In this document: positions 1-39,896 of the stretch, piece after piece
Layout: every line of letters starts with the position of its first letter
Numbering within the stretch: the first letter of the stretch is position 1
Virus record (IMG/VR): IMGVR_UViG_3300005253_000282
Span: 1 to 39,896 of that record
DNA from: a virus
Strand: one strand, 5' to 3'
Length of the DNA: 39,896 nt
Notes under the pieces: generated by a model
What the model was told of the DNA's origin: nothing
The model's database searches: none
The model's input: only the letters and a program-made list of their open reading frames with translations
Translations under genes and position numbers: made by a program

Positions 1-241
1 ATGTGAGTGAACCCGGCGTTGATAAATCGCCCGTAAGGTCAAGAGTAGCTTCGCCTTCTATGGCGCCGATGGCATCGGAATCGGTATACTTAGTGTGATG
101 GTCTGAGGGACTTACATCATCCAGACTGTCATGCGATAACTGACTACCACCCCCTAATCCCTCCAATAGGTTTCTTAGTGTTACAGCAACATCCTCTGCT
201 GGGCCTGGGTTAGCTTCTGGTAAATATTTTCCTACTGCCAT
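1..241 (-). CDS. fibre-like virion protein, N-terminal part (runs off left edge)
   Basis: The frame opens with an ATG at 241 (MAVGKYLPEANPGP) and is still open at base 1, so about 80 residues are visible. It contains a segment LSHDSLDDVSPSDHHTKYTD, a pattern found in many phage tail and fibre proteins just before a repeat or trimerisation region. It lies directly after the 201-residue virion protein (stop at 245-247) in the same leftward operon. The right edge of the window carries a C-terminal fragment of similar character (39672-39896), so both may belong to one gene cut by the contig ends. Family assignment is by motif style only. Confidence 0.7.
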   Translation of the reverse strand, partial: MAVGKYLPEANPGPAEDVAVTLRNLLEGLGGGSQLSHDSLDDVSPSDHHTKYTDSDAIGAIEGEATLDLTGDLSTPGSLT

Positions 242-244
242 AAC

Positions 245-850
245 TTATGCCTCCAATGATGGTTTCGTGGTTGCGTATCTTAACTCCATAAGATTAAGAA
301 TTATATCGTCTACTTCGCTGGTGTCTGTTTCAAGATTAATGGCGAAGGAAAGAATATCCAAAGCATCAATCACATTACTGGCTGCGTCATAGTCTATGGT
401 AAAACTAGTCTTGAATTGTTTATACTGGGCTGATGCCCCAACAGTTGTGGCTATTTCTACCGTTTGAGTTTTAATAGCTGTCTCTCCTTCACCTTTATAT
501 CTTACTACAAGGCGAAGGTCTACCGTATCTCCACCAGCACCACCTGTATTATCTACATTAACCTCCCACCAAGCGTTTACTATTAGGTCGCTAGATGCAT
601 CCCACTCTGCTTCCACATGGGCTTCAAAGTAGAGTGTTTCACCAGAAGCATTGAGTTGCCATCCACCCAGTGTATTTGAATCGGGGGCAGTTCTGGTTGC
701 CCCTGAAGCTCCGGGGTTAAGAGAGGTGGCAAAGAGGTCATGTTCGTGATGCCAAATTGACCGATTGGAACGAAGCACATCAGGTACGATAACTTTACCA
801 TCCTCGTCCAGTCTTGGCAATGCGTGCCCTGGTACTAATGGTTTACTCAT
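245..850 (-). CDS. putative virion/tail protein, beta-rich, 201 aa
   Basis: I do not recognise a named family. The protein has an N-terminal segment rich in Pro and charged residues (KPLVPGHALPRLDEDGK), then alternating hydrophobic stretches typical of an all-beta jelly-roll domain (about residues 60-195). No signal peptide or membrane segment is visible. The start at 848-850 is supported by an AAGAGGA ribosome site that lies inside the preceding 33-residue frame. Position among fibre-like genes suggests a virion surface or fibre component, possibly binding sugar; that is inference. Confidence 0.75.
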   Translation of the reverse strand: MSKPLVPGHALPRLDEDGKVIVPDVLRSNRSIWHHEHDLFATSLNPGASGATRTAPDSNTLGGWQLNASGETLYFEAHVEAEWDASSDLIVNAWWEVNVDNTGGAGGDTVDLRLVVRYKGEGETAIKTQTVEIATTVGASAQYKQFKTSFTIDYDAASNVIDALDILSFAINLETDTSEVDDIILNLMELRYATTKPSLEA

Positions 851-944
851 AACATCCTCTTAAATGGCGGTATGCTGACCAAGCAACCGAGGCTAACCAG
901 AGATGCCCAACTAGCCAAGCAGTAGCCTCCCACCCATACCACAT
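843..944 (-). CDS. small Trp-rich membrane protein, 33 aa
   Basis: A short frame, MWYGWEATAWLVGHLWLASV followed by AWSAYRHLRGCYE, exactly bridges two larger genes. Its ATG shares a base with the upstream stop (TAATG at 942-946) and its own stop lies inside the start of the 201-residue gene, a pattern of translational coupling. Residues 7-25 are hydrophobic and Trp-rich with a basic C-terminal tail, consistent with one membrane-spanning helix. No ribosome site of its own stands out, so coupling would be needed. It could be a small lysis-related or structural peptide. Without similarity data it remains a candidate. Confidence 0.45.
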   Translation of the reverse strand: MWYGWEATAWLVGHLWLASVAWSAYRHLRGCYE

Positions 945-1333
945 TATAGTAAATACCCGAAGACATCAACTGCCCACGTCTCTAAGGTTGCATCGCTGCC
1001 CGTCTCAATACTAATAGAAAATACATCTCCTGCTGCTTGGGTTACTACGGCTGAGTCCTCCACACTATCACGGATAAATACATCTGCGGCAGCTACCGTA
1101 TAAGTAATGGTATTCAAATAGTCATCATAGGTTGCTGAGTTACCACCGAAGCTGGCTACTGCCTCAACTCCCTTACCACCAGAGGTAAAGGCTGTTACCC
1201 TTATTACTATATGGTCAGGGATAAAGGTCTTACCTGCTGGCACGGTGTAAAGGCTTGTTACGGCTATGGTTTTAGCATTGATTCCCGCGACTGTGGCTAG
1301 TTTAGTGATTACACTCTCGTTTGCGTAACTCAT
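944..1333 (-). CDS. putative virion protein, 129 aa
   Basis: Unrecognised small beta-rich protein. It starts MSYANESVITKLATVAGINA and contains VPAGKTFIPDHIVIRVTAFT, reminiscent of small phage tail or fibre accessory proteins in which a receptor- or partner-binding beta sandwich follows a short helical start. No cysteines, no membrane segment. It sits between the 118-residue and 201-residue virion proteins and its stop overlaps the start of the 33-residue gene. The role is inferred from location only. Confidence 0.75.
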   Translation of the reverse strand: MSYANESVITKLATVAGINAKTIAVTSLYTVPAGKTFIPDHIVIRVTAFTSGGKGVEAVASFGGNSATYDDYLNTITYTVAAADVFIRDSVEDSAVVTQAAGDVFSISIETGSDATLETWAVDVFGYLL

Positions 1334-1341
1334 ATTACCCC

Positions 1342-1698
1342 CTAATTATAGAGTATGTTTCCTTCGTGAATTAAAACCTCACCCTCATAGGTTAAAATTC
1401 TATCCAAGTATAAATCCTCTGAATAGAGAATTGCCCTTAACGGTGTTCCAGAGGTATGAGAAGCTGCTGTTGTATTCTTTTGACCTCTAGTTATCGTGAA
1501 TGTATCAGCACTTTTGTCAGTAACATTGACAATCTCCGACTCAATCAGCACAAGAAAGGGAACATATGACGGGAAATTGGTTGCTGCCTCCCCTGAAGTT
1601 ACCTCAAGTGTAGTTTGGGTAGCGTTAATAGTGGCAACTAATCTGGATTCACAGATGCGTAGCTTATCACTAATTTCTATATGTAAGGGAAGTATCAT
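1342..1698 (-). CDS. phage structural protein with FP...TRGQ...T motif, 118 aa
   Basis: Residues about 20-88 follow a pattern common in phage tail and baseplate proteins: a strand with TTLEVTSGEA, then FPSYVPFLVLIESEIVNVTD, then FTITRGQKNTTAASHTSGTP. This domain is usually a small beta-barrel used as a module in tail or fibre components. The C-terminal 30 residues form another beta-rich tail. Its start (ATG 1698) overlaps the end of the upstream repeat protein by four bases, indicating one translation unit. Function beyond virion structure is not visible. Confidence 0.8.
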   Translation of the reverse strand: MILPLHIEISDKLRICESRLVATINATQTTLEVTSGEAATNFPSYVPFLVLIESEIVNVTDKSADTFTITRGQKNTTAASHTSGTPLRAILYSEDLYLDRILTYEGEVLIHEGNILYN

Positions 1699-2624
1699 AC
1701 CAGTGCCCCTTCTATTTCCCTTTTCTTGCCACCAGCATCAACGTGTCTCAGTCTTTTCCCGCTAGACTCATAGCCTATCTTCCCTACAGTATCGTCAGAG
1801 CCAGTATCTTGCATGTTAATCTCCCTTATTTCACCATTGACATCGGCGTAACGTAATGTCACACCCCCAGATTCGTAACCTATCTTTCCCGCTGTGCCAG
1901 CTTCCGCTACATCGTTGCCTTCAATAAACCGTTCCCATCCTTCACCATCTCCATAATGTAGTTCTGTATTCTCTACCCACAGAGTGCCAATGGTTGCTAC
2001 TATGCCACCGGCAAAGGCATCCAGTTCATAGACAAAACTAGTGCTACAATGCCAGATTGTCTGGTTTGCCCCCCCTATACCTACTCCGACTGCGGGACTA
2101 CTTGTTGAACGTACCTCGGAAAAATCCGTTGTCGATAATTCGTAAATATCAGCATTACCATTGTGCCAAATCGTGTTGGCATCACCACCAACGCCTTCGT
2201 TGCCTGCCCCAGGTGTCTCATCTGAGCTCACTACTGAAAAATCAGTGGTGGATAATTCATATATCTTTGTTTCGGGAGCAGAAACATGCCAGATTGTATT
2301 GGCATCCCCCCCTATACCTACAGGATTTGAGCCAGGACTTGCAGCAGACCTTACCGTAGAGAAGTCGGTTGTGGATAGCTCATCAATTTGGTTTGTTACA
2401 GCCCTAGCGTGCCAGATAGTGCTACTATCGCCTCCTACAACACCACCAAAGGAAGCTGTATTAGCGGAACGTACCTCGGAAAAATCCGTTGTCGATAATT
2501 CGTAAATCTTGAACGGCCCCACTGGGAATGCTCTCTGTCCGAACCAAATTGTACTAGCATCACCACCAATTTCGCCTGGTGTACCTGGAAGTGCCCCCGA
2601 CCTGAGTACATCTCCAAAGGACAT
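1695..2624 (-). CDS. repeat virion protein with GGDxxTIW...YELSTTDFS units, 309 aa
   Basis: The first about 200 residues consist of five units with the consensus GGD-x-x-TIW, a variable stretch, then YELSTTDFS-x-VRS (the fifth ends degenerate, with YELDAFAG). Such units resemble beta-propeller or blade repeats that report a per-item state; here they probably form a surface-exposed receptor-binding or decoration domain. The C-terminal about 100 residues contain two copies of a GKIGYESxGxxLRxxDxxGxxREI motif. Two blades share 41 identical bases at DNA level (2107-2147 and 2467-2507). The gene overlaps both neighbours by a few bases, so it is embedded in the tail operon. Confidence 0.8.
   Translation of the reverse strand: MSFGDVLRSGALPGTPGEIGGDASTIWFGQRAFPVGPFKIYELSTTDFSEVRSANTASFGGVVGGDSSTIWHARAVTNQIDELSTTDFSTVRSAASPGSNPVGIGGDANTIWHVSAPETKIYELSTTDFSVVSSDETPGAGNEGVGGDANTIWHNGNADIYELSTTDFSEVRSTSSPAVGVGIGGANQTIWHCSTSFVYELDAFAGGIVATIGTLWVENTELHYGDGEGWERFIEGNDVAEAGTAGKIGYESGGVTLRYADVNGEIREINMQDTGSDDTVGKIGYESSGKRLRHVDAGGKKREIEGALV
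2107..2147 (+). repeat. 41-bp direct repeat, copy 1
   Basis: Identical in all 41 bases to 2467-2507, 360 bases apart. It encodes the YELSTTDFSEVRS blade segment of the repeat virion protein on the minus strand. The other blades of the same gene encode nearly the same residues with many silent differences, so this pair has been copied or homogenised recently. Confidence 0.95.
2467..2507 (+). repeat. 41-bp direct repeat, copy 2
   Basis: Second copy of the sequence at 2107-2147, in the first blade of the repeat protein (minus-strand reading). The bases next to the repeat differ, so the identity stops sharply. Confidence 0.95.
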
Positions 2625-3022
2625 TACTTCGCCAACTCTGGTTTTCTTTCCACAACACCAGCCAGTCCCTGCTTGTGAGCTTCCTCGGCTATCTCGCTCA
2701 TATTTTTGCCTGCAAACTGGTTCAACTTACCCCCAGCTTCTTTCAGGCTTTCAATCATCAAGGCTTCAGATTGTATGCTGTATTTTATGGGGATATTCGC
2801 TTCAATGGCTACGTTGATTTCGTCTTTACCATCAAGGATAGTTACTCCTTGTTTACCTCTGTATTTGTCTATATCCCGCCCATCTGTTATAAGTCTAATT
2901 TCCAAGCCAGGGTCACTATCAAGGTTCTGCCAGCCGTGACAGAGTAGGTGTTTATCTCTTGGGTTAATACCCCCCGCTCTTACTCCCGTAGTAAAATCCA
3001 CTTCGATTAGTAATGCTTTCAT
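2624..3022 (-). CDS. hypothetical phage protein, 132 aa
   Basis: Unrecognised. The N-terminal half is predicted mixed alpha/beta (MKALLIEVDFTTGVRAGGIN) and contains RLITDGRDIDKYRG; the C-terminal half is helical and ends in GLAGVVERKPELAK. No cysteine pairs beyond one Cys, no membrane segment. It shares one base with the start of the repeat protein (2624), implying coupled translation. Location between the hub-like 549-residue protein and the repeat protein suggests a tail assembly or fibre-attachment part; this is inference. Confidence 0.75.
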   Translation of the reverse strand: MKALLIEVDFTTGVRAGGINPRDKHLLCHGWQNLDSDPGLEIRLITDGRDIDKYRGKQGVTILDGKDEINVAIEANIPIKYSIQSEALMIESLKEAGGKLNQFAGKNMSEIAEEAHKQGLAGVVERKPELAK

Positions 3023-3030
3023 AATAACTC

Positions 3031-4680
3031 CTACAAAACTGGAATTATAAAAGAATCGCCCGAATCTACCTTGACGGCTACAGCAGCAGCAAGAAGTAAC
3101 GTGCCGTCAGCAGGAGTGGTGGCTAATTGCCCTGCGGCTATTGATACCCCACCCGTAGGAGATGAGTTGTAAAGGCTTAGATTGGAAGCTGTAGCTAAGG
3201 CGGCAAGAAAAACCTCTTCGGTAAGTCCGCCAAGGGTTCCGACATAGTTCCCTACGGGGTCATATATATCAAAGGTATGTATATCAGGGTGGGTATGCGG
3301 ATGTGAATGCGGGTGTGTATGCCCCTCACCTACGGAGGTGCCTGTTCCCGCCGTCCCAATTCCCAACTTCCCAAACCTGAACTCCATTGTTGGAAGGGAA
3401 CCTTCTTTGTAATGCCATCTTATGCGGGATATGTTCCCTACCCGATAATCGCCCAACCTAGCATCCTTGATCTTTACAAAGTCATGGACTTCTGCTCCCA
3501 CATTTATCGGAACTTCTCCCCAACCTCTTTCAGCAGCAGCTTGGGCATGGGATAAAATAGCAGTGGCTATATTGGTACACTGGGCATTGCTTGTAGCCCT
3601 GACACGATAATGTTTTCTTTTTACTATTAGTTTCTTTTCTTCGTCTGAAAGACCACTGAAACCAGGGTCTTCGGCGTTACCTGTAAAACTAGGGTCTTGA
3701 CTTTTTAAGGACTCCACCTCTATATAGCCAGGGATGACTACACGCCTCCGAGAAGTCTCTGAAAAAAATGTATGATAAGAGGGGTGATTGAGAGATGGAG
3801 CCCGATAGTCATAATCATAACCCACTGTCCATACTACATCATTATCAGCAACCGTATCCCCGACTTCTGTTGGCCATGTGGGCTCACTCGAATCCGAAGT
3901 CCCTGCTGTAGTGCAGATATACTCAACTTCATTAGCAGAGGTCGGGATGACGGTATCGTTTACCGAATAAGCCGTAGAAGCTGCCCACTGTGTAGTTGTG
4001 GTGACAGTCGGTACACGGATGTGAATTTTGCCATCAGCTTCAACCCTCGCGACACAGTTGGTATAATTCAGGAGTTCCTTCCACTTGCGAAATCGGTTTG
4101 CCTGAAACGGAATAGAGAAGGAATCGGCAGGTGTGAAGGTATCAATTAAATCATCCTCACTGTCAAAGACAATATCATAAGACTTGCAATGGTCGAATGC
4201 ATCGAGGAGAGTAGTATCCCCAGCTATCTTCCTGAGCAGGGTTTTAACTGTCTGAGAGTCGTCATCCTCCAAATCAAAAGATTCACTGGCCTCATCCTCA
4301 TTCATTAGATTAAAGATTCCAGCTAACCCTAATGGAACCTCTAATACACCTGGCGAGGATGGTAATTCCTGGCTGATAACATATAAAGGAGCATGGGTTG
4401 AATACTCATCCCCGGAAGAAGTTTTCTTACCCCTACTGATAACTGCCTTAAAACCGCTCAGGTTTATACCGGAGACTGTCTTATCCGAATTGTCAAGTAT
4501 TACTTCTGCCCACTGTAAGTCATCCTCTTCAACATGTCCTAGTTCCTTGATACGATTAGCTCCAGAAACAGAATAGTAAGTATACGAATTGCCATTATCA
4601 GTCAGGACAATTCTAATTAAATCCTTTCCTATCCTTGCTTTCTGGGCGGCAAGTAAGGTTGCGCTTAAACTCCTAGCCAT
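3031..4680 (-). CDS. putative tail hub / fibre-base protein, 549 aa
   Basis: A large virion protein. Residues 1 to about 240 look like a tail-hub-type fold, with a start MARSLSATLLAAQKARIGKD. At about 235-295 there is an inserted module W-AASTAYSVNDTVIPTSANEV...W, resembling small carbohydrate-binding modules of the CBM5/12 type. Near residue 455-475 there is a His-rich stretch (GEGHTHPHSHPHTHPDIH), a metal-binding trimer motif known from phage fibre proteins. The C-terminal part is beta-rich. The start follows the stop of the 350-residue gene by two bases. I favour a tail tip/hub role that recognises surface sugar, based on these modules and position. Confidence 0.7.
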   Translation of the reverse strand: MARSLSATLLAAQKARIGKDLIRIVLTDNGNSYTYYSVSGANRIKELGHVEEDDLQWAEVILDNSDKTVSGINLSGFKAVISRGKKTSSGDEYSTHAPLYVISQELPSSPGVLEVPLGLAGIFNLMNEDEASESFDLEDDDSQTVKTLLRKIAGDTTLLDAFDHCKSYDIVFDSEDDLIDTFTPADSFSIPFQANRFRKWKELLNYTNCVARVEADGKIHIRVPTVTTTTQWAASTAYSVNDTVIPTSANEVEYICTTAGTSDSSEPTWPTEVGDTVADNDVVWTVGYDYDYRAPSLNHPSYHTFFSETSRRRVVIPGYIEVESLKSQDPSFTGNAEDPGFSGLSDEEKKLIVKRKHYRVRATSNAQCTNIATAILSHAQAAAERGWGEVPINVGAEVHDFVKIKDARLGDYRVGNISRIRWHYKEGSLPTMEFRFGKLGIGTAGTGTSVGEGHTHPHSHPHTHPDIHTFDIYDPVGNYVGTLGGLTEEVFLAALATASNLSLYNSSPTGGVSIAAGQLATTPADGTLLLAAAVAVKVDSGDSFIIPVL

Positions 4681-4682
4681 AT

Positions 4683-5735
4683 CTAATCCCTCGGAAAAGT
4701 CTCTGAAACTCTCGGTGCTCGGCGGTTTTTAAGTCTTTCTAGTTCGTTAAGAACTATCGCTAATTCGTCTCTGTAATTTCTGACAGTCTCTCTACCGCCG
4801 GTAGTTGTTGCATTGATAGTCTTAGATAACGCCGTCTTTGAAGCTGTTAATACAGTTACCAATCGTTCCATCTCTTTATTAAGCGTAGACCCGATAAAGG
4901 ATACAATAGCACCATTGGCAGGAGCGCTTTCAAGTCCTGGATAAAATATTATCGCACCTCCACCACCGGATAAAGTAAGGTTAGACTTAATCTTATAAGT
5001 CCCTCTGACATTGGCAACTGTAAATAAGGCATCCTCTGTTATCACATCCGTTCCACTTCCTACCGCAGCTATGGTAAATGTCGTAGCTCCTGCGGAGGGA
5101 GTGCCATTCACTGTTCCCGCTAAATCGGCAAATTCCAATACTCTTTGTCTCGTCTCAAACCATACGAGAACCTCAGTGTTTGTCGCGGGCTCTGCTACTT
5201 TACTATCAGATACACGGAGAACATCTATGGTTAAAATATCTCCGTCAATATCCCAACTCCTTCTTGTGCCGATAGGGTATTCAACGGCTATGACACCATG
5301 CTCTTCAGGACCAACATCATCAGTTACGTCCTCAATATTGATTTGGAATCTATTACTGCAACCCTTGTTAAAAATCTCGTAGTTCTCATTGCCATCAACC
5401 ATTATGTCCTTACTTAAAGTGAGTTGATCAGCGCTAACATAAGCCGTGACAATAGCCCATGTATTGTTTGTCGTGTTTTGGACGACTTTACCCACATCAG
5501 TTGAAAGAAACTGTGATTCAGTGGCATCCACAAGAGCCGATGAAGTATCGGTAGTTGCTATTCCTGTCCTCGATTCAATGAAAAAGGATACCTTCCTTTC
5601 ATAGGGAACATACTCAGAAACTTGCTGAAGGGCAGCCCTAAGTTTAATAGTGACATAAGCATCTAGGAATAGGCTTCCATCATCATCGAGGTAACTTTGC
5701 ACGTCATCAATTAAGTCAGCGAAAAACTTTGCCAT
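4683..5735 (-). CDS. putative head-tail adaptor / tail protein, 350 aa
   Basis: Not firmly recognised. The N-terminus (MAKFFADLIDDVQSYLDDDG and a following helix LRAALQQVSEYVPYERK) resembles the helical core of phage head-to-tail adaptor proteins. A long beta-rich insertion (about 55-280) and a C-terminal helical part (EMERLVTVLTASKTALSKTI and YRDELAIVLNELERLKNRR) follow. It lies directly downstream of the 59-residue gene and upstream of the hub-like protein, a usual place for connector proteins. It could instead be a tail terminator or baseplate part. Confidence 0.65.
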   Translation of the reverse strand: MAKFFADLIDDVQSYLDDDGSLFLDAYVTIKLRAALQQVSEYVPYERKVSFFIESRTGIATTDTSSALVDATESQFLSTDVGKVVQNTTNNTWAIVTAYVSADQLTLSKDIMVDGNENYEIFNKGCSNRFQINIEDVTDDVGPEEHGVIAVEYPIGTRRSWDIDGDILTIDVLRVSDSKVAEPATNTEVLVWFETRQRVLEFADLAGTVNGTPSAGATTFTIAAVGSGTDVITEDALFTVANVRGTYKIKSNLTLSGGGGAIIFYPGLESAPANGAIVSFIGSTLNKEMERLVTVLTASKTALSKTINATTTGGRETVRNYRDELAIVLNELERLKNRRAPRVSETFPRD

Positions 5736-5738
5736 TCT

Positions 5739-5918
5739 TTACCTCCGAGCTGGCTTACCTGTAGGCTTGAACCCATGCTTAACGGCATTCCTTACATTGG
5801 CACTCCTTTGGGCTTGTGCCTTCGTGCTAGACCTACCCTTTATTTTACCCGTAGCTACTTCCACAATAGCAAAGTCCTTACCGCCCTTAACTGGTATTTT
5901 CCTTACGGTAACTGGCAT
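5739..5918 (-). CDS. small basic protein, 59 aa
   Basis: A short gene with a good GAGGTGA ribosome site before ATG 5918. The product starts MPVTVRKIPVKGGKDFAIVE and continues with VATGKIKGRSSTKAQAQRSA; it is rich in Lys and Arg and ends GFKPTGKPARR. Small basic proteins of this style, with a beta hairpin followed by one helix, are common next to phage connector genes, but no function is established. It ends just before the ATG of the 350-residue gene, with its stop overlapping that gene's ribosome region. Confidence 0.7.
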   Translation of the reverse strand: MPVTVRKIPVKGGKDFAIVEVATGKIKGRSSTKAQAQRSANVRNAVKHGFKPTGKPARR

Positions 5919-5983
5919 AGTTCACCTCTTCTTTTTCTTGTAGTGTCCGTGTGTCCCTTGCGGTATGCCTTTGGAAAGGACAT
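5903..5983 (-). CDS. candidate tiny basic peptide, 26 aa
   Basis: The ATG (5981-5983) shares a base with the stop codon of the 353-residue gene (TGATG), and the frame MSFPKAYRKGHTDTTRKRRG overlaps the start of the next gene. Its coding part contains that gene's ribosome site. It may be a real coupled peptide or only a run of sequence carrying the ribosome site. Confidence is low for lack of any family evidence. Confidence 0.25.
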   Translation of the reverse strand: MSFPKAYRKGHTDTTRKRRGELCQLP

Positions 5984-7044
5984 CAGTTAGATACTCCATT
6001 TATCTTATTTATAGTAGCCAAGCTTACTCCATTTATCTTATTTATAGTAGCGACTGTTACACCTAGTATATTGCCTGCTAGCCATGCAAATATCCATCCA
6101 GAGTTGCCTACAGTGTCGGTTGAGTTTGCAGTGTACCAGGTTTGCCCAGGAGTTGCCTCACTGTAACTTAGAGCAAGGTAATCAGCATCTACAGTTCCAC
6201 CACCTGCCTTGGTGATTGTCCAGCCACCAGTAGATGATCCTACAAGTGTTTTTACTTTACCTGATGAGCCAGTAAATACTGGTGTAGTAATGGTCTGTGT
6301 AGTCCCATCGGTAAAGGTTAAAGTTTGGGTAGTATCTGCTTTGAAGGTTAGAGTATTGAAGGTATTACTTCCTGATATAGTGCAGGCAGCTCCGTTTAGC
6401 TCTACATTATTGTAGGTTTTACTTTGACCATTGAAATCTAAACCTACTTTTATCGTTGAGGTTCCAGCATTTATTACTGAAGTTGCTATAAGGGCGAAAC
6501 TTCCAGTACAGGTTATAGTAGAACTTCCTAAATTGTAGGTTGTGCCAGTTGTAGCGTTTATGAAAGAACCACAAGTGATGTTATAATTATTGGTGGTTAG
6601 TGTGCCAGTATATGTTGAGAAGTTATAGTCAACTACAGTATCACCAGCAAGAGTTATCGTCACCCCGCCGCCATACGGAGCATAAAGTCCACAACCCAAA
6701 CTAAGGCCTGCTGTGGTAAGTGTTCCAGTTCCTACCATCCTAATGACTGAAGTGGCATTTACACCAGTAACAGTCATCTCAGCGGTAAATGTTATACTCC
6801 CACCTACAAGAAGGGATACTGCTGCAGGTATCGCTAGTGTGGCTGTAGTAGCACCAGAGCATACTAAACTTAAACAAGCCGAAAGATTTACATCAACTGT
6901 TAAAGTGAGTCCATTCCCATTAGCAGTTATGTAGGCATTATCCGCACTCGTAGGAAATGAAGCACCTGCAGCCCCACCGTCTGTAGCAGACCAAGTATTA
7001 TTATCAGCCCAGTTTCCAGTAGCTTTTAAGTATCTATCAGCCAT
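5983..7044 (-). CDS. beta-helix virion protein with C-terminal KINGV repeats, 353 aa
   Basis: The start MADRYLKATGNWADNNTWSA is typical of phage and secreted proteins whose N-terminal W-x-x-x-TWS segment leads into a parallel beta-helix. The body (about 40-300) is a long series of short strands rich in Thr, Ser, Gly and Asn, with no charge clusters. The last residues repeat an 11-residue unit, ATINKINGVSL then ATINKINGVSN, a KINGV-type tail seen in several phage surface proteins. The ATG at 7044 shares a base with the upstream stop; a GTG one codon earlier is possible. Probably a surface-exposed or host-sugar-binding virion protein. Confidence 0.75.
   Translation of the reverse strand: MADRYLKATGNWADNNTWSATDGGAAGASFPTSADNAYITANGNGLTLTVDVNLSACLSLVCSGATTATLAIPAAVSLLVGGSITFTAEMTVTGVNATSVIRMVGTGTLTTAGLSLGCGLYAPYGGGVTITLAGDTVVDYNFSTYTGTLTTNNYNITCGSFINATTGTTYNLGSSTITCTGSFALIATSVINAGTSTIKVGLDFNGQSKTYNNVELNGAACTISGSNTFNTLTFKADTTQTLTFTDGTTQTITTPVFTGSSGKVKTLVGSSTGGWTITKAGGGTVDADYLALSYSEATPGQTWYTANSTDTVGNSGWIFAWLAGNILGVTVATINKINGVSLATINKINGVSN
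5993..6051 (+). repeat. two 26-bp direct repeats, 33-bp period
   Basis: The sequence beginning actccatttatcttattt occurs at 5993-6018 and 6026-6051, identical over 26 bases. The 33-base period encodes the 11-residue ATINKINGVS duplication at the end of the beta-helix protein (minus strand). Confidence 0.95.
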
Positions 7045-7493
7045 CACGCAATCTCCACATAGGTATTGTCCGGAGAAAAGAACAACTCATTAGCTGTATT
7101 GCCATAGCCTACAATCCTAACAATGTCAGCAGAGGCAGATGGTGCTGTCGTAACTATATCACCAGCAGTAAGTCCTATATATGCAGGTGCTCCTATAGTT
7201 AGAGTTGGGAAGGCTGTATCTGCTCTTACATTACCATAGAGTAGGAAGACTGTGGCAACATCCTCACTGGCAGCTAGTACGCAAATACCAACCTTTACAG
7301 GGCCTGCTGTAGCTAAGGCATCTGCATCAGTCAGTTCCCACTTGCTATCAGCTACAGCGAAGTAGACTATATCGCCAAAGGCCAAGGTCGTTCCTGCAGT
7401 ACCCTTTTCTACAATACCATGATACTTTCCGTCAGTTAGGCCAGTAGAAAGGATGATACCTCTGGGTGGAAATTTCTTCCAATTCTTTAACAT
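7044..7493 (-). CDS. putative virion (head decoration-like) protein, 149 aa
   Basis: Beta-rich protein without cysteine clusters. It begins MLKNWKKFPPRGIILSTGL; the central part (GTAGTTLAFGDIVYFAVADS and VGICVLAASEDVATVFLLYG) has the look of small capsid decoration proteins that form trimers on the head surface, where a loop-rich beta-tulip or beta-barrel fold is common. The stop TGA overlaps the next ATG. Its location a few genes after the major capsid protein fits decoration, but no specific family can be claimed. Confidence 0.65.
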   Translation of the reverse strand: MLKNWKKFPPRGIILSTGLTDGKYHGIVEKGTAGTTLAFGDIVYFAVADSKWELTDADALATAGPVKVGICVLAASEDVATVFLLYGNVRADTAFPTLTIGAPAYIGLTAGDIVTTAPSASADIVRIVGYGNTANELFFSPDNTYVEIA

Positions 7494-7495
7494 CT

Positions 7496-7780
7496 CTATC
7501 TCTCCATATAGACGACTTCTAATGTAGCTGTCCCACCGTCATCTATACACCTAAAATTAGTCATGGCCTCAGTTCCCCAAACCTCAACTGATGCGTCCTC
7601 TAATAGACGCAACCCTAATGAAGTTGAAGGGGTAGAGCCATTAATGGCAAATCTAATGTCACCGCCGACTGCTTGAATGAAAGCGTACTGAAGAAATGCA
7701 GTTAGTTTTGATGCTGTGAATCCAGTGGATGAACTCACACTTGAGATTGTTTCCCTGTCTTTTACCTTGTAAATAGTCAT
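7496..7780 (-). CDS. small virion protein, 94 aa
   Basis: Unrecognised. The protein starts MTIYKVKDRETISSVSSSTG and has a short helical central segment (KLTAFLQYAFIQAVGGDIRF) followed by strands (GLRLLEDASVEVWGTEAMTN). No metal-binding or membrane signature. It sits between a zinc ribbon protein and the decoration-like protein. A head accessory or head-completion protein is a fair guess from position only. Confidence 0.65.
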   Translation of the reverse strand: MTIYKVKDRETISSVSSSTGFTASKLTAFLQYAFIQAVGGDIRFAINGSTPSTSLGLRLLEDASVEVWGTEAMTNFRCIDDGGTATLEVVYMER

Positions 7781-7784
7781 ACTG

Positions 7785-8003
7785 TCATACCTCCTTATGA
7801 CTTATTATCTTTCTAGTAAACCCTTCTCCATCTCCTGCTATGTTCCCCCTTACAGGGAACGGATTTGAAAACCTAAAACTAAAAGTAGAGAACCTCCGTT
7901 CTGCTGTTGAATGGCACTTAGGGCAATCCGCCCCATCTCCATGTGAACGCACGACCTCAAATCCCTCTTCGCATTGGTGGCAGTAGTACTCATACAGCGG
8001 CAT
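7785..8003 (-). CDS. FmdB-type zinc ribbon protein, 72 aa
   Basis: The product starts MPLYEYYCHQCEEGFEVVRS, with a second pair CPKC around residue 27-30, the four-cysteine ribbon of the FmdB family of putative regulatory proteins. The C-terminal 35 residues are Phe, Arg and Gly rich. The longer frame begins 12 codons upstream, but MPLYEY is the family-typical start and is preceded by an AGAGGG ribosome site. It overlaps the end of the next FmdB-like gene and is probably a tandem duplicate of it. Binding partner is unknown; in virion operons such proteins may act as assembly or head factors. Confidence 0.8.
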   Translation of the reverse strand: MPLYEYYCHQCEEGFEVVRSHGDGADCPKCHSTAERRFSTFSFRFSNPFPVRGNIAGDGEGFTRKIISHKEV

Positions 8004-8313
8004 TGACCCTCTGCTTTCTGGGATAGTACACATTCCCACCCCTAGATATTATAGGCTTCGGTGTTCCAAAATATTCTATTGGCTTTGTCTCCTGCCAGTC
8101 AGGCATATGCTTCAGCACCTGTTTCTCCTGGGTGATATTACCCTGAGAATCAACTACCCTGAAGGGCATAGCCATCCTGATATGAGAACTGGACATTGTT
8201 CTGCCAGCAGTCTTACTACACTTAGGACAGATAGAAGACTCATCACATTCAGACATCGGCCTGATTTTAGTAAACCTCTGACTACAGGCACACTCATACT
8301 CGTATAAAGCCAT
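7990..8313 (-). CDS. FmdB-type zinc ribbon protein, 107 aa
   Basis: The N-terminus MALYEYECACSQRFTKIRPM plus CPKC around residues 29-32 make the same four-cysteine ribbon as the neighbouring protein, with a CAC pair in place of CxxC in the first knuckle. The C-terminal 70 residues are longer than in the duplicate and contain Pro and aromatic residues (PKPIISRGGNVYYPRKQRVN). The two genes overlap by 14 bases. Function unknown; as a pair they suggest tandem duplication and divergence within the structural operon. Confidence 0.8.
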   Translation of the reverse strand: MALYEYECACSQRFTKIRPMSECDESSICPKCSKTAGRTMSSSHIRMAMPFRVVDSQGNITQEKQVLKHMPDWQETKPIEYFGTPKPIISRGGNVYYPRKQRVNAAV

Positions 8314-8321
8314 ACCTCTCC

Positions 8322-8624
8322 TTATGGATTACCTACATCAGTTGCAATCCAGTGAACCCTGATGTTCTGTGCCCCACCGCCTGTGGGTTTGTTCAGATAA
8401 ACAGAAAACCCGTTCACTGTTATATCTGTAACAGTAGCCGATTGATTCGGGTCAGAACTTTGTGGGGTAGCCACCACATTTGGCACACTCGCAAAGGCTG
8501 TTGTGAAAGTCACTGCCGCACTAAAGTCTTCAGTTACGCTCTCCCATGCCGACTTTATGTGTGTAACTGGGTGACTATGCAAGTTAGTCTCAGTACCACT
8601 TACCAGCTTTGTTGCACCAGCCAT
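8322..8624 (-). CDS. H-type lectin-like small virion protein, 100 aa
   Basis: Residues about 35-95 (FTTAFASVPNVVATPQSSDP then TVTDITVNGFSVYLNK) follow the pattern of H-type lectin domains: a strand, a loop with PxV, further strands and a final WIA. The N-terminal region has a short His cluster (LHSHPVTH) that could bind a metal. The start follows AAGGAG, just beneath the strong hairpin at 8637-8666. Likely a sugar-binding surface protein of the virion; the fold assignment is by pattern. Confidence 0.6.
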   Translation of the reverse strand: MAGATKLVSGTETNLHSHPVTHIKSAWESVTEDFSAAVTFTTAFASVPNVVATPQSSDPNQSATVTDITVNGFSVYLNKPTGGGAQNIRVHWIATDVGNP

Positions 8625-8636
8625 TTATTTCTCCTT

Positions 8637-8666
8637 AGAGGAGGGGGCAGTAATTCCCCCTCCTCT
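8637..8666 (+). other. perfect 11-bp inverted repeat; terminator-like on the plus strand
   Basis: AGAGGAGGGGG (8637-8647) pairs with CCCCCTCCTCT (8656-8666) around an 8-base loop. On the plus strand the stem is followed by TTTTGTTT, so it reads as an intrinsic terminator for rightward RNA. On the leftward strand that carries the genes there is no U-run and the stem lies just before the ribosome site of the lectin-like gene. It may set message stability or translation, or stop antisense RNA. Confidence 0.7.
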
Positions 8667-8671
8667 TTTGT

Positions 8672-9574
8672 TTACTGAAGGATGTTAAGCCACACTGTTG
8701 GTGCAATCGTGATGTTAGCAGGAGTACCCGCAGGTCCACCTATGTCGGTTGAGGCATAGACATGACCGATGCACTGTAGACTGGTTCCTTCAATACCATT
8801 ACACGTTGCATCACCTGTAGCTCCACCCTCTGATACCTGCGCCACACCAGCAATAGCGTAGCAAGGAACAGAGTTAGCGTCAGACCCCTCAAAGGTTGCA
8901 ATCATGGAAATCATGTTATGAGGGCCGGCAGTCTGTACCCAGACGTAGTTGCTTACAACAACGGTGTTGATGTAGACACCCACAGCCATGTTGTAGTTAG
9001 CTGTAGCAGGAGTTCTAATCTCTGCATAGGGATGCTCGCAAAGAACACAATCATCCGCAGTGGTTAGGGCTAAGACATTGGTGCCGTCAAGGGTGAAGGT
9101 AACGTTGTCGCTACCATCTGCCACTGTGTTGGAGATGATTTGTCTGGAACTGTACCTGCCCACAGTTGTGAGTCCCCCAGTACCCATCTTAATACCAAGG
9201 AATCCGCCTGCATACTGGTTCACTGCAATACCCGCCTTGGTAATCACAACATCGGCTGAACCGGCAGCTCCACTAACAACTAAGTTAGAAAGGTCTACAA
9301 GTTCGGCTGTAGACTCTGGGCAGTACCCAGCACCAACTACCGTAGAACCAGAACTCAGTACCGTATAAGCAAAAGTCCTTATCCCATACCGGTATATGGT
9401 GCCTGTAGGGTATAACTGGGTTGTGCCAATGGCGTAGACATCTGGTAATTTATACCCCTGACTCCATATCTTGCCCTCAGCATTGCCCGCCTCCCAAGGG
9501 GGCGGATAGAGGGTTCCACCATTTACAACCCTCAAATCGGCGTTTTTGTGTACTTTTTCTGTTGCAGTAGTCAA
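8672..9574 (-). CDS. putative virion protein next to the capsid gene, 300 aa
   Basis: Unrecognised as a family. The protein starts MTTATEKVHKNADLRVVNGG and is Gly-, Thr- and Val-rich with many short strands. The last part contains several Cys residues (for example CVLCEH near 175 and CYAIAGV). It is the first gene after the major capsid protein and its start follows a stem-loop. A major decoration, head-tip or tail component is possible. Its expression may be lower or higher than the capsid gene depending on the hairpin at 9599-9623. Confidence 0.7.
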   Translation of the reverse strand: MTTATEKVHKNADLRVVNGGTLYPPPWEAGNAEGKIWSQGYKLPDVYAIGTTQLYPTGTIYRYGIRTFAYTVLSSGSTVVGAGYCPESTAELVDLSNLVVSGAAGSADVVITKAGIAVNQYAGGFLGIKMGTGGLTTVGRYSSRQIISNTVADGSDNVTFTLDGTNVLALTTADDCVLCEHPYAEIRTPATANYNMAVGVYINTVVVSNYVWVQTAGPHNMISMIATFEGSDANSVPCYAIAGVAQVSEGGATGDATCNGIEGTSLQCIGHVYASTDIGGPAGTPANITIAPTVWLNILQ

Positions 9575-9598
9575 TGTATTTCTCCTTAATTTTATTTG

Positions 9599-9623
9599 GG
9601 GGCGATTTATTCAGGCTCGCCCC
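9599..9623 (-). other. 7-bp stem-loop between major capsid protein and the next gene
   Basis: GGGGCGA (9599-9605) pairs with TCGCCCC (9617-9623) with an 11-base loop. On the leftward strand it lies between the stop of the capsid gene and the start of the 300-residue gene. Only a weak A/T-rich tail follows, so it may be a partial terminator or an mRNA stability stem that sets the ratio of the two products. Confidence 0.4.
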
Positions 9624-9660
9624 TCAGCCTGTGAAGTCTATCGCTCATTAAAGGCTGAGT

Positions 9661-10686
9661 TTAGCCTATGATTGTTCCAGCTTCCTGGATGCTGTGAATG
9701 CGGCCTAACGCCCTTGTGCTACCCAACGCTAGGGTAACGTAAGCAGATAACCTGATGGCATCAGCATCAAAGTCAGACTGAGGACCCAACTCCTTCACTT
9801 TAAAGAAGGCTGTTCCGCCTGTTTGCCCACCTACTACCAGTGACAGCCCACCATCGGCTATTGCTCCAAAGCGGATAGCATAAATACTGGACATACCACT
9901 GTCATTACCCGAATCCTTCCCACCTGTGTTGTCGTTCTCCTGAAGCAGGTAATCGGAAATTACGATCGGGATTCCATCGAAGAAGTCTATCATCTTTCCG
10001 AACTGGTCAGGAGTATGGGTAATCGTAGCTATCGGAGCAGCACCACTCAATACGATGCCCTTTTCCATAGCAACCGCTGCCAGAGTATCCCTCATGGTTC
10101 TGGTCATCAACAGGATACTGGCTCTCGGCCTCACCGCATTTATAAGTTCCCTTAGAACCCTGAAAGTCAACGGATTTGAAGCCCCACCCATGTCGTGAGC
10201 CTGTAAGTTAGTAGCCGAAGAGAATGAATCCCCATCAGCTATGCTGATAAGTTTATCCAAGCCATCAAACTCTGTAGATGCTTCGGTGGAACCCGAACCA
10301 TAGACGAGTGTATCCTCAACAGTCCGTGCCACTCCCTTAACTAAGCTCTTCAAAATCTCGACCTTATACATGTTGGGGTTTTGATAAGTCTCCATTACGA
10401 ACTCATCCAGCAAATCCTGGCGTATTGCACGTTTTAACCAGACTTCTTTCTGGGTAATAGACCTATCAGCCGTAAAACTTATTTGCTGATGTATATCGTA
10501 CCAAGCCGCCGAAGGTAGAACATTCTCCCTGTTATAGATAAGCGACCTGCTGTTAAGCTGAACAACAGGTAACATCGGGAGTAATTGCCCCACCTCTATT
10601 GTCTCTTCGATAACACCAGCAATCATCTCTGAGATGACTAACTTTCGGAGTTCACTTAAGCTGCTAAAATGGCCTACTATAGCCAT
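9661..10686 (-). CDS. major capsid protein, HK97-fold type, 341 aa
   Basis: This is the likely shell subunit. It follows the scaffold-like gene, with a strong AAGGAGG ribosome site before ATG 10686. The N-terminal arm (about 1-60) is followed by an alternating alpha/beta body with typical features: a helix near EKGIVLSGAAP, a loop DFFDGIPIVISDYL, and a C-terminal beta end (GSTRALGRIHSIQEAGTIIG). Length 341 residues matches HK97-fold capsid proteins that use a separate scaffold. No protease domain is seen. The operon order terminase, portal, scaffold, capsid supports the call. Confidence 0.88.
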   Translation of the reverse strand: MAIVGHFSSLSELRKLVISEMIAGVIEETIEVGQLLPMLPVVQLNSRSLIYNRENVLPSAAWYDIHQQISFTADRSITQKEVWLKRAIRQDLLDEFVMETYQNPNMYKVEILKSLVKGVARTVEDTLVYGSGSTEASTEFDGLDKLISIADGDSFSSATNLQAHDMGGASNPLTFRVLRELINAVRPRASILLMTRTMRDTLAAVAMEKGIVLSGAAPIATITHTPDQFGKMIDFFDGIPIVISDYLLQENDNTGGKDSGNDSGMSSIYAIRFGAIADGGLSLVVGGQTGGTAFFKVKELGPQSDFDADAIRLSAYVTLALGSTRALGRIHSIQEAGTIIG

Positions 10687-10698
10687 ATAACCCTCCTT

Positions 10699-11328
10699 TT
10701 ATTTGTGTAGCTGTTCAAAGCCTGATAACATTTTACCCCCACTTGAATCAGCCATTTGCACACCCCCTGCTGTCTTACTGGAATCAGAAAGCAGTGTCTT
10801 AGTTTCAGTCTTCTTGGAAAGGGACTTGGCCAATTCCTCCATCGCTTTAACAGAGCCATCCGTGAACTTGATAAGAGTGTCAGCATTGACACCGAGGCGA
10901 GATGCTACCTCACGGGCGTTCTGCTCCTTCGTGTGTGTTGCACCTACTTCCTGAGCCTCTTTAGTCTTTGCCTTCTCTACTTCCAGTTCTGACGTTGTTT
11001 TAGCAAGTTCGGTTGCCGTATCTCTTGCCTTTTGCCTTGCCTTTATTCTGCTTAGTTTGTCATCATCCTCTCTGGCATCCTCCAATTCAGCCTCATCCTT
11101 CGCCTTCTGTTCTTGTGCCATTTTTTCTCGTTCAGCCTTGATAGCACCTTCCCTTTGTTCAAAGTTCTTGGCTGTCCTGCCAGCAGCAGACAAAGCATCC
11201 TCAGCCGCCTTCTTCGCCGCTTCTGCCACCTCTTCCTTAGTAAAAGTTTCGGGTTGTTCTGAAGTTCCCTTTGTTCCCTCAGAAGAGTTCCTTGCGGAAG
11301 TGTCCTGTTGGTTCTCAGGTCTGTCCAT
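10699..11328 (-). CDS. putative capsid scaffold protein, 209 aa
   Basis: The protein is highly charged, almost free of aromatic residues, and predicted to be a long helix or coiled coil from about residue 30 to 145 (many Ala, Glu, Lys and Arg), as in phage scaffolds. The C-terminal segment ends MLSGFEQLHK, which could bind the capsid. It is directly upstream of the major capsid gene (12 bases). ATG 11328 has an AAGGAGGAAAC ribosome site, located 19 bases below the U-run of the terminator of the structured RNA. No protease motif is seen. Confidence 0.8.
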   Translation of the reverse strand: MDRPENQQDTSARNSSEGTKGTSEQPETFTKEEVAEAAKKAAEDALSAAGRTAKNFEQREGAIKAEREKMAQEQKAKDEAELEDAREDDDKLSRIKARQKARDTATELAKTTSELEVEKAKTKEAQEVGATHTKEQNAREVASRLGVNADTLIKFTDGSVKAMEELAKSLSKKTETKTLLSDSSKTAGGVQMADSSGGKMLSGFEQLHK

Positions 11329-11346
11329 GTTTCCTCCTTTATAATT

Positions 11347-11380
11347 AAAAAAGCCGACTCAAGATTTCTCTTGGTCGGCT
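11347..11380 (-). terminator. rho-independent terminator
   Basis: On the leftward strand AGCCGAC pairs with GTCGGCT (11374-11380 with 11352-11358), extended by CAAG/CTTG with one bulged base, and is followed by six U residues (11347-11352). It ends the structured RNA and lies 19 bases upstream of the scaffold ATG. Confidence 0.9.
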
Positions 11381-11400
11381 ACGATTCTTTCGTTACCTCG

Positions 11401-11428
11401 CCCTTTCGGGCTTTCCCTTTCGGGCTTT
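11401..11428 (-). repeat. tandem 14-base repeat forming GAAA-loop hairpins
   Basis: The plus-strand unit ccctttcgggcttt occurs twice without gap (11401-11414, 11415-11428). On the leftward RNA each unit can form a CCC/GGG stem closed by a GAAA tetraloop; one extends to GCCC/GGGC. Such loops commonly dock into receptors in structured RNAs. Confidence 0.85.
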
Positions 11429-11442
11429 GCTTGCTGGCTATA

Positions 11443-11522
11443 GGTTGATGTAGGAATCAAACCTACAACGATGCTCCCTCTGGGAGCTAAGGGGCACCGC
11501 TTTCTCATTAAGCTAGTCAACC
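11443..11522 (-). tRNA. tRNA-like sequence (degenerate or noncanonical)
   Basis: In the leftward sense the 80 bases contain acceptor-like ends GGTTGAC and ATCAACC (six of seven pairs), TA at positions 8-9, a D-arm-like stem GCTT/AAGC, and a T-arm GTAGG-TTTGATT-CCTAC. The anticodon arm can use GGTGC with GCATC, but the loop is 19 rather than 7 bases. It can be read as a 7-base loop CCCTTAG, anticodon CTT for lysine with C instead of U33, plus a 12-base hairpin insertion. No CCA is encoded. It is probably not a normal translating tRNA; it may be a pseudo-tRNA, a spliced one, or a tRNA-mimicking part of the larger RNA. Confidence 0.45.
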
Positions 11523-11572
11523 TGACAGAGTCCCTGTCTGACACCAGCAAGCTTTATTCAGTTGTTAAAGAA

Positions 11573-11713
11573 CTAATCTACTTTCACAGTCTCCTTTATA
11601 TCAAAAGTGGTAGGCTTCCCTTTTTTAACATGCACCTCCACCGCTCCATATAAAACAAACTGCGACCAATCTATTGATTTGATAAGGTTCAATAATTTCT
11701 TCTTATCTATCAT
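11573..11713 (-). CDS. small protein resembling DUF2292/YezD family, 46 aa
   Basis: The frame MIDKKKLLNLIKSIDWSQFV continues LYGAVEVHVKKGKPTTFDIK and ends KETVKVD. It matches the pattern of tiny DUF2292-type proteins: a short helix, then a hydrophobic strand pair Y-G-x-V-x-V-x-V-K-x-G-K. The ATG has no good ribosome site, and it overlaps the -10 box of the promoter at 11709-11738. The gene would therefore be read from upstream mRNA of the 1760-residue gene, not from that promoter. Function unknown. Confidence 0.55.
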   Translation of the reverse strand: MIDKKKLLNLIKSIDWSQFVLYGAVEVHVKKGKPTTFDIKETVKVD

Positions 11714-11738
11714 AAGCACATTTTGTAAGAAATGTCAA
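11709..11738 (-). promoter_or_regulatory. sigma-70-like promoter for the structured RNA
   Basis: On the leftward strand TTGACA (11733-11738) is followed after 18 bases by TATGAT (11709-11714). Both boxes are close to consensus. It lies just downstream of the 1760-residue gene's stop and would transcribe the structured RNA, and by read-through the scaffold and capsid genes. Confidence 0.65.
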
Positions 11739-11749
11739 TTTTCTCTCAC

Positions 11750-14700
11750 TTATTTGTTTCTCTCACTCTCCAACATAGTCCCGAACTTTATATGTAACCA
11801 TTGGTCAAGTTCAGGGTATCTAGCCTCCATATCTCTCCTGGCATTACCTAAGTCTTTTAACTGCCATGTTTTGTATAGTTCAAAAACTTCCCTTGTAGGT
11901 ACTTTGTCAAAGTTGCGGGGTTTCCATATTCCCTTATCTATCATCTCCTGATAAAAGTCATCGTGTTCCTGTAAGTACCAGTCATCCTCATACCATTCCC
12001 CTTCGTGCTCCTTTGGCCTCTTAATATCAGGGTTAGTGTACCAATCAACATAAGTATCTTCAGAGACTATTTCTTTCTCAATAGCTTCTATACGCCTCAT
12101 ACCGGCTACCCACTTAGGGTTGTCAACTTTGAATTGCGCCCTCTCCTCATCTGTCTCAAGCACTTCATACTCAACAGACTTGTCAAACCACTTTGTTTTT
12201 AATTCATATATTGGTGTAAAGAGTTCATCATACTTCTCAGGGTTATCAAGGAAAGCAGGAATTGCCTCTGGTGGTATCCCGTATTTATCCATCAGACCTA
12301 GTAAAACCTCAGCACTCTTGGGGTTCTTGAAGGTTGAAATCTTACCCCAGAGATATAACTGAGCTTCAACATCCGGGAACTGCTGCCTGAATAATACCCT
12401 TGCTGCTTCATCGGTGAGGTCTTCATAAGGCACCCATAAGTCCTGTGCCCTTAAAAACTCAATGGCCAAGGCGTTCCCATCCTTCTCTATCCTGTACCTG
12501 CCAACAACCTTCAATAATTTATTAACTTCAGAGGCAAAGTTGCCGGTCGTGAAATAATCTAGTTCCCCATTCTCTTTTAGTTTTTGCTCACCTTTTTCTG
12601 TGAGCCCTACTTCCCCTAATGTCTTCTGTAGTTTGGCGAGTTCTTCATCCGTATCAACACCAAAGACCTTTTCGTAACCATCTATCATCTCGGTATCGAG
12701 CTTATGTTCCTCAATCAATCTCAAGACTTCAGCCCTTGCCGCGTCTGAAGAAAGCGTGGTGAACTTACCTGTAACAAACATCTGAGCTTCAATTAAGGGG
12801 TTATCCTTTCGGTAGTCGTCCCTATCTTTGGGTGCAAGGGCATCGTATTCCTTCCATCCCTTTTCCCATTTATTCTTTAGCTTTTTAATCTTCCAATCCT
12901 TGCCCTCAAGGTAGAAGAATAGTGTCAACCAGTCCCTCTCCCCACTAGCAACATTTTCTAGTTGCCTGATTATGCCTGGGGTTACGGATGACCTGAACTC
13001 ATACCAGCCCTGCTTGAACATCCTCTCGTCATCAGTAATGAAACCAGCCACCATGCTGGCTACAGCCCCAGGAACCGATAGCCCAGGGAAATCTCCACCA
13101 ATCACATCAGCCAAATACCTTATAGAGGTTATGCCAGTATATTCCCATGCCTTTAATCTGCTCTCTTCTTTAATGAGATACCCAAGACCGACTATCACCA
13201 TATACATCAAGATGGCCTTATAGGATGTAGACCAGTTGGCTTTCTTAACCTTTTGCCCAGTAGCCTTCTCATGCTCCAGATAAACTCGTGATGGTCTACG
13301 GCTTACCCATTTGGTCATCAGTTCCATCCAGTTTACAGTCCATGTGGTAAGGACTGAGAATACCCTGCCGATTGAAGTCTGAGACAATGCCATGCTGTTC
13401 ATCTTGGTATATAAATACTGGGTGTCAGCAGCTACTTCATCCCCTCTCTCAATCCAGACCTGTCTATTAGCTTCAGGCAACAGAGTCTTTGCCTCTGAGT
13501 ACCCAGCTAGGAAGGCATCCTTAACATTCTGGGCATCAGCAGCACGAAACATCCACAAGGCTGTTTCCCTGAATTTGTCAACCCACCTACTTGCAAAGGA
13601 GTCATCAATGCCAGGTAGGAAGGCAGCCCTACGAGAACGCCATACTAGAGAATTATCTAAGGCGGCCTTACCTTCCTCAGTAAAACGCAACGAGATACCA
13701 TTGTTAAAATGTAGCGGACCGACCTCCGCCATTATCAGTGTGTGTTGGCTCAAGTTCCTTATGGCAGAAGTGGGTTTGAAGCCAAGCCAGAGAGTGTATA
13801 AAGCACTGGTAAAGTTATAAGATGCCATGCCCGCAGGATTGCCCCTTGTCAGGAATCTGGCGAACGGCGCTCCTCCCGGCAACTTCGCTATCTTCTCACC
13901 AAACTCTTTAAGGGTGTTGTTTATTTCCTGATCGAGTTTGGATGGTTTGCCAGTCATCCTTTGAGCATAATCTTGTAGATAATTACGTGCCGCTTGAGGG
14001 GTGGTTTCGGCATTAGCGATCGCAGCCAACTTCTGTAGTAACGGCTCATAGTAAAATACCCTTAGTTGTTTTGACTCATAAGCGGAGGCAGCAGCAAATG
14101 GGTCTTCAATCAACCCGACTGTTGCCCCTAATCTCTCCTGCAAAAACGGATTAAAGATGGTCTTGGGAGTTCTATACTCCAATGCCCTAACCATAGCAAT
14201 ATCCAAGGGATGTTTGGTTTTTAATTGTGCAGCAATATCAGCTTCGAATATATGGGTGATATAGTTTTTTACTCTCTTATTCTGTGGGAGATTTAATGTA
14301 TCCGCCCACTCATCAAAGAACTTCTTGAACCAGGCTACTGCCCTCTTTTCATTGAAGGTCAACCCCACCTGAGAGCCAGCCTCGTCAAGTTCCCTAAAAA
14401 CAATATGTCGTCTCTTCTTGTCTACCCATTTATTTACCTCTTTGAGTTTCTTGGCAAACACTTGTCTAGCTTCACCCTGTAATACCTCAGCTTCCTGTAT
14501 CCCCTTAAATTCTTCATAAAGTCCCATCTTCTCAAAGACTTTGCGGGTAGGTCTAACTCGTTCCTTTGCCCCTATATCTCGTACAATAGGCACGGTATCC
14601 GCTACATCTTGTGGTATTGTTTCGTCTGGGTTTATAGGAGAACCAGTCTCATCATAGATTATACGTTCAGGTGCTACTTCCTCTACCACTGGAGCTACTG

Positions 14701-17032
14701 GTTCTACTGCTGGGGGTTTGGGAATTACTTGCTCCGCTTTAACATAGGTGTCATAGAATTGTGCTGGTGTGATTTTAAGAGTTCGCTTAATATACGCATC
14801 TATCCTCTGTGCTGTTTCCCTACGGGTTAAATTCTGTTCGTTAAGCCCTACTTGGTACTGAGTAAGGAATTCTTCCTTTGAGAGCTTTATTGCATTAGTA
14901 GCAAAACTCTTTAATTCCTCGGGTAATTTAACTTCAGGCACAGCTTCAGGGATTCTCAGAGCTTCACCCCTTGCCAGGTCAGCTTCCAGTATTTCAATCC
15001 TACGCTGTAGTGCTGCTCTCTCTTCTACCGGAGCAGTGGGGAGTTTAGCTTTCAGGTCGGCTATATCACTCTTGAGTTGGAACTCTTCCCGGAACGTTAT
15101 CGGTTCTATCTTCTCAGCTTGCCTTTCTTTGCTGGCCTCTATCTGCATTTGTGCATCTTCTTTTTGGACATCCTGAACTATAAACTCAATTATCTCTATG
15201 CCTTTTGTTGTCTTGGCGAGTTCCTCTAAAGCTACAAGAAGTGCCTTCTGCTCATCTAAGCCATTTTGCATTGCCTCAGTCATATCATCAAAAAACTGAC
15301 CTTGCATATCTTGGGGGATGTTTTTTACCGTCCTATCAATAATCGTAGTAAAGGCAGCCCCCGTTCCACCCATGCCAGAACCCATTACACCGCCCAAAAG
15401 CATAGCCAGTTTCATGTCTTCATCTAATACAATAGGGTCTCCCAAGGCTTGTCTCTGGAAGATTTCCTGAACTGCCTCTTCACCAGCTTCTGTTAAGCCA
15501 GTGACAATAACCTTACCCCCCACTATAGCTGCCTTGAGAAATGGATTGGCTAATATTTTAGCTGGAATAGGAAGGAAAGCTGTAGCTAGCTGCGCTATAT
15601 CCCATCCTGAAAGTATTAAGTTCTTGAGAAAGACATCTTGTGCCACTTTACTGGCTTGCTCGGAGGTCATGTCTCTGGATATAGCTTCATCAAAGGCGCC
15701 AGCAGCTTCAAGGACACCTTCTAGCGGGCGTGATAATGAGGTGGCTCCAACAGCACCCAGAACAGTAGTCCAAAAAGCCCCCAAGCCAATAGCACCTGCA
15801 ACCGCTGTTCCCCCAGTATAGCCAGCTATCATCGCAGGGACTAAAGCTAAAGTAAACGGCGTATTCCTAGCTAGAAAGTCTGGGAGGTTTGACCAGAACG
15901 CAGGGTCAGCAGCCGACTTCCAATCCAGAGGTGGCATCTCTGGTGGTGATATAGTCCCCTTTAAGGGCTTAGCTAATTCTTTAATATTTTTAGCGAGTTC
16001 TTCCTGACCTAACCATTGCAAAGCGCTGCCTGCTGTCCCTATTACATCACCCCAACCTGCCAGAAACTGAGCGGCAAGTGGGCTTTTGTTAGCAAAATCT
16101 ATCCTTAATTGCTTTGCTTCAGCGGTTAAGGGCAAGCCTGCCAACTTGCGGAATACATCCTCTCTTAATTCTCCTGTGATTTGTGCCTCTGAAAGAGCTT
16201 GTTCTCTTCTCCATTGGTCAAAAGAGAGATTGCCACCACGTTCCCTGTATTGCTTAAACACCCGTTGGTTTGCCACCCTCTCCTCTTCCGTCTTTGGGAA
16301 ACTGAATGGAACTGCAAACTCTATCGGTTGAGGCATTGGCACCTGACTTGAAAGAGGAACCACTGCAGTTAAGGCGGATTCCCCAAATAAATCAACTAAA
16401 TCTTCCTCAGTAATCTGAATAATCTCGCCCTCTGTGTCTCTCCAAGGGATTAGCCTTAATAAAGCCTCAACCTCGGGTGTTCTGCCCAAAGTCTGTATAT
16501 CTTCCCAGAAAGCATCAGGGGCATTACTAATGTACTGACTAAGGGCTTGAAGGTCAGCCCCTAATACTCCCGTAACTCGCCCAGGGAATAAGGTCTCTAG
16601 TAAGTCATGTAATTGCTCTTGTTGTTCTATCCTATACAGATGACCATACCTTGCTACCCAAACCTCAGAGGAAATAGTCGGGTCATCGAGTGCACGCCTA
16701 GCCTCTTCGAATGTTGCCGCCTGCGTGACTTCCCCAAAGAACTCTGCTATATCAGCCTCTGTAGCACCGAGCCCCGTTAGTGTTTCTACTGTCTGAGGCG
16801 TTCTACCCTGCGCCAGTAAGTCTCTAACATAGGCTTCAAAAGCCCCTTCGGATACTGGTGTTGAAACAGAGGGAGATTCAGTATAAAACAGCCCCCCTTC
16901 AGGTTTTCTGTATAGAGGTGGAGGTGTCCCAAACTCACTGACTATATCACCCTGAGTAGTTGTCCATATCTTTTTCCACCGCAGAGTGCCGGGTTCCCTA
17001 TACCATTCTGGTGGGCGAACTGCTGTAACCAA
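11750..17032 (-). CDS. giant virion protein, candidate ejection/internal protein, 1760 aa
   Basis: Begins at TTG 17032 with an AAAGGAG ribosome site; the product starts MVTAVRPPEWYREPG. It lies between portal and scaffold genes. The N-terminal third is helical and acidic. At about 390-440 there is a long hydrophobic, Gly-rich stretch (FTLALVPAMIAGYTGGTAVA), and a second Gly/Met-rich stretch about 570-590. Charged helical segments follow, then aromatic-rich helices about 1100-1450, including ALSQTSIGRVFSVLTTWTVN, like the large multidomain phage proteins linked to DNA ejection. No protease, lysozyme or polymerase motif was found by eye. It may be injected with the DNA or line the head; it is far longer than typical tape-measure proteins. 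Role is inferred from size, position and membrane-active stretches. Confidence 0.6.
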   Translation of the reverse strand: MVTAVRPPEWYREPGTLRWKKIWTTTQGDIVSEFGTPPPLYRKPEGGLFYTESPSVSTPVSEGAFEAYVRDLLAQGRTPQTVETLTGLGATEADIAEFFGEVTQAATFEEARRALDDPTISSEVWVARYGHLYRIEQQEQLHDLLETLFPGRVTGVLGADLQALSQYISNAPDAFWEDIQTLGRTPEVEALLRLIPWRDTEGEIIQITEEDLVDLFGESALTAVVPLSSQVPMPQPIEFAVPFSFPKTEEERVANQRVFKQYRERGGNLSFDQWRREQALSEAQITGELREDVFRKLAGLPLTAEAKQLRIDFANKSPLAAQFLAGWGDVIGTAGSALQWLGQEELAKNIKELAKPLKGTISPPEMPPLDWKSAADPAFWSNLPDFLARNTPFTLALVPAMIAGYTGGTAVAGAIGLGAFWTTVLGAVGATSLSRPLEGVLEAAGAFDEAISRDMTSEQASKVAQDVFLKNLILSGWDIAQLATAFLPIPAKILANPFLKAAIVGGKVIVTGLTEAGEEAVQEIFQRQALGDPIVLDEDMKLAMLLGGVMGSGMGGTGAAFTTIIDRTVKNIPQDMQGQFFDDMTEAMQNGLDEQKALLVALEELAKTTKGIEIIEFIVQDVQKEDAQMQIEASKERQAEKIEPITFREEFQLKSDIADLKAKLPTAPVEERAALQRRIEILEADLARGEALRIPEAVPEVKLPEELKSFATNAIKLSKEEFLTQYQVGLNEQNLTRRETAQRIDAYIKRTLKITPAQFYDTYVKAEQVIPKPPAVEPVAPVVEEVAPERIIYDETGSPINPDETIPQDVADTVPIVRDIGAKERVRPTRKVFEKMGLYEEFKGIQEAEVLQGEARQVFAKKLKEVNKWVDKKRRHIVFRELDEAGSQVGLTFNEKRAVAWFKKFFDEWADTLNLPQNKRVKNYITHIFEADIAAQLKTKHPLDIAMVRALEYRTPKTIFNPFLQERLGATVGLIEDPFAAASAYESKQLRVFYYEPLLQKLAAIANAETTPQAARNYLQDYAQRMTGKPSKLDQEINNTLKEFGEKIAKLPGGAPFARFLTRGNPAGMASYNFTSALYTLWLGFKPTSAIRNLSQHTLIMAEVGPLHFNNGISLRFTEEGKAALDNSLVWRSRRAAFLPGIDDSFASRWVDKFRETALWMFRAADAQNVKDAFLAGYSEAKTLLPEANRQVWIERGDEVAADTQYLYTKMNSMALSQTSIGRVFSVLTTWTVNWMELMTKWVSRRPSRVYLEHEKATGQKVKKANWSTSYKAILMYMVIVGLGYLIKEESRLKAWEYTGITSIRYLADVIGGDFPGLSVPGAVASMVAGFITDDERMFKQGWYEFRSSVTPGIIRQLENVASGERDWLTLFFYLEGKDWKIKKLKNKWEKGWKEYDALAPKDRDDYRKDNPLIEAQMFVTGKFTTLSSDAARAEVLRLIEEHKLDTEMIDGYEKVFGVDTDEELAKLQKTLGEVGLTEKGEQKLKENGELDYFTTGNFASEVNKLLKVVGRYRIEKDGNALAIEFLRAQDLWVPYEDLTDEAARVLFRQQFPDVEAQLYLWGKISTFKNPKSAEVLLGLMDKYGIPPEAIPAFLDNPEKYDELFTPIYELKTKWFDKSVEYEVLETDEERAQFKVDNPKWVAGMRRIEAIEKEIVSEDTYVDWYTNPDIKRPKEHEGEWYEDDWYLQEHDDFYQEMIDKGIWKPRNFDKVPTREVFELYKTWQLKDLGNARRDMEARYPELDQWLHIKFGTMLESERNK

Positions 17033-17060
17033 TTAAATTCTCCTTTAAGGGCTAGGCTAT

Positions 17061-17471
17061 TTATTCTTCACTGCTGATATAAACATTAAATACCTCCGTT
17101 ATAGCTGGGTGAAGTTCTATTGTTAATGTCCCAGATGAACCTAAACTTAGATAAAACCCATTGGAGGGATAGAAAACTAAAAGCCCATCGGATATATCCG
17201 AATAGTAAATTACGTTAATCGGTATATCACCAGTGTTTTTAACGAAGGCTACTATTTGCTTGGTTTCAATAGAAGACATATCCCCATAGTCTAATGACGT
17301 TAAAACCTGGGTCATTGCTGGGTCACTGTAGACTTCAATCCCTGGTGAAACAATTATAGTGACTGTACCCGGAATTGTCTTTAACGGAGTCACCGCGTAT
17401 ACAATCGCACCAAGTAAAAGTATAACTATTATAACTGAGATGATACTCTTAAAAAGTTTAACTTCAATCAT
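17061..17471 (-). CDS. membrane-anchored beta-domain protein, 136 aa
   Basis: An N-terminal hydrophobic helix (about residues 7-27, SIISVIIVILLLGAIVYAV) could be a signal anchor. It is followed by about 105 residues of beta-rich sequence (PGTVTIIVSPGIEVYSDPAM to the end) like an Ig-like outer domain with no cysteines. ATG 17471 overlaps the stop of the small upstream gene. The protein may be inserted in the host membrane with its domain outside, or be a virion part used during entry. It has the look of secreted or surface domains from anaerobic bacteria and archaea; no specific family is claimed. Confidence 0.6.
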   Translation of the reverse strand: MIEVKLFKSIISVIIVILLLGAIVYAVTPLKTIPGTVTIIVSPGIEVYSDPAMTQVLTSLDYGDMSSIETKQIVAFVKNTGDIPINVIYYSDISDGLLVFYPSNGFYLSLGSSGTLTIELHPAITEVFNVYISSEE

Positions 17472-17587
17472 TTTCTCGCTCTCCGCGCTGCTTCCCTTAG
17501 CCTTTGTATATCAGATACACCTGATGGTTGAGGCGTTAAGCGTGCCCTTATCCGTTTATTGAACTCTGCACTCTTCTTCTCTGCCAT
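17468..17587 (-). CDS. small basic protein, 39 aa
   Basis: The frame MAEKKSAEFNKRIRARLTPQ then PSGVSDIQRLREAARRARK starts at ATG 17587 with a GGAGG ribosome site, and its ATGA end overlaps the next gene. It is basic and helical in the second half. It fits the run of tiny coupled genes between portal and the 136-residue protein; the role is unknown. Confidence 0.6.
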   Translation of the reverse strand: MAEKKSAEFNKRIRARLTPQPSGVSDIQRLREAARRARK

Positions 17588-17702
17588 TATCCTCCACCCT
17601 CTTTCTCAGGGCAAGCGCCCTCTTGATTTTCTTTGCCTCTGCTTTAATCCACCTATCTATCCCTTCTTCGAGTTCCTTTCTCGGTATGTTCGTTACAGCC
17701 AT
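17556..17702 (-). CDS. small helical protein, 48 aa
   Basis: ATG 17702 has a strong AAGGAGG ribosome site; an earlier in-frame start would overlap the upstream gene and lacks such a site. The product MAVTNIPRKELEEGIDRWIK continues AEAKKIKRALALRKRVEDNG and is a single charged helix. It overlaps the 39-residue gene by 32 bases. No family recognised. Confidence 0.6.
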   Translation of the reverse strand: MAVTNIPRKELEEGIDRWIKAEAKKIKRALALRKRVEDNGREEECRVQ

Positions 17703-17713
17703 TTTAATCCTCC

Positions 17714-17845
17714 TTAACGTTTCCAGATCAAGTGCCATGCAAACAACAACCTGTTTCTCCAAGGCCAAGAATACAGATGCTTTACATATTCTCTCCCATC
17801 TCTCCTACTCGCTTGCCTTATCTTCCGAGCTAACTGGCCATTCAT
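17714..17845 (-). CDS. small Trp/Arg-rich protein, 43 aa
   Basis: The start ATG 17845 forms an ATGA overlap with the portal stop. The product MNGQLARKIRQASRRDGREY ends with VKHLYSWPWRNRLLFAWHLI and WKR, an amphipathic tail with a hydrophobic Trp-rich segment that resembles small membrane-associating phage peptides found near portal genes. Function is unknown. Confidence 0.6.
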   Translation of the reverse strand: MNGQLARKIRQASRRDGREYVKHLYSWPWRNRLLFAWHLIWKR

Positions 17846-19545
17846 TCCCCACCTTCCTCACTAACTGGTGTCCTTTGTAAATTGCTGGCTCTCTGTGCTG
17901 AAGTCGGTCCACCACCTAATCCTAAAGCTAAAGGTTGCGGTGGTTGCTCTCTGGCTGGGGGAAGTTCAGGTAATTCTCCTGATTGTAACTTATCCAAAGT
18001 AACCCCCATTGACATCTCTGCCAGTTCAGCATCTACATTGTCATCTTCATTCTCGGAATCAAACAGAGTTCTTATTGTCCTGGCCTGTTTGATAATAGGG
18101 AATAATACCTCGGCCTCCTCAATACGAAGTTGTTCTTCTTCCCCTTCTGAGTCTTCGTAGTTGATTACATCTCGCATCTTTGTCCTCTTTGACATAAGGT
18201 CACCAAACGATGCAGCTACAGAAGAGCGAGCTGCATCAACCTTTGGGTCTTTGATGAAGTACTTAAAAACAATATCGTACTCTCCATCTAACTTAGAGGT
18301 GTCCCACGGCTGCTTGTGCCCCCTCGCGCCCATCTCTACACTGCCACCAATCTGTCTTACCTGCTCTATAAGCATGTACGATAACTGTTGATTGAGCAAA
18401 CCCCTGGCTCCCAGTCTGGGTAGAAAGACCTGATCTCTCCCCTCGCTTATCTGAATCAAAGCTATGGCGGAGGGCGGTTGACCCGGCATTATGCCTAAGT
18501 CAATACTCGACAAACTACCCCTCTGTATCCTGCTCTCCACTACCGCCATAAGTTGACCATAAGCCCTCATTACATCCTGAATGGGCATATTAGAATAGCC
18601 ACCACCTATTTCCGTGGCAGCAACAGACCCGGGTTTTGTTACCTTGTTATACTTCCCGGGTGTAGCCGAACGCCCCTCTTTGGTTGCCTCTTGAAGTGCC
18701 CCCGCTACAGTCCTGAAGTTAATCGTCTTTGCTATAGTGGATAGTTCATTTAACTCTTTGACCAAGTCTCTAAATAAGAAAAAGATTGACTCACCTTGAT
18801 GAGCAAGGCTATCCTTATCTGCTAACATTGAACCGAGCGTTACTACCTGAATGGCTACAGGGGTGAAACCTAATGTGTGCTCCTGCTCAAATACTATCTT
18901 CCCATCAACCAAGATTTCGTTATGAGTCGTATCCCATACATCGACTTTCTCAATGTTTTTTTCCTTCCCCTTTAATACAGCATTTAATCCTTTGGATTTC
19001 GTTACCCATAACTCCGACTCTATCTCTTCTTTGCTGTTTGAAGTCGTATAAGCTGCCCAAGCCAATCCTTTAGTTCCTGGCGCATATGTAACATACTTCA
19101 TATCCCAAGGCGTAATGTCAGCATCTAATTCTCCGTCTATCTTTTGGAATAGACAGCGTGCCCCAGCTCTTCCCCTGATACAATTTTGCTCATCGAAGAA
19201 CGGATTGAGCTGCCACTCACTCCGCAAGGCTCGCCTTAAACCTACAGCACCAAAGGCAGCCTCAAGAAAGTCCTCAACATACCCCGTATCTAACTTCTCA
19301 TCGTCTGTCTCTACTACTCGTTGCTCTTCTGCTGAACCAAGATTGGATGTAATATTGGCTAAGAACACAGCAGGATCATTCATGGTTGAATTACGGACAT
19401 TGGGGACAGCGTGTCCCTTGTCTTTCCCTTCAAGCACAAAAGGGGTTAAATACAATAAATCCTTATCCGCATCCCACCGAGCCTCAAGCCCCGATGTTTT
19501 ATTCCTAGATTGCTGTTCCTTTACTTTTTCATAATATGTTGCCAT
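17842..19545 (-). CDS. portal protein, 567 aa
   Basis: The product is 567 residues, the usual portal size, and lies two genes after the large terminase. It contains N-terminal helices, a central mixed alpha/beta core with AWAAYTTSNSKEE and a clip region, then helices with Gln-rich PPSAIALIQISEGRD, typical of the crown and stem of phage portals, and a long acidic C-terminal tail (SEGEEEQLRIEEAEVL to end) rich in Glu and Pro. The subunit would form the dodecameric ring through which DNA is packed and released. Start ATG 19545 lies within the end of the preceding gene (overlap 25 bases). Confidence 0.85.
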   Translation of the reverse strand: MATYYEKVKEQQSRNKTSGLEARWDADKDLLYLTPFVLEGKDKGHAVPNVRNSTMNDPAVFLANITSNLGSAEEQRVVETDDEKLDTGYVEDFLEAAFGAVGLRRALRSEWQLNPFFDEQNCIRGRAGARCLFQKIDGELDADITPWDMKYVTYAPGTKGLAWAAYTTSNSKEEIESELWVTKSKGLNAVLKGKEKNIEKVDVWDTTHNEILVDGKIVFEQEHTLGFTPVAIQVVTLGSMLADKDSLAHQGESIFFLFRDLVKELNELSTIAKTINFRTVAGALQEATKEGRSATPGKYNKVTKPGSVAATEIGGGYSNMPIQDVMRAYGQLMAVVESRIQRGSLSSIDLGIMPGQPPSAIALIQISEGRDQVFLPRLGARGLLNQQLSYMLIEQVRQIGGSVEMGARGHKQPWDTSKLDGEYDIVFKYFIKDPKVDAARSSVAASFGDLMSKRTKMRDVINYEDSEGEEEQLRIEEAEVLFPIIKQARTIRTLFDSENEDDNVDAELAEMSMGVTLDKLQSGELPELPPAREQPPQPLALGLGGGPTSAQRASNLQRTPVSEEGGE

Positions 19546-20054
19546 GTATCACCATCCCAGACTTTGTTGTGTTTCTCTTTTATCACAAAGGCTAACCAGA
19601 GTTGTTCCATTGATACTGGTTCATCACTCATTGCCCAAAGATAATCATGCCAGTTATCGTCTACAAACTGCCAAAATACTTCTAGCTGTCCCCTTGAGGA
19701 ATATTCTGCTGGTGGTAAATTGTGGAAGTATTTAACCATCTCCTGTAACTGGGCTTGGCAGGGGAGCCAGATAATCTCATCCACTTTATACGTAATACGC
19801 CTATCAGACTGAACAGCACACCCAAATTGTGGGATGTTTGAAACATAGCCAAATACAGTAGCATTCCAGACATTATGGCTACCGATTGTGGAATCGGGGT
19901 AATATTGACCACCTTCATGGACACCATAGAAATCATGGTTATCTAGTATAAGGGCTTCAGCACTTGGACTCGTATCAGAAAATGCCTTATAGCGTTTGGT
20001 GTTCTGTATCTCCTCACAATCACACATCTTTATATAGGTTTCAGTAGTATCCAT
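19521..20054 (-). CDS. conserved phage protein of unknown function, 177 aa
   Basis: The start MDTTETYIKMCDCEEIQNTK resembles small phage proteins with a KMCDCxEIQ opening seen elsewhere in early or packaging regions. The rest is Trp- and Tyr-rich with acidic patches (WQFVDDNWHDYLWAMS and WDGDTWQHIMKK). It has no zinc ribbon beyond the two early Cys. It lies between large terminase and portal, and its end overlaps the portal start. Probably cytoplasmic; the role is unknown. Confidence 0.7.
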   Translation of the reverse strand: MDTTETYIKMCDCEEIQNTKRYKAFSDTSPSAEALILDNHDFYGVHEGGQYYPDSTIGSHNVWNATVFGYVSNIPQFGCAVQSDRRITYKVDEIIWLPCQAQLQEMVKYFHNLPPAEYSSRGQLEVFWQFVDDNWHDYLWAMSDEPVSMEQLWLAFVIKEKHNKVWDGDTWQHIMKK

Positions 20055-20064
20055 TACCTACCTC

Positions 20065-21336
20065 CTAACCCCATGATGATACCGATACCTGCGGGCCTCT
20101 ACTATCTACTGTCTCCGGTGTGAAGTCACTCAGGATACCCCTCTCAGCAGCTAACAGATGGAACCGCTTCTCATTGTCTATCTCATCGGTAAGAGTGGAA
20201 CCATCTTTCTTAAAGGCCATGCTTAGCTTTTCCCGTATATAATTTGCCAAATCGTTAAAGATAAAGATTTTATTAAGTCGGTGTAGAGCTTGAACTTTCC
20301 GTCTCTGCAATTTAACATCGAGGCTGTGCTTCGGTTCACTGATAGGCCATCCCTGTGCTGTGTATGCCTGCCTGATTTGACCTTCAGCATGATTGCCACC
20401 AGCACGCTTGATGACACTGTAAGTCTCCGGCTGCTCTTTCCCATACTCCCCTGGCAAACAGACAATCTGCTTGAAGTCCTGTACGTGGTCATATATACCC
20501 TTATCTCCACCAGGCAAATACTCCGCGAAGGCAAAGAATTCACCAGTGCCAGGATTCTCGGCAAAGAATAGAGCAGCAGGGTTAGCATCACCGAAGTCAT
20601 GACCGGTATATATAAGCCAGTTCTTAGGTATCTCGAACCGTGGAATTAGACATATCTTCTCATCAAAGGCCGAGTACACCAAGCCTTCCATGCCGGTCCA
20701 TTTACCGAGCACATAGCGGTCATAGTATACGCCCTCATACTCCCCAAGCCTCTCTATATAGTCCTCTGGTAGTTCTGGGTTTTCTAATGAGCTGGCCTGA
20801 TATACTTCGCCCTTCTTCTCTGTAAAAAACATCCGATGCAGGTAATGAGCCGGCGGACCTGGGTTAGTGGCTGCAAATATCTGATGAGGTACACCCTTCA
20901 ACCGTAGCCGGCCCTCTAACATCTTCCAGTCTTCTTCTTGAGATTCTATCGCCTCATCAACGCCAACCCACCCAAGATTCAAGGAACCTAGTTTCAAAGG
21001 ATCGTCAAGTCCCCCAAAAAGTATCTGGCTCCCATTGTGGAGAGTAACCAACCCCTCACTCTTGTTGTAGTCTGCTATCAACTCTTGGGGACATACAAGA
21101 TCGAAGAATGTCTTGAGTGTGGTCTGAGCTAGTGTTGCCCTCACCTTCCGGCATATTAAACCGAAGTTACCTGGATAGTCCTGAGAGAGCTTGAGACCCT
21201 TAGCACAGAGGACAAGAGTCTTTCCTGCACCAAAGGCACCGGAGAATAGCAAGCGAGGAGCCAATGAGGACATGAAACCATCTTGCTGTTTGTTTACCGC
21301 CTCAAATATCAGGTCAACTTTAGGTATTGTTACCAT
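20065..21336 (-). CDS. terL: terminase large subunit, 423 aa
   Basis: Packaging motor ATPase and nuclease. Walker A is SGAFGAGKT at about residues 32-40, Walker B GWVGVDEA at about 122-129, and the coupling motif AATNP at 155-159. The nuclease part begins near 245 with GHDFGDANP, which holds candidate metal-binding aspartates. Length 423 is normal for compact TerL proteins. Start ATG 21336 overlaps the end of the small subunit by 17 bases. This identifies the start of the packaging operon. Confidence 0.93.
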   Translation of the reverse strand: MVTIPKVDLIFEAVNKQQDGFMSSLAPRLLFSGAFGAGKTLVLCAKGLKLSQDYPGNFGLICRKVRATLAQTTLKTFFDLVCPQELIADYNKSEGLVTLHNGSQILFGGLDDPLKLGSLNLGWVGVDEAIESQEEDWKMLEGRLRLKGVPHQIFAATNPGPPAHYLHRMFFTEKKGEVYQASSLENPELPEDYIERLGEYEGVYYDRYVLGKWTGMEGLVYSAFDEKICLIPRFEIPKNWLIYTGHDFGDANPAALFFAENPGTGEFFAFAEYLPGGDKGIYDHVQDFKQIVCLPGEYGKEQPETYSVIKRAGGNHAEGQIRQAYTAQGWPISEPKHSLDVKLQRRKVQALHRLNKIFIFNDLANYIREKLSMAFKKDGSTLTDEIDNEKRFHLLAAERGILSDFTPETVDSRGPQVSVSSWG

Positions 21337-21841
21337 CGGTTACATAACCTCGACCAATTACGAATTTAACATCCACATTTAAGTTGACATGTCTTTCCGG
21401 GGGGTAGTCACCACCCATCTTGTTAAGCTCTGAGATGGATTTCACAGGGTCATGAAGTTTTAGCTTGGTAATAACAGTAGGGTGAGCGCCGTTCTCATCA
21501 TATTCCGTCCGACTGGTAACCTCCTGAAGAGCTGCACTATGGGTGGACTCCAATCCGATGTTTATCCAAGCACCATCAGCCCCGCACTCTATAAAGTCAG
21601 TCATCCGTGCCCTAAGAATCTCACTCAGTACCTTTTTACGCTCCAATACACCAGCAACAGCATCATCTTCAGCTCTTTGATTAAGTTCATCAAGGCGTTG
21701 CCGAACCCTAGTATTTTTTAGTAGCTTGTGGACATTGACATCAGCAAACTTTGAGGAATAACCTGCCAAGATATAAGAGCCGTCCGGGTCTCTTGTCTTG
21801 AAGTACTCAAGGCAGAAGGTTTCCTGTTTTTGAGTTAGCAT
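21320..21841 (-). CDS. terS: terminase small subunit, 173 aa
   Basis: The N-terminus MLTQKQETFCLEYFKTRDPD, then SYILAGYSSKFADVNVHKLL and RVRQRLDEL, is the HTH-type DNA-recognition domain of the Terminase_2 family. The C-terminal half contains a central helical oligomerisation part and a basic/Val-rich end. It recognises the packaging site on concatemers and passes DNA to TerL. The first gene of the leftward operon, with GGGGAG ribosome site before ATG 21841 and a promoter at 21862-21890. Confidence 0.88.
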   Translation of the reverse strand: MLTQKQETFCLEYFKTRDPDGSYILAGYSSKFADVNVHKLLKNTRVRQRLDELNQRAEDDAVAGVLERKKVLSEILRARMTDFIECGADGAWINIGLESTHSAALQEVTSRTEYDENGAHPTVITKLKLHDPVKSISELNKMGGDYPPERHVNLNVDVKFVIGRGYVTDGNNT

Positions 21842-21861
21842 ACTCCCCTCTAATTATTTTA

Positions 21862-21890
21862 ACCTTACTTCACTTCTTGGATTTTGTCAA
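21862..21890 (-). promoter_or_regulatory. promoter of the terminase operon
   Basis: On the leftward strand TTGACA (21885-21890) is followed after 17 bases by TAAGGT (21862-21867), a weaker -10. It lies just upstream of the small terminase gene. Confidence 0.55.
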
Positions 21891-22083
21891 GTCAGGGAAG
21901 CTATCGCCTGGCAATCATATGTCATCTCATAAGTCCAGGGAGAGAGGTGACACACACTTACCTCATTAGCCCACCACCCAGTAAACAACAGTATAAGTAA
22001 GAATTAGTGCGCTTGTAAGGATAGATGATATAGCTTAATTGCCTTAGTTGTTTGCTAAGATTTGTTGTGGTTGGTTAGCCCCC
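21891..22083. other. intergenic region between divergent operons
   Basis: About 190 bases with no gene that I can support. It separates the leftward terminase operon from the rightward small operon. No strong hairpin or repeat is visible; it may hold regulator sites. Confidence 0.6.
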
Positions 22084-22112
22084 TTGCCAAATCTATACAT
22101 ATACCTTATGAT
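22084..22112 (+). promoter_or_regulatory. promoter of the rightward operon
   Basis: TTGCCA (22084-22089) is followed after 17 bases by TATGAT (22107-22112). Transcription would start near 22119, a short distance before the aggaggtag ribosome site of the first rightward gene. Confidence 0.65.
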
Positions 22113-22132
22113 GAGTAGTAGGAGGTAGAGAG

Positions 22133-22279
22133 ATGAAAAAGATATTGGCTTTTTTAATGGGGGCAGTGGAATTTAGGCATGATTGTACAAAGCACTATGC
22201 CGACCCTATGTCAATGCTTATATACGATTACGGCAGGGACTTTGCCCATAGAGCAACGTTACGTCTATTTGACTCTTAA
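22133..22279 (+). CDS. small phage protein, 48 aa
   Basis: The product MKKILAFLMGAVEFRHDCTK continues HYADPMSMLIYDYGRDFAHR and ends ATLRLFDS. It matches the pattern of a small, widespread phage protein of unknown function, with a hydrophobic start, an acidic/aromatic middle and a YDYGRDFAHR motif. It is preceded by an AGGAGG ribosome site and is the first gene of the rightward operon. Confidence 0.75.
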   Translation: MKKILAFLMGAVEFRHDCTKHYADPMSMLIYDYGRDFAHRATLRLFDS

Positions 22280-22311
22280 GCACGGTAGTATCAAGTAAAG
22301 GAGGTAAGGAA

Positions 22312-22644
22312 ATGGCAAACCTCAAGACAATGCAAGCCTACGCCAATAAGTGTGCAGAGAAATGGCAAACCTCCGACTGTAAGCTGGGAAAGTGGGCAAA
22401 TGCCCACTGCCACATCTTAGACGGTGAATACCCCAGAGGTGTGATCTGCCTGCACCACCGCCGTATACCTGCCAAAAGTACCAAGGGTTGGCATTATACT
22501 ATCGCCCATGAGGTAGCACACCTGGCGGTCAAGTCTAACCACTCAACAGCTACATTCGCCAGACGTATGGTTGCATTAGGAATTGCCAGTGACTACGATA
22601 AAGATTCAATCCGCAGGGCAAAAGCATATGCTAATATCAAATAA
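22312..22644 (+). CDS. HExxH metalloprotein, SprT-like, 110 aa
   Basis: The sequence HEVAH at residues 66-70 plus a third His at 77 makes a zinc site of the SprT/zincin type (HExxH with a downstream His). A Cys-containing N-terminal half (CAEKWQTSDCKLG) precedes it. An AAGGAGG ribosome site supports ATG 22312. The second HExxH protein, at 25152-25454, has the same spacing. Likely a small metalloprotease or a nonproteolytic zincin-fold factor; substrate is unknown. Confidence 0.7.
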   Translation: MANLKTMQAYANKCAEKWQTSDCKLGKWANAHCHILDGEYPRGVICLHHRRIPAKSTKGWHYTIAHEVAHLAVKSNHSTATFARRMVALGIASDYDKDSIRRAKAYANIK

Positions 22645-22655
22645 AGGAGAAGATA

Positions 22656-22937
22656 ATGGAATATACAAAGGGTGAATGGGAAGGATACAAAGCTAAGGAT
22701 GGACAATGTTATGTAAGGGCAGACTCCCACATGATTGCTCATTGCTTCCAAGGTATTGGAGATGCCCACCTCATGGCTACTGCCCCTGAGATACTTGAGG
22801 TTTGCAAAGAATGGTTGGACTTATGGCTCTATATTCGAGACAGATACCCGGATATAGAGTTGCCACCTAGTATTAAATCTGGGGCTGATGCTTGCGGTAG
22901 GCTAAGGCAGGTTATCGCTAAAGCGGAGAGTAAGTGA
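22656..22937 (+). CDS. phage protein with YTKGEWE...HLMATAPE pattern, 93 aa
   Basis: The start MEYTKGEWEGYKAKDGQCYV and the segment IGDAHLMATAPEILEVCKEW match a widely spread family of small phage proteins of unknown function. No catalytic motif. It is followed by a four-base overlap with the next gene (TGATGG). Confidence 0.75.
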   Translation: MEYTKGEWEGYKAKDGQCYVRADSHMIAHCFQGIGDAHLMATAPEILEVCKEWLDLWLYIRDRYPDIELPPSIKSGADACGRLRQVIAKAESK

Positions 22938-23020
22938 TGGATGACAACTATAACGAAATCTATAATCTGGCCTTTAGAATAGCCTGGGAGATGTGGCAAA
23001 AAAGGAGGGAAGATGAATAG
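22937..23020 (+). CDS. small helical peptide, 27 aa
   Basis: ATG 22937 overlaps the upstream stop; the product is MDDNYNEIYNLAFRIAWEMW then QKRREDE, an amphipathic helix. Its end overlaps the next ATG at 23013. Supported by coupling and frame only. Confidence 0.45.
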   Translation: MDDNYNEIYNLAFRIAWEMWQKRREDE

Positions 23021-23198
23021 ACCACGATACACAAAAGAAGAGATAAAAGAAGGGTGTAAAGGATGCCATCATTCCCTTGAGGATAGTCGGAGACAGAATG
23101 GGCCTTGGTGTATGTTTGGGAAGCGTCCTTTTAGTAATCCTGTTAGGGGAACCCATAATTGTGTTTTCTGGAATAACCCAAAGGGAGTGAGTAAATGA
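23013..23198 (+). CDS. Cys-rich small protein, 61 aa
   Basis: The product contains CKGCHH, a WCMFG and a Cys in HNCVFW, which suggests a zinc-binding ribbon (CxxC ... C ... C). It overlaps the next start by ATGA. Starts MNRPRYTKEEIKEGC with an AGGAGGGAAG ribosome site. Unknown role. Confidence 0.65.
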   Translation: MNRPRYTKEEIKEGCKGCHHSLEDSRRQNGPWCMFGKRPFSNPVRGTHNCVFWNNPKGVSK

Positions 23199-23341
23199 AG
23201 AGGCTACGTTGCCAATACTGTAAGACCAGGACCTTACGTTACCTAGTTAGGAAATCAACGCCTACGATTAAGCGCTATAAGTGTTATGTCTGTGGTGAGA
23301 TTACCGAGGCGAGACGGGAGCCGGAGGACTTACCTCCCTGA
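23195..23341 (+). CDS. zinc ribbon protein, 48 aa
   Basis: The product MKRLRCQYCKTRTLRYLVRK then KCYVCGEITEARREPEDLPP carries two CxxC knuckles (C-Q-Y-C and C-Y-V-C), a complete zinc ribbon of minimal length. The start overlaps the upstream stop (ATGA). The last 41 bases overlap, on the other strand, the 3' end of another small zinc-binding gene (23301-23435). Confidence 0.65.
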   Translation: MKRLRCQYCKTRTLRYLVRKSTPTIKRYKCYVCGEITEARREPEDLPP

Positions 23342-23435
23342 GCCTGCGACCACAATTACATCTGATGGTTATTATATACCCATCCTTACGCACAATCTTA
23401 TCGCACCCCTCACAGTACCTAACCTTAGTGGTCAT
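23301..23435 (-). CDS. Cys-rich small protein, 44 aa
   Basis: The product MTTKVRYCEGCDKIVRKDGY then IITIRCNCGRRLREVSPPAP has CxxC and CxC, a minimal metal-binding finger. ATG 23435 overlaps the stop of the upstream leftward gene by ATGA, which supports the reading frame. Its 3' end lies over the 3' end of the rightward zinc ribbon gene. Unknown role. Confidence 0.5.
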   Translation of the reverse strand: MTTKVRYCEGCDKIVRKDGYIITIRCNCGRRLREVSPPAPVSPR

Positions 23436-23593
23436 TCTTCTACACAGTTCTCCTCGACAACCTGCTGAATCTCAATTAACATCAACTCAAGAATCGTAGG
23501 CAATAATTCATGGTGGCTGTGCCTCAAGAGAAAATCAGCTATCTTGCATAGGCTTTGAATTGTCTTTAATTGCTCCGGTAGCCACTCGTTCAT
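23432..23593 (-). CDS. helical protein, 53 aa
   Basis: Start ATG 23593 overlaps the upstream stop (TAATG); an upstream in-frame ATG lies within the previous gene. The product MNEWLPEQLKTIQSLCKIAD continues FLLRHSHHELLPTILELMLI and is entirely helical and acidic at the end. Unknown. Confidence 0.6.
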   Translation of the reverse strand: MNEWLPEQLKTIQSLCKIADFLLRHSHHELLPTILELMLIEIQQVVEENCVEE

Positions 23594-23817
23594 TACCTCA
23601 CCAATAGCTCCTTCTTCAACCATTCAATTAAGTCTGGCACAGCCATGTCACCATATATAGTGTCTATTATTCTAATTTTAATCTCTTCACTTGATGGGCG
23701 ACTGTCCTTCTTTAACCTCTCCCATATCTCAAAGTATATCTTATGAGGGCAAGGCCACCTCTCAACCTTCCTCATATAGTGTTCGTATTTTTGGTAGTGT
23801 TTGTCTATGTTTTTCAT
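23593..23817 (-). CDS. helical protein, 74 aa
   Basis: The product starts MKNIDKHYQKYEHYMRKVER, has a WPCPHKIYFEIWERLKK segment, and ends with an acidic/hydrophobic helix (DLIEWLKKELLVR). No metal or nucleotide site. It is the first small gene after the phosphoesterase in this leftward run. Unknown. Confidence 0.65.
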   Translation of the reverse strand: MKNIDKHYQKYEHYMRKVERWPCPHKIYFEIWERLKKDSRPSSEEIKIRIIDTIYGDMAVPDLIEWLKKELLVR

Positions 23818-23819
23818 AG

Positions 23820-24698
23820 TCAGACACCTAAAGGGATTTTCTTTAATTCTACGATTCTCTTGTTTCGGACAATTAAAACCAGAAACCCCAACTCAACAGG
23901 ATCGTACTCAAATATCTCAGCGTAACCCGACACCCCTTTCCCGAACAATCTAAGGAACGAGCCGGCATTTCCATACCACCTGGCGTCAGGGTGTATATAC
24001 TCCTCCGCCTGCCCCCAACCGGTAAAGCCCTGTTTGATTTGCTTCCCATCATCGGTTAGAAATAGCTCTGGCTCTGGCTTACATACTAACAGTTTGTGGG
24101 TGTGGTGCTTGACCATCACGACACAGTCACCAGCCTTATGCCTGAGATGGCGCTTGAGGATAAGCTCCATGTTTGCCCGTCTTCGCTTCGGGTCGTCAGC
24201 AGTAGAAGTGATATTCTTGAAGCCGTGAGTTACATACTCCTTATACATCAGATTACCCCTTGTGTCCTGTATTGTAATCTTAGCAGTGTAGGTGCCGTAA
24301 GGAATGCCCAATGTCAAGCAAATATCGGCTGTCATATCCCCGAACCGCCATAGCTTCCGAGTATGGTTTCCGTCAAGCATAGTAAGCATCATGTGTTTAA
24401 TAGGCTCACGTATCTTAACCGCCTCCCTGAGTTGGGCTAAAGGTAATGCCTCGGACTTCCCTGTCTCAGGATCTCTAAGTTTCTCAGGGCTATATCGTTT
24501 ATCGTCCACCATAATAGCCTCAAAGGGATCGCCTCCCTCTACCCCATAGTTATTGGAACAGCCATCGTACTCCGAGTGCATCATATTGCACAGCTTGTCC
24601 CACCCCTTTCGATAGCTCAGAACCGAGCCATCATGGAGATCACCGAAATGAAAGATGTTGTGATTACTTTGGAGTTGTACAGGCTTTAACAGTATCAT
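23820..24698 (-). CDS. metallophosphoesterase, 292 aa
   Basis: Calcineurin-like phosphoesterase. Metal motifs are visible in order: FGDLHDG (18-24), GVEGGDPFE (about 52-60), LDGNHT (108-113), THGF (157-160) and HHTHK (198-202), the usual D-x-H, GD, GNH, H and HxH sites. It may act as a phosphatase or nuclease; the SbcD/Mre11-like style with long acidic insertions suggests DNA. It sits in the early region in a run with small unknown genes. I cannot tell whether it processes DNA ends or nucleotides. Confidence 0.8.
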   Translation of the reverse strand: MILLKPVQLQSNHNIFHFGDLHDGSVLSYRKGWDKLCNMMHSEYDGCSNNYGVEGGDPFEAIMVDDKRYSPEKLRDPETGKSEALPLAQLREAVKIREPIKHMMLTMLDGNHTRKLWRFGDMTADICLTLGIPYGTYTAKITIQDTRGNLMYKEYVTHGFKNITSTADDPKRRRANMELILKRHLRHKAGDCVVMVKHHTHKLLVCKPEPELFLTDDGKQIKQGFTGWGQAEEYIHPDARWYGNAGSFLRLFGKGVSGYAEIFEYDPVELGFLVLIVRNKRIVELKKIPLGV

Positions 24699-24989
24699 CT
24701 ATAACCTCCTTCTAAGATCGTGGCTATTGCAATTAACGCAATACTTATTCTCCCCTGCAATTAAGGGAGACCCACAACGAGTACACTGCCCTTCACTCTC
24801 TCGCCTTGCGCGGTATATACTGGCCACGTTTCTATAATATTCTCTATGTGTCCGGCGATGCGCCCTTGCTGGAATTTTCTGTTTATAAGCACAGGAAGCA
24901 CAAAGCACATACCGAGGGGAGGCTAGGCATGAGCAATTAACGCACAACCCCTGCTCTTTATGCCTTAATTTATAAGCCTTATCTCCCAT
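24699..24989 (-). CDS. double zinc ribbon protein, 96 aa
   Basis: The product contains CVNCSC...CASC (about 16-34) and CTRCGS...CVNC (about 68-88), two four-cysteine ribbons separated by an Arg-rich helix (ARAHRRTHREYYRN). ATG 24989 overlaps the stop of the 40-residue gene; a GTG one codon before it is less likely. Such proteins are common in phage early regions and often bind nucleic acid. The function is not known. Confidence 0.75.
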   Translation of the reverse strand: MGDKAYKLRHKEQGLCVNCSCLASPRYVLCASCAYKQKIPARAHRRTHREYYRNVASIYRARRESEGQCTRCGSPLIAGENKYCVNCNSHDLRRRL

Positions 24990-25111
24990 CACTCCTCTAT
25001 CAGTGGCTCAATTATATAACCCGTGCTATTGCAACGATAGCAAGGTGTCATCCCTACCATCTCATCACTAAATTGACTCCACTCACAATCAGGGCACTTC
25101 ACCTTTATCAC
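24989..25111 (-). CDS. small zinc ribbon protein, 40 aa, paralogue of a larger gene's end
   Basis: GTG start at 25111 with an AAGGAG ribosome site. The product, starting MIKVKCPDCEWSQF and ending IIEPLIEE, aligns with the C-terminal part of the 132-residue protein at 25741-26139 (VIRVERECGVC, CPRCYG, AIESLI). The 30 bases just upstream (25112-25141) match 27 of 30 with the coding region of the same part in the larger gene, showing a partial duplication. It has CxxC and CxxC and is expected to bind zinc. Role unknown. Confidence 0.6.
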   Translation of the reverse strand: MIKVKCPDCEWSQFSDEMVGMTPCYRCNSTGYIIEPLIEE

Positions 25112-25151
25112 TAAGACGCTCCTTTAAGTGCTTAAATGACTAATTCGCTTA

Positions 25152-25454
25152 CTATATCCCCGTCGATGATAACATAAATCTTCTCAGTAGGGCAATATAC
25201 AACTTGTAGAATTCCTCTCCATGTCGGTTGTCATCTGTAAAGATGTGAGTGGTTTCGTGCAGGACATACTCCTTTGCCTGCCAAGGGTATTTTCCAATCA
25301 TACTCTTCGGAATGAGTATCTCCTGGCTCTTCTTGAGGCAAATTCCAGGTTGAGCTCTAGTCCACTTCATCTTCCAATCTGGGCAGAGTTCTTCAAGCAC
25401 GTGAGTGGCGAATGCCTCAGTTTCTTCTTTAGTAATAGCACCCATGTTGTTCAA
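25152..25454 (-). CDS. HExxH metalloprotein, SprT-like, 100 aa
   Basis: HETTH at residues 66-70 and a third His at 78 match the zinc site spacing of the rightward protein at 22312-22644. The initiation codon is probably TTG 25454, six bases below GAGGAG; ATG 25445 is farther from it. The N-terminal half contains a Trp-rich segment (CPDWKMKWTRAQPGICLKKS). Likely a small zincin-fold protein, maybe a protease; the substrate is unknown. Confidence 0.65.
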   Translation of the reverse strand: MNNMGAITKEETEAFATHVLEELCPDWKMKWTRAQPGICLKKSQEILIPKSMIGKYPWQAKEYVLHETTHIFTDDNRHGEEFYKLYIALLRRFMLSSTGI

Positions 25455-25497
25455 AGCGAACTCCTCAAAATTGAAACTGCACCACTACCCAATGTTC

Positions 25498-25686
25498 TCA
25501 GTCAGTTGGCAATAATGACAATAGTTCGTCCATTATTGCCAGAGCTACATACTCGCCCAATTTCGATGCTTCTTCGTGATACCACACCTTTCTAATGTAG
25601 TCTTCTGGTGTTAGCTGAAATCGTTTTGCATTACCTGATATGAGAATCTTAAACCTAATTAACTCGGCCTCTGGAATAGTAACCAT
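25498..25686 (-). CDS. small helical protein, 62 aa
   Basis: ATG 25686 has a clear AAGGAGG ribosome site; the longer frame starts within the upstream region without one. Product MVTIPEAELIRFKILISGNA then KRFQLTPEDYIRKVWYHEEA, ending in a Leu-rich helix (LLSLLPTD). No family recognised. Confidence 0.6.
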   Translation of the reverse strand: MVTIPEAELIRFKILISGNAKRFQLTPEDYIRKVWYHEEASKLGEYVALAIMDELLSLLPTD

Positions 25687-25740
25687 CTTTGAGTCCTCCT
25701 TCTTTAACATTCTCTGGTTCCGTGAGGCATTTTGTCTCAA

Positions 25741-26139
25741 TCATATCAGTGACTCGATTGCTACCTGTTGGTACTTGCCATAGCATCTAGGGCAAACTGT
25801 ACTACTTCCATTTGGAATTGAGTTCGTAAAACCTTTAACACAAACACCACATTCCCTCTCCACCCTTATCACTACACCTTGTTCGGTAAGACGCTCCTTT
25901 AAGCACTTTAATGACTCATCCTCAGAGCAACAGTAAGAATACACACCACGATGCTCGCAGGTTTTCTCCTCAAATAGGCAGCGGTCATCTGCCCATAACT
26001 TTAATAGCTTATTTATCTCTATCCTCTTAGCAATTAAATCATACTTAGATTGCATTTTATCGTATGCCTCCTTCACTTCAGGGTTCTTTAACATTTCTTC
26101 CCTAAAAGTAGCATAGTCTATCTCTTCTCTAGTTGCCAT
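25741..26139 (-). CDS. HigA-like N-terminus fused to a Cys-rich domain, 132 aa
   Basis: Residues about 8-45 (TFREEMLKNPEVKEAYDKMQ, then LIAKRIEINK) look like the N-terminal helix of HigA-type antitoxins. The HTH domain expected next is missing; instead a Cys-rich part appears: C-x7-C, CC, C, and then CGVC and CPRC in the last 45 residues, with DNA homologous to the 40-residue gene. No toxin partner is visible in the window. It may act as a regulator or DNA-binding factor with a metal site. Start ATG 26139 overlaps the next gene by 11 bases. Confidence 0.6.
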   Translation of the reverse strand: MATREEIDYATFREEMLKNPEVKEAYDKMQSKYDLIAKRIEINKLLKLWADDRCLFEEKTCEHRGVYSYCCSEDESLKCLKERLTEQGVVIRVERECGVCVKGFTNSIPNGSSTVCPRCYGKYQQVAIESLI

Positions 26140-26332
26140 TAACGACCTCTAAAAATCTAAGCTTCTTGACTGTTTCTGTTTTATACCTAGATATAGTTCC
26201 TGTGCGAGAATGGATAGTCACGAAACCGTCCTCAATACACCGCAACCATCCTATATCTTGGTAATCTGGGATACTTCCATCACTTTTTATATCTAATAGA
26301 ACTATATGCTTTATCTCTTCCTGCTTAGTCAT
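26129..26332 (-). CDS. small beta-rich protein, 67 aa
   Basis: The product begins MTKQEEIKHIVLLDIKSDGS, has a WLRCIEDGFVTIHSRTGTIS region, and ends in a charged strand. No recognised family. It overlaps both the upstream nuclease gene and the 132-residue gene by a few bases, so it is part of one coupled translation unit. Confidence 0.65.
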   Translation of the reverse strand: MTKQEEIKHIVLLDIKSDGSIPDYQDIGWLRCIEDGFVTIHSRTGTISRYKTETVKKLRFLEVVNGN

Positions 26333-26691
26333 TCCATCTCCTTTATCTTTGCCTTAAAATATATCATTAGGAGTTCTTTGTCGGGCTTTCCTATCTGCCT
26401 CATCCTACCCTCCAATAATTCAAACCTGTCCCCCAATAGCTTCTTAAAGAACTCCACGTGTTCCAGGGGATGACTGCCTAGATATTGATGGCACCCGAAA
26501 CACAATCCAACTGCATTGTCTTCATCATACCGCACGCTCTTACGAGACCGGCTATAAAAGTGGGAGCACTGAAGCTGTTTCCAATTTTCTTTATAGGTAA
26601 AGCACCTTTCGCAACCCCGAACTCTCTCCATAGCCCGCCGCCGGATATACTCACTGAATAATCTATCTAGGGCGCTTATCTTAACCTTCAT
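26329..26691 (-). CDS. NinG/HNH-like nuclease, 120 aa
   Basis: The core C-x2-C (CERC around residue 27-30), W..LQCSHFYSR, SVRYDEDNAVGLCFGCHQYL fits the NinG/HNH-type nucleases found next to phage replication genes, with Asn, His and Cys residues in the expected order. In lambda, NinG (Rap) resolves branched DNA. The gene is close to the helicase-like gene, which fits a role in recombination-dependent replication. Start is ATG 26691; its 5' end overlaps the preceding gene by 11 bases. Confidence 0.7.
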   Translation of the reverse strand: MKVKISALDRLFSEYIRRRAMERVRGCERCFTYKENWKQLQCSHFYSRSRKSVRYDEDNAVGLCFGCHQYLGSHPLEHVEFFKKLLGDRFELLEGRMRQIGKPDKELLMIYFKAKIKEME

Positions 26692-26860
26692 CTTCTACCT
26701 TACCAATTCTCAAAGGGAAATAACGAATTTCCAGTATGCCTAGATATAAGCCGTAGAACATTGGTTTCCCCTTGAGAGCATTGTGTTGTTTAAATGACCT
26801 TGGATAAGCCCAGAATTTGATAGTTGGGAATCTCCACCACCAAACAAATTGTAATTTCAT
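26681..26860 (-). CDS. small Trp-rich protein, 59 aa
   Basis: Product MKLQFVWWWRFPTIKFWAYP continues with RSFKQHNALKGKPMFYGLYL and GILEIRYFPLRIG. GAAGGAGG before ATG 26860 is a strong ribosome site. It could be partly membrane-associated through its aromatic start. No family known to me. Confidence 0.6.
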   Translation of the reverse strand: MKLQFVWWWRFPTIKFWAYPRSFKQHNALKGKPMFYGLYLGILEIRYFPLRIGKVEDEG

Positions 26861-26886
26861 CCCTTAACCTCCTTCATCCAACGATT

Positions 26887-27900
26887 TCACTTATCAATAA
26901 ATCCCGTCCGGTTGCATTCAGCACAGGGGATGCTCGTATTCCCCGCCTTCTTCCATTTCTTCCCATAGCAGCTAGGACACTTGACAATTTCCCTGAAGTT
27001 AACAATTTTTGCCCCTTGTAAAATACCGAAGGCAAATGTCCTCCCCATCACGGGTCGGGTATACTCCTTAACCTTTCCTATTGTCAGCATACTCTCCATT
27101 TCGGTATACTTATCAATGATTAGCTCGCAGTCCGTAAAATCCTTAGCAAATTGACCACCCCGGATTACCTCACCTTTCTGTAAAACGGGTATAGCTATGC
27201 CTCGACCTACTTCAGCTTTGATGCCATCCATTACCTTACTTATATCGTACAAACGATTGGCATCCAAGTTAATCCAGTCAATAATGTTTATCTTATCTTT
27301 AACAATATGCTCCGCATAGTCATCCCTTACTGGGAGAAGGGTGAACAAATCCTCCCCATCACCATTGACCCACTGCACCCAGTCCATGGCATCTAGCCTA
27401 TTGAGAAATCTTGGGGTAGGTTCATACTCATCTGTTTCTCCGACCCTGGTTGTGTATTCATTGCCCATCAGAACAGGATTATATTTTATATTTTCCCCAC
27501 AGAAATTCATGGCAAGACAGGTCTTGCCATAGTTGCTAACCCCTCCAATAGTAACAATGTCTCCCTCCCTGATAACAATATCTTCTGCAAAGCCCATCTC
27601 CATGCCTGTATTAAAATCCCTGGGGAAGAACAATTCAAAAGGTGGTCTACGTTCCCTATCTTTAGCAAAGACCCTTACAGGCTTGACCTGGGTCACTATA
27701 TGGTAGTTGCCATCGTTTAACCCCGAAGGCCTAACAATCTTCTCTTTGGCAAGTTGCCTCATCTCACTTCCCACGGTTTCCCATTCAGGCTTTTCGGGGT
27801 CTACCTTTAATTCCACTCTGATGTATTTAAGGTCTACATTCCTACCCTGACGTACCCTAAGAAATTCCCTTAACCTATCTTTTAATCTTGGGTCTGCCAT
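26887..27900 (-). CDS. P-loop ATPase, DnaB/RecA-like replication protein, 337 aa
   Basis: The protein has an N-terminal winged-helix-like segment (about 1-65), then an ATPase core with Walker A GGVSNYGKT at 119-127, and a strand-like INIIDWINLD region. The last 30 residues form a zinc finger (CPSC...CAEC). It resembles helicase- or recombinase-type ATPases that use a hexamer of RecA folds; the exact class cannot be fixed. The gene lies directly upstream (leftward) of iteron-like repeats, and with an AT-rich neighbourhood, which suggests replication initiation. Confidence 0.7.
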   Translation of the reverse strand: MADPRLKDRLREFLRVRQGRNVDLKYIRVELKVDPEKPEWETVGSEMRQLAKEKIVRPSGLNDGNYHIVTQVKPVRVFAKDRERRPPFELFFPRDFNTGMEMGFAEDIVIREGDIVTIGGVSNYGKTCLAMNFCGENIKYNPVLMGNEYTTRVGETDEYEPTPRFLNRLDAMDWVQWVNGDGEDLFTLLPVRDDYAEHIVKDKINIIDWINLDANRLYDISKVMDGIKAEVGRGIAIPVLQKGEVIRGGQFAKDFTDCELIIDKYTEMESMLTIGKVKEYTRPVMGRTFAFGILQGAKIVNFREIVKCPSCYGKKWKKAGNTSIPCAECNRTGFIDK

Positions 27901-27910
27901 CTATAACTCC

Positions 27911-28005
27911 TATCCGTCTTATCCGCTCTATCCGCCTTGTCCTTTCTTGTCCGTCAAACTACGAGTGCTTTGTCCGCCTTGTCCGCCTGCTAGTCGTGGC
28001 GGACA
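27911..28005. repeat. iteron-like repeats and hairpin; candidate origin region
   Basis: On the plus strand 9-base units occur at 27911 (tatccgtct), 27920 (tatccgctc), 27929 (tatccgcct), a partial tgtcc at 27938, 27948 (tgtccgtca), and 27971 and 27980 (tgtccgcct twice). An inverted copy at 27998-28005 (ggcggaca) pairs with 27980-27987 around a 10-base loop. The region between the ATPase gene start (27900) and the next leftward gene is otherwise noncoding. Repeats next to a replication ATPase gene, with an A/T-rich stretch at about 28011-28043, fit a phage origin or a regulatory element. Confidence 0.5.
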
Positions 28006-28017
28006 GCCCCCTTATTA

Positions 28018-28278
28018 CTATAAATATTTATTATATCTATTAGGAGAAGGGATACGTTTTGCCTTCTTCTGATGAAGGTCTGTATGAATATGTGTTACCT
28101 CCCCTCTAAGCTGGTTTATTATATCACATTGTCTCGTAGTCCCCGGGGGTTCAAGGCTTTCCTTTGGGGGTTCTATGGGTTCGTTTGAACCTGGATCAAA
28201 GCCATGCTGTTCAAGGCAATGTGCTCTCCAGAAATCCCAGGACACAGGATAGTCAATGCAATCACAGTGGTTATTCAT
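28018..28278 (-). CDS. Cys/His protein, 86 aa
   Basis: The start MNNHCDCIDYPVSWDFWRAH contains CxC, followed by H-C...H, then a Pro-rich linker (PIEPPKESLEPPGT) and a helical end with His residues (HIHTDLHQKKAKRI). Possible metal-binding protein. Its 3' end forms the AT-rich side of the iteron region. The start follows the GAAGGGGTGAAGGATG repeat cassette shared with neighbouring genes. Confidence 0.6.
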   Translation of the reverse strand: MNNHCDCIDYPVSWDFWRAHCLEQHGFDPGSNEPIEPPKESLEPPGTTRQCDIINQLRGEVTHIHTDLHQKKAKRIPSPNRYNKYL

Positions 28279-28301
28279 CCTTCACCCCTTCAATATCTGC
28301 T
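28278..28301 (-). repeat. repeat cassette R1 at gene border (copy A)
   Basis: The plus strand contains ccttcaccccttcaatatct with gct after it. The same sequence occurs at 29026-29056 and 30132-30156. Read leftward, it holds the stop region of one gene and the ribosome site GAAGGGGTGAAGGA of the next. Confidence 0.85.
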
Positions 28302-28305
28302 GTTG

Positions 28306-29025
28306 CTAGTGACCACAATGACCACTCCAACAAGAGTATTCTGTGTTCTTGAACATCTCGGGCTGGATACCATCTTTCATTCGCCATAGCGGAGTTCCCC
28401 CCAGTAAACCAAAGTGCTCTTTCATATCAGGGCGGCGAGTATGAAATCTCAATTCCAATTCAAGGGCTTTTAGGAATAGGTCAGCGTGGTTATTTTTAAG
28501 CCAATTCCACTCAGGCACACGCTGATACTGGCAGATGAAACAACTGCTTTTAGTGGGTGTCGGCCAACCATATTCCTGGATTATGCGGCGACAACCCGTC
28601 GCCGTTATCTGCATTTCAATCAAGGGGTAAGACTCCTTCGCCCATAGTGTCCTTTTACGCCTGGCTCGGTAAGCCTCGTCTAAAGAAAAGCCAATAAGCA
28701 TTTCTACTTCTTGACCCTTAAAATATCTAGCTATGGGACGCAGCTTGAAATGGTCTGTGCATCGCCTTTGAATGACTGATGGAATTGTAGCTAACCGCCA
28801 ATAATGTGCGTACATATCTCCGAAGGAATAAGAGGGTAGAGGACTTCTGACTGTCGTAATTTTTAACATCGGCTTGATGTAAGTATCCATATACCAATAC
28901 GTCTCTGGCTTTTCGGCTCCGGTATCAGCAAAGATTACCTCGTCAACTTCTAGCTCACCCTTGGCAACCATAATCGCCAAGGCTGTCGTCTGTAAGCCAC
29001 CGCCGAAGCTAAGTATCCTTTTCAT
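28306..29025 (-). CDS. PP-loop (PAPS reductase-like) protein, 239 aa
   Basis: The N-terminus MKRILSFGGGLQTTALAIMV contains the ATP-binding PP-loop (S-F-G-G-G-x-x-T-T-A) of adenine nucleotide alpha hydrolases, followed by a D-T-G (FADTGAEKPET) and R-x-R segments. Such enzymes adenylate substrates in sulfur or nucleotide chemistry. In phages they occur near DNA modification genes. Cys motifs at CFICQYQR and the end CWSGHCGH suggest an FeS or zinc site. It is encoded just after the DNA methyltransferase and shares a border cassette. The reaction cannot be fixed. Confidence 0.75.
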   Translation of the reverse strand: MKRILSFGGGLQTTALAIMVAKGELEVDEVIFADTGAEKPETYWYMDTYIKPMLKITTVRSPLPSYSFGDMYAHYWRLATIPSVIQRRCTDHFKLRPIARYFKGQEVEMLIGFSLDEAYRARRKRTLWAKESYPLIEMQITATGCRRIIQEYGWPTPTKSSCFICQYQRVPEWNWLKNNHADLFLKALELELRFHTRRPDMKEHFGLLGGTPLWRMKDGIQPEMFKNTEYSCWSGHCGH

Positions 29026-29056
29026 TCCTTCACCCCTTCAATATCTGCTATCGCTT
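29026..29056 (-). repeat. repeat cassette R1 at gene border (copy B)
   Basis: Second copy, identical over 25 bases (29032-29056) to copy C and over 24 bases (29026-29049) to copy A. It spans the C-terminal codons and stop of the methyltransferase gene (KKR then TAG) and the ribosome site of the PP-loop gene. Confidence 0.9.
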
Positions 29057-30109
29057 CTTGAAAACAAGAACATCCTCGTGCTTTATTTGCTCTACCTCTG
29101 GGTGCTTCTGGTGATAGATAACTCGCCAGAACGATTGCGCTGGTAGTTTCCTGTAATGTCTCTCAAGATAACTAAACCCTGCCTGCTCGCATAGCTTAAT
29201 CGTGTCGGTATCCAGCCTGATAACTTGCTTGTTGCGGATAAAGTTCTTGGTAACGAGTATCATAAGTCCGCCCGGTCGAAGAACACCCCAACACTGCTGA
29301 TATACTTGGAGCATAGCTTCTAGGTAGGATTGGGATTTGAGGTTGCCTATCTGCCGGCTATCATCGCCATAATGAAATGCCCCAACAGCGTGTCCTTCAC
29401 TGCCGATTTCCTTACCTTCACCGGTAGTCCCCTCATACGGTGGGCTAGTCACCACAGCGTCAACCTGGTCATATCCCTGCCCTACTGATGGGTGCTTTTT
29501 CCTGCCATATCGTGCTGATGTCGGGTCATTTGCCAACCTATCCCAGAAAGGGCCACGGCTTGGTCCGCTTGTTCCAGCTTCATACGGCGGACTGGTTACT
29601 ATCTTATCTATTGAGCCGTAGGGGAGATTGCCGATGTTGGAGGGGTTATCAGAATAATCAAGATTATCAGTTGCTTCTCGCCTGACGACTTGGTGCGCAG
29701 TTCCAGTGATACTACCACGTTTAACCGCTTTATCAGCATAGGGGGGAGAGCTTATAATTTTATCCACCAGCCCTTCTAGGTTCCTACTATCCCCCTGTAA
29801 AATCTGGCAGTCACCCATCTTATATCCAAGCTGTGCCCCACGCTGCCTTATCTTCTCCCAGTTGCCCTTCATCATCTCTACGAATTTACCTTCGAGTTCA
29901 ATGGCTATCACATTGCGCCCTAACGAACAAGCCGTTAGTATCGTGCCGCTCCCCGCCATCGGGTCTAGTATCGTCTCCCCGACCTTGGTATAGTTTTCAA
30001 TAATCCACAACTGGAGAGGCAAAGACATCTTAGCCGGATGAGAGAAAGACATTCCCGTAAACCATTGCTTACGCTGCTTCGTGTCTACTTTGAACTTCAA
30101 CTCACTCAT
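29048..30109 (-). CDS. DNA methyltransferase (N4/N6 type), 353 aa
   Basis: Motif I is DPMAGSGT at 49-56 (SAM binding). Motif IV occurs as SSPPY at 120-124, and again as TSPPY at 172-176 and 221-225, all in an alternation with NIGNLPYGS and a glycine-rich spacer. A single catalytic motif is usual, so three copies are odd. The order I before IV fits the alpha/N4-type class; the target base is not readable. Likely protects phage DNA from host restriction. The gene has repeat cassettes at both ends (29026-29056 and, after the next gene, 30132-30156), and starts after AGGGAGAGATGAATG. Confidence 0.85.
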   Translation of the reverse strand: MSELKFKVDTKQRKQWFTGMSFSHPAKMSLPLQLWIIENYTKVGETILDPMAGSGTILTACSLGRNVIAIELEGKFVEMMKGNWEKIRQRGAQLGYKMGDCQILQGDSRNLEGLVDKIISSPPYADKAVKRGSITGTAHQVVRREATDNLDYSDNPSNIGNLPYGSIDKIVTSPPYEAGTSGPSRGPFWDRLANDPTSARYGRKKHPSVGQGYDQVDAVVTSPPYEGTTGEGKEIGSEGHAVGAFHYGDDSRQIGNLKSQSYLEAMLQVYQQCWGVLRPGGLMILVTKNFIRNKQVIRLDTDTIKLCEQAGFSYLERHYRKLPAQSFWRVIYHQKHPEVEQIKHEDVLVFKKR

Positions 30110-30131
30110 TCATCTCTCCCTAAGCTAATGT

Positions 30132-30156
30132 ACCCCTTCAATATCTGCTATCGCTT
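30132..30156 (-). repeat. repeat cassette R1 at gene border (copy C)
   Basis: The plus-strand sequence accccttcaatatctgctat with cgctt after it is the third copy. Leftward it encodes the last codons and stop of the 192-residue gene (AAG CGA TAG), and is placed ahead of the methyltransferase start. Confidence 0.9.
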
Positions 30157-30726
30157 AAGACACACCTCTAACATATCTGTAAGCATCATAAGTAAAACAA
30201 AGGCATGTCCCATTTTCTTGTTGGGATTATTTATCACATCTATCAGTGTCATGCCCAACATAAGATGGTCATAGGCATCATAGTCTAGTAAAATAAGGTC
30301 AGTAGCTTGATCAGAACACTCGGTGTATAGTTGACACAGTTTCTCGTAGGCACTTGTCTGAAATACATTCTCTGCATAAATAGGAGCATAGATTTTCTTG
30401 CGGGCCTCAATGTAGCTAAGCCTCTTATCATCCCATAGAGAATACTCAGGAATAGCACCCTTACCCATAGGATAACGATATGCCTTATCTTGAGAGTATC
30501 CCCAATCACGCCATTTATACCAACTCGCATCTGGGTATCCATCAATAGACATTATATGTTTCTTGTAAACCTTGCTGAATTGCCATAGGTTTTCAAATCG
30601 TTTAGCTGGCGGGGCAGACAACACGAAAGGACTTAAGTCCTTGTAATCACCACTGTTAGATGTCGTATCAATTACCACTGCATCGCTTGGCAACTTGGCA
30701 AACTTAAATAACACCCTTATCATCAT
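30148..30726 (-). CDS. DUF6939/NADAR-related candidate, 192 aa
   Basis: The N-terminus VVIDTTSNSGDYKDLSPFV and the later F-ENLWQFSKVYKKH segment, with IPEYSLWDDKRLSYIEARKK, resemble the DUF6939 / NADAR (YbiA-like) fold family, of which some act on ADP-ribose or riboflavin intermediates. In phages and defence loci, NADAR-type proteins can remove ADP-ribose from DNA or RNA. Here the assignment rests on a few visible motifs and is weak. It sits between the ASCH-like protein and the methyltransferase. If correct it could counter host DarT-type ADP-ribosylation. Confidence 0.45.
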   Translation of the reverse strand: MMIRVLFKFAKLPSDAVVIDTTSNSGDYKDLSPFVLSAPPAKRFENLWQFSKVYKKHIMSIDGYPDASWYKWRDWGYSQDKAYRYPMGKGAIPEYSLWDDKRLSYIEARKKIYAPIYAENVFQTSAYEKLCQLYTECSDQATDLILLDYDAYDHLMLGMTLIDVINNPNKKMGHAFVLLMMLTDMLEVCLKR

Positions 30727-30747
30727 TCATCTCTCCCTGAGAATAAG

Positions 30748-31323
30748 CTAGTCAACATTCTTAAACGACAGAACCCAGCAAAATGGATTAACGTCCCAAG
30801 AATACCCCCGTGCTTTGTTAATTGTATCCCATAGAGAGCTAAATTGTAAGATAGTGTCAACCCCTTCAGCCTTAGCATCTTTCTCAGTTATCTCCTGCAC
30901 CCTCTCAACCCTGACCTCAGTAATCTCAAGGGTTATCCGTGAAGCCCACCGGGGCATATGAATTGAGGGTCGCCATTTACCAACAAATGCCATATCCAAA
31001 TCGCCCTTAAATAAAATCTCTGTATCTTCTGGTAAACTTGAGCCTCTACAGTTGTTATATTGTCTATCAACAGCCCAAGTCTCCCTCACCCAGAGATGGT
31101 CGCCTACTCCCCCGTATGGGCATTTAACTATTACTGGATTTGATGATTCGTTATCCCCAAACCAAGCAAACCAATCACCCGATATTCCCTTATAGACATC
31201 AGGTCTAGAATATCTATTAGGATTTTGGTTAATCTTCTCCAGCCCCCAAGTCCGCCTGGTCTGGGTCTTAATCCCATCAAGAATTAACTTCGGGTGATTG
31301 CCGGACATTATGATTCCTTTCAT
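30748..31323 (-). CDS. ASCH-like (phage Gp50-type) protein, 191 aa
   Basis: Starts at ATG 31323 after GGAGGTGCC; the longer frame begins seven codons upstream. The N-terminus MKGIIMSGNHPKLILDGIKT then QTRR, the central PYGGVGDHLWVRETWA, and WRPSIHMPRWASRITLEITE with VRVERVQ and W-x-N-PFCWVL match a family of phage proteins related to ASCH domains, which bind RNA or act on modified bases. No catalytic motif is confirmed. The stop is followed by the 192-residue gene with a shared leader CATTCATCTCTCCCT on the plus strand. Confidence 0.75.
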   Translation of the reverse strand: MKGIIMSGNHPKLILDGIKTQTRRTWGLEKINQNPNRYSRPDVYKGISGDWFAWFGDNESSNPVIVKCPYGGVGDHLWVRETWAVDRQYNNCRGSSLPEDTEILFKGDLDMAFVGKWRPSIHMPRWASRITLEITEVRVERVQEITEKDAKAEGVDTILQFSSLWDTINKARGYSWDVNPFCWVLSFKNVD

Positions 31324-31487
31324 TTCGGCACCTCCTTTTCCCATTTCTCCATCTGGCTTACAGGTATGCAGAGTAACACGCAGGTCTCTGTCTCTACCTT
31401 CAGAGCATCGGGCATCAGGGACAAATCCCCTGTGTTGGCGGGCTTAATCCCCACCATATATTGACGAAGGTCTTTTGTTGTTATCAC
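31320..31487 (-). CDS. small protein, 55 aa
   Basis: Probable start is GTG 31487, where GTGA overlaps the stop of the upstream gene and AGGAG lies 8 bases before; the longer frame is in the upstream gene's end. Product MITTKDLRQYMVGIKPANTG continues DLSLMPDALKVETETCVLLC. No family recognised. Confidence 0.55.
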   Translation of the reverse strand: MITTKDLRQYMVGIKPANTGDLSLMPDALKVETETCVLLCIPVSQMEKWEKEVPK

Positions 31488-31744
31488 TTTGGGGACTCCT
31501 GTCTTAATTCCCACTTCAATGTATCTTTGTTAAGCCAACACAAATCTTCATGCCCTTTTATAAAAGGCTCTTTCTTGCCCCATAGCAACGGAATCAAATT
31601 ATCCTTCAAAAACACTGGGATACCCGCCCGATCCGTAGCCTCTACTATCTCCTGTACCCACTCTATCTTAGGTGGCTTGTATGGCTTTGTTTGACTCCCT
31701 ATAATCACCCACGATATACCAGCTTCCTCTAGTTTATTTGGCAT
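31484..31744 (-). CDS. C-terminal half of a DUF5131-type protein, 86 aa
   Basis: The segment GISWVIIGSQTKPYKPPKI then EWVQEIVEATDRAGIPVFLKDN matches the final part of DUF5131 (phage Gp37/Gp68) proteins. The N-terminal half is encoded at 32426-33049 with an HNH gene precisely in between. ATG 31744 overlaps the end of the HNH gene. Together the halves would make one protein of about 290 residues. It may be translated as a separate chain that joins the other half, or be non-functional. Confidence 0.7.
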   Translation of the reverse strand: MPNKLEEAGISWVIIGSQTKPYKPPKIEWVQEIVEATDRAGIPVFLKDNLIPLLWGKKEPFIKGHEDLCWLNKDTLKWELRQESPK

Positions 31745-32436
31745 TTAGTCTCCTCCTTCATAGCATCTGAAAGTATCATCTCTATTTGCTCATCCAACTG
31801 AGCTTCTTTCTTTGTTGGTATCAACCGAGGTAGATAATGTGTTGAGTTATCAGTCCAATAATTCAGAAAACCCCTTTCTCTAATGAGTTCAATCGTATTT
31901 GACTGCTCATGAACCTCAATCCTATGCTCTCGGCATATAATGCGGTCTTGCTGACCCCGCTGTCTGGCACCTTCTAATAAGGCGACTAGATTTAACCGAC
32001 TCGTTTCATATTTATGGCATTCTTTACAGAGGGTAATACCATTAGTTACTTCAAATCTCAGGTCTGGATAAAAGGCAAAGGCTTTAATATGGTGAGCCTC
32101 AATAGGATGCTTTCTAGTTCCATTCAAACCACATCTGTGACAGGTAAAATTATCTCGGTAGTATACAGCCCTTCGCCAACTTTTCAGGTCTTGAGTGTTT
32201 CTAGCTTCGTGATTTGGGTCTGTCACCCCACCTTGCCAGTTCCAATGCTGTTCCCCTTCTCGCTTGAAGATAGGGTTAGCTATATGTCCTTGGCTTATTG
32301 CCATCTTTGTCTCCTCTGTATGATGCTTACCAAAGAAGTGATTGTCACGACCTTGAGTTTTGCCTTTCTTTCCTTCCGATATATGTTGGCACCATTCCAA
32401 GGTGCGGGGCGGTCTTTTCCTGCCTTTAAGACTCAA
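31729..32436 (-). CDS. HNH homing endonuclease with NUMOD3-like repeats, 235 aa
   Basis: The start is TTG 32436, overlapping the end of the N-terminal DUF5131 half. Residues about 17-60 (EGKKGKTQGRDNHFFGKHHT, EETKMAISQG) are NUMOD3-type DNA-binding repeats. The nuclease core has C99-x2-C102, H115-H116, N132, C137 and C140-H141, the HNH pattern with zinc knuckles. Such genes are often mobile: they cut an unoccupied copy of their site and spread. The insertion lies exactly between the two DUF5131 halves. The protein is intact. Confidence 0.8.
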   Translation of the reverse strand: MSLKGRKRPPRTLEWCQHISEGKKGKTQGRDNHFFGKHHTEETKMAISQGHIANPIFKREGEQHWNWQGGVTDPNHEARNTQDLKSWRRAVYYRDNFTCHRCGLNGTRKHPIEAHHIKAFAFYPDLRFEVTNGITLCKECHKYETSRLNLVALLEGARQRGQQDRIICREHRIEVHEQSNTIELIRERGFLNYWTDNSTHYLPRLIPTKKEAQLDEQIEMILSDAMKEETKCQIN

Positions 32437-33049
32437 TAGTTATTCTCCCTAGCATTGGTTCCATACTGAGGAATTTTACCCTAGCTTCCACCATCTTGAG
32501 ATAATAAACAGCCTTGTCAAACATCGCCTGATTACAGACGGTTACGCCGAGATACACATTATCAGGGAAGGGACTCCATTGAGATAGGTTCTGGGGCTGC
32601 TTGGTTAAGAGGTAGAAGCGGTGTCTCGGATGCTTCCTGATTACACCAAGAACCCGCCTTGTCCATTCTTCTGGGACCCCGATGCCAAAGAGGTCAGACA
32701 TATCGCAGACAAATATCCCCTTCGGCTTACGCTTACTGCCCACTAATTGATGCAGCCACATTTTCTCAGGCCAGAAGCGGGGATAGAAGGGGTCAGCTAT
32801 ATGTTCATCATACGCTGCCTCAGTATCAGCTCTGTCAAAGACGCACTTAGTGCCGTATAACTCAGGAAGCCCAACGTTCGCCAGATAGACATTCTTCAAC
32901 CTCCCATGTGCCAGCCTGTAAGCATAGCAGGGGAAGCCGCCACCCTTGCACATGCCCTTGACGTGATTCAGGCAGCCGGTTATAGGGTTCCAAGTGTAGC
33001 CCTGTGTGCCGTCTGGGTTCTTAACCCATTCTATTTTGGTTCTGTTCAT
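32426..33049 (-). CDS. N-terminal half of a DUF5131-type (phage Gp37/Gp68) protein, 207 aa
   Basis: The segment WNPITGCLNHVKGMCKGGGF then PCYAYRLAHG holds three cysteines (C26, C34, C41) typical of the family's iron-sulfur or radical-SAM-like site. The later parts FVCDMSDLFGIGVPEEWTRR and YLLTKQPQNL, and the final FLSMEPMLGRITIES, match the family. The reading frame then stops at TAA in ATT GAG TCT TAA, where the expected rest (SWVIIG...) is found 680 bases further at 31484-31744. Intact genes of this family are one chain. Possibly in nucleic acid or cofactor modification. Confidence 0.75.
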   Translation of the reverse strand: MNRTKIEWVKNPDGTQGYTWNPITGCLNHVKGMCKGGGFPCYAYRLAHGRLKNVYLANVGLPELYGTKCVFDRADTEAAYDEHIADPFYPRFWPEKMWLHQLVGSKRKPKGIFVCDMSDLFGIGVPEEWTRRVLGVIRKHPRHRFYLLTKQPQNLSQWSPFPDNVYLGVTVCNQAMFDKAVYYLKMVEARVKFLSMEPMLGRITIES

Positions 33050-33144
33050 ACCTTCACCTTGTTACAACGTGCGCATTTCCTGTAAGGGAAACCAAGAATA
33101 TACTTATGGATACCAACTCTACAAAGCCAGTGTTTATCTGTCAT
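33046..33144 (-). CDS. small Cys-rich protein, 32 aa
   Basis: ATG 33144 overlaps the stop of the upstream gene and the end overlaps the DUF5131 start (TGA/ATG). The product MTDKHWLCRVGIHKYILGFP ends YRKCARCNKVKV, with three Cys that could bind zinc. Supported by overlaps only. Confidence 0.45.
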   Translation of the reverse strand: MTDKHWLCRVGIHKYILGFPYRKCARCNKVKV

Positions 33145-33290
33145 CGGTTGCCTCCAGTCATTATTGCGCCAGCAAGGACAAGCCCCAGCCAGAGGATAAG
33201 GTTCTCAAGTTCATTCCAGTTAATATCTGTTGGAAGGAATAACACTAAACCCATGCCTACCAATAGAATCCATCCAATAAATTGCCTCAT
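33141..33290 (-). CDS. small two-helix membrane protein, 49 aa
   Basis: Product MRQFIGWILLVGMGLVLFLP then TDINWNELENLILWLGLVLA ends GAIMTGGNR. Two hydrophobic helices (2-20 and about 30-44) are separated by an acidic turn, a holin-like topology. It overlaps its neighbours at both ends by ATGA-type junctions. Location in the early region argues against lysis as the only explanation. Confidence 0.55.
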   Translation of the reverse strand: MRQFIGWILLVGMGLVLFLPTDINWNELENLILWLGLVLAGAIMTGGNR

Positions 33291-33568
33291 CCCTCATCCT
33301 TCAATTCTGACAGGGGGATTACAGCCACAAGCGGAATCCATATTATCGGGCTATCCTTACTTTTAGAAACCGCCCTTGTTATTTTTACCTCTTCATTCAC
33401 CTCATCAATCAAGGCAAGGTCTGATTTAAGGACTTTGTCGAGCTGGGCCTTAAGCATTCTATTGGCCAGGTCCCCTGCTGTCTCAGGCCTCTTTAGCCAA
33501 AGAGAGTAAATGTCATCCCTCTCCTCTGGTGTCAGCCCCAACTCCTCCCTCAGTTTCTTTTTGTTCAT
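33287..33568 (-). CDS. helical protein, 93 aa
   Basis: The product starts MNKKKLREELGLTPEERDDI, then YSLWLKRPETAGDLANRMLK, and ends in a hydrophobic strand WIPLVAVIPLSELKDEG. No recognised family. It precedes (leftward) the two small genes and follows the OB-fold-like gene. Unknown. Confidence 0.65.
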   Translation of the reverse strand: MNKKKLREELGLTPEERDDIYSLWLKRPETAGDLANRMLKAQLDKVLKSDLALIDEVNEEVKITRAVSKSKDSPIIWIPLVAVIPLSELKDEG

Positions 33569-33582
33569 TTTACCCCCCTGTA

Positions 33583-34275
33583 TTAAACTGTCCAGCTTTT
33601 TTCCTTGGCTATTATGGCCTGAACTCGGCCCGGCTCTTCATCAATCATCTTGTCGGTTATATCCTTGAAGTCATTTCTTATCCAGCTTCTTGCAAAGTCA
33701 GCATTCTTCCAACTATTCTTTTCGACTAGCCAGGCAAAGAGTTCTTGAATGTTAAGGATGCTTTCTTCGGGTTCAAAGATTGGTTCGGTCACTGTAGTCT
33801 TTGTTTCCTCTGTCTTGACGGATGGTTTCATGGTTTGCTTTAGAATACTAATGTTCTTGACATCCAAGTTCCCGATGAGCCACCTATAATAAAGATCGGC
33901 GGTTTCTACTGTCTGCATCCCAGGCTCGCACTTCTCACCAGCCGTCATCAGGGCGGTGTTTCTAAACTTGGCATCCAGTTGTAGCCGATCCTTGTCAGCC
34001 CACTCTTCCTTGCTCATCTGGTTGCCATTGCCACCATTCCCCGTAGAAACTGGTGCTTCGGATATTACCTTACATTCCTTAAAGCTATGCTTCCCTTCTT
34101 TAATGATAGGCTCTCCAATGTCAAGAACGGCACCAGCGCCAGCATTAGCTTTTTTATCAAAGGTTGTATATTCAACGCCCGTGCCTTCGGCTATCACCGC
34201 TAACCATGTATAAGGCGTTCCGTCCTTTCTCTCACCTTGCTTGAGTATCTTACTTGACCTTATTGTAATTTCCAT
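33583..34275 (-). CDS. OB-fold-like DNA-binding protein, 230 aa
   Basis: Residues 1-75 (MEITIRSSKILKQGERKDGT, YTWLAVIAEGTGVEYTTFDK, with KEGKHSFKECKVISEAP) have the strand pattern of an OB-fold, as in single-strand DNA-binding proteins. Then a linker (GNGGNGNQMSKEEWADKDRL) and a helical C-terminal domain (about 160-225). It is in the region with the ATPase and nuclease genes, so a replication or recombination role is likely. Specific family not fixed. Confidence 0.6.
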   Translation of the reverse strand: MEITIRSSKILKQGERKDGTPYTWLAVIAEGTGVEYTTFDKKANAGAGAVLDIGEPIIKEGKHSFKECKVISEAPVSTGNGGNGNQMSKEEWADKDRLQLDAKFRNTALMTAGEKCEPGMQTVETADLYYRWLIGNLDVKNISILKQTMKPSVKTEETKTTVTEPIFEPEESILNIQELFAWLVEKNSWKNADFARSWIRNDFKDITDKMIDEEPGRVQAIIAKEKSWTV

Positions 34276-34277
34276 CT

Positions 34278-34460
34278 CTACTCCTCCTTCAAGAAATTCT
34301 CATACTCATCACATCGACCAATGTACGTTTCTAAATCACAAACACGGTTCTTATTTGACTTACACCTGTCAACACTGTCGGGAACGCCTATCCTTTCTGG
34401 GCATCTCTCAAGATTCCCTGGCGTTACGCCCGCCCTTAGATACTCTTCATAAATATCCAT
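34278..34460 (-). CDS. Cys-rich small protein, 60 aa
   Basis: Product starts MDIYEEYLRAGVTPGNLERC and has three further Cys in RCKSNKNRVCDLETYIGRCDEY. Likely metal-binding; no function known. It precedes the OB-fold-like gene in the leftward operon. Confidence 0.6.
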   Translation of the reverse strand: MDIYEEYLRAGVTPGNLERCPERIGVPDSVDRCKSNKNRVCDLETYIGRCDEYENFLKEE

Positions 34461-34462
34461 GT

Positions 34463-34642
34463 CTAGTCCTCCAACAAAAGTTTCTTCAATTGGGTTAGCT
34501 GTTTAGTTGTGGGTTCTATTCGTAGCCCGACCACCCAGCGAGGTTCCACAAGTATTCTAAATACGCTTGCCTCTTCCACCTTCCCCCTTTTTATGCCCAT
34601 TATCCTTGCTACCTCAGCATTAAACTCTTGCTGATTTTTCAT
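34463..34642 (-). CDS. small protein, 59 aa
   Basis: Product MKNQQEFNAEVARIMGIKRG then KVEEASVFRILVEPRWVVGL, ending in a helix (TTKQLTQLKKLLLED). Two bases separate its stop from the next ATG. No known family. Supported by length, start site GGAGAGGGATAAG, and the tight spacing. Confidence 0.6.
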   Translation of the reverse strand: MKNQQEFNAEVARIMGIKRGKVEEASVFRILVEPRWVVGLRIEPTTKQLTQLKKLLLED

Positions 34643-34666
34643 CTTATCCCTCTCCTTTTTGTCCTT

Positions 34667-34939
34667 TCATTTCGCCTCCTCCATAATCCTGTCATGTTCA
34701 CACTGACCACCACGCACAAACCAGCAGCCGTAACAGTGAATCTTATCAAGTCCCATAGGACATTCTGTTTTGAAGTCGGGGCAAACAATCCCCTTACACC
34801 TATCCGTAGAGTAGTCCACACAGAACCCGCAGCAGGTATCAGATTCTTCCTGTCCCAGATAGAGACAGACATGGCAGTGTGATTTGAACTTACACCTCTC
34901 TGCTATTTTCCTGGCTTCTTCCTGGCTGACTAATTTCAT
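34667..34939 (-). CDS. Cys-rich protein, 90 aa
   Basis: Eleven Cys are visible, including CHVC, CCGFC and CYGC with GQC, so two or more zinc clusters are likely. N-terminal helix MKLVSQEEARKIAERCKFKS. Unknown role. Confidence 0.7.
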   Translation of the reverse strand: MKLVSQEEARKIAERCKFKSHCHVCLYLGQEESDTCCGFCVDYSTDRCKGIVCPDFKTECPMGLDKIHCYGCWFVRGGQCEHDRIMEEAK

Positions 34940-34942
34940 TTC

Positions 34943-35254
34943 TTAAAGCTCCTCTAGTTGATTGAAAAATGCATTGGCATACTTTTTGCGGTCTTCGGAG
35001 TATGGGGTATCACTCCAATTGTAGTATGGTGTGCTTCTTTCACCGCAATAACTAAACCGCTGCCAATAGGGGCATGCCGAGCAACGCCGTTCCCCAGGCC
35101 GCTGGTCATATTCACACAAGGCACAGTCGTTGAGTATTGGTTCATAACCATGCCTCTGGTGCCAGTCCCACCCTTCATTGGTATCCCCCGTTTCAGCAAG
35201 GTCAGCCCACTTCTCTTTACTAATATCAATTGCCTTTTTCTTGGTAAGTCTCAT
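34943..35254 (-). CDS. zinc ribbon protein, 103 aa
   Basis: The middle holds CALCEYDQRPGERRCSACPY, then W-Q-R-F-S-Y-C, a four to five Cys site; the N-terminus is a Lys-rich helix (MRLTKKKAIDISKEKWADLA). The product looks like several phage proteins with a single ribbon and a helical start. It overlaps the 58-residue gene by four bases. Function unknown. Confidence 0.7.
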   Translation of the reverse strand: MRLTKKKAIDISKEKWADLAETGDTNEGWDWHQRHGYEPILNDCALCEYDQRPGERRCSACPYWQRFSYCGERSTPYYNWSDTPYSEDRKKYANAFFNQLEEL

Positions 35255-35427
35255 TTCTTCCCTCCTAAGCGTGGGTCAGGTTGCTCTATTTCTTGTCTTA
35301 AAGGTCGGCCGCATTGCAGGCATTCAGGATACCACCCGAAGACCGGGTCAAAGTCACGGATTATATTCCCGCCACACTTGGGGCACCACTCTTCTACTAC
35401 TACAGCCTTCTCTTTAACGAGTTCCAT
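35251..35427 (-). CDS. zinc ribbon protein, 58 aa
   Basis: Product MELVKEKAVVVEEWCPKCGG then NIIRDFDPVFGWYPECLQCG has CPKC and CLQC, a complete ribbon. ATG 35427 has a GGAGGTG site and its stop overlaps the next ATG. Unknown role. Confidence 0.7.
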   Translation of the reverse strand: MELVKEKAVVVEEWCPKCGGNIIRDFDPVFGWYPECLQCGRPLRQEIEQPDPRLGGKK

Positions 35428-35459
35428 ATTTCACCTCCCCAAGATTTCAATTATAGTAA

Positions 35460-35729
35460 TTAAGTTAGGCTCCACTTACCAATTACAGTCTTTGGTATCT
35501 CAATATACTTAATGATTTCTATGCAACTTTTAGGGTAGGTTTGGCATGACCGATAACTCACTTCGCCTGCATACCAATCCATACATAGTGTAATTTGTGA
35601 GTCATCCTGCTTAATGACAAGACCAGAACTGATTAAAGTCACCAAGTCCAAATCTTGCAGGTCATCATAATACTTGTTTGTCTGACCATGTAGAGAGGCA
35701 TCCTTCCATCTAAATATTGCTATCTTCAT
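35460..35729 (-). CDS. phage protein with IFRWKDASLHG start, 89 aa
   Basis: Starts MKIAIFRWKDASLHGQTNKY and continues with LDLVTLISSGLVIKQDDSQI and ITLCMDWYAGEV, matching the pattern of small conserved early phage and bacterial proteins of unknown function. Beta-rich. No catalytic motif. Confidence 0.75.
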   Translation of the reverse strand: MKIAIFRWKDASLHGQTNKYYDDLQDLDLVTLISSGLVIKQDDSQITLCMDWYAGEVSYRSCQTYPKSCIEIIKYIEIPKTVIGKWSLT

Positions 35730-35738
35730 CCTTCCCTC

Positions 35739-35996
35739 CTACTGTCCCAATACTTCAATCATCCCTATTATTTGCCCATAAATTTCAACCCATTCGGCAT
35801 CCTGCCTTGAGTCGTCAGCCCATTTAATTTTGTCCGGGTTATCTACAAAATACTGGTGACTATCTCTAGCTGCTTCAAGGTATTGGGTTGCTTCCCAAGG
35901 CTCAATGGGTAATTCAGGCTCTGGCCAGTTAAATCCAAGATAGAAGCCCCAAGCTAACATAACCAACATCAAAAAGGTGGGTAAAATTTTACTCAT
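35739..35996 (-). CDS. membrane-anchored protein, 85 aa
   Basis: Residues 4-24 (ILPTFLMLVMLAWGFYLGFN) form one hydrophobic helix; the rest is acidic and helical (WPEPELPIEPWEATQYLEAA and later). Probably an inner-membrane protein with a cytoplasmic or outer tail. Role unknown. Confidence 0.65.
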   Translation of the reverse strand: MSKILPTFLMLVMLAWGFYLGFNWPEPELPIEPWEATQYLEAARDSHQYFVDNPDKIKWADDSRQDAEWVEIYGQIIGMIEVLGQ

Positions 35997-36247
35997 ATCC
36001 CCTTTTCCTTGAGGAAGGCTTCAATCTGACATCCTTTACACTTGGGGTTGGGCGTCTTCCCTGCATAACCATGATAGCCTTCATGTACCAAGTCTTTCTT
36101 GGTATCTATTAACTCCACCGCTTCCCGCCTACCCTCTGCTTTTCCCTGTTCTTCCCCTGCTTTGAATGCGGTTATGACTTGAGCTCTACGCATATCTCTT
36201 TCTCGTTGTTGCTGACGTGTCATCACAGTCTCTTCGTATCCCATCAT
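35993..36247 (-). CDS. helical protein, 83-84 aa
   Basis: Two ATGs lie adjacent (36247 and 36244); the second has better spacing to GGAGG. Product after MGYEETVMTRQQQRERDMRR, then AQVITAFKAGEEQGKAEGRR, is a charged helix ending CKGCQIEAFLKEKGI with a single CxxC. Unknown role. Confidence 0.6.
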   Translation of the reverse strand: MMGYEETVMTRQQQRERDMRRAQVITAFKAGEEQGKAEGRREAVELIDTKKDLVHEGYHGYAGKTPNPKCKGCQIEAFLKEKGI

Positions 36248-36280
36248 ATCCTCCCCAACTTTACCAGTAGACTCTCTACT

Positions 36281-36475
36281 TCATTGCCTCAGACAAGTGG
36301 GTTTTTTCTCCATTTTGAGTGCCAACCCAACTTGACCATATTTAATAGGAAGCGTATCTTGTATAGTGTCCCATAGCAAAACTCCATCGTTGACCTTCAA
36401 ATCGCCAATACTTACAAGTATTCTTATATAGCCGTGGATTCTCTCTCGTTCCTGCTCTACTGGCGTCTTCTCCAT
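36281..36475 (-). CDS. small protein, 64 aa
   Basis: Product MEKTPVEQERERIHGYIRIL then VSIGDLKVNDGVLLWDTIQD, ending KMEKKPTCLRQ. Helix followed by a short beta part. No recognised family. Confidence 0.55.
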   Translation of the reverse strand: MEKTPVEQERERIHGYIRILVSIGDLKVNDGVLLWDTIQDTLPIKYGQVGLALKMEKKPTCLRQ

Positions 36476-36547
36476 GATAGTCTATTCCCTCCTTTCAGCA
36501 TATATTATCCGATACCTCATCCCTCTATAACTCCCCCGTCACCAACA

Positions 36548-36736
36548 TCAAAACTTTTCTCTCCACAGTATCGTCTCCACCTGCCCCTCAACAAATGTCC
36601 TTGTTCCGTGCAGGTCAGCCCACATCCGATTACGCTCCTCTATCTGTCCCATTCGATAACCCAACTCATAAGGCGTGGCCATTCCCTTGTCGTGGTCCTC
36701 TTGTGAAATCTTCTTAGGATGTAGTAGCCTTATCAT
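36548..36736 (-). CDS. small protein, 62 aa
   Basis: Product MIRLLHPKKISQEDHDKGMA then TPYELGYRMGQIEERNRMWA. No metal site. It overlaps the 5' side of the next zinc-finger-like gene by 23 bases. Unknown role. Confidence 0.55.
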   Translation of the reverse strand: MIRLLHPKKISQEDHDKGMATPYELGYRMGQIEERNRMWADLHGTRTFVEGQVETILWREKF

Positions 36737-36899
36737 CTTGTTCCTCCCTCAGTTCTGGGTGTGCACCACAAATTCTTCGCCTCAGTCGTAGCGGTGCTTT
36801 AGTAAAGACCTGAAACTTCTCACCACATAGCCGACAGATATAAGTCCTATTCCGTCCGAGCCTGCCCTCTCTGTATTCCCTACACTGGCTAACCGCCAT
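36714..36899 (-). CDS. single zinc-finger-like protein, 61 aa
   Basis: ATG 36899 overlaps the stop of the upstream gene (TGATG). The product has TYICRLCGEKFQVFTKAPLR then RLRRRICGAH, with a CxxC and later C-G-A-H that could complete a zinc finger. Basic. Possibly DNA-binding. Confidence 0.6.
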   Translation of the reverse strand: MAVSQCREYREGRLGRNRTYICRLCGEKFQVFTKAPLRLRRRICGAHPELREEQDDKATTS

Positions 36900-37201
36900 C
36901 ACTTCCCCTCATAATGCTTAATATCTGCTTCCCTTTGGGCTTCTAAATAATGATGAATTTGGCTAGTTGCCACCGTAGTGCCAAAGTAATTTTGTGTAAT
37001 TTTCTTTATCACGGGACTATCTGCACTCAACAATGGTGGTTTATCTTTGGGTAGTAGAGAATTTTTAATTTGATGTGCCTTGAAATCTATCCAATCCTCA
37101 GTACCTGGAGGTAAAGAAGGTAGACAACGATATGGAGATTCAATATCCATAGTTTCTTCCCGCCTAAGTATTGCCTTTATCTTCTCTAAAGTTTTATCCA
37201 T
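36899..37201 (-). CDS. protein of unknown function, 100 aa
   Basis: Product starts MDKTLEKIKAILRREETMDI at ATG 37201 (the frame also has a GTG one codon earlier), with a Pro-rich region (CLPSLPPGTEDWIDFKAHQI) and a C-terminal helix with HHYLEAQREADIKHYEGK. No recognised family. Confidence 0.6.
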   Translation of the reverse strand: MDKTLEKIKAILRREETMDIESPYRCLPSLPPGTEDWIDFKAHQIKNSLLPKDKPPLLSADSPVIKKITQNYFGTTVATSQIHHYLEAQREADIKHYEGK

Positions 37202-37274
37202 CACTCCACCCCATTAACTTCCCTCTTTCAGTCCTTTTGTTGATACGATTTTTGACTTCCTTAACCATTGCCAT
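37194..37274 (-). CDS. candidate tiny basic protein, 26 aa
   Basis: Frame MAMVKEVKNRINKRTERGKL ending MGWSDG at ATG 37274, with an AGGAAGT-like ribosome site and its end overlapping the next gene. Only coding length and overlap support it. Confidence 0.3.
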   Translation of the reverse strand: MAMVKEVKNRINKRTERGKLMGWSDG

Positions 37275-37307
37275 TACTTACTTCCTTTACCCCCCTTATT
37301 GTGGCTG

Positions 37308-37577
37308 TCAGGAAGGCTCAGGGGGGTTCTGGTTGACCTTGCACTGCCTGACATGTTCCCTTATGACTCTTTGACATTCCTCTTTGGTCGCTTCTCTGCC
37401 TGTTAAGAATTTCTCGCCACAATATCGACAATTACCACAATCACACGAAGGACATACAGCAGTTCCCCCCATAGATGCCTCTACTACAGGCTCTCCGCAG
37501 ATGACACAAGGCGCATTTTCATCATATTCCACTGTAACTTTACCACCACCCTTTTTATTGTAAGTTGCCGTTTTCAC
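37308..37577 (-). CDS. Cys-rich zinc protein, 89 aa
   Basis: GTG start at 37577 after AAGGAGG. The product carries CVICGE, CPSCDCGNCRYCGE and a final RQCKVNQ, with multiple CxxC pairs, consistent with two zinc ribbons. The first 20 residues (KTATYNKKGGGKVTVEYDEN) are basic and beta-like. Unknown function. Confidence 0.7.
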   Translation of the reverse strand: MKTATYNKKGGGKVTVEYDENAPCVICGEPVVEASMGGTAVCPSCDCGNCRYCGEKFLTGREATKEECQRVIREHVRQCKVNQNPPEPS

Positions 37578-37734
37578 TTAATCCCTCCTTACCATGCTTT
37601 CTTAATCCGAGGCTAATAGCCCAATTCATCCAGCGGTTGAAAGTCCATTTCTTAGGATTAGCTCTCTTCATTATCCGCTTGTAATCCTCATCGGAGACCC
37701 GGATTCCTCTTGCGTGGCTATCTTTAGTTGGCAT
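37555..37734 (-). CDS. ribbon-helix-helix-like DNA-binding protein, 59 aa
   Basis: Product MPTKDSHARGIRVSDEDYKR then IMKRANPKKWTFNRWMNWAI and SLGLRKHGKE has the strand, helix, helix order (GIRVSDEDYKRIMKRA ... FNRWMNWAI) of Arc/MetJ-type small regulators. The end overlaps the start of the 89-residue gene. Could repress this operon or its neighbour, with targets unknown. Confidence 0.55.
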   Translation of the reverse strand: MPTKDSHARGIRVSDEDYKRIMKRANPKKWTFNRWMNWAISLGLRKHGKEGLSENGNLQ

Positions 37735-38323
37735 CTACCCTTCCTCTATAACCTAATTTATGCAAAATACTTGATACAGTAATGATTGGCATACCTAACA
37801 CAAATGCTATCCCTGAATGGCTTAATCCTGCGTCCCTCAAATCCTTGACTTTGTTATAGTCCCATTTGCGCCTAGCGAATGCCCCCCTAGCTATATTTTC
37901 AGGGTGCTTGGCGAACCCGTGATTTACCCCAATCCGTTTACCAAAGCATCTCCGTGAACAAAAATAATGGTCTCCTGTATAACCCTTTCCCGCTCCCCTT
38001 TTTGGGTTGAGGATATTTGCCATTACCACTGATTTACGCCGATGAAACAATCTACCACACATATCGCAAATAAGCGGTATCCATGTATATTCCGAAGAGC
38101 ACTCCCTAGAACAAAATATTATCCTCTGACTGGTAGCATGAAACTCTTTACGGCAATTGGGACAGATTCTATCCAGCCCCCACAATGCCCTTGTTGGTAG
38201 ACGTTCTTTTTTCAAGACCTGACGAACCCGCTCACGTGTTACCCCTACCCTATCTCCAATCTCTCTTAAAAACATGCAAGGGTTATTTGCCCTTAATTGT
38301 AAAATGCGCTCTTTTGTTAGCAT
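37724..38323 (-). CDS. HTH and zinc-finger protein, 199 aa
   Basis: The first 45 residues (RILQLRANNPCMFLREIGDR, VGVTRERVRQVLKKERLPTR) form a sigma-region-4-like helix-turn-helix. Two Cys4 sites follow (CPNC...CSREC; CDMC...CSRRC), then a second HTH-like part near the C-terminus (NKVKDLRDAGLSHSGIAFVL, GMPIITVSSIL). It is the first gene of the long leftward early operon, directly behind a strong promoter, so it may be a regulator of early genes or an HNH-derived DNA-binding factor. Start ATG 38323. Confidence 0.65.
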   Translation of the reverse strand: MLTKERILQLRANNPCMFLREIGDRVGVTRERVRQVLKKERLPTRALWGLDRICPNCRKEFHATSQRIIFCSRECSSEYTWIPLICDMCGRLFHRRKSVVMANILNPKRGAGKGYTGDHYFCSRRCFGKRIGVNHGFAKHPENIARGAFARRKWDYNKVKDLRDAGLSHSGIAFVLGMPIITVSSILHKLGYRGRVDAN

Positions 38324-38353
38324 ATCTTAACCTCTTTTATATTGTGCACCCTT

Positions 38354-38382
38354 ATCATACCACGGGTTCACCCCTGTGTCAA
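38354..38382 (-). promoter_or_regulatory. strong leftward early promoter with operator-like palindrome
   Basis: On the leftward strand TTGACA (38377-38382) is separated by 17 bases from TATGAT (38354-38359), with one mismatch to the consensus -10. The spacer holds the palindrome GGGT-TC-ACCC (about 38364-38373), a possible repressor site. The promoter would drive the early operon ending at 23301. Confidence 0.75.
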
Positions 38383-38417
38383 GCTTTATTTTATGAGTGA
38401 ATCCATTTATCTTTAGC

Positions 38418-38446
38418 TTGACTTTTTTATTGTTTTTTGATAAGCT
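38418..38446 (+). promoter_or_regulatory. rightward promoter for the HNH gene
   Basis: TTGACT (38418-38423) with a 17-base spacer and TAAGCT (38441-38446). Transcription would start near 38453, the A of the ATG, so the mRNA may be leaderless. The region is A/T-rich and contains the inverted pieces AGCTT and AAGCT. Confidence 0.5.
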
Positions 38447-38452
38447 AAACAC

Positions 38453-38869
38453 ATGGAAGATAAAAAAGAATATAAAAAGCAATACATGAAGAGATGGCTA
38501 GAAGCTCATCCGAATTATTTTAAACAATGGGAAAAAGCCCATCCTAATTATTTTAGGGAATACCAGATACAAGCAAAGATTAAGGCATTAAGACATTATG
38601 GCAAAGGCAAATGTGCCTGTGTAACATGTGGAGAAAGTAGACTGGCTTGTCTATCTATTGACCATATAATTGCACTTGGGGCAAAACGGCAACGAAAAAC
38701 TGGCATATACCGTTGGTTGATTAAGAATAAATATCCTGAAGGCTATCAAACTTTATGTATGAATTGTCAATTTATAAAAAGTGCCTTTAATAATGAGACA
38801 CGAGGGGTAAATAAAAAAAGATTCCCCCATCTATCCCGTTTTAATAGAATAAATGAGGGATTGTGTTGA
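38453..38869 (+). CDS. HNH-type nuclease, 138 aa
   Basis: The N-terminus is a Lys-rich repeat region (two copies of HPNYFKQWEK / HPNYFREYQ). A zinc-HNH part follows: CACVTCGESRLACLSIDHII, then YRWLIKNKYPEGYQTLCMNC and QFIKS, like HNH and endonuclease VII-type recombination nucleases in phages. The gene is more A/T-rich than neighbours, lies alone on the plus strand between leftward genes, and may be a mobile gene. No ribosome site before the ATG. Confidence 0.7.
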   Translation: MEDKKEYKKQYMKRWLEAHPNYFKQWEKAHPNYFREYQIQAKIKALRHYGKGKCACVTCGESRLACLSIDHIIALGAKRQRKTGIYRWLIKNKYPEGYQTLCMNCQFIKSAFNNETRGVNKKRFPHLSRFNRINEGLC

Positions 38870-38978
38870 CCGAAAGCTTTAACCGCCTTCCTGTGGCTGT
38901 CAGAGCGTGTCAACTAAATCATGGGGGGCAACCCTATGGGACTCTATACCCACAAGATAGCCCCTCATCATAATACAC
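38870..38978. other. short intergenic region
   Basis: No gene seen. It holds a nested imperfect inverted repeat (GGGGC near 38924 to GCCCC near 38963 with TGGG/CCCA inside). It may be a weak terminator of the HNH transcript, but lacks a clear U-run. Confidence 0.4.
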
Positions 38979-39209
38979 TCAATCATGAACTATATCGTGT
39001 AGGCAATCAAGTAATTCCATACTAGCCCCGCAGTGATTGTTTAGGGCTTCGTGTATTTTGTTAAATTTTTCCTTTAGTCTTTCAATTTCCTCTAATGCCT
39101 CAGCATGAGAGAGCTGTTTGTGGACGACATCACGCTGATAGTCACAGTCACATACCCACTTATCACCTTCAATGCGCATCTCCTTCTTGTCGTTTCGGCA
39201 GAGAGGCAT
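38979..39209 (-). CDS. zinc-finger-like protein with helix, 76 aa
   Basis: ATG 39209 has a GGAGG ribosome site. The start MPLCRNDKKEMRIEGDKWVC then DCDY gives Cys-x..-CxC, followed by a coiled-coil helix (SHAEALEEIERLKEKFNKIH). Two further Cys occur at the end. Function unknown; it follows small membrane genes. Confidence 0.65.
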   Translation of the reverse strand: MPLCRNDKKEMRIEGDKWVCDCDYQRDVVHKQLSHAEALEEIERLKEKFNKIHEALNNHCGASMELLDCLHDIVHD

Positions 39210-39222
39210 CGGTCGCCCTCCA

Positions 39223-39411
39223 TTATTCCCTATGCTGCCTATCTATCTGGATGCTTTTAATTTCTTTCTGCATATCATCAAGGCGTTTATTGTGCCCCTT
39301 GACCTCCTGAGTTAATTTGCCTAACAAGAAACCAACTCTCCAGCCTACGCCAATAATGGCAACGAGTAGTGTCAAGCTGGAAAAAATTACTACTAAGGTA
39401 TCTGCAATCAT
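39223..39411 (-). CDS. membrane protein with coiled-coil tail, 62 aa
   Basis: Residues about 3-28 (ADTLVVIFSSLTLLVAIIGV) span the membrane once; the rest (LGKLTQEVKGHNKRLDDMQK and EIKSIQI) is a coiled coil. Such short proteins often act with holins or spanins in lysis modules. It starts just after the 83-residue membrane gene. No endolysin is visible nearby. Confidence 0.65.
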   Translation of the reverse strand: MIADTLVVIFSSLTLLVAIIGVGWRVGFLLGKLTQEVKGHNKRLDDMQKEIKSIQIDRQHRE

Positions 39412-39412
39412 C

Positions 39413-39664
39413 TTACACGCCTTTCTGATCTCTAATATACTTAGTTCCCCACCAGAAATGTCCTATGAGTATTCCTAGTAGAACACCACACCCAAAGATT
39501 AGTAAGCCCCATGACCAAAGATAGTGACCAACCAAAATCATAACGATGGATAATCCCATCTGCCACAGTAAGGGGTAATTCTGCCGGGCATCTCTGGTCA
39601 CGTACGTCCAAGGTCTCTTCCACCAGGGAGTTAGATAGGTATACATCCATTTATAGAGATTCAT
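39413..39664 (-). CDS. putative holin-like membrane protein, 83 aa
   Basis: Two hydrophobic helices are predicted (about 31-45 and 50-70), with aromatic N-terminus MNLYKWMYTYLTPWWKRPWT and charged end. It is the size of class II holins, but no specific family is recognised. Located right after the fibre-like gene, a usual place for lysis genes in phages. Confidence 0.6.
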   Translation of the reverse strand: MNLYKWMYTYLTPWWKRPWTYVTRDARQNYPLLWQMGLSIVMILVGHYLWSWGLLIFGCGVLLGILIGHFWWGTKYIRDQKGV

Positions 39665-39671
39665 TTTCTCC

Positions 39672-39896
39672 TTACGCAGCTACACATATTCCGTGTGCGA
39701 TTAGAGCATCTCTTATAGCGTCTATGACACCATCGGTGGTTGCGTCTCCGCTGTTAATGGCATCGTCAATCCTTGCATCTACTACCTGCGCCCCTAATAC
39801 TTGAGCACTATTAACATCAAGAATAGAATTTACATTATCTATGTTTTGGCTGTTAGCATCTAAAGCACCACTCAGCACTATGCCTGTAATCGTGCT
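39672..39896 (-). CDS. fibre-like virion protein, C-terminal part (runs off right edge)
   Basis: The reading frame is open at the window's right end, with STITGIVLSGALDANSQNID as the first visible residues and a C-terminus VIDAIRDALIAHGICVAA. The Asn/Asp/Ala-rich NIDNVNSILDVNSAQVLGA style fits tail-fibre or baseplate ends. It may be the continuation of the protein starting at 241. Confidence 0.6.
   Translation of the reverse strand, partial: STITGIVLSGALDANSQNIDNVNSILDVNSAQVLGAQVVDARIDDAINSGDATTDGVIDAIRDALIAHGICVAA

Follow-up and report, generated by a model that had tools for sequence, protein, structure and literature searches.

A predicted promoter, boxA-like motif and terminator with a tRNA-like RNA insert ahead of the scaffold gene of a phage

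Introduction

The lambda pR'-tR' unit (6S RNA) and the nut and put leaders of the lambdoid phages place a strong promoter, a short leader RNA and an intrinsic terminator before late genes, together with a boxA-like element. By itself boxA is known mainly for antitermination against Rho and not against intrinsic terminators. In phage T4 the tRNA gene cluster also yields the stable RNAs C and D, which are non-decoding and of unknown function. Beyond rRNA, boxA sites are known to regulate genes (PMC5725501).

The stretch analysed here, the window in what follows, comprises one IMG/VR virus record (IMGVR_UViG_3300005253_000282) over its full 39,896 nucleotides. On its minus strand a gap of 421 nt separates a 1760-codon gene (11750–17032) from a 209-codon gene (10699–11328). 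Read 5' to 3' on that strand, the gap holds a promoter-like site, a 46-codon ORF, a boxA-like element, a structured stretch and an intrinsic terminator (Table 1).

Organization of the locus

Table 1. Features of the leader and of the adjoining head genes (positions in the window)
Feature	Position	Strand	Basis
Sigma-70-like promoter, TTGACA-18-TATGAT	11709–11738	-	11/12 consensus matches
ORF of 46 codons, MIDKKKLLNLIKSIDWSQFVLYGAVEVHVKKGKPTTFDIKETVKVD, DUF2292-like	11573–11713	-	Aligns with ORFs of L090, L092 and L101
boxA-like element TTCTTTAACAACTGAATAA, putative NusB/NusE (S10) site	11554–11572	-	Sequence likeness
Outer helix, 5' strand GCTTGCTGG, then TG (position of tRNA U8-G9)	11544–11552	-	9 bp with 11437–11429
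Hairpin GACAG-GGACT-CTGTC	11524–11538	-	MFE and centroid fold
tRNA-like domain: acceptor, D-arm, extended arm at anticodon position, T-arm	about 11442–11523	-	RF00005; relaxed ARAGORN
Outer helix, 3' strand CCAGCAAGC	11429–11437	-	Fold
Tandem 14-nt repeat, two GAAA-loop hairpins or one joint hairpin	11400–11424	-	Sequence, fold
Small hairpin CGAAAGAATCG	11382–11392	-	Fold; similar ATCGAAGAACGAT ahead of terminator in L092
Intrinsic terminator, 12 bp with one bulge, then T6	11347–11380	-	-18.0 kcal/mol
Shine-Dalgarno sequence AAAGGAGG of scaffold gene	11333–11340	-	Sequence
Putative scaffold gene, 209 aa	10699–11328	-	Role inferred from position, directly upstream of major head protein gene
Major head protein gene	9661–10686	-	phrog_212, E 1e-36

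A homologue of the putative scaffold gene is also found upstream of the capsid gene in the related phage L001. The 1760-codon gene has no Pfam or PHROG match, yet is conserved across this phage group. Elsewhere in the window (37724–38323, minus strand) a protein with a match to sigma-70 region 4 is a candidate regulator.

The original prediction, made from the letters of the sequence, had proposed a promoter, an outer 9-bp helix, a tRNA-like fold, two tandem GAAA-loop hairpins, two other hairpins and a six-U terminator. We were able to locate each of these on the minus strand. TTGACA-18-TATGAT is present at 11738–11709, 11552–11544 pairs with 11437–11429, the hairpins besides the GAAA pair lie at 11538–11524 and 11392–11382, and the terminator reaches 11347, leaving 18 nt to the scaffold ATG (11328). 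The two GAAA hairpins are there as well (11424–11415 and 11411–11400), but the MFE structure gives an alternative joint fold in their place. The fold of 11560–11340 has an energy of -88.6 kcal/mol against -58.3 ± 4.6 in shuffles (z -6.6), and a perfect 9-bp helix starting from the boxA edge turned up in 48 of 20,000 dinucleotide shuffles. The promoter is the top scorer among 16 promoter-like sites in 8600–22400 (13.8 kb), a region in which the total of such sites is not above chance.

It had further been claimed that no protein explains most of this stretch. For part of the stretch the claim fails, because the 46-codon ORF, which overlaps the promoter, takes up much of that third of 11738–11347 and its L090 version matches PF10055 [DUF2292] (E 1.3e-4, 21.9 bits, cut-off 22). 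DUF2292-like ORFs are present in the window, L090, L092 and L101, that of L090 being the only one near the Pfam cut-off. The ATG of the ORF falls inside the -10 hexamer, so the full ORF cannot come from this promoter. Since the promoter overlaps the start of the small ORF in the window, L090 and L092 alike, upstream transcripts would serve the ORF, and judging from these positions it is presumably from them that the protein is translated. Leader cassettes often have a small ORF, which in L095 and L096 is a zinc ribbon resembling Mu Com; these two lie immediately upstream of the leader (L095:5511-5627, L096:13645-13790).

The boxA-like element

The original prediction did not name the rrn-like boxA which directly precedes the structured RNA, the outer helix beginning one nucleotide past the motif. 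It lies between the promoter and the first gene, as is expected of a boxA leader. In other viral contigs a boxA-like motif occurs 16–50 nt past a near-consensus promoter in 8 of 60 distinct occurrences, which is more than shuffles suggest. A search of bacterial genomes with the exact 19-mer yielded only 14 chance-like matches, none of them seen near rRNA. At L276, L319, L342 and L307 the boxA-like CTTTAACAAYTGAATAR is followed by long, stable and apparently structured sequence, for which no Rfam match was found. Among other phage leaders, L291, L297, L270, L271 and L335 have a TTGACA-17-TATAAT-like promoter with the same boxA-like motif 16–39 nt behind it.

The leader in related phages

Relatives were collected with the capsid (L001, whose capsid is 83% identical), with the large gene (L089–L097) and by alignment of the conserved part of the large gene (L098–L117, partly the same contigs as L089–L097); a terminase query of viral contigs returned none. 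In 15 relatives we compared the sequence ahead of the scaffold gene, using a permissive list of boxA and terminator motifs. A promoter-like site, a terminator and, between the two, a motif similar to the boxA of the window are found in L090, L092, L095, L096, L101, L104 and L113, although with three mismatches each the promoters of L096, L101 and L104 are weak. In L111 the promoter-like site and the terminator are present and the boxA is ambiguous. An equivalent terminator occurs in eight relatives. At the equivalent place L090, L092, L113 and L115 carry TTGACA-17-TATAAT, TATGTT or TATGCT. In L108 and L115 the promoter is present and the terminator absent, so that the promoter runs directly into the scaffold gene. 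In L105 the promoter is weak and no terminator is convincing, and in 4 of the 15 relatives (L001, L094, L097 and L106) there is no cassette.

The distance from boxA to terminator is 56–72 nt in six relatives which lack an insert, as against 217 nt in the window and 193 nt in L095, and the excess in these two is the tRNA-like insert. The basal unit in this comparison consists of promoter, boxA and terminator, with the tRNA-like RNA as an insert behind boxA; in the window phage and two relatives it is placed 1–3 nt past the motif. Promoter, boxA-like motif and terminator make up a recurrent leader of the scaffold gene, in which the tRNA-like RNA is optional.

The tRNA-like domain

The tRNA model RF00005 matches 11522–11442 with 36 bits, above the gathering score of 29 (E 5.4e-6 for the 481-base stretch), which bears out the predicted tRNA-like fold. 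The place of the anticodon loop is taken by 19 nt which extend the stem, where a tRNA has a loop of 7 nt; there is no U33 and no encoded CCA. ARAGORN at default settings found no tRNA, the fold appearing only at relaxed thresholds, and its searches for tmRNA and intron-containing tRNA found neither. At the elbow, A19-U56 may stand in for the G19-C56 contact.

Compensatory changes, proposed originally as the check on these structures, were found in the outer helix (see below); for the inner tRNA-like domain no homologue came to light. BLASTN of the stretch against phages and two related records returned no match, and a pattern describing the window's own D- and T-arms had 0 matches. It follows that two things speak for the nested fold, namely the tRNA model and the folding energy. 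A pattern for the outer helix retrieved 83 stretches from viral contigs, none of them tRNA-like; a large 119-nt group among these proved to be conserved coding sequence and was discarded.

A family of tRNA-Leu-like RNAs lacking the anticodon arm

At the same locus L095 and L105 have an insert with a tRNA-Leu-like D-arm, a T-arm and no anticodon arm. The arm pattern occurs in at least 120 viral stretches, and among the matches listed many are in Lactiplantibacillus plantarum phages and prophages, where the RNAs of this family (A3, model R1) are unannotated. Across 40 divergent members, 98% pairing is seen in the outer T-stem and in the acceptor stem, the latter lying outside the search pattern, with a covariation of 0.598 against 0.04–0.07 in slid controls; the lack of variation in the D-arm and inner T-arm follows from the pattern, in which both were fixed. 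None of the family members tested has an Rfam match, and the family is absent from Rfam 15. A family query of bacterial genomes found none, and no account of the Leu-type family turned up in a literature search of partial coverage.

The members possess a hypervariable core of 38–66 nt and a 7+6 bp acceptor/T stack (13 layers), as in L160:1492-1599, L147:1076-1185 and L126:492-605, and the core often ends in a hairpin ahead of ATG and the T-arm. On the minus strand of L145 (about 10530–10760 of the reversed locus) two such tRNA-like RNAs stand in tandem, and in L147 one copy of GCCCGAAAGGG, comparable with the tandem GAAA-hairpin repeat of the window, is found downstream of the tRNA-like RNA. 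Late transcriptional activators are frequent among the genes upstream of family RNAs (phrog_248 in 10 of 59 proteins), as are HNH endonucleases and terminases among those downstream, neighbours which mark the starts of late operons. The phages of L001 and L090 have a family member elsewhere, upstream of the terminase gene. That of L090 (L090:4343-4532) is a long variant of 190 nt which scores 51 bits with R1.

The window RNA scores 2.8 bits with R1 (E 1), that is, it does not match the model. The best alignment of R1 to the stretch pairs exactly UUGCUGG-UG...CCAGCAA, which corresponds to the outer helix together with the subsequent UG. Between the window and L095 the outer helix shows two compensatory changes in nine pairs, and in five members, the window, L095 and L105 among them, the 7-bp core is 100% paired with a covariation of 0.886 against no more than 0.13 when slid, in a set which is small and was partly chosen by the search pattern. 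Like the family, the window has an acceptor-like outer helix followed by UG at the same locus past boxA (L095, L105). It lacks the D-arm GCGGAATAGGTAGACGC and T-arm GGGTGCAAATCCC of the Leu type, its interior being a different tRNA-like domain. With moderate confidence we regard the window RNA as a probable variant of the family which has kept the acceptor and has a different interior, composed of a hairpin and a second tRNA-like domain; the two would then share an origin.

A broader proposal, to which we would give somewhat less than an even chance, is that these RNAs belong to an undescribed and widespread class of phage non-decoding tRNA-like RNAs, with intact acceptor, D- and T-arms and a hypervariable core where the anticodon arm would be, residing in boxA leaders or at the starts of late operons. 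The window RNA would then be a chimera, a second tRNA-like domain being nested in the acceptor helix of the first, and the class would engage host tRNA-handling proteins late in infection.

Proposed mechanism and alternatives

The reading we prefer, on which our own opinion is evenly balanced, is that the stretch is an attenuated, Nus-responsive 5' leader of the head (scaffold-capsid) operon, the terminated product of which is a non-decoding tRNA-like RNA. RNA polymerase would start at about 11702 and pass the boxA-like site, which should load NusB/NusE (S10), before transcribing the structured RNA. Most transcripts, about 355 nt long, would end and be released at the terminator (11347). The remainder, perhaps increased by Nus- or phage-dependent antitermination, would continue into the scaffold and capsid genes, much as at the lambda pR'-tR' late leader. 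From the arrangement of the sequence we infer the activity of promoter and terminator, the binding of Nus factors, the read-through, and the release and stability of the RNA. The original prediction had left a choice between an attenuating leader and a stable RNA acting in trans. This interpretation is supported in part. Comparison favours the anatomy of a leader, as promoter, boxA-like motif and terminator recur at this place in relatives and in two of these the promoter runs directly into the scaffold gene. The RNA, being an optional insert, is consistent with a further product which may have a role in trans.

One might instead give the RNA the leading part and suppose that a moron-type autonomous RNA gene lies between two late genes, its stable tRNA-like RNA acting in trans (for example by baiting nucleases or enzymes which handle tRNA) and any effects on the scaffold gene being incidental. 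The flanking genes are indeed adjacent in L001, L097 and L106, the unit has its own predicted promoter and terminator as a moron should, the small ORFs of the cassette vary among relatives (DUF2292-like, Com-like zinc ribbon and others), and the Leu-type RNA changes site, standing before the terminase gene in the phages of L001 and L090 and before the scaffold gene in L095 and L105. We nevertheless consider this unlikely, since the tRNA-like RNA is missing from six relatives which have the promoter, boxA-like motif and terminator, and two others retain the promoter but lack a terminator, which indicates that the conserved part is not the RNA. More doubtful still, and in our opinion improbable, is that the domain is a functionless remnant of a phage tRNA gene caught in the leader. 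In favour of decay are the match to the tRNA model with a disrupted anticodon loop and the intact tRNA genes found elsewhere in L096 and L097. Against it, the helices are intact, the 19/56 contact is readable as a compensatory A-U, a perfect 9-bp helix of low fold energy surrounds the domain, and the Leu-type RNAs found at this locus in relatives have retained all their arms and show covariation.

A bacterial Y RNA (YrlA) or a relative of it would join a basal stem of paired ends, for a Ro60 ortholog, to a tRNA-like module. The general layout is alike, with a basal stem and tRNA-like D, T and acceptor arms (PMC8394870), and phage Y RNAs have also been reported (PMC12282133). We hold this to be very improbable: RF02553 does not match at the locus, its best score in the window being 11.6 bits at another site against a gathering score of 69, and no Ro60/TROVE protein was found in the window record (E up to 10) or in 37 related records. 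A Y RNA function for the window RNA is accordingly not supported. Equally hard to credit is an element for RNase P processing or 5'-end protection, in which cleavage of the tRNA-like domain would define the end of the scaffold mRNA. Its acceptor/T-arm stack would make a plausible substrate, but there is no CCA or RCCA past the acceptor, and the terminator stands between the domain and the scaffold gene.

Comparison with known systems

If the leader proposed above is correct, the dose of head proteins in this phage group would be set by a leader in which an intrinsic terminator is coupled with a Nus-type antitermination signal, and a mimic of tRNA would be a by-product of the head-operon leader. 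Since the covarying Leu-type family occurs in Lactobacillus phages which can be grown in the laboratory, the role of non-decoding phage tRNA-like RNAs is directly testable.

The original statement that no described family has this layout stands for the whole, which has no Rfam match beyond tRNA, but each of the parts has known analogues. With tRNA (RF00005, 36 bits) the domain has acceptor, D-arm and T-arm in common, and it differs in the 19 nt at the 7-nt anticodon loop and in lacking U33 and CCA. YrlA (RF02553) likewise encloses a non-decoding tRNA-like module in a basal stem; in the window there is no match to its sequence or covariance model and the record has no Ro60 ortholog. T4 stable RNAs C and D resemble the window RNA by description, as non-decoding phage RNAs associated with tRNA genes. 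The rrn boxA and Nus sites (PMC5725501) share with the window a CTTTAACAAY core shortly past the promoter and ahead of an untranslated structured RNA, whereas the extended TGAATAR part of the window motif, unlike the rrn boxA, lies outside the E. coli consensus. Compared with the lambda pR'-tR', nut and put leaders, the window has no identified Q or N homologue, its leader is placed before the scaffold gene inside the structural region, and it carries a tRNA-like insert; yet the promoter, short leader, intrinsic terminator and boxA-like element of those leaders are all paralleled here.
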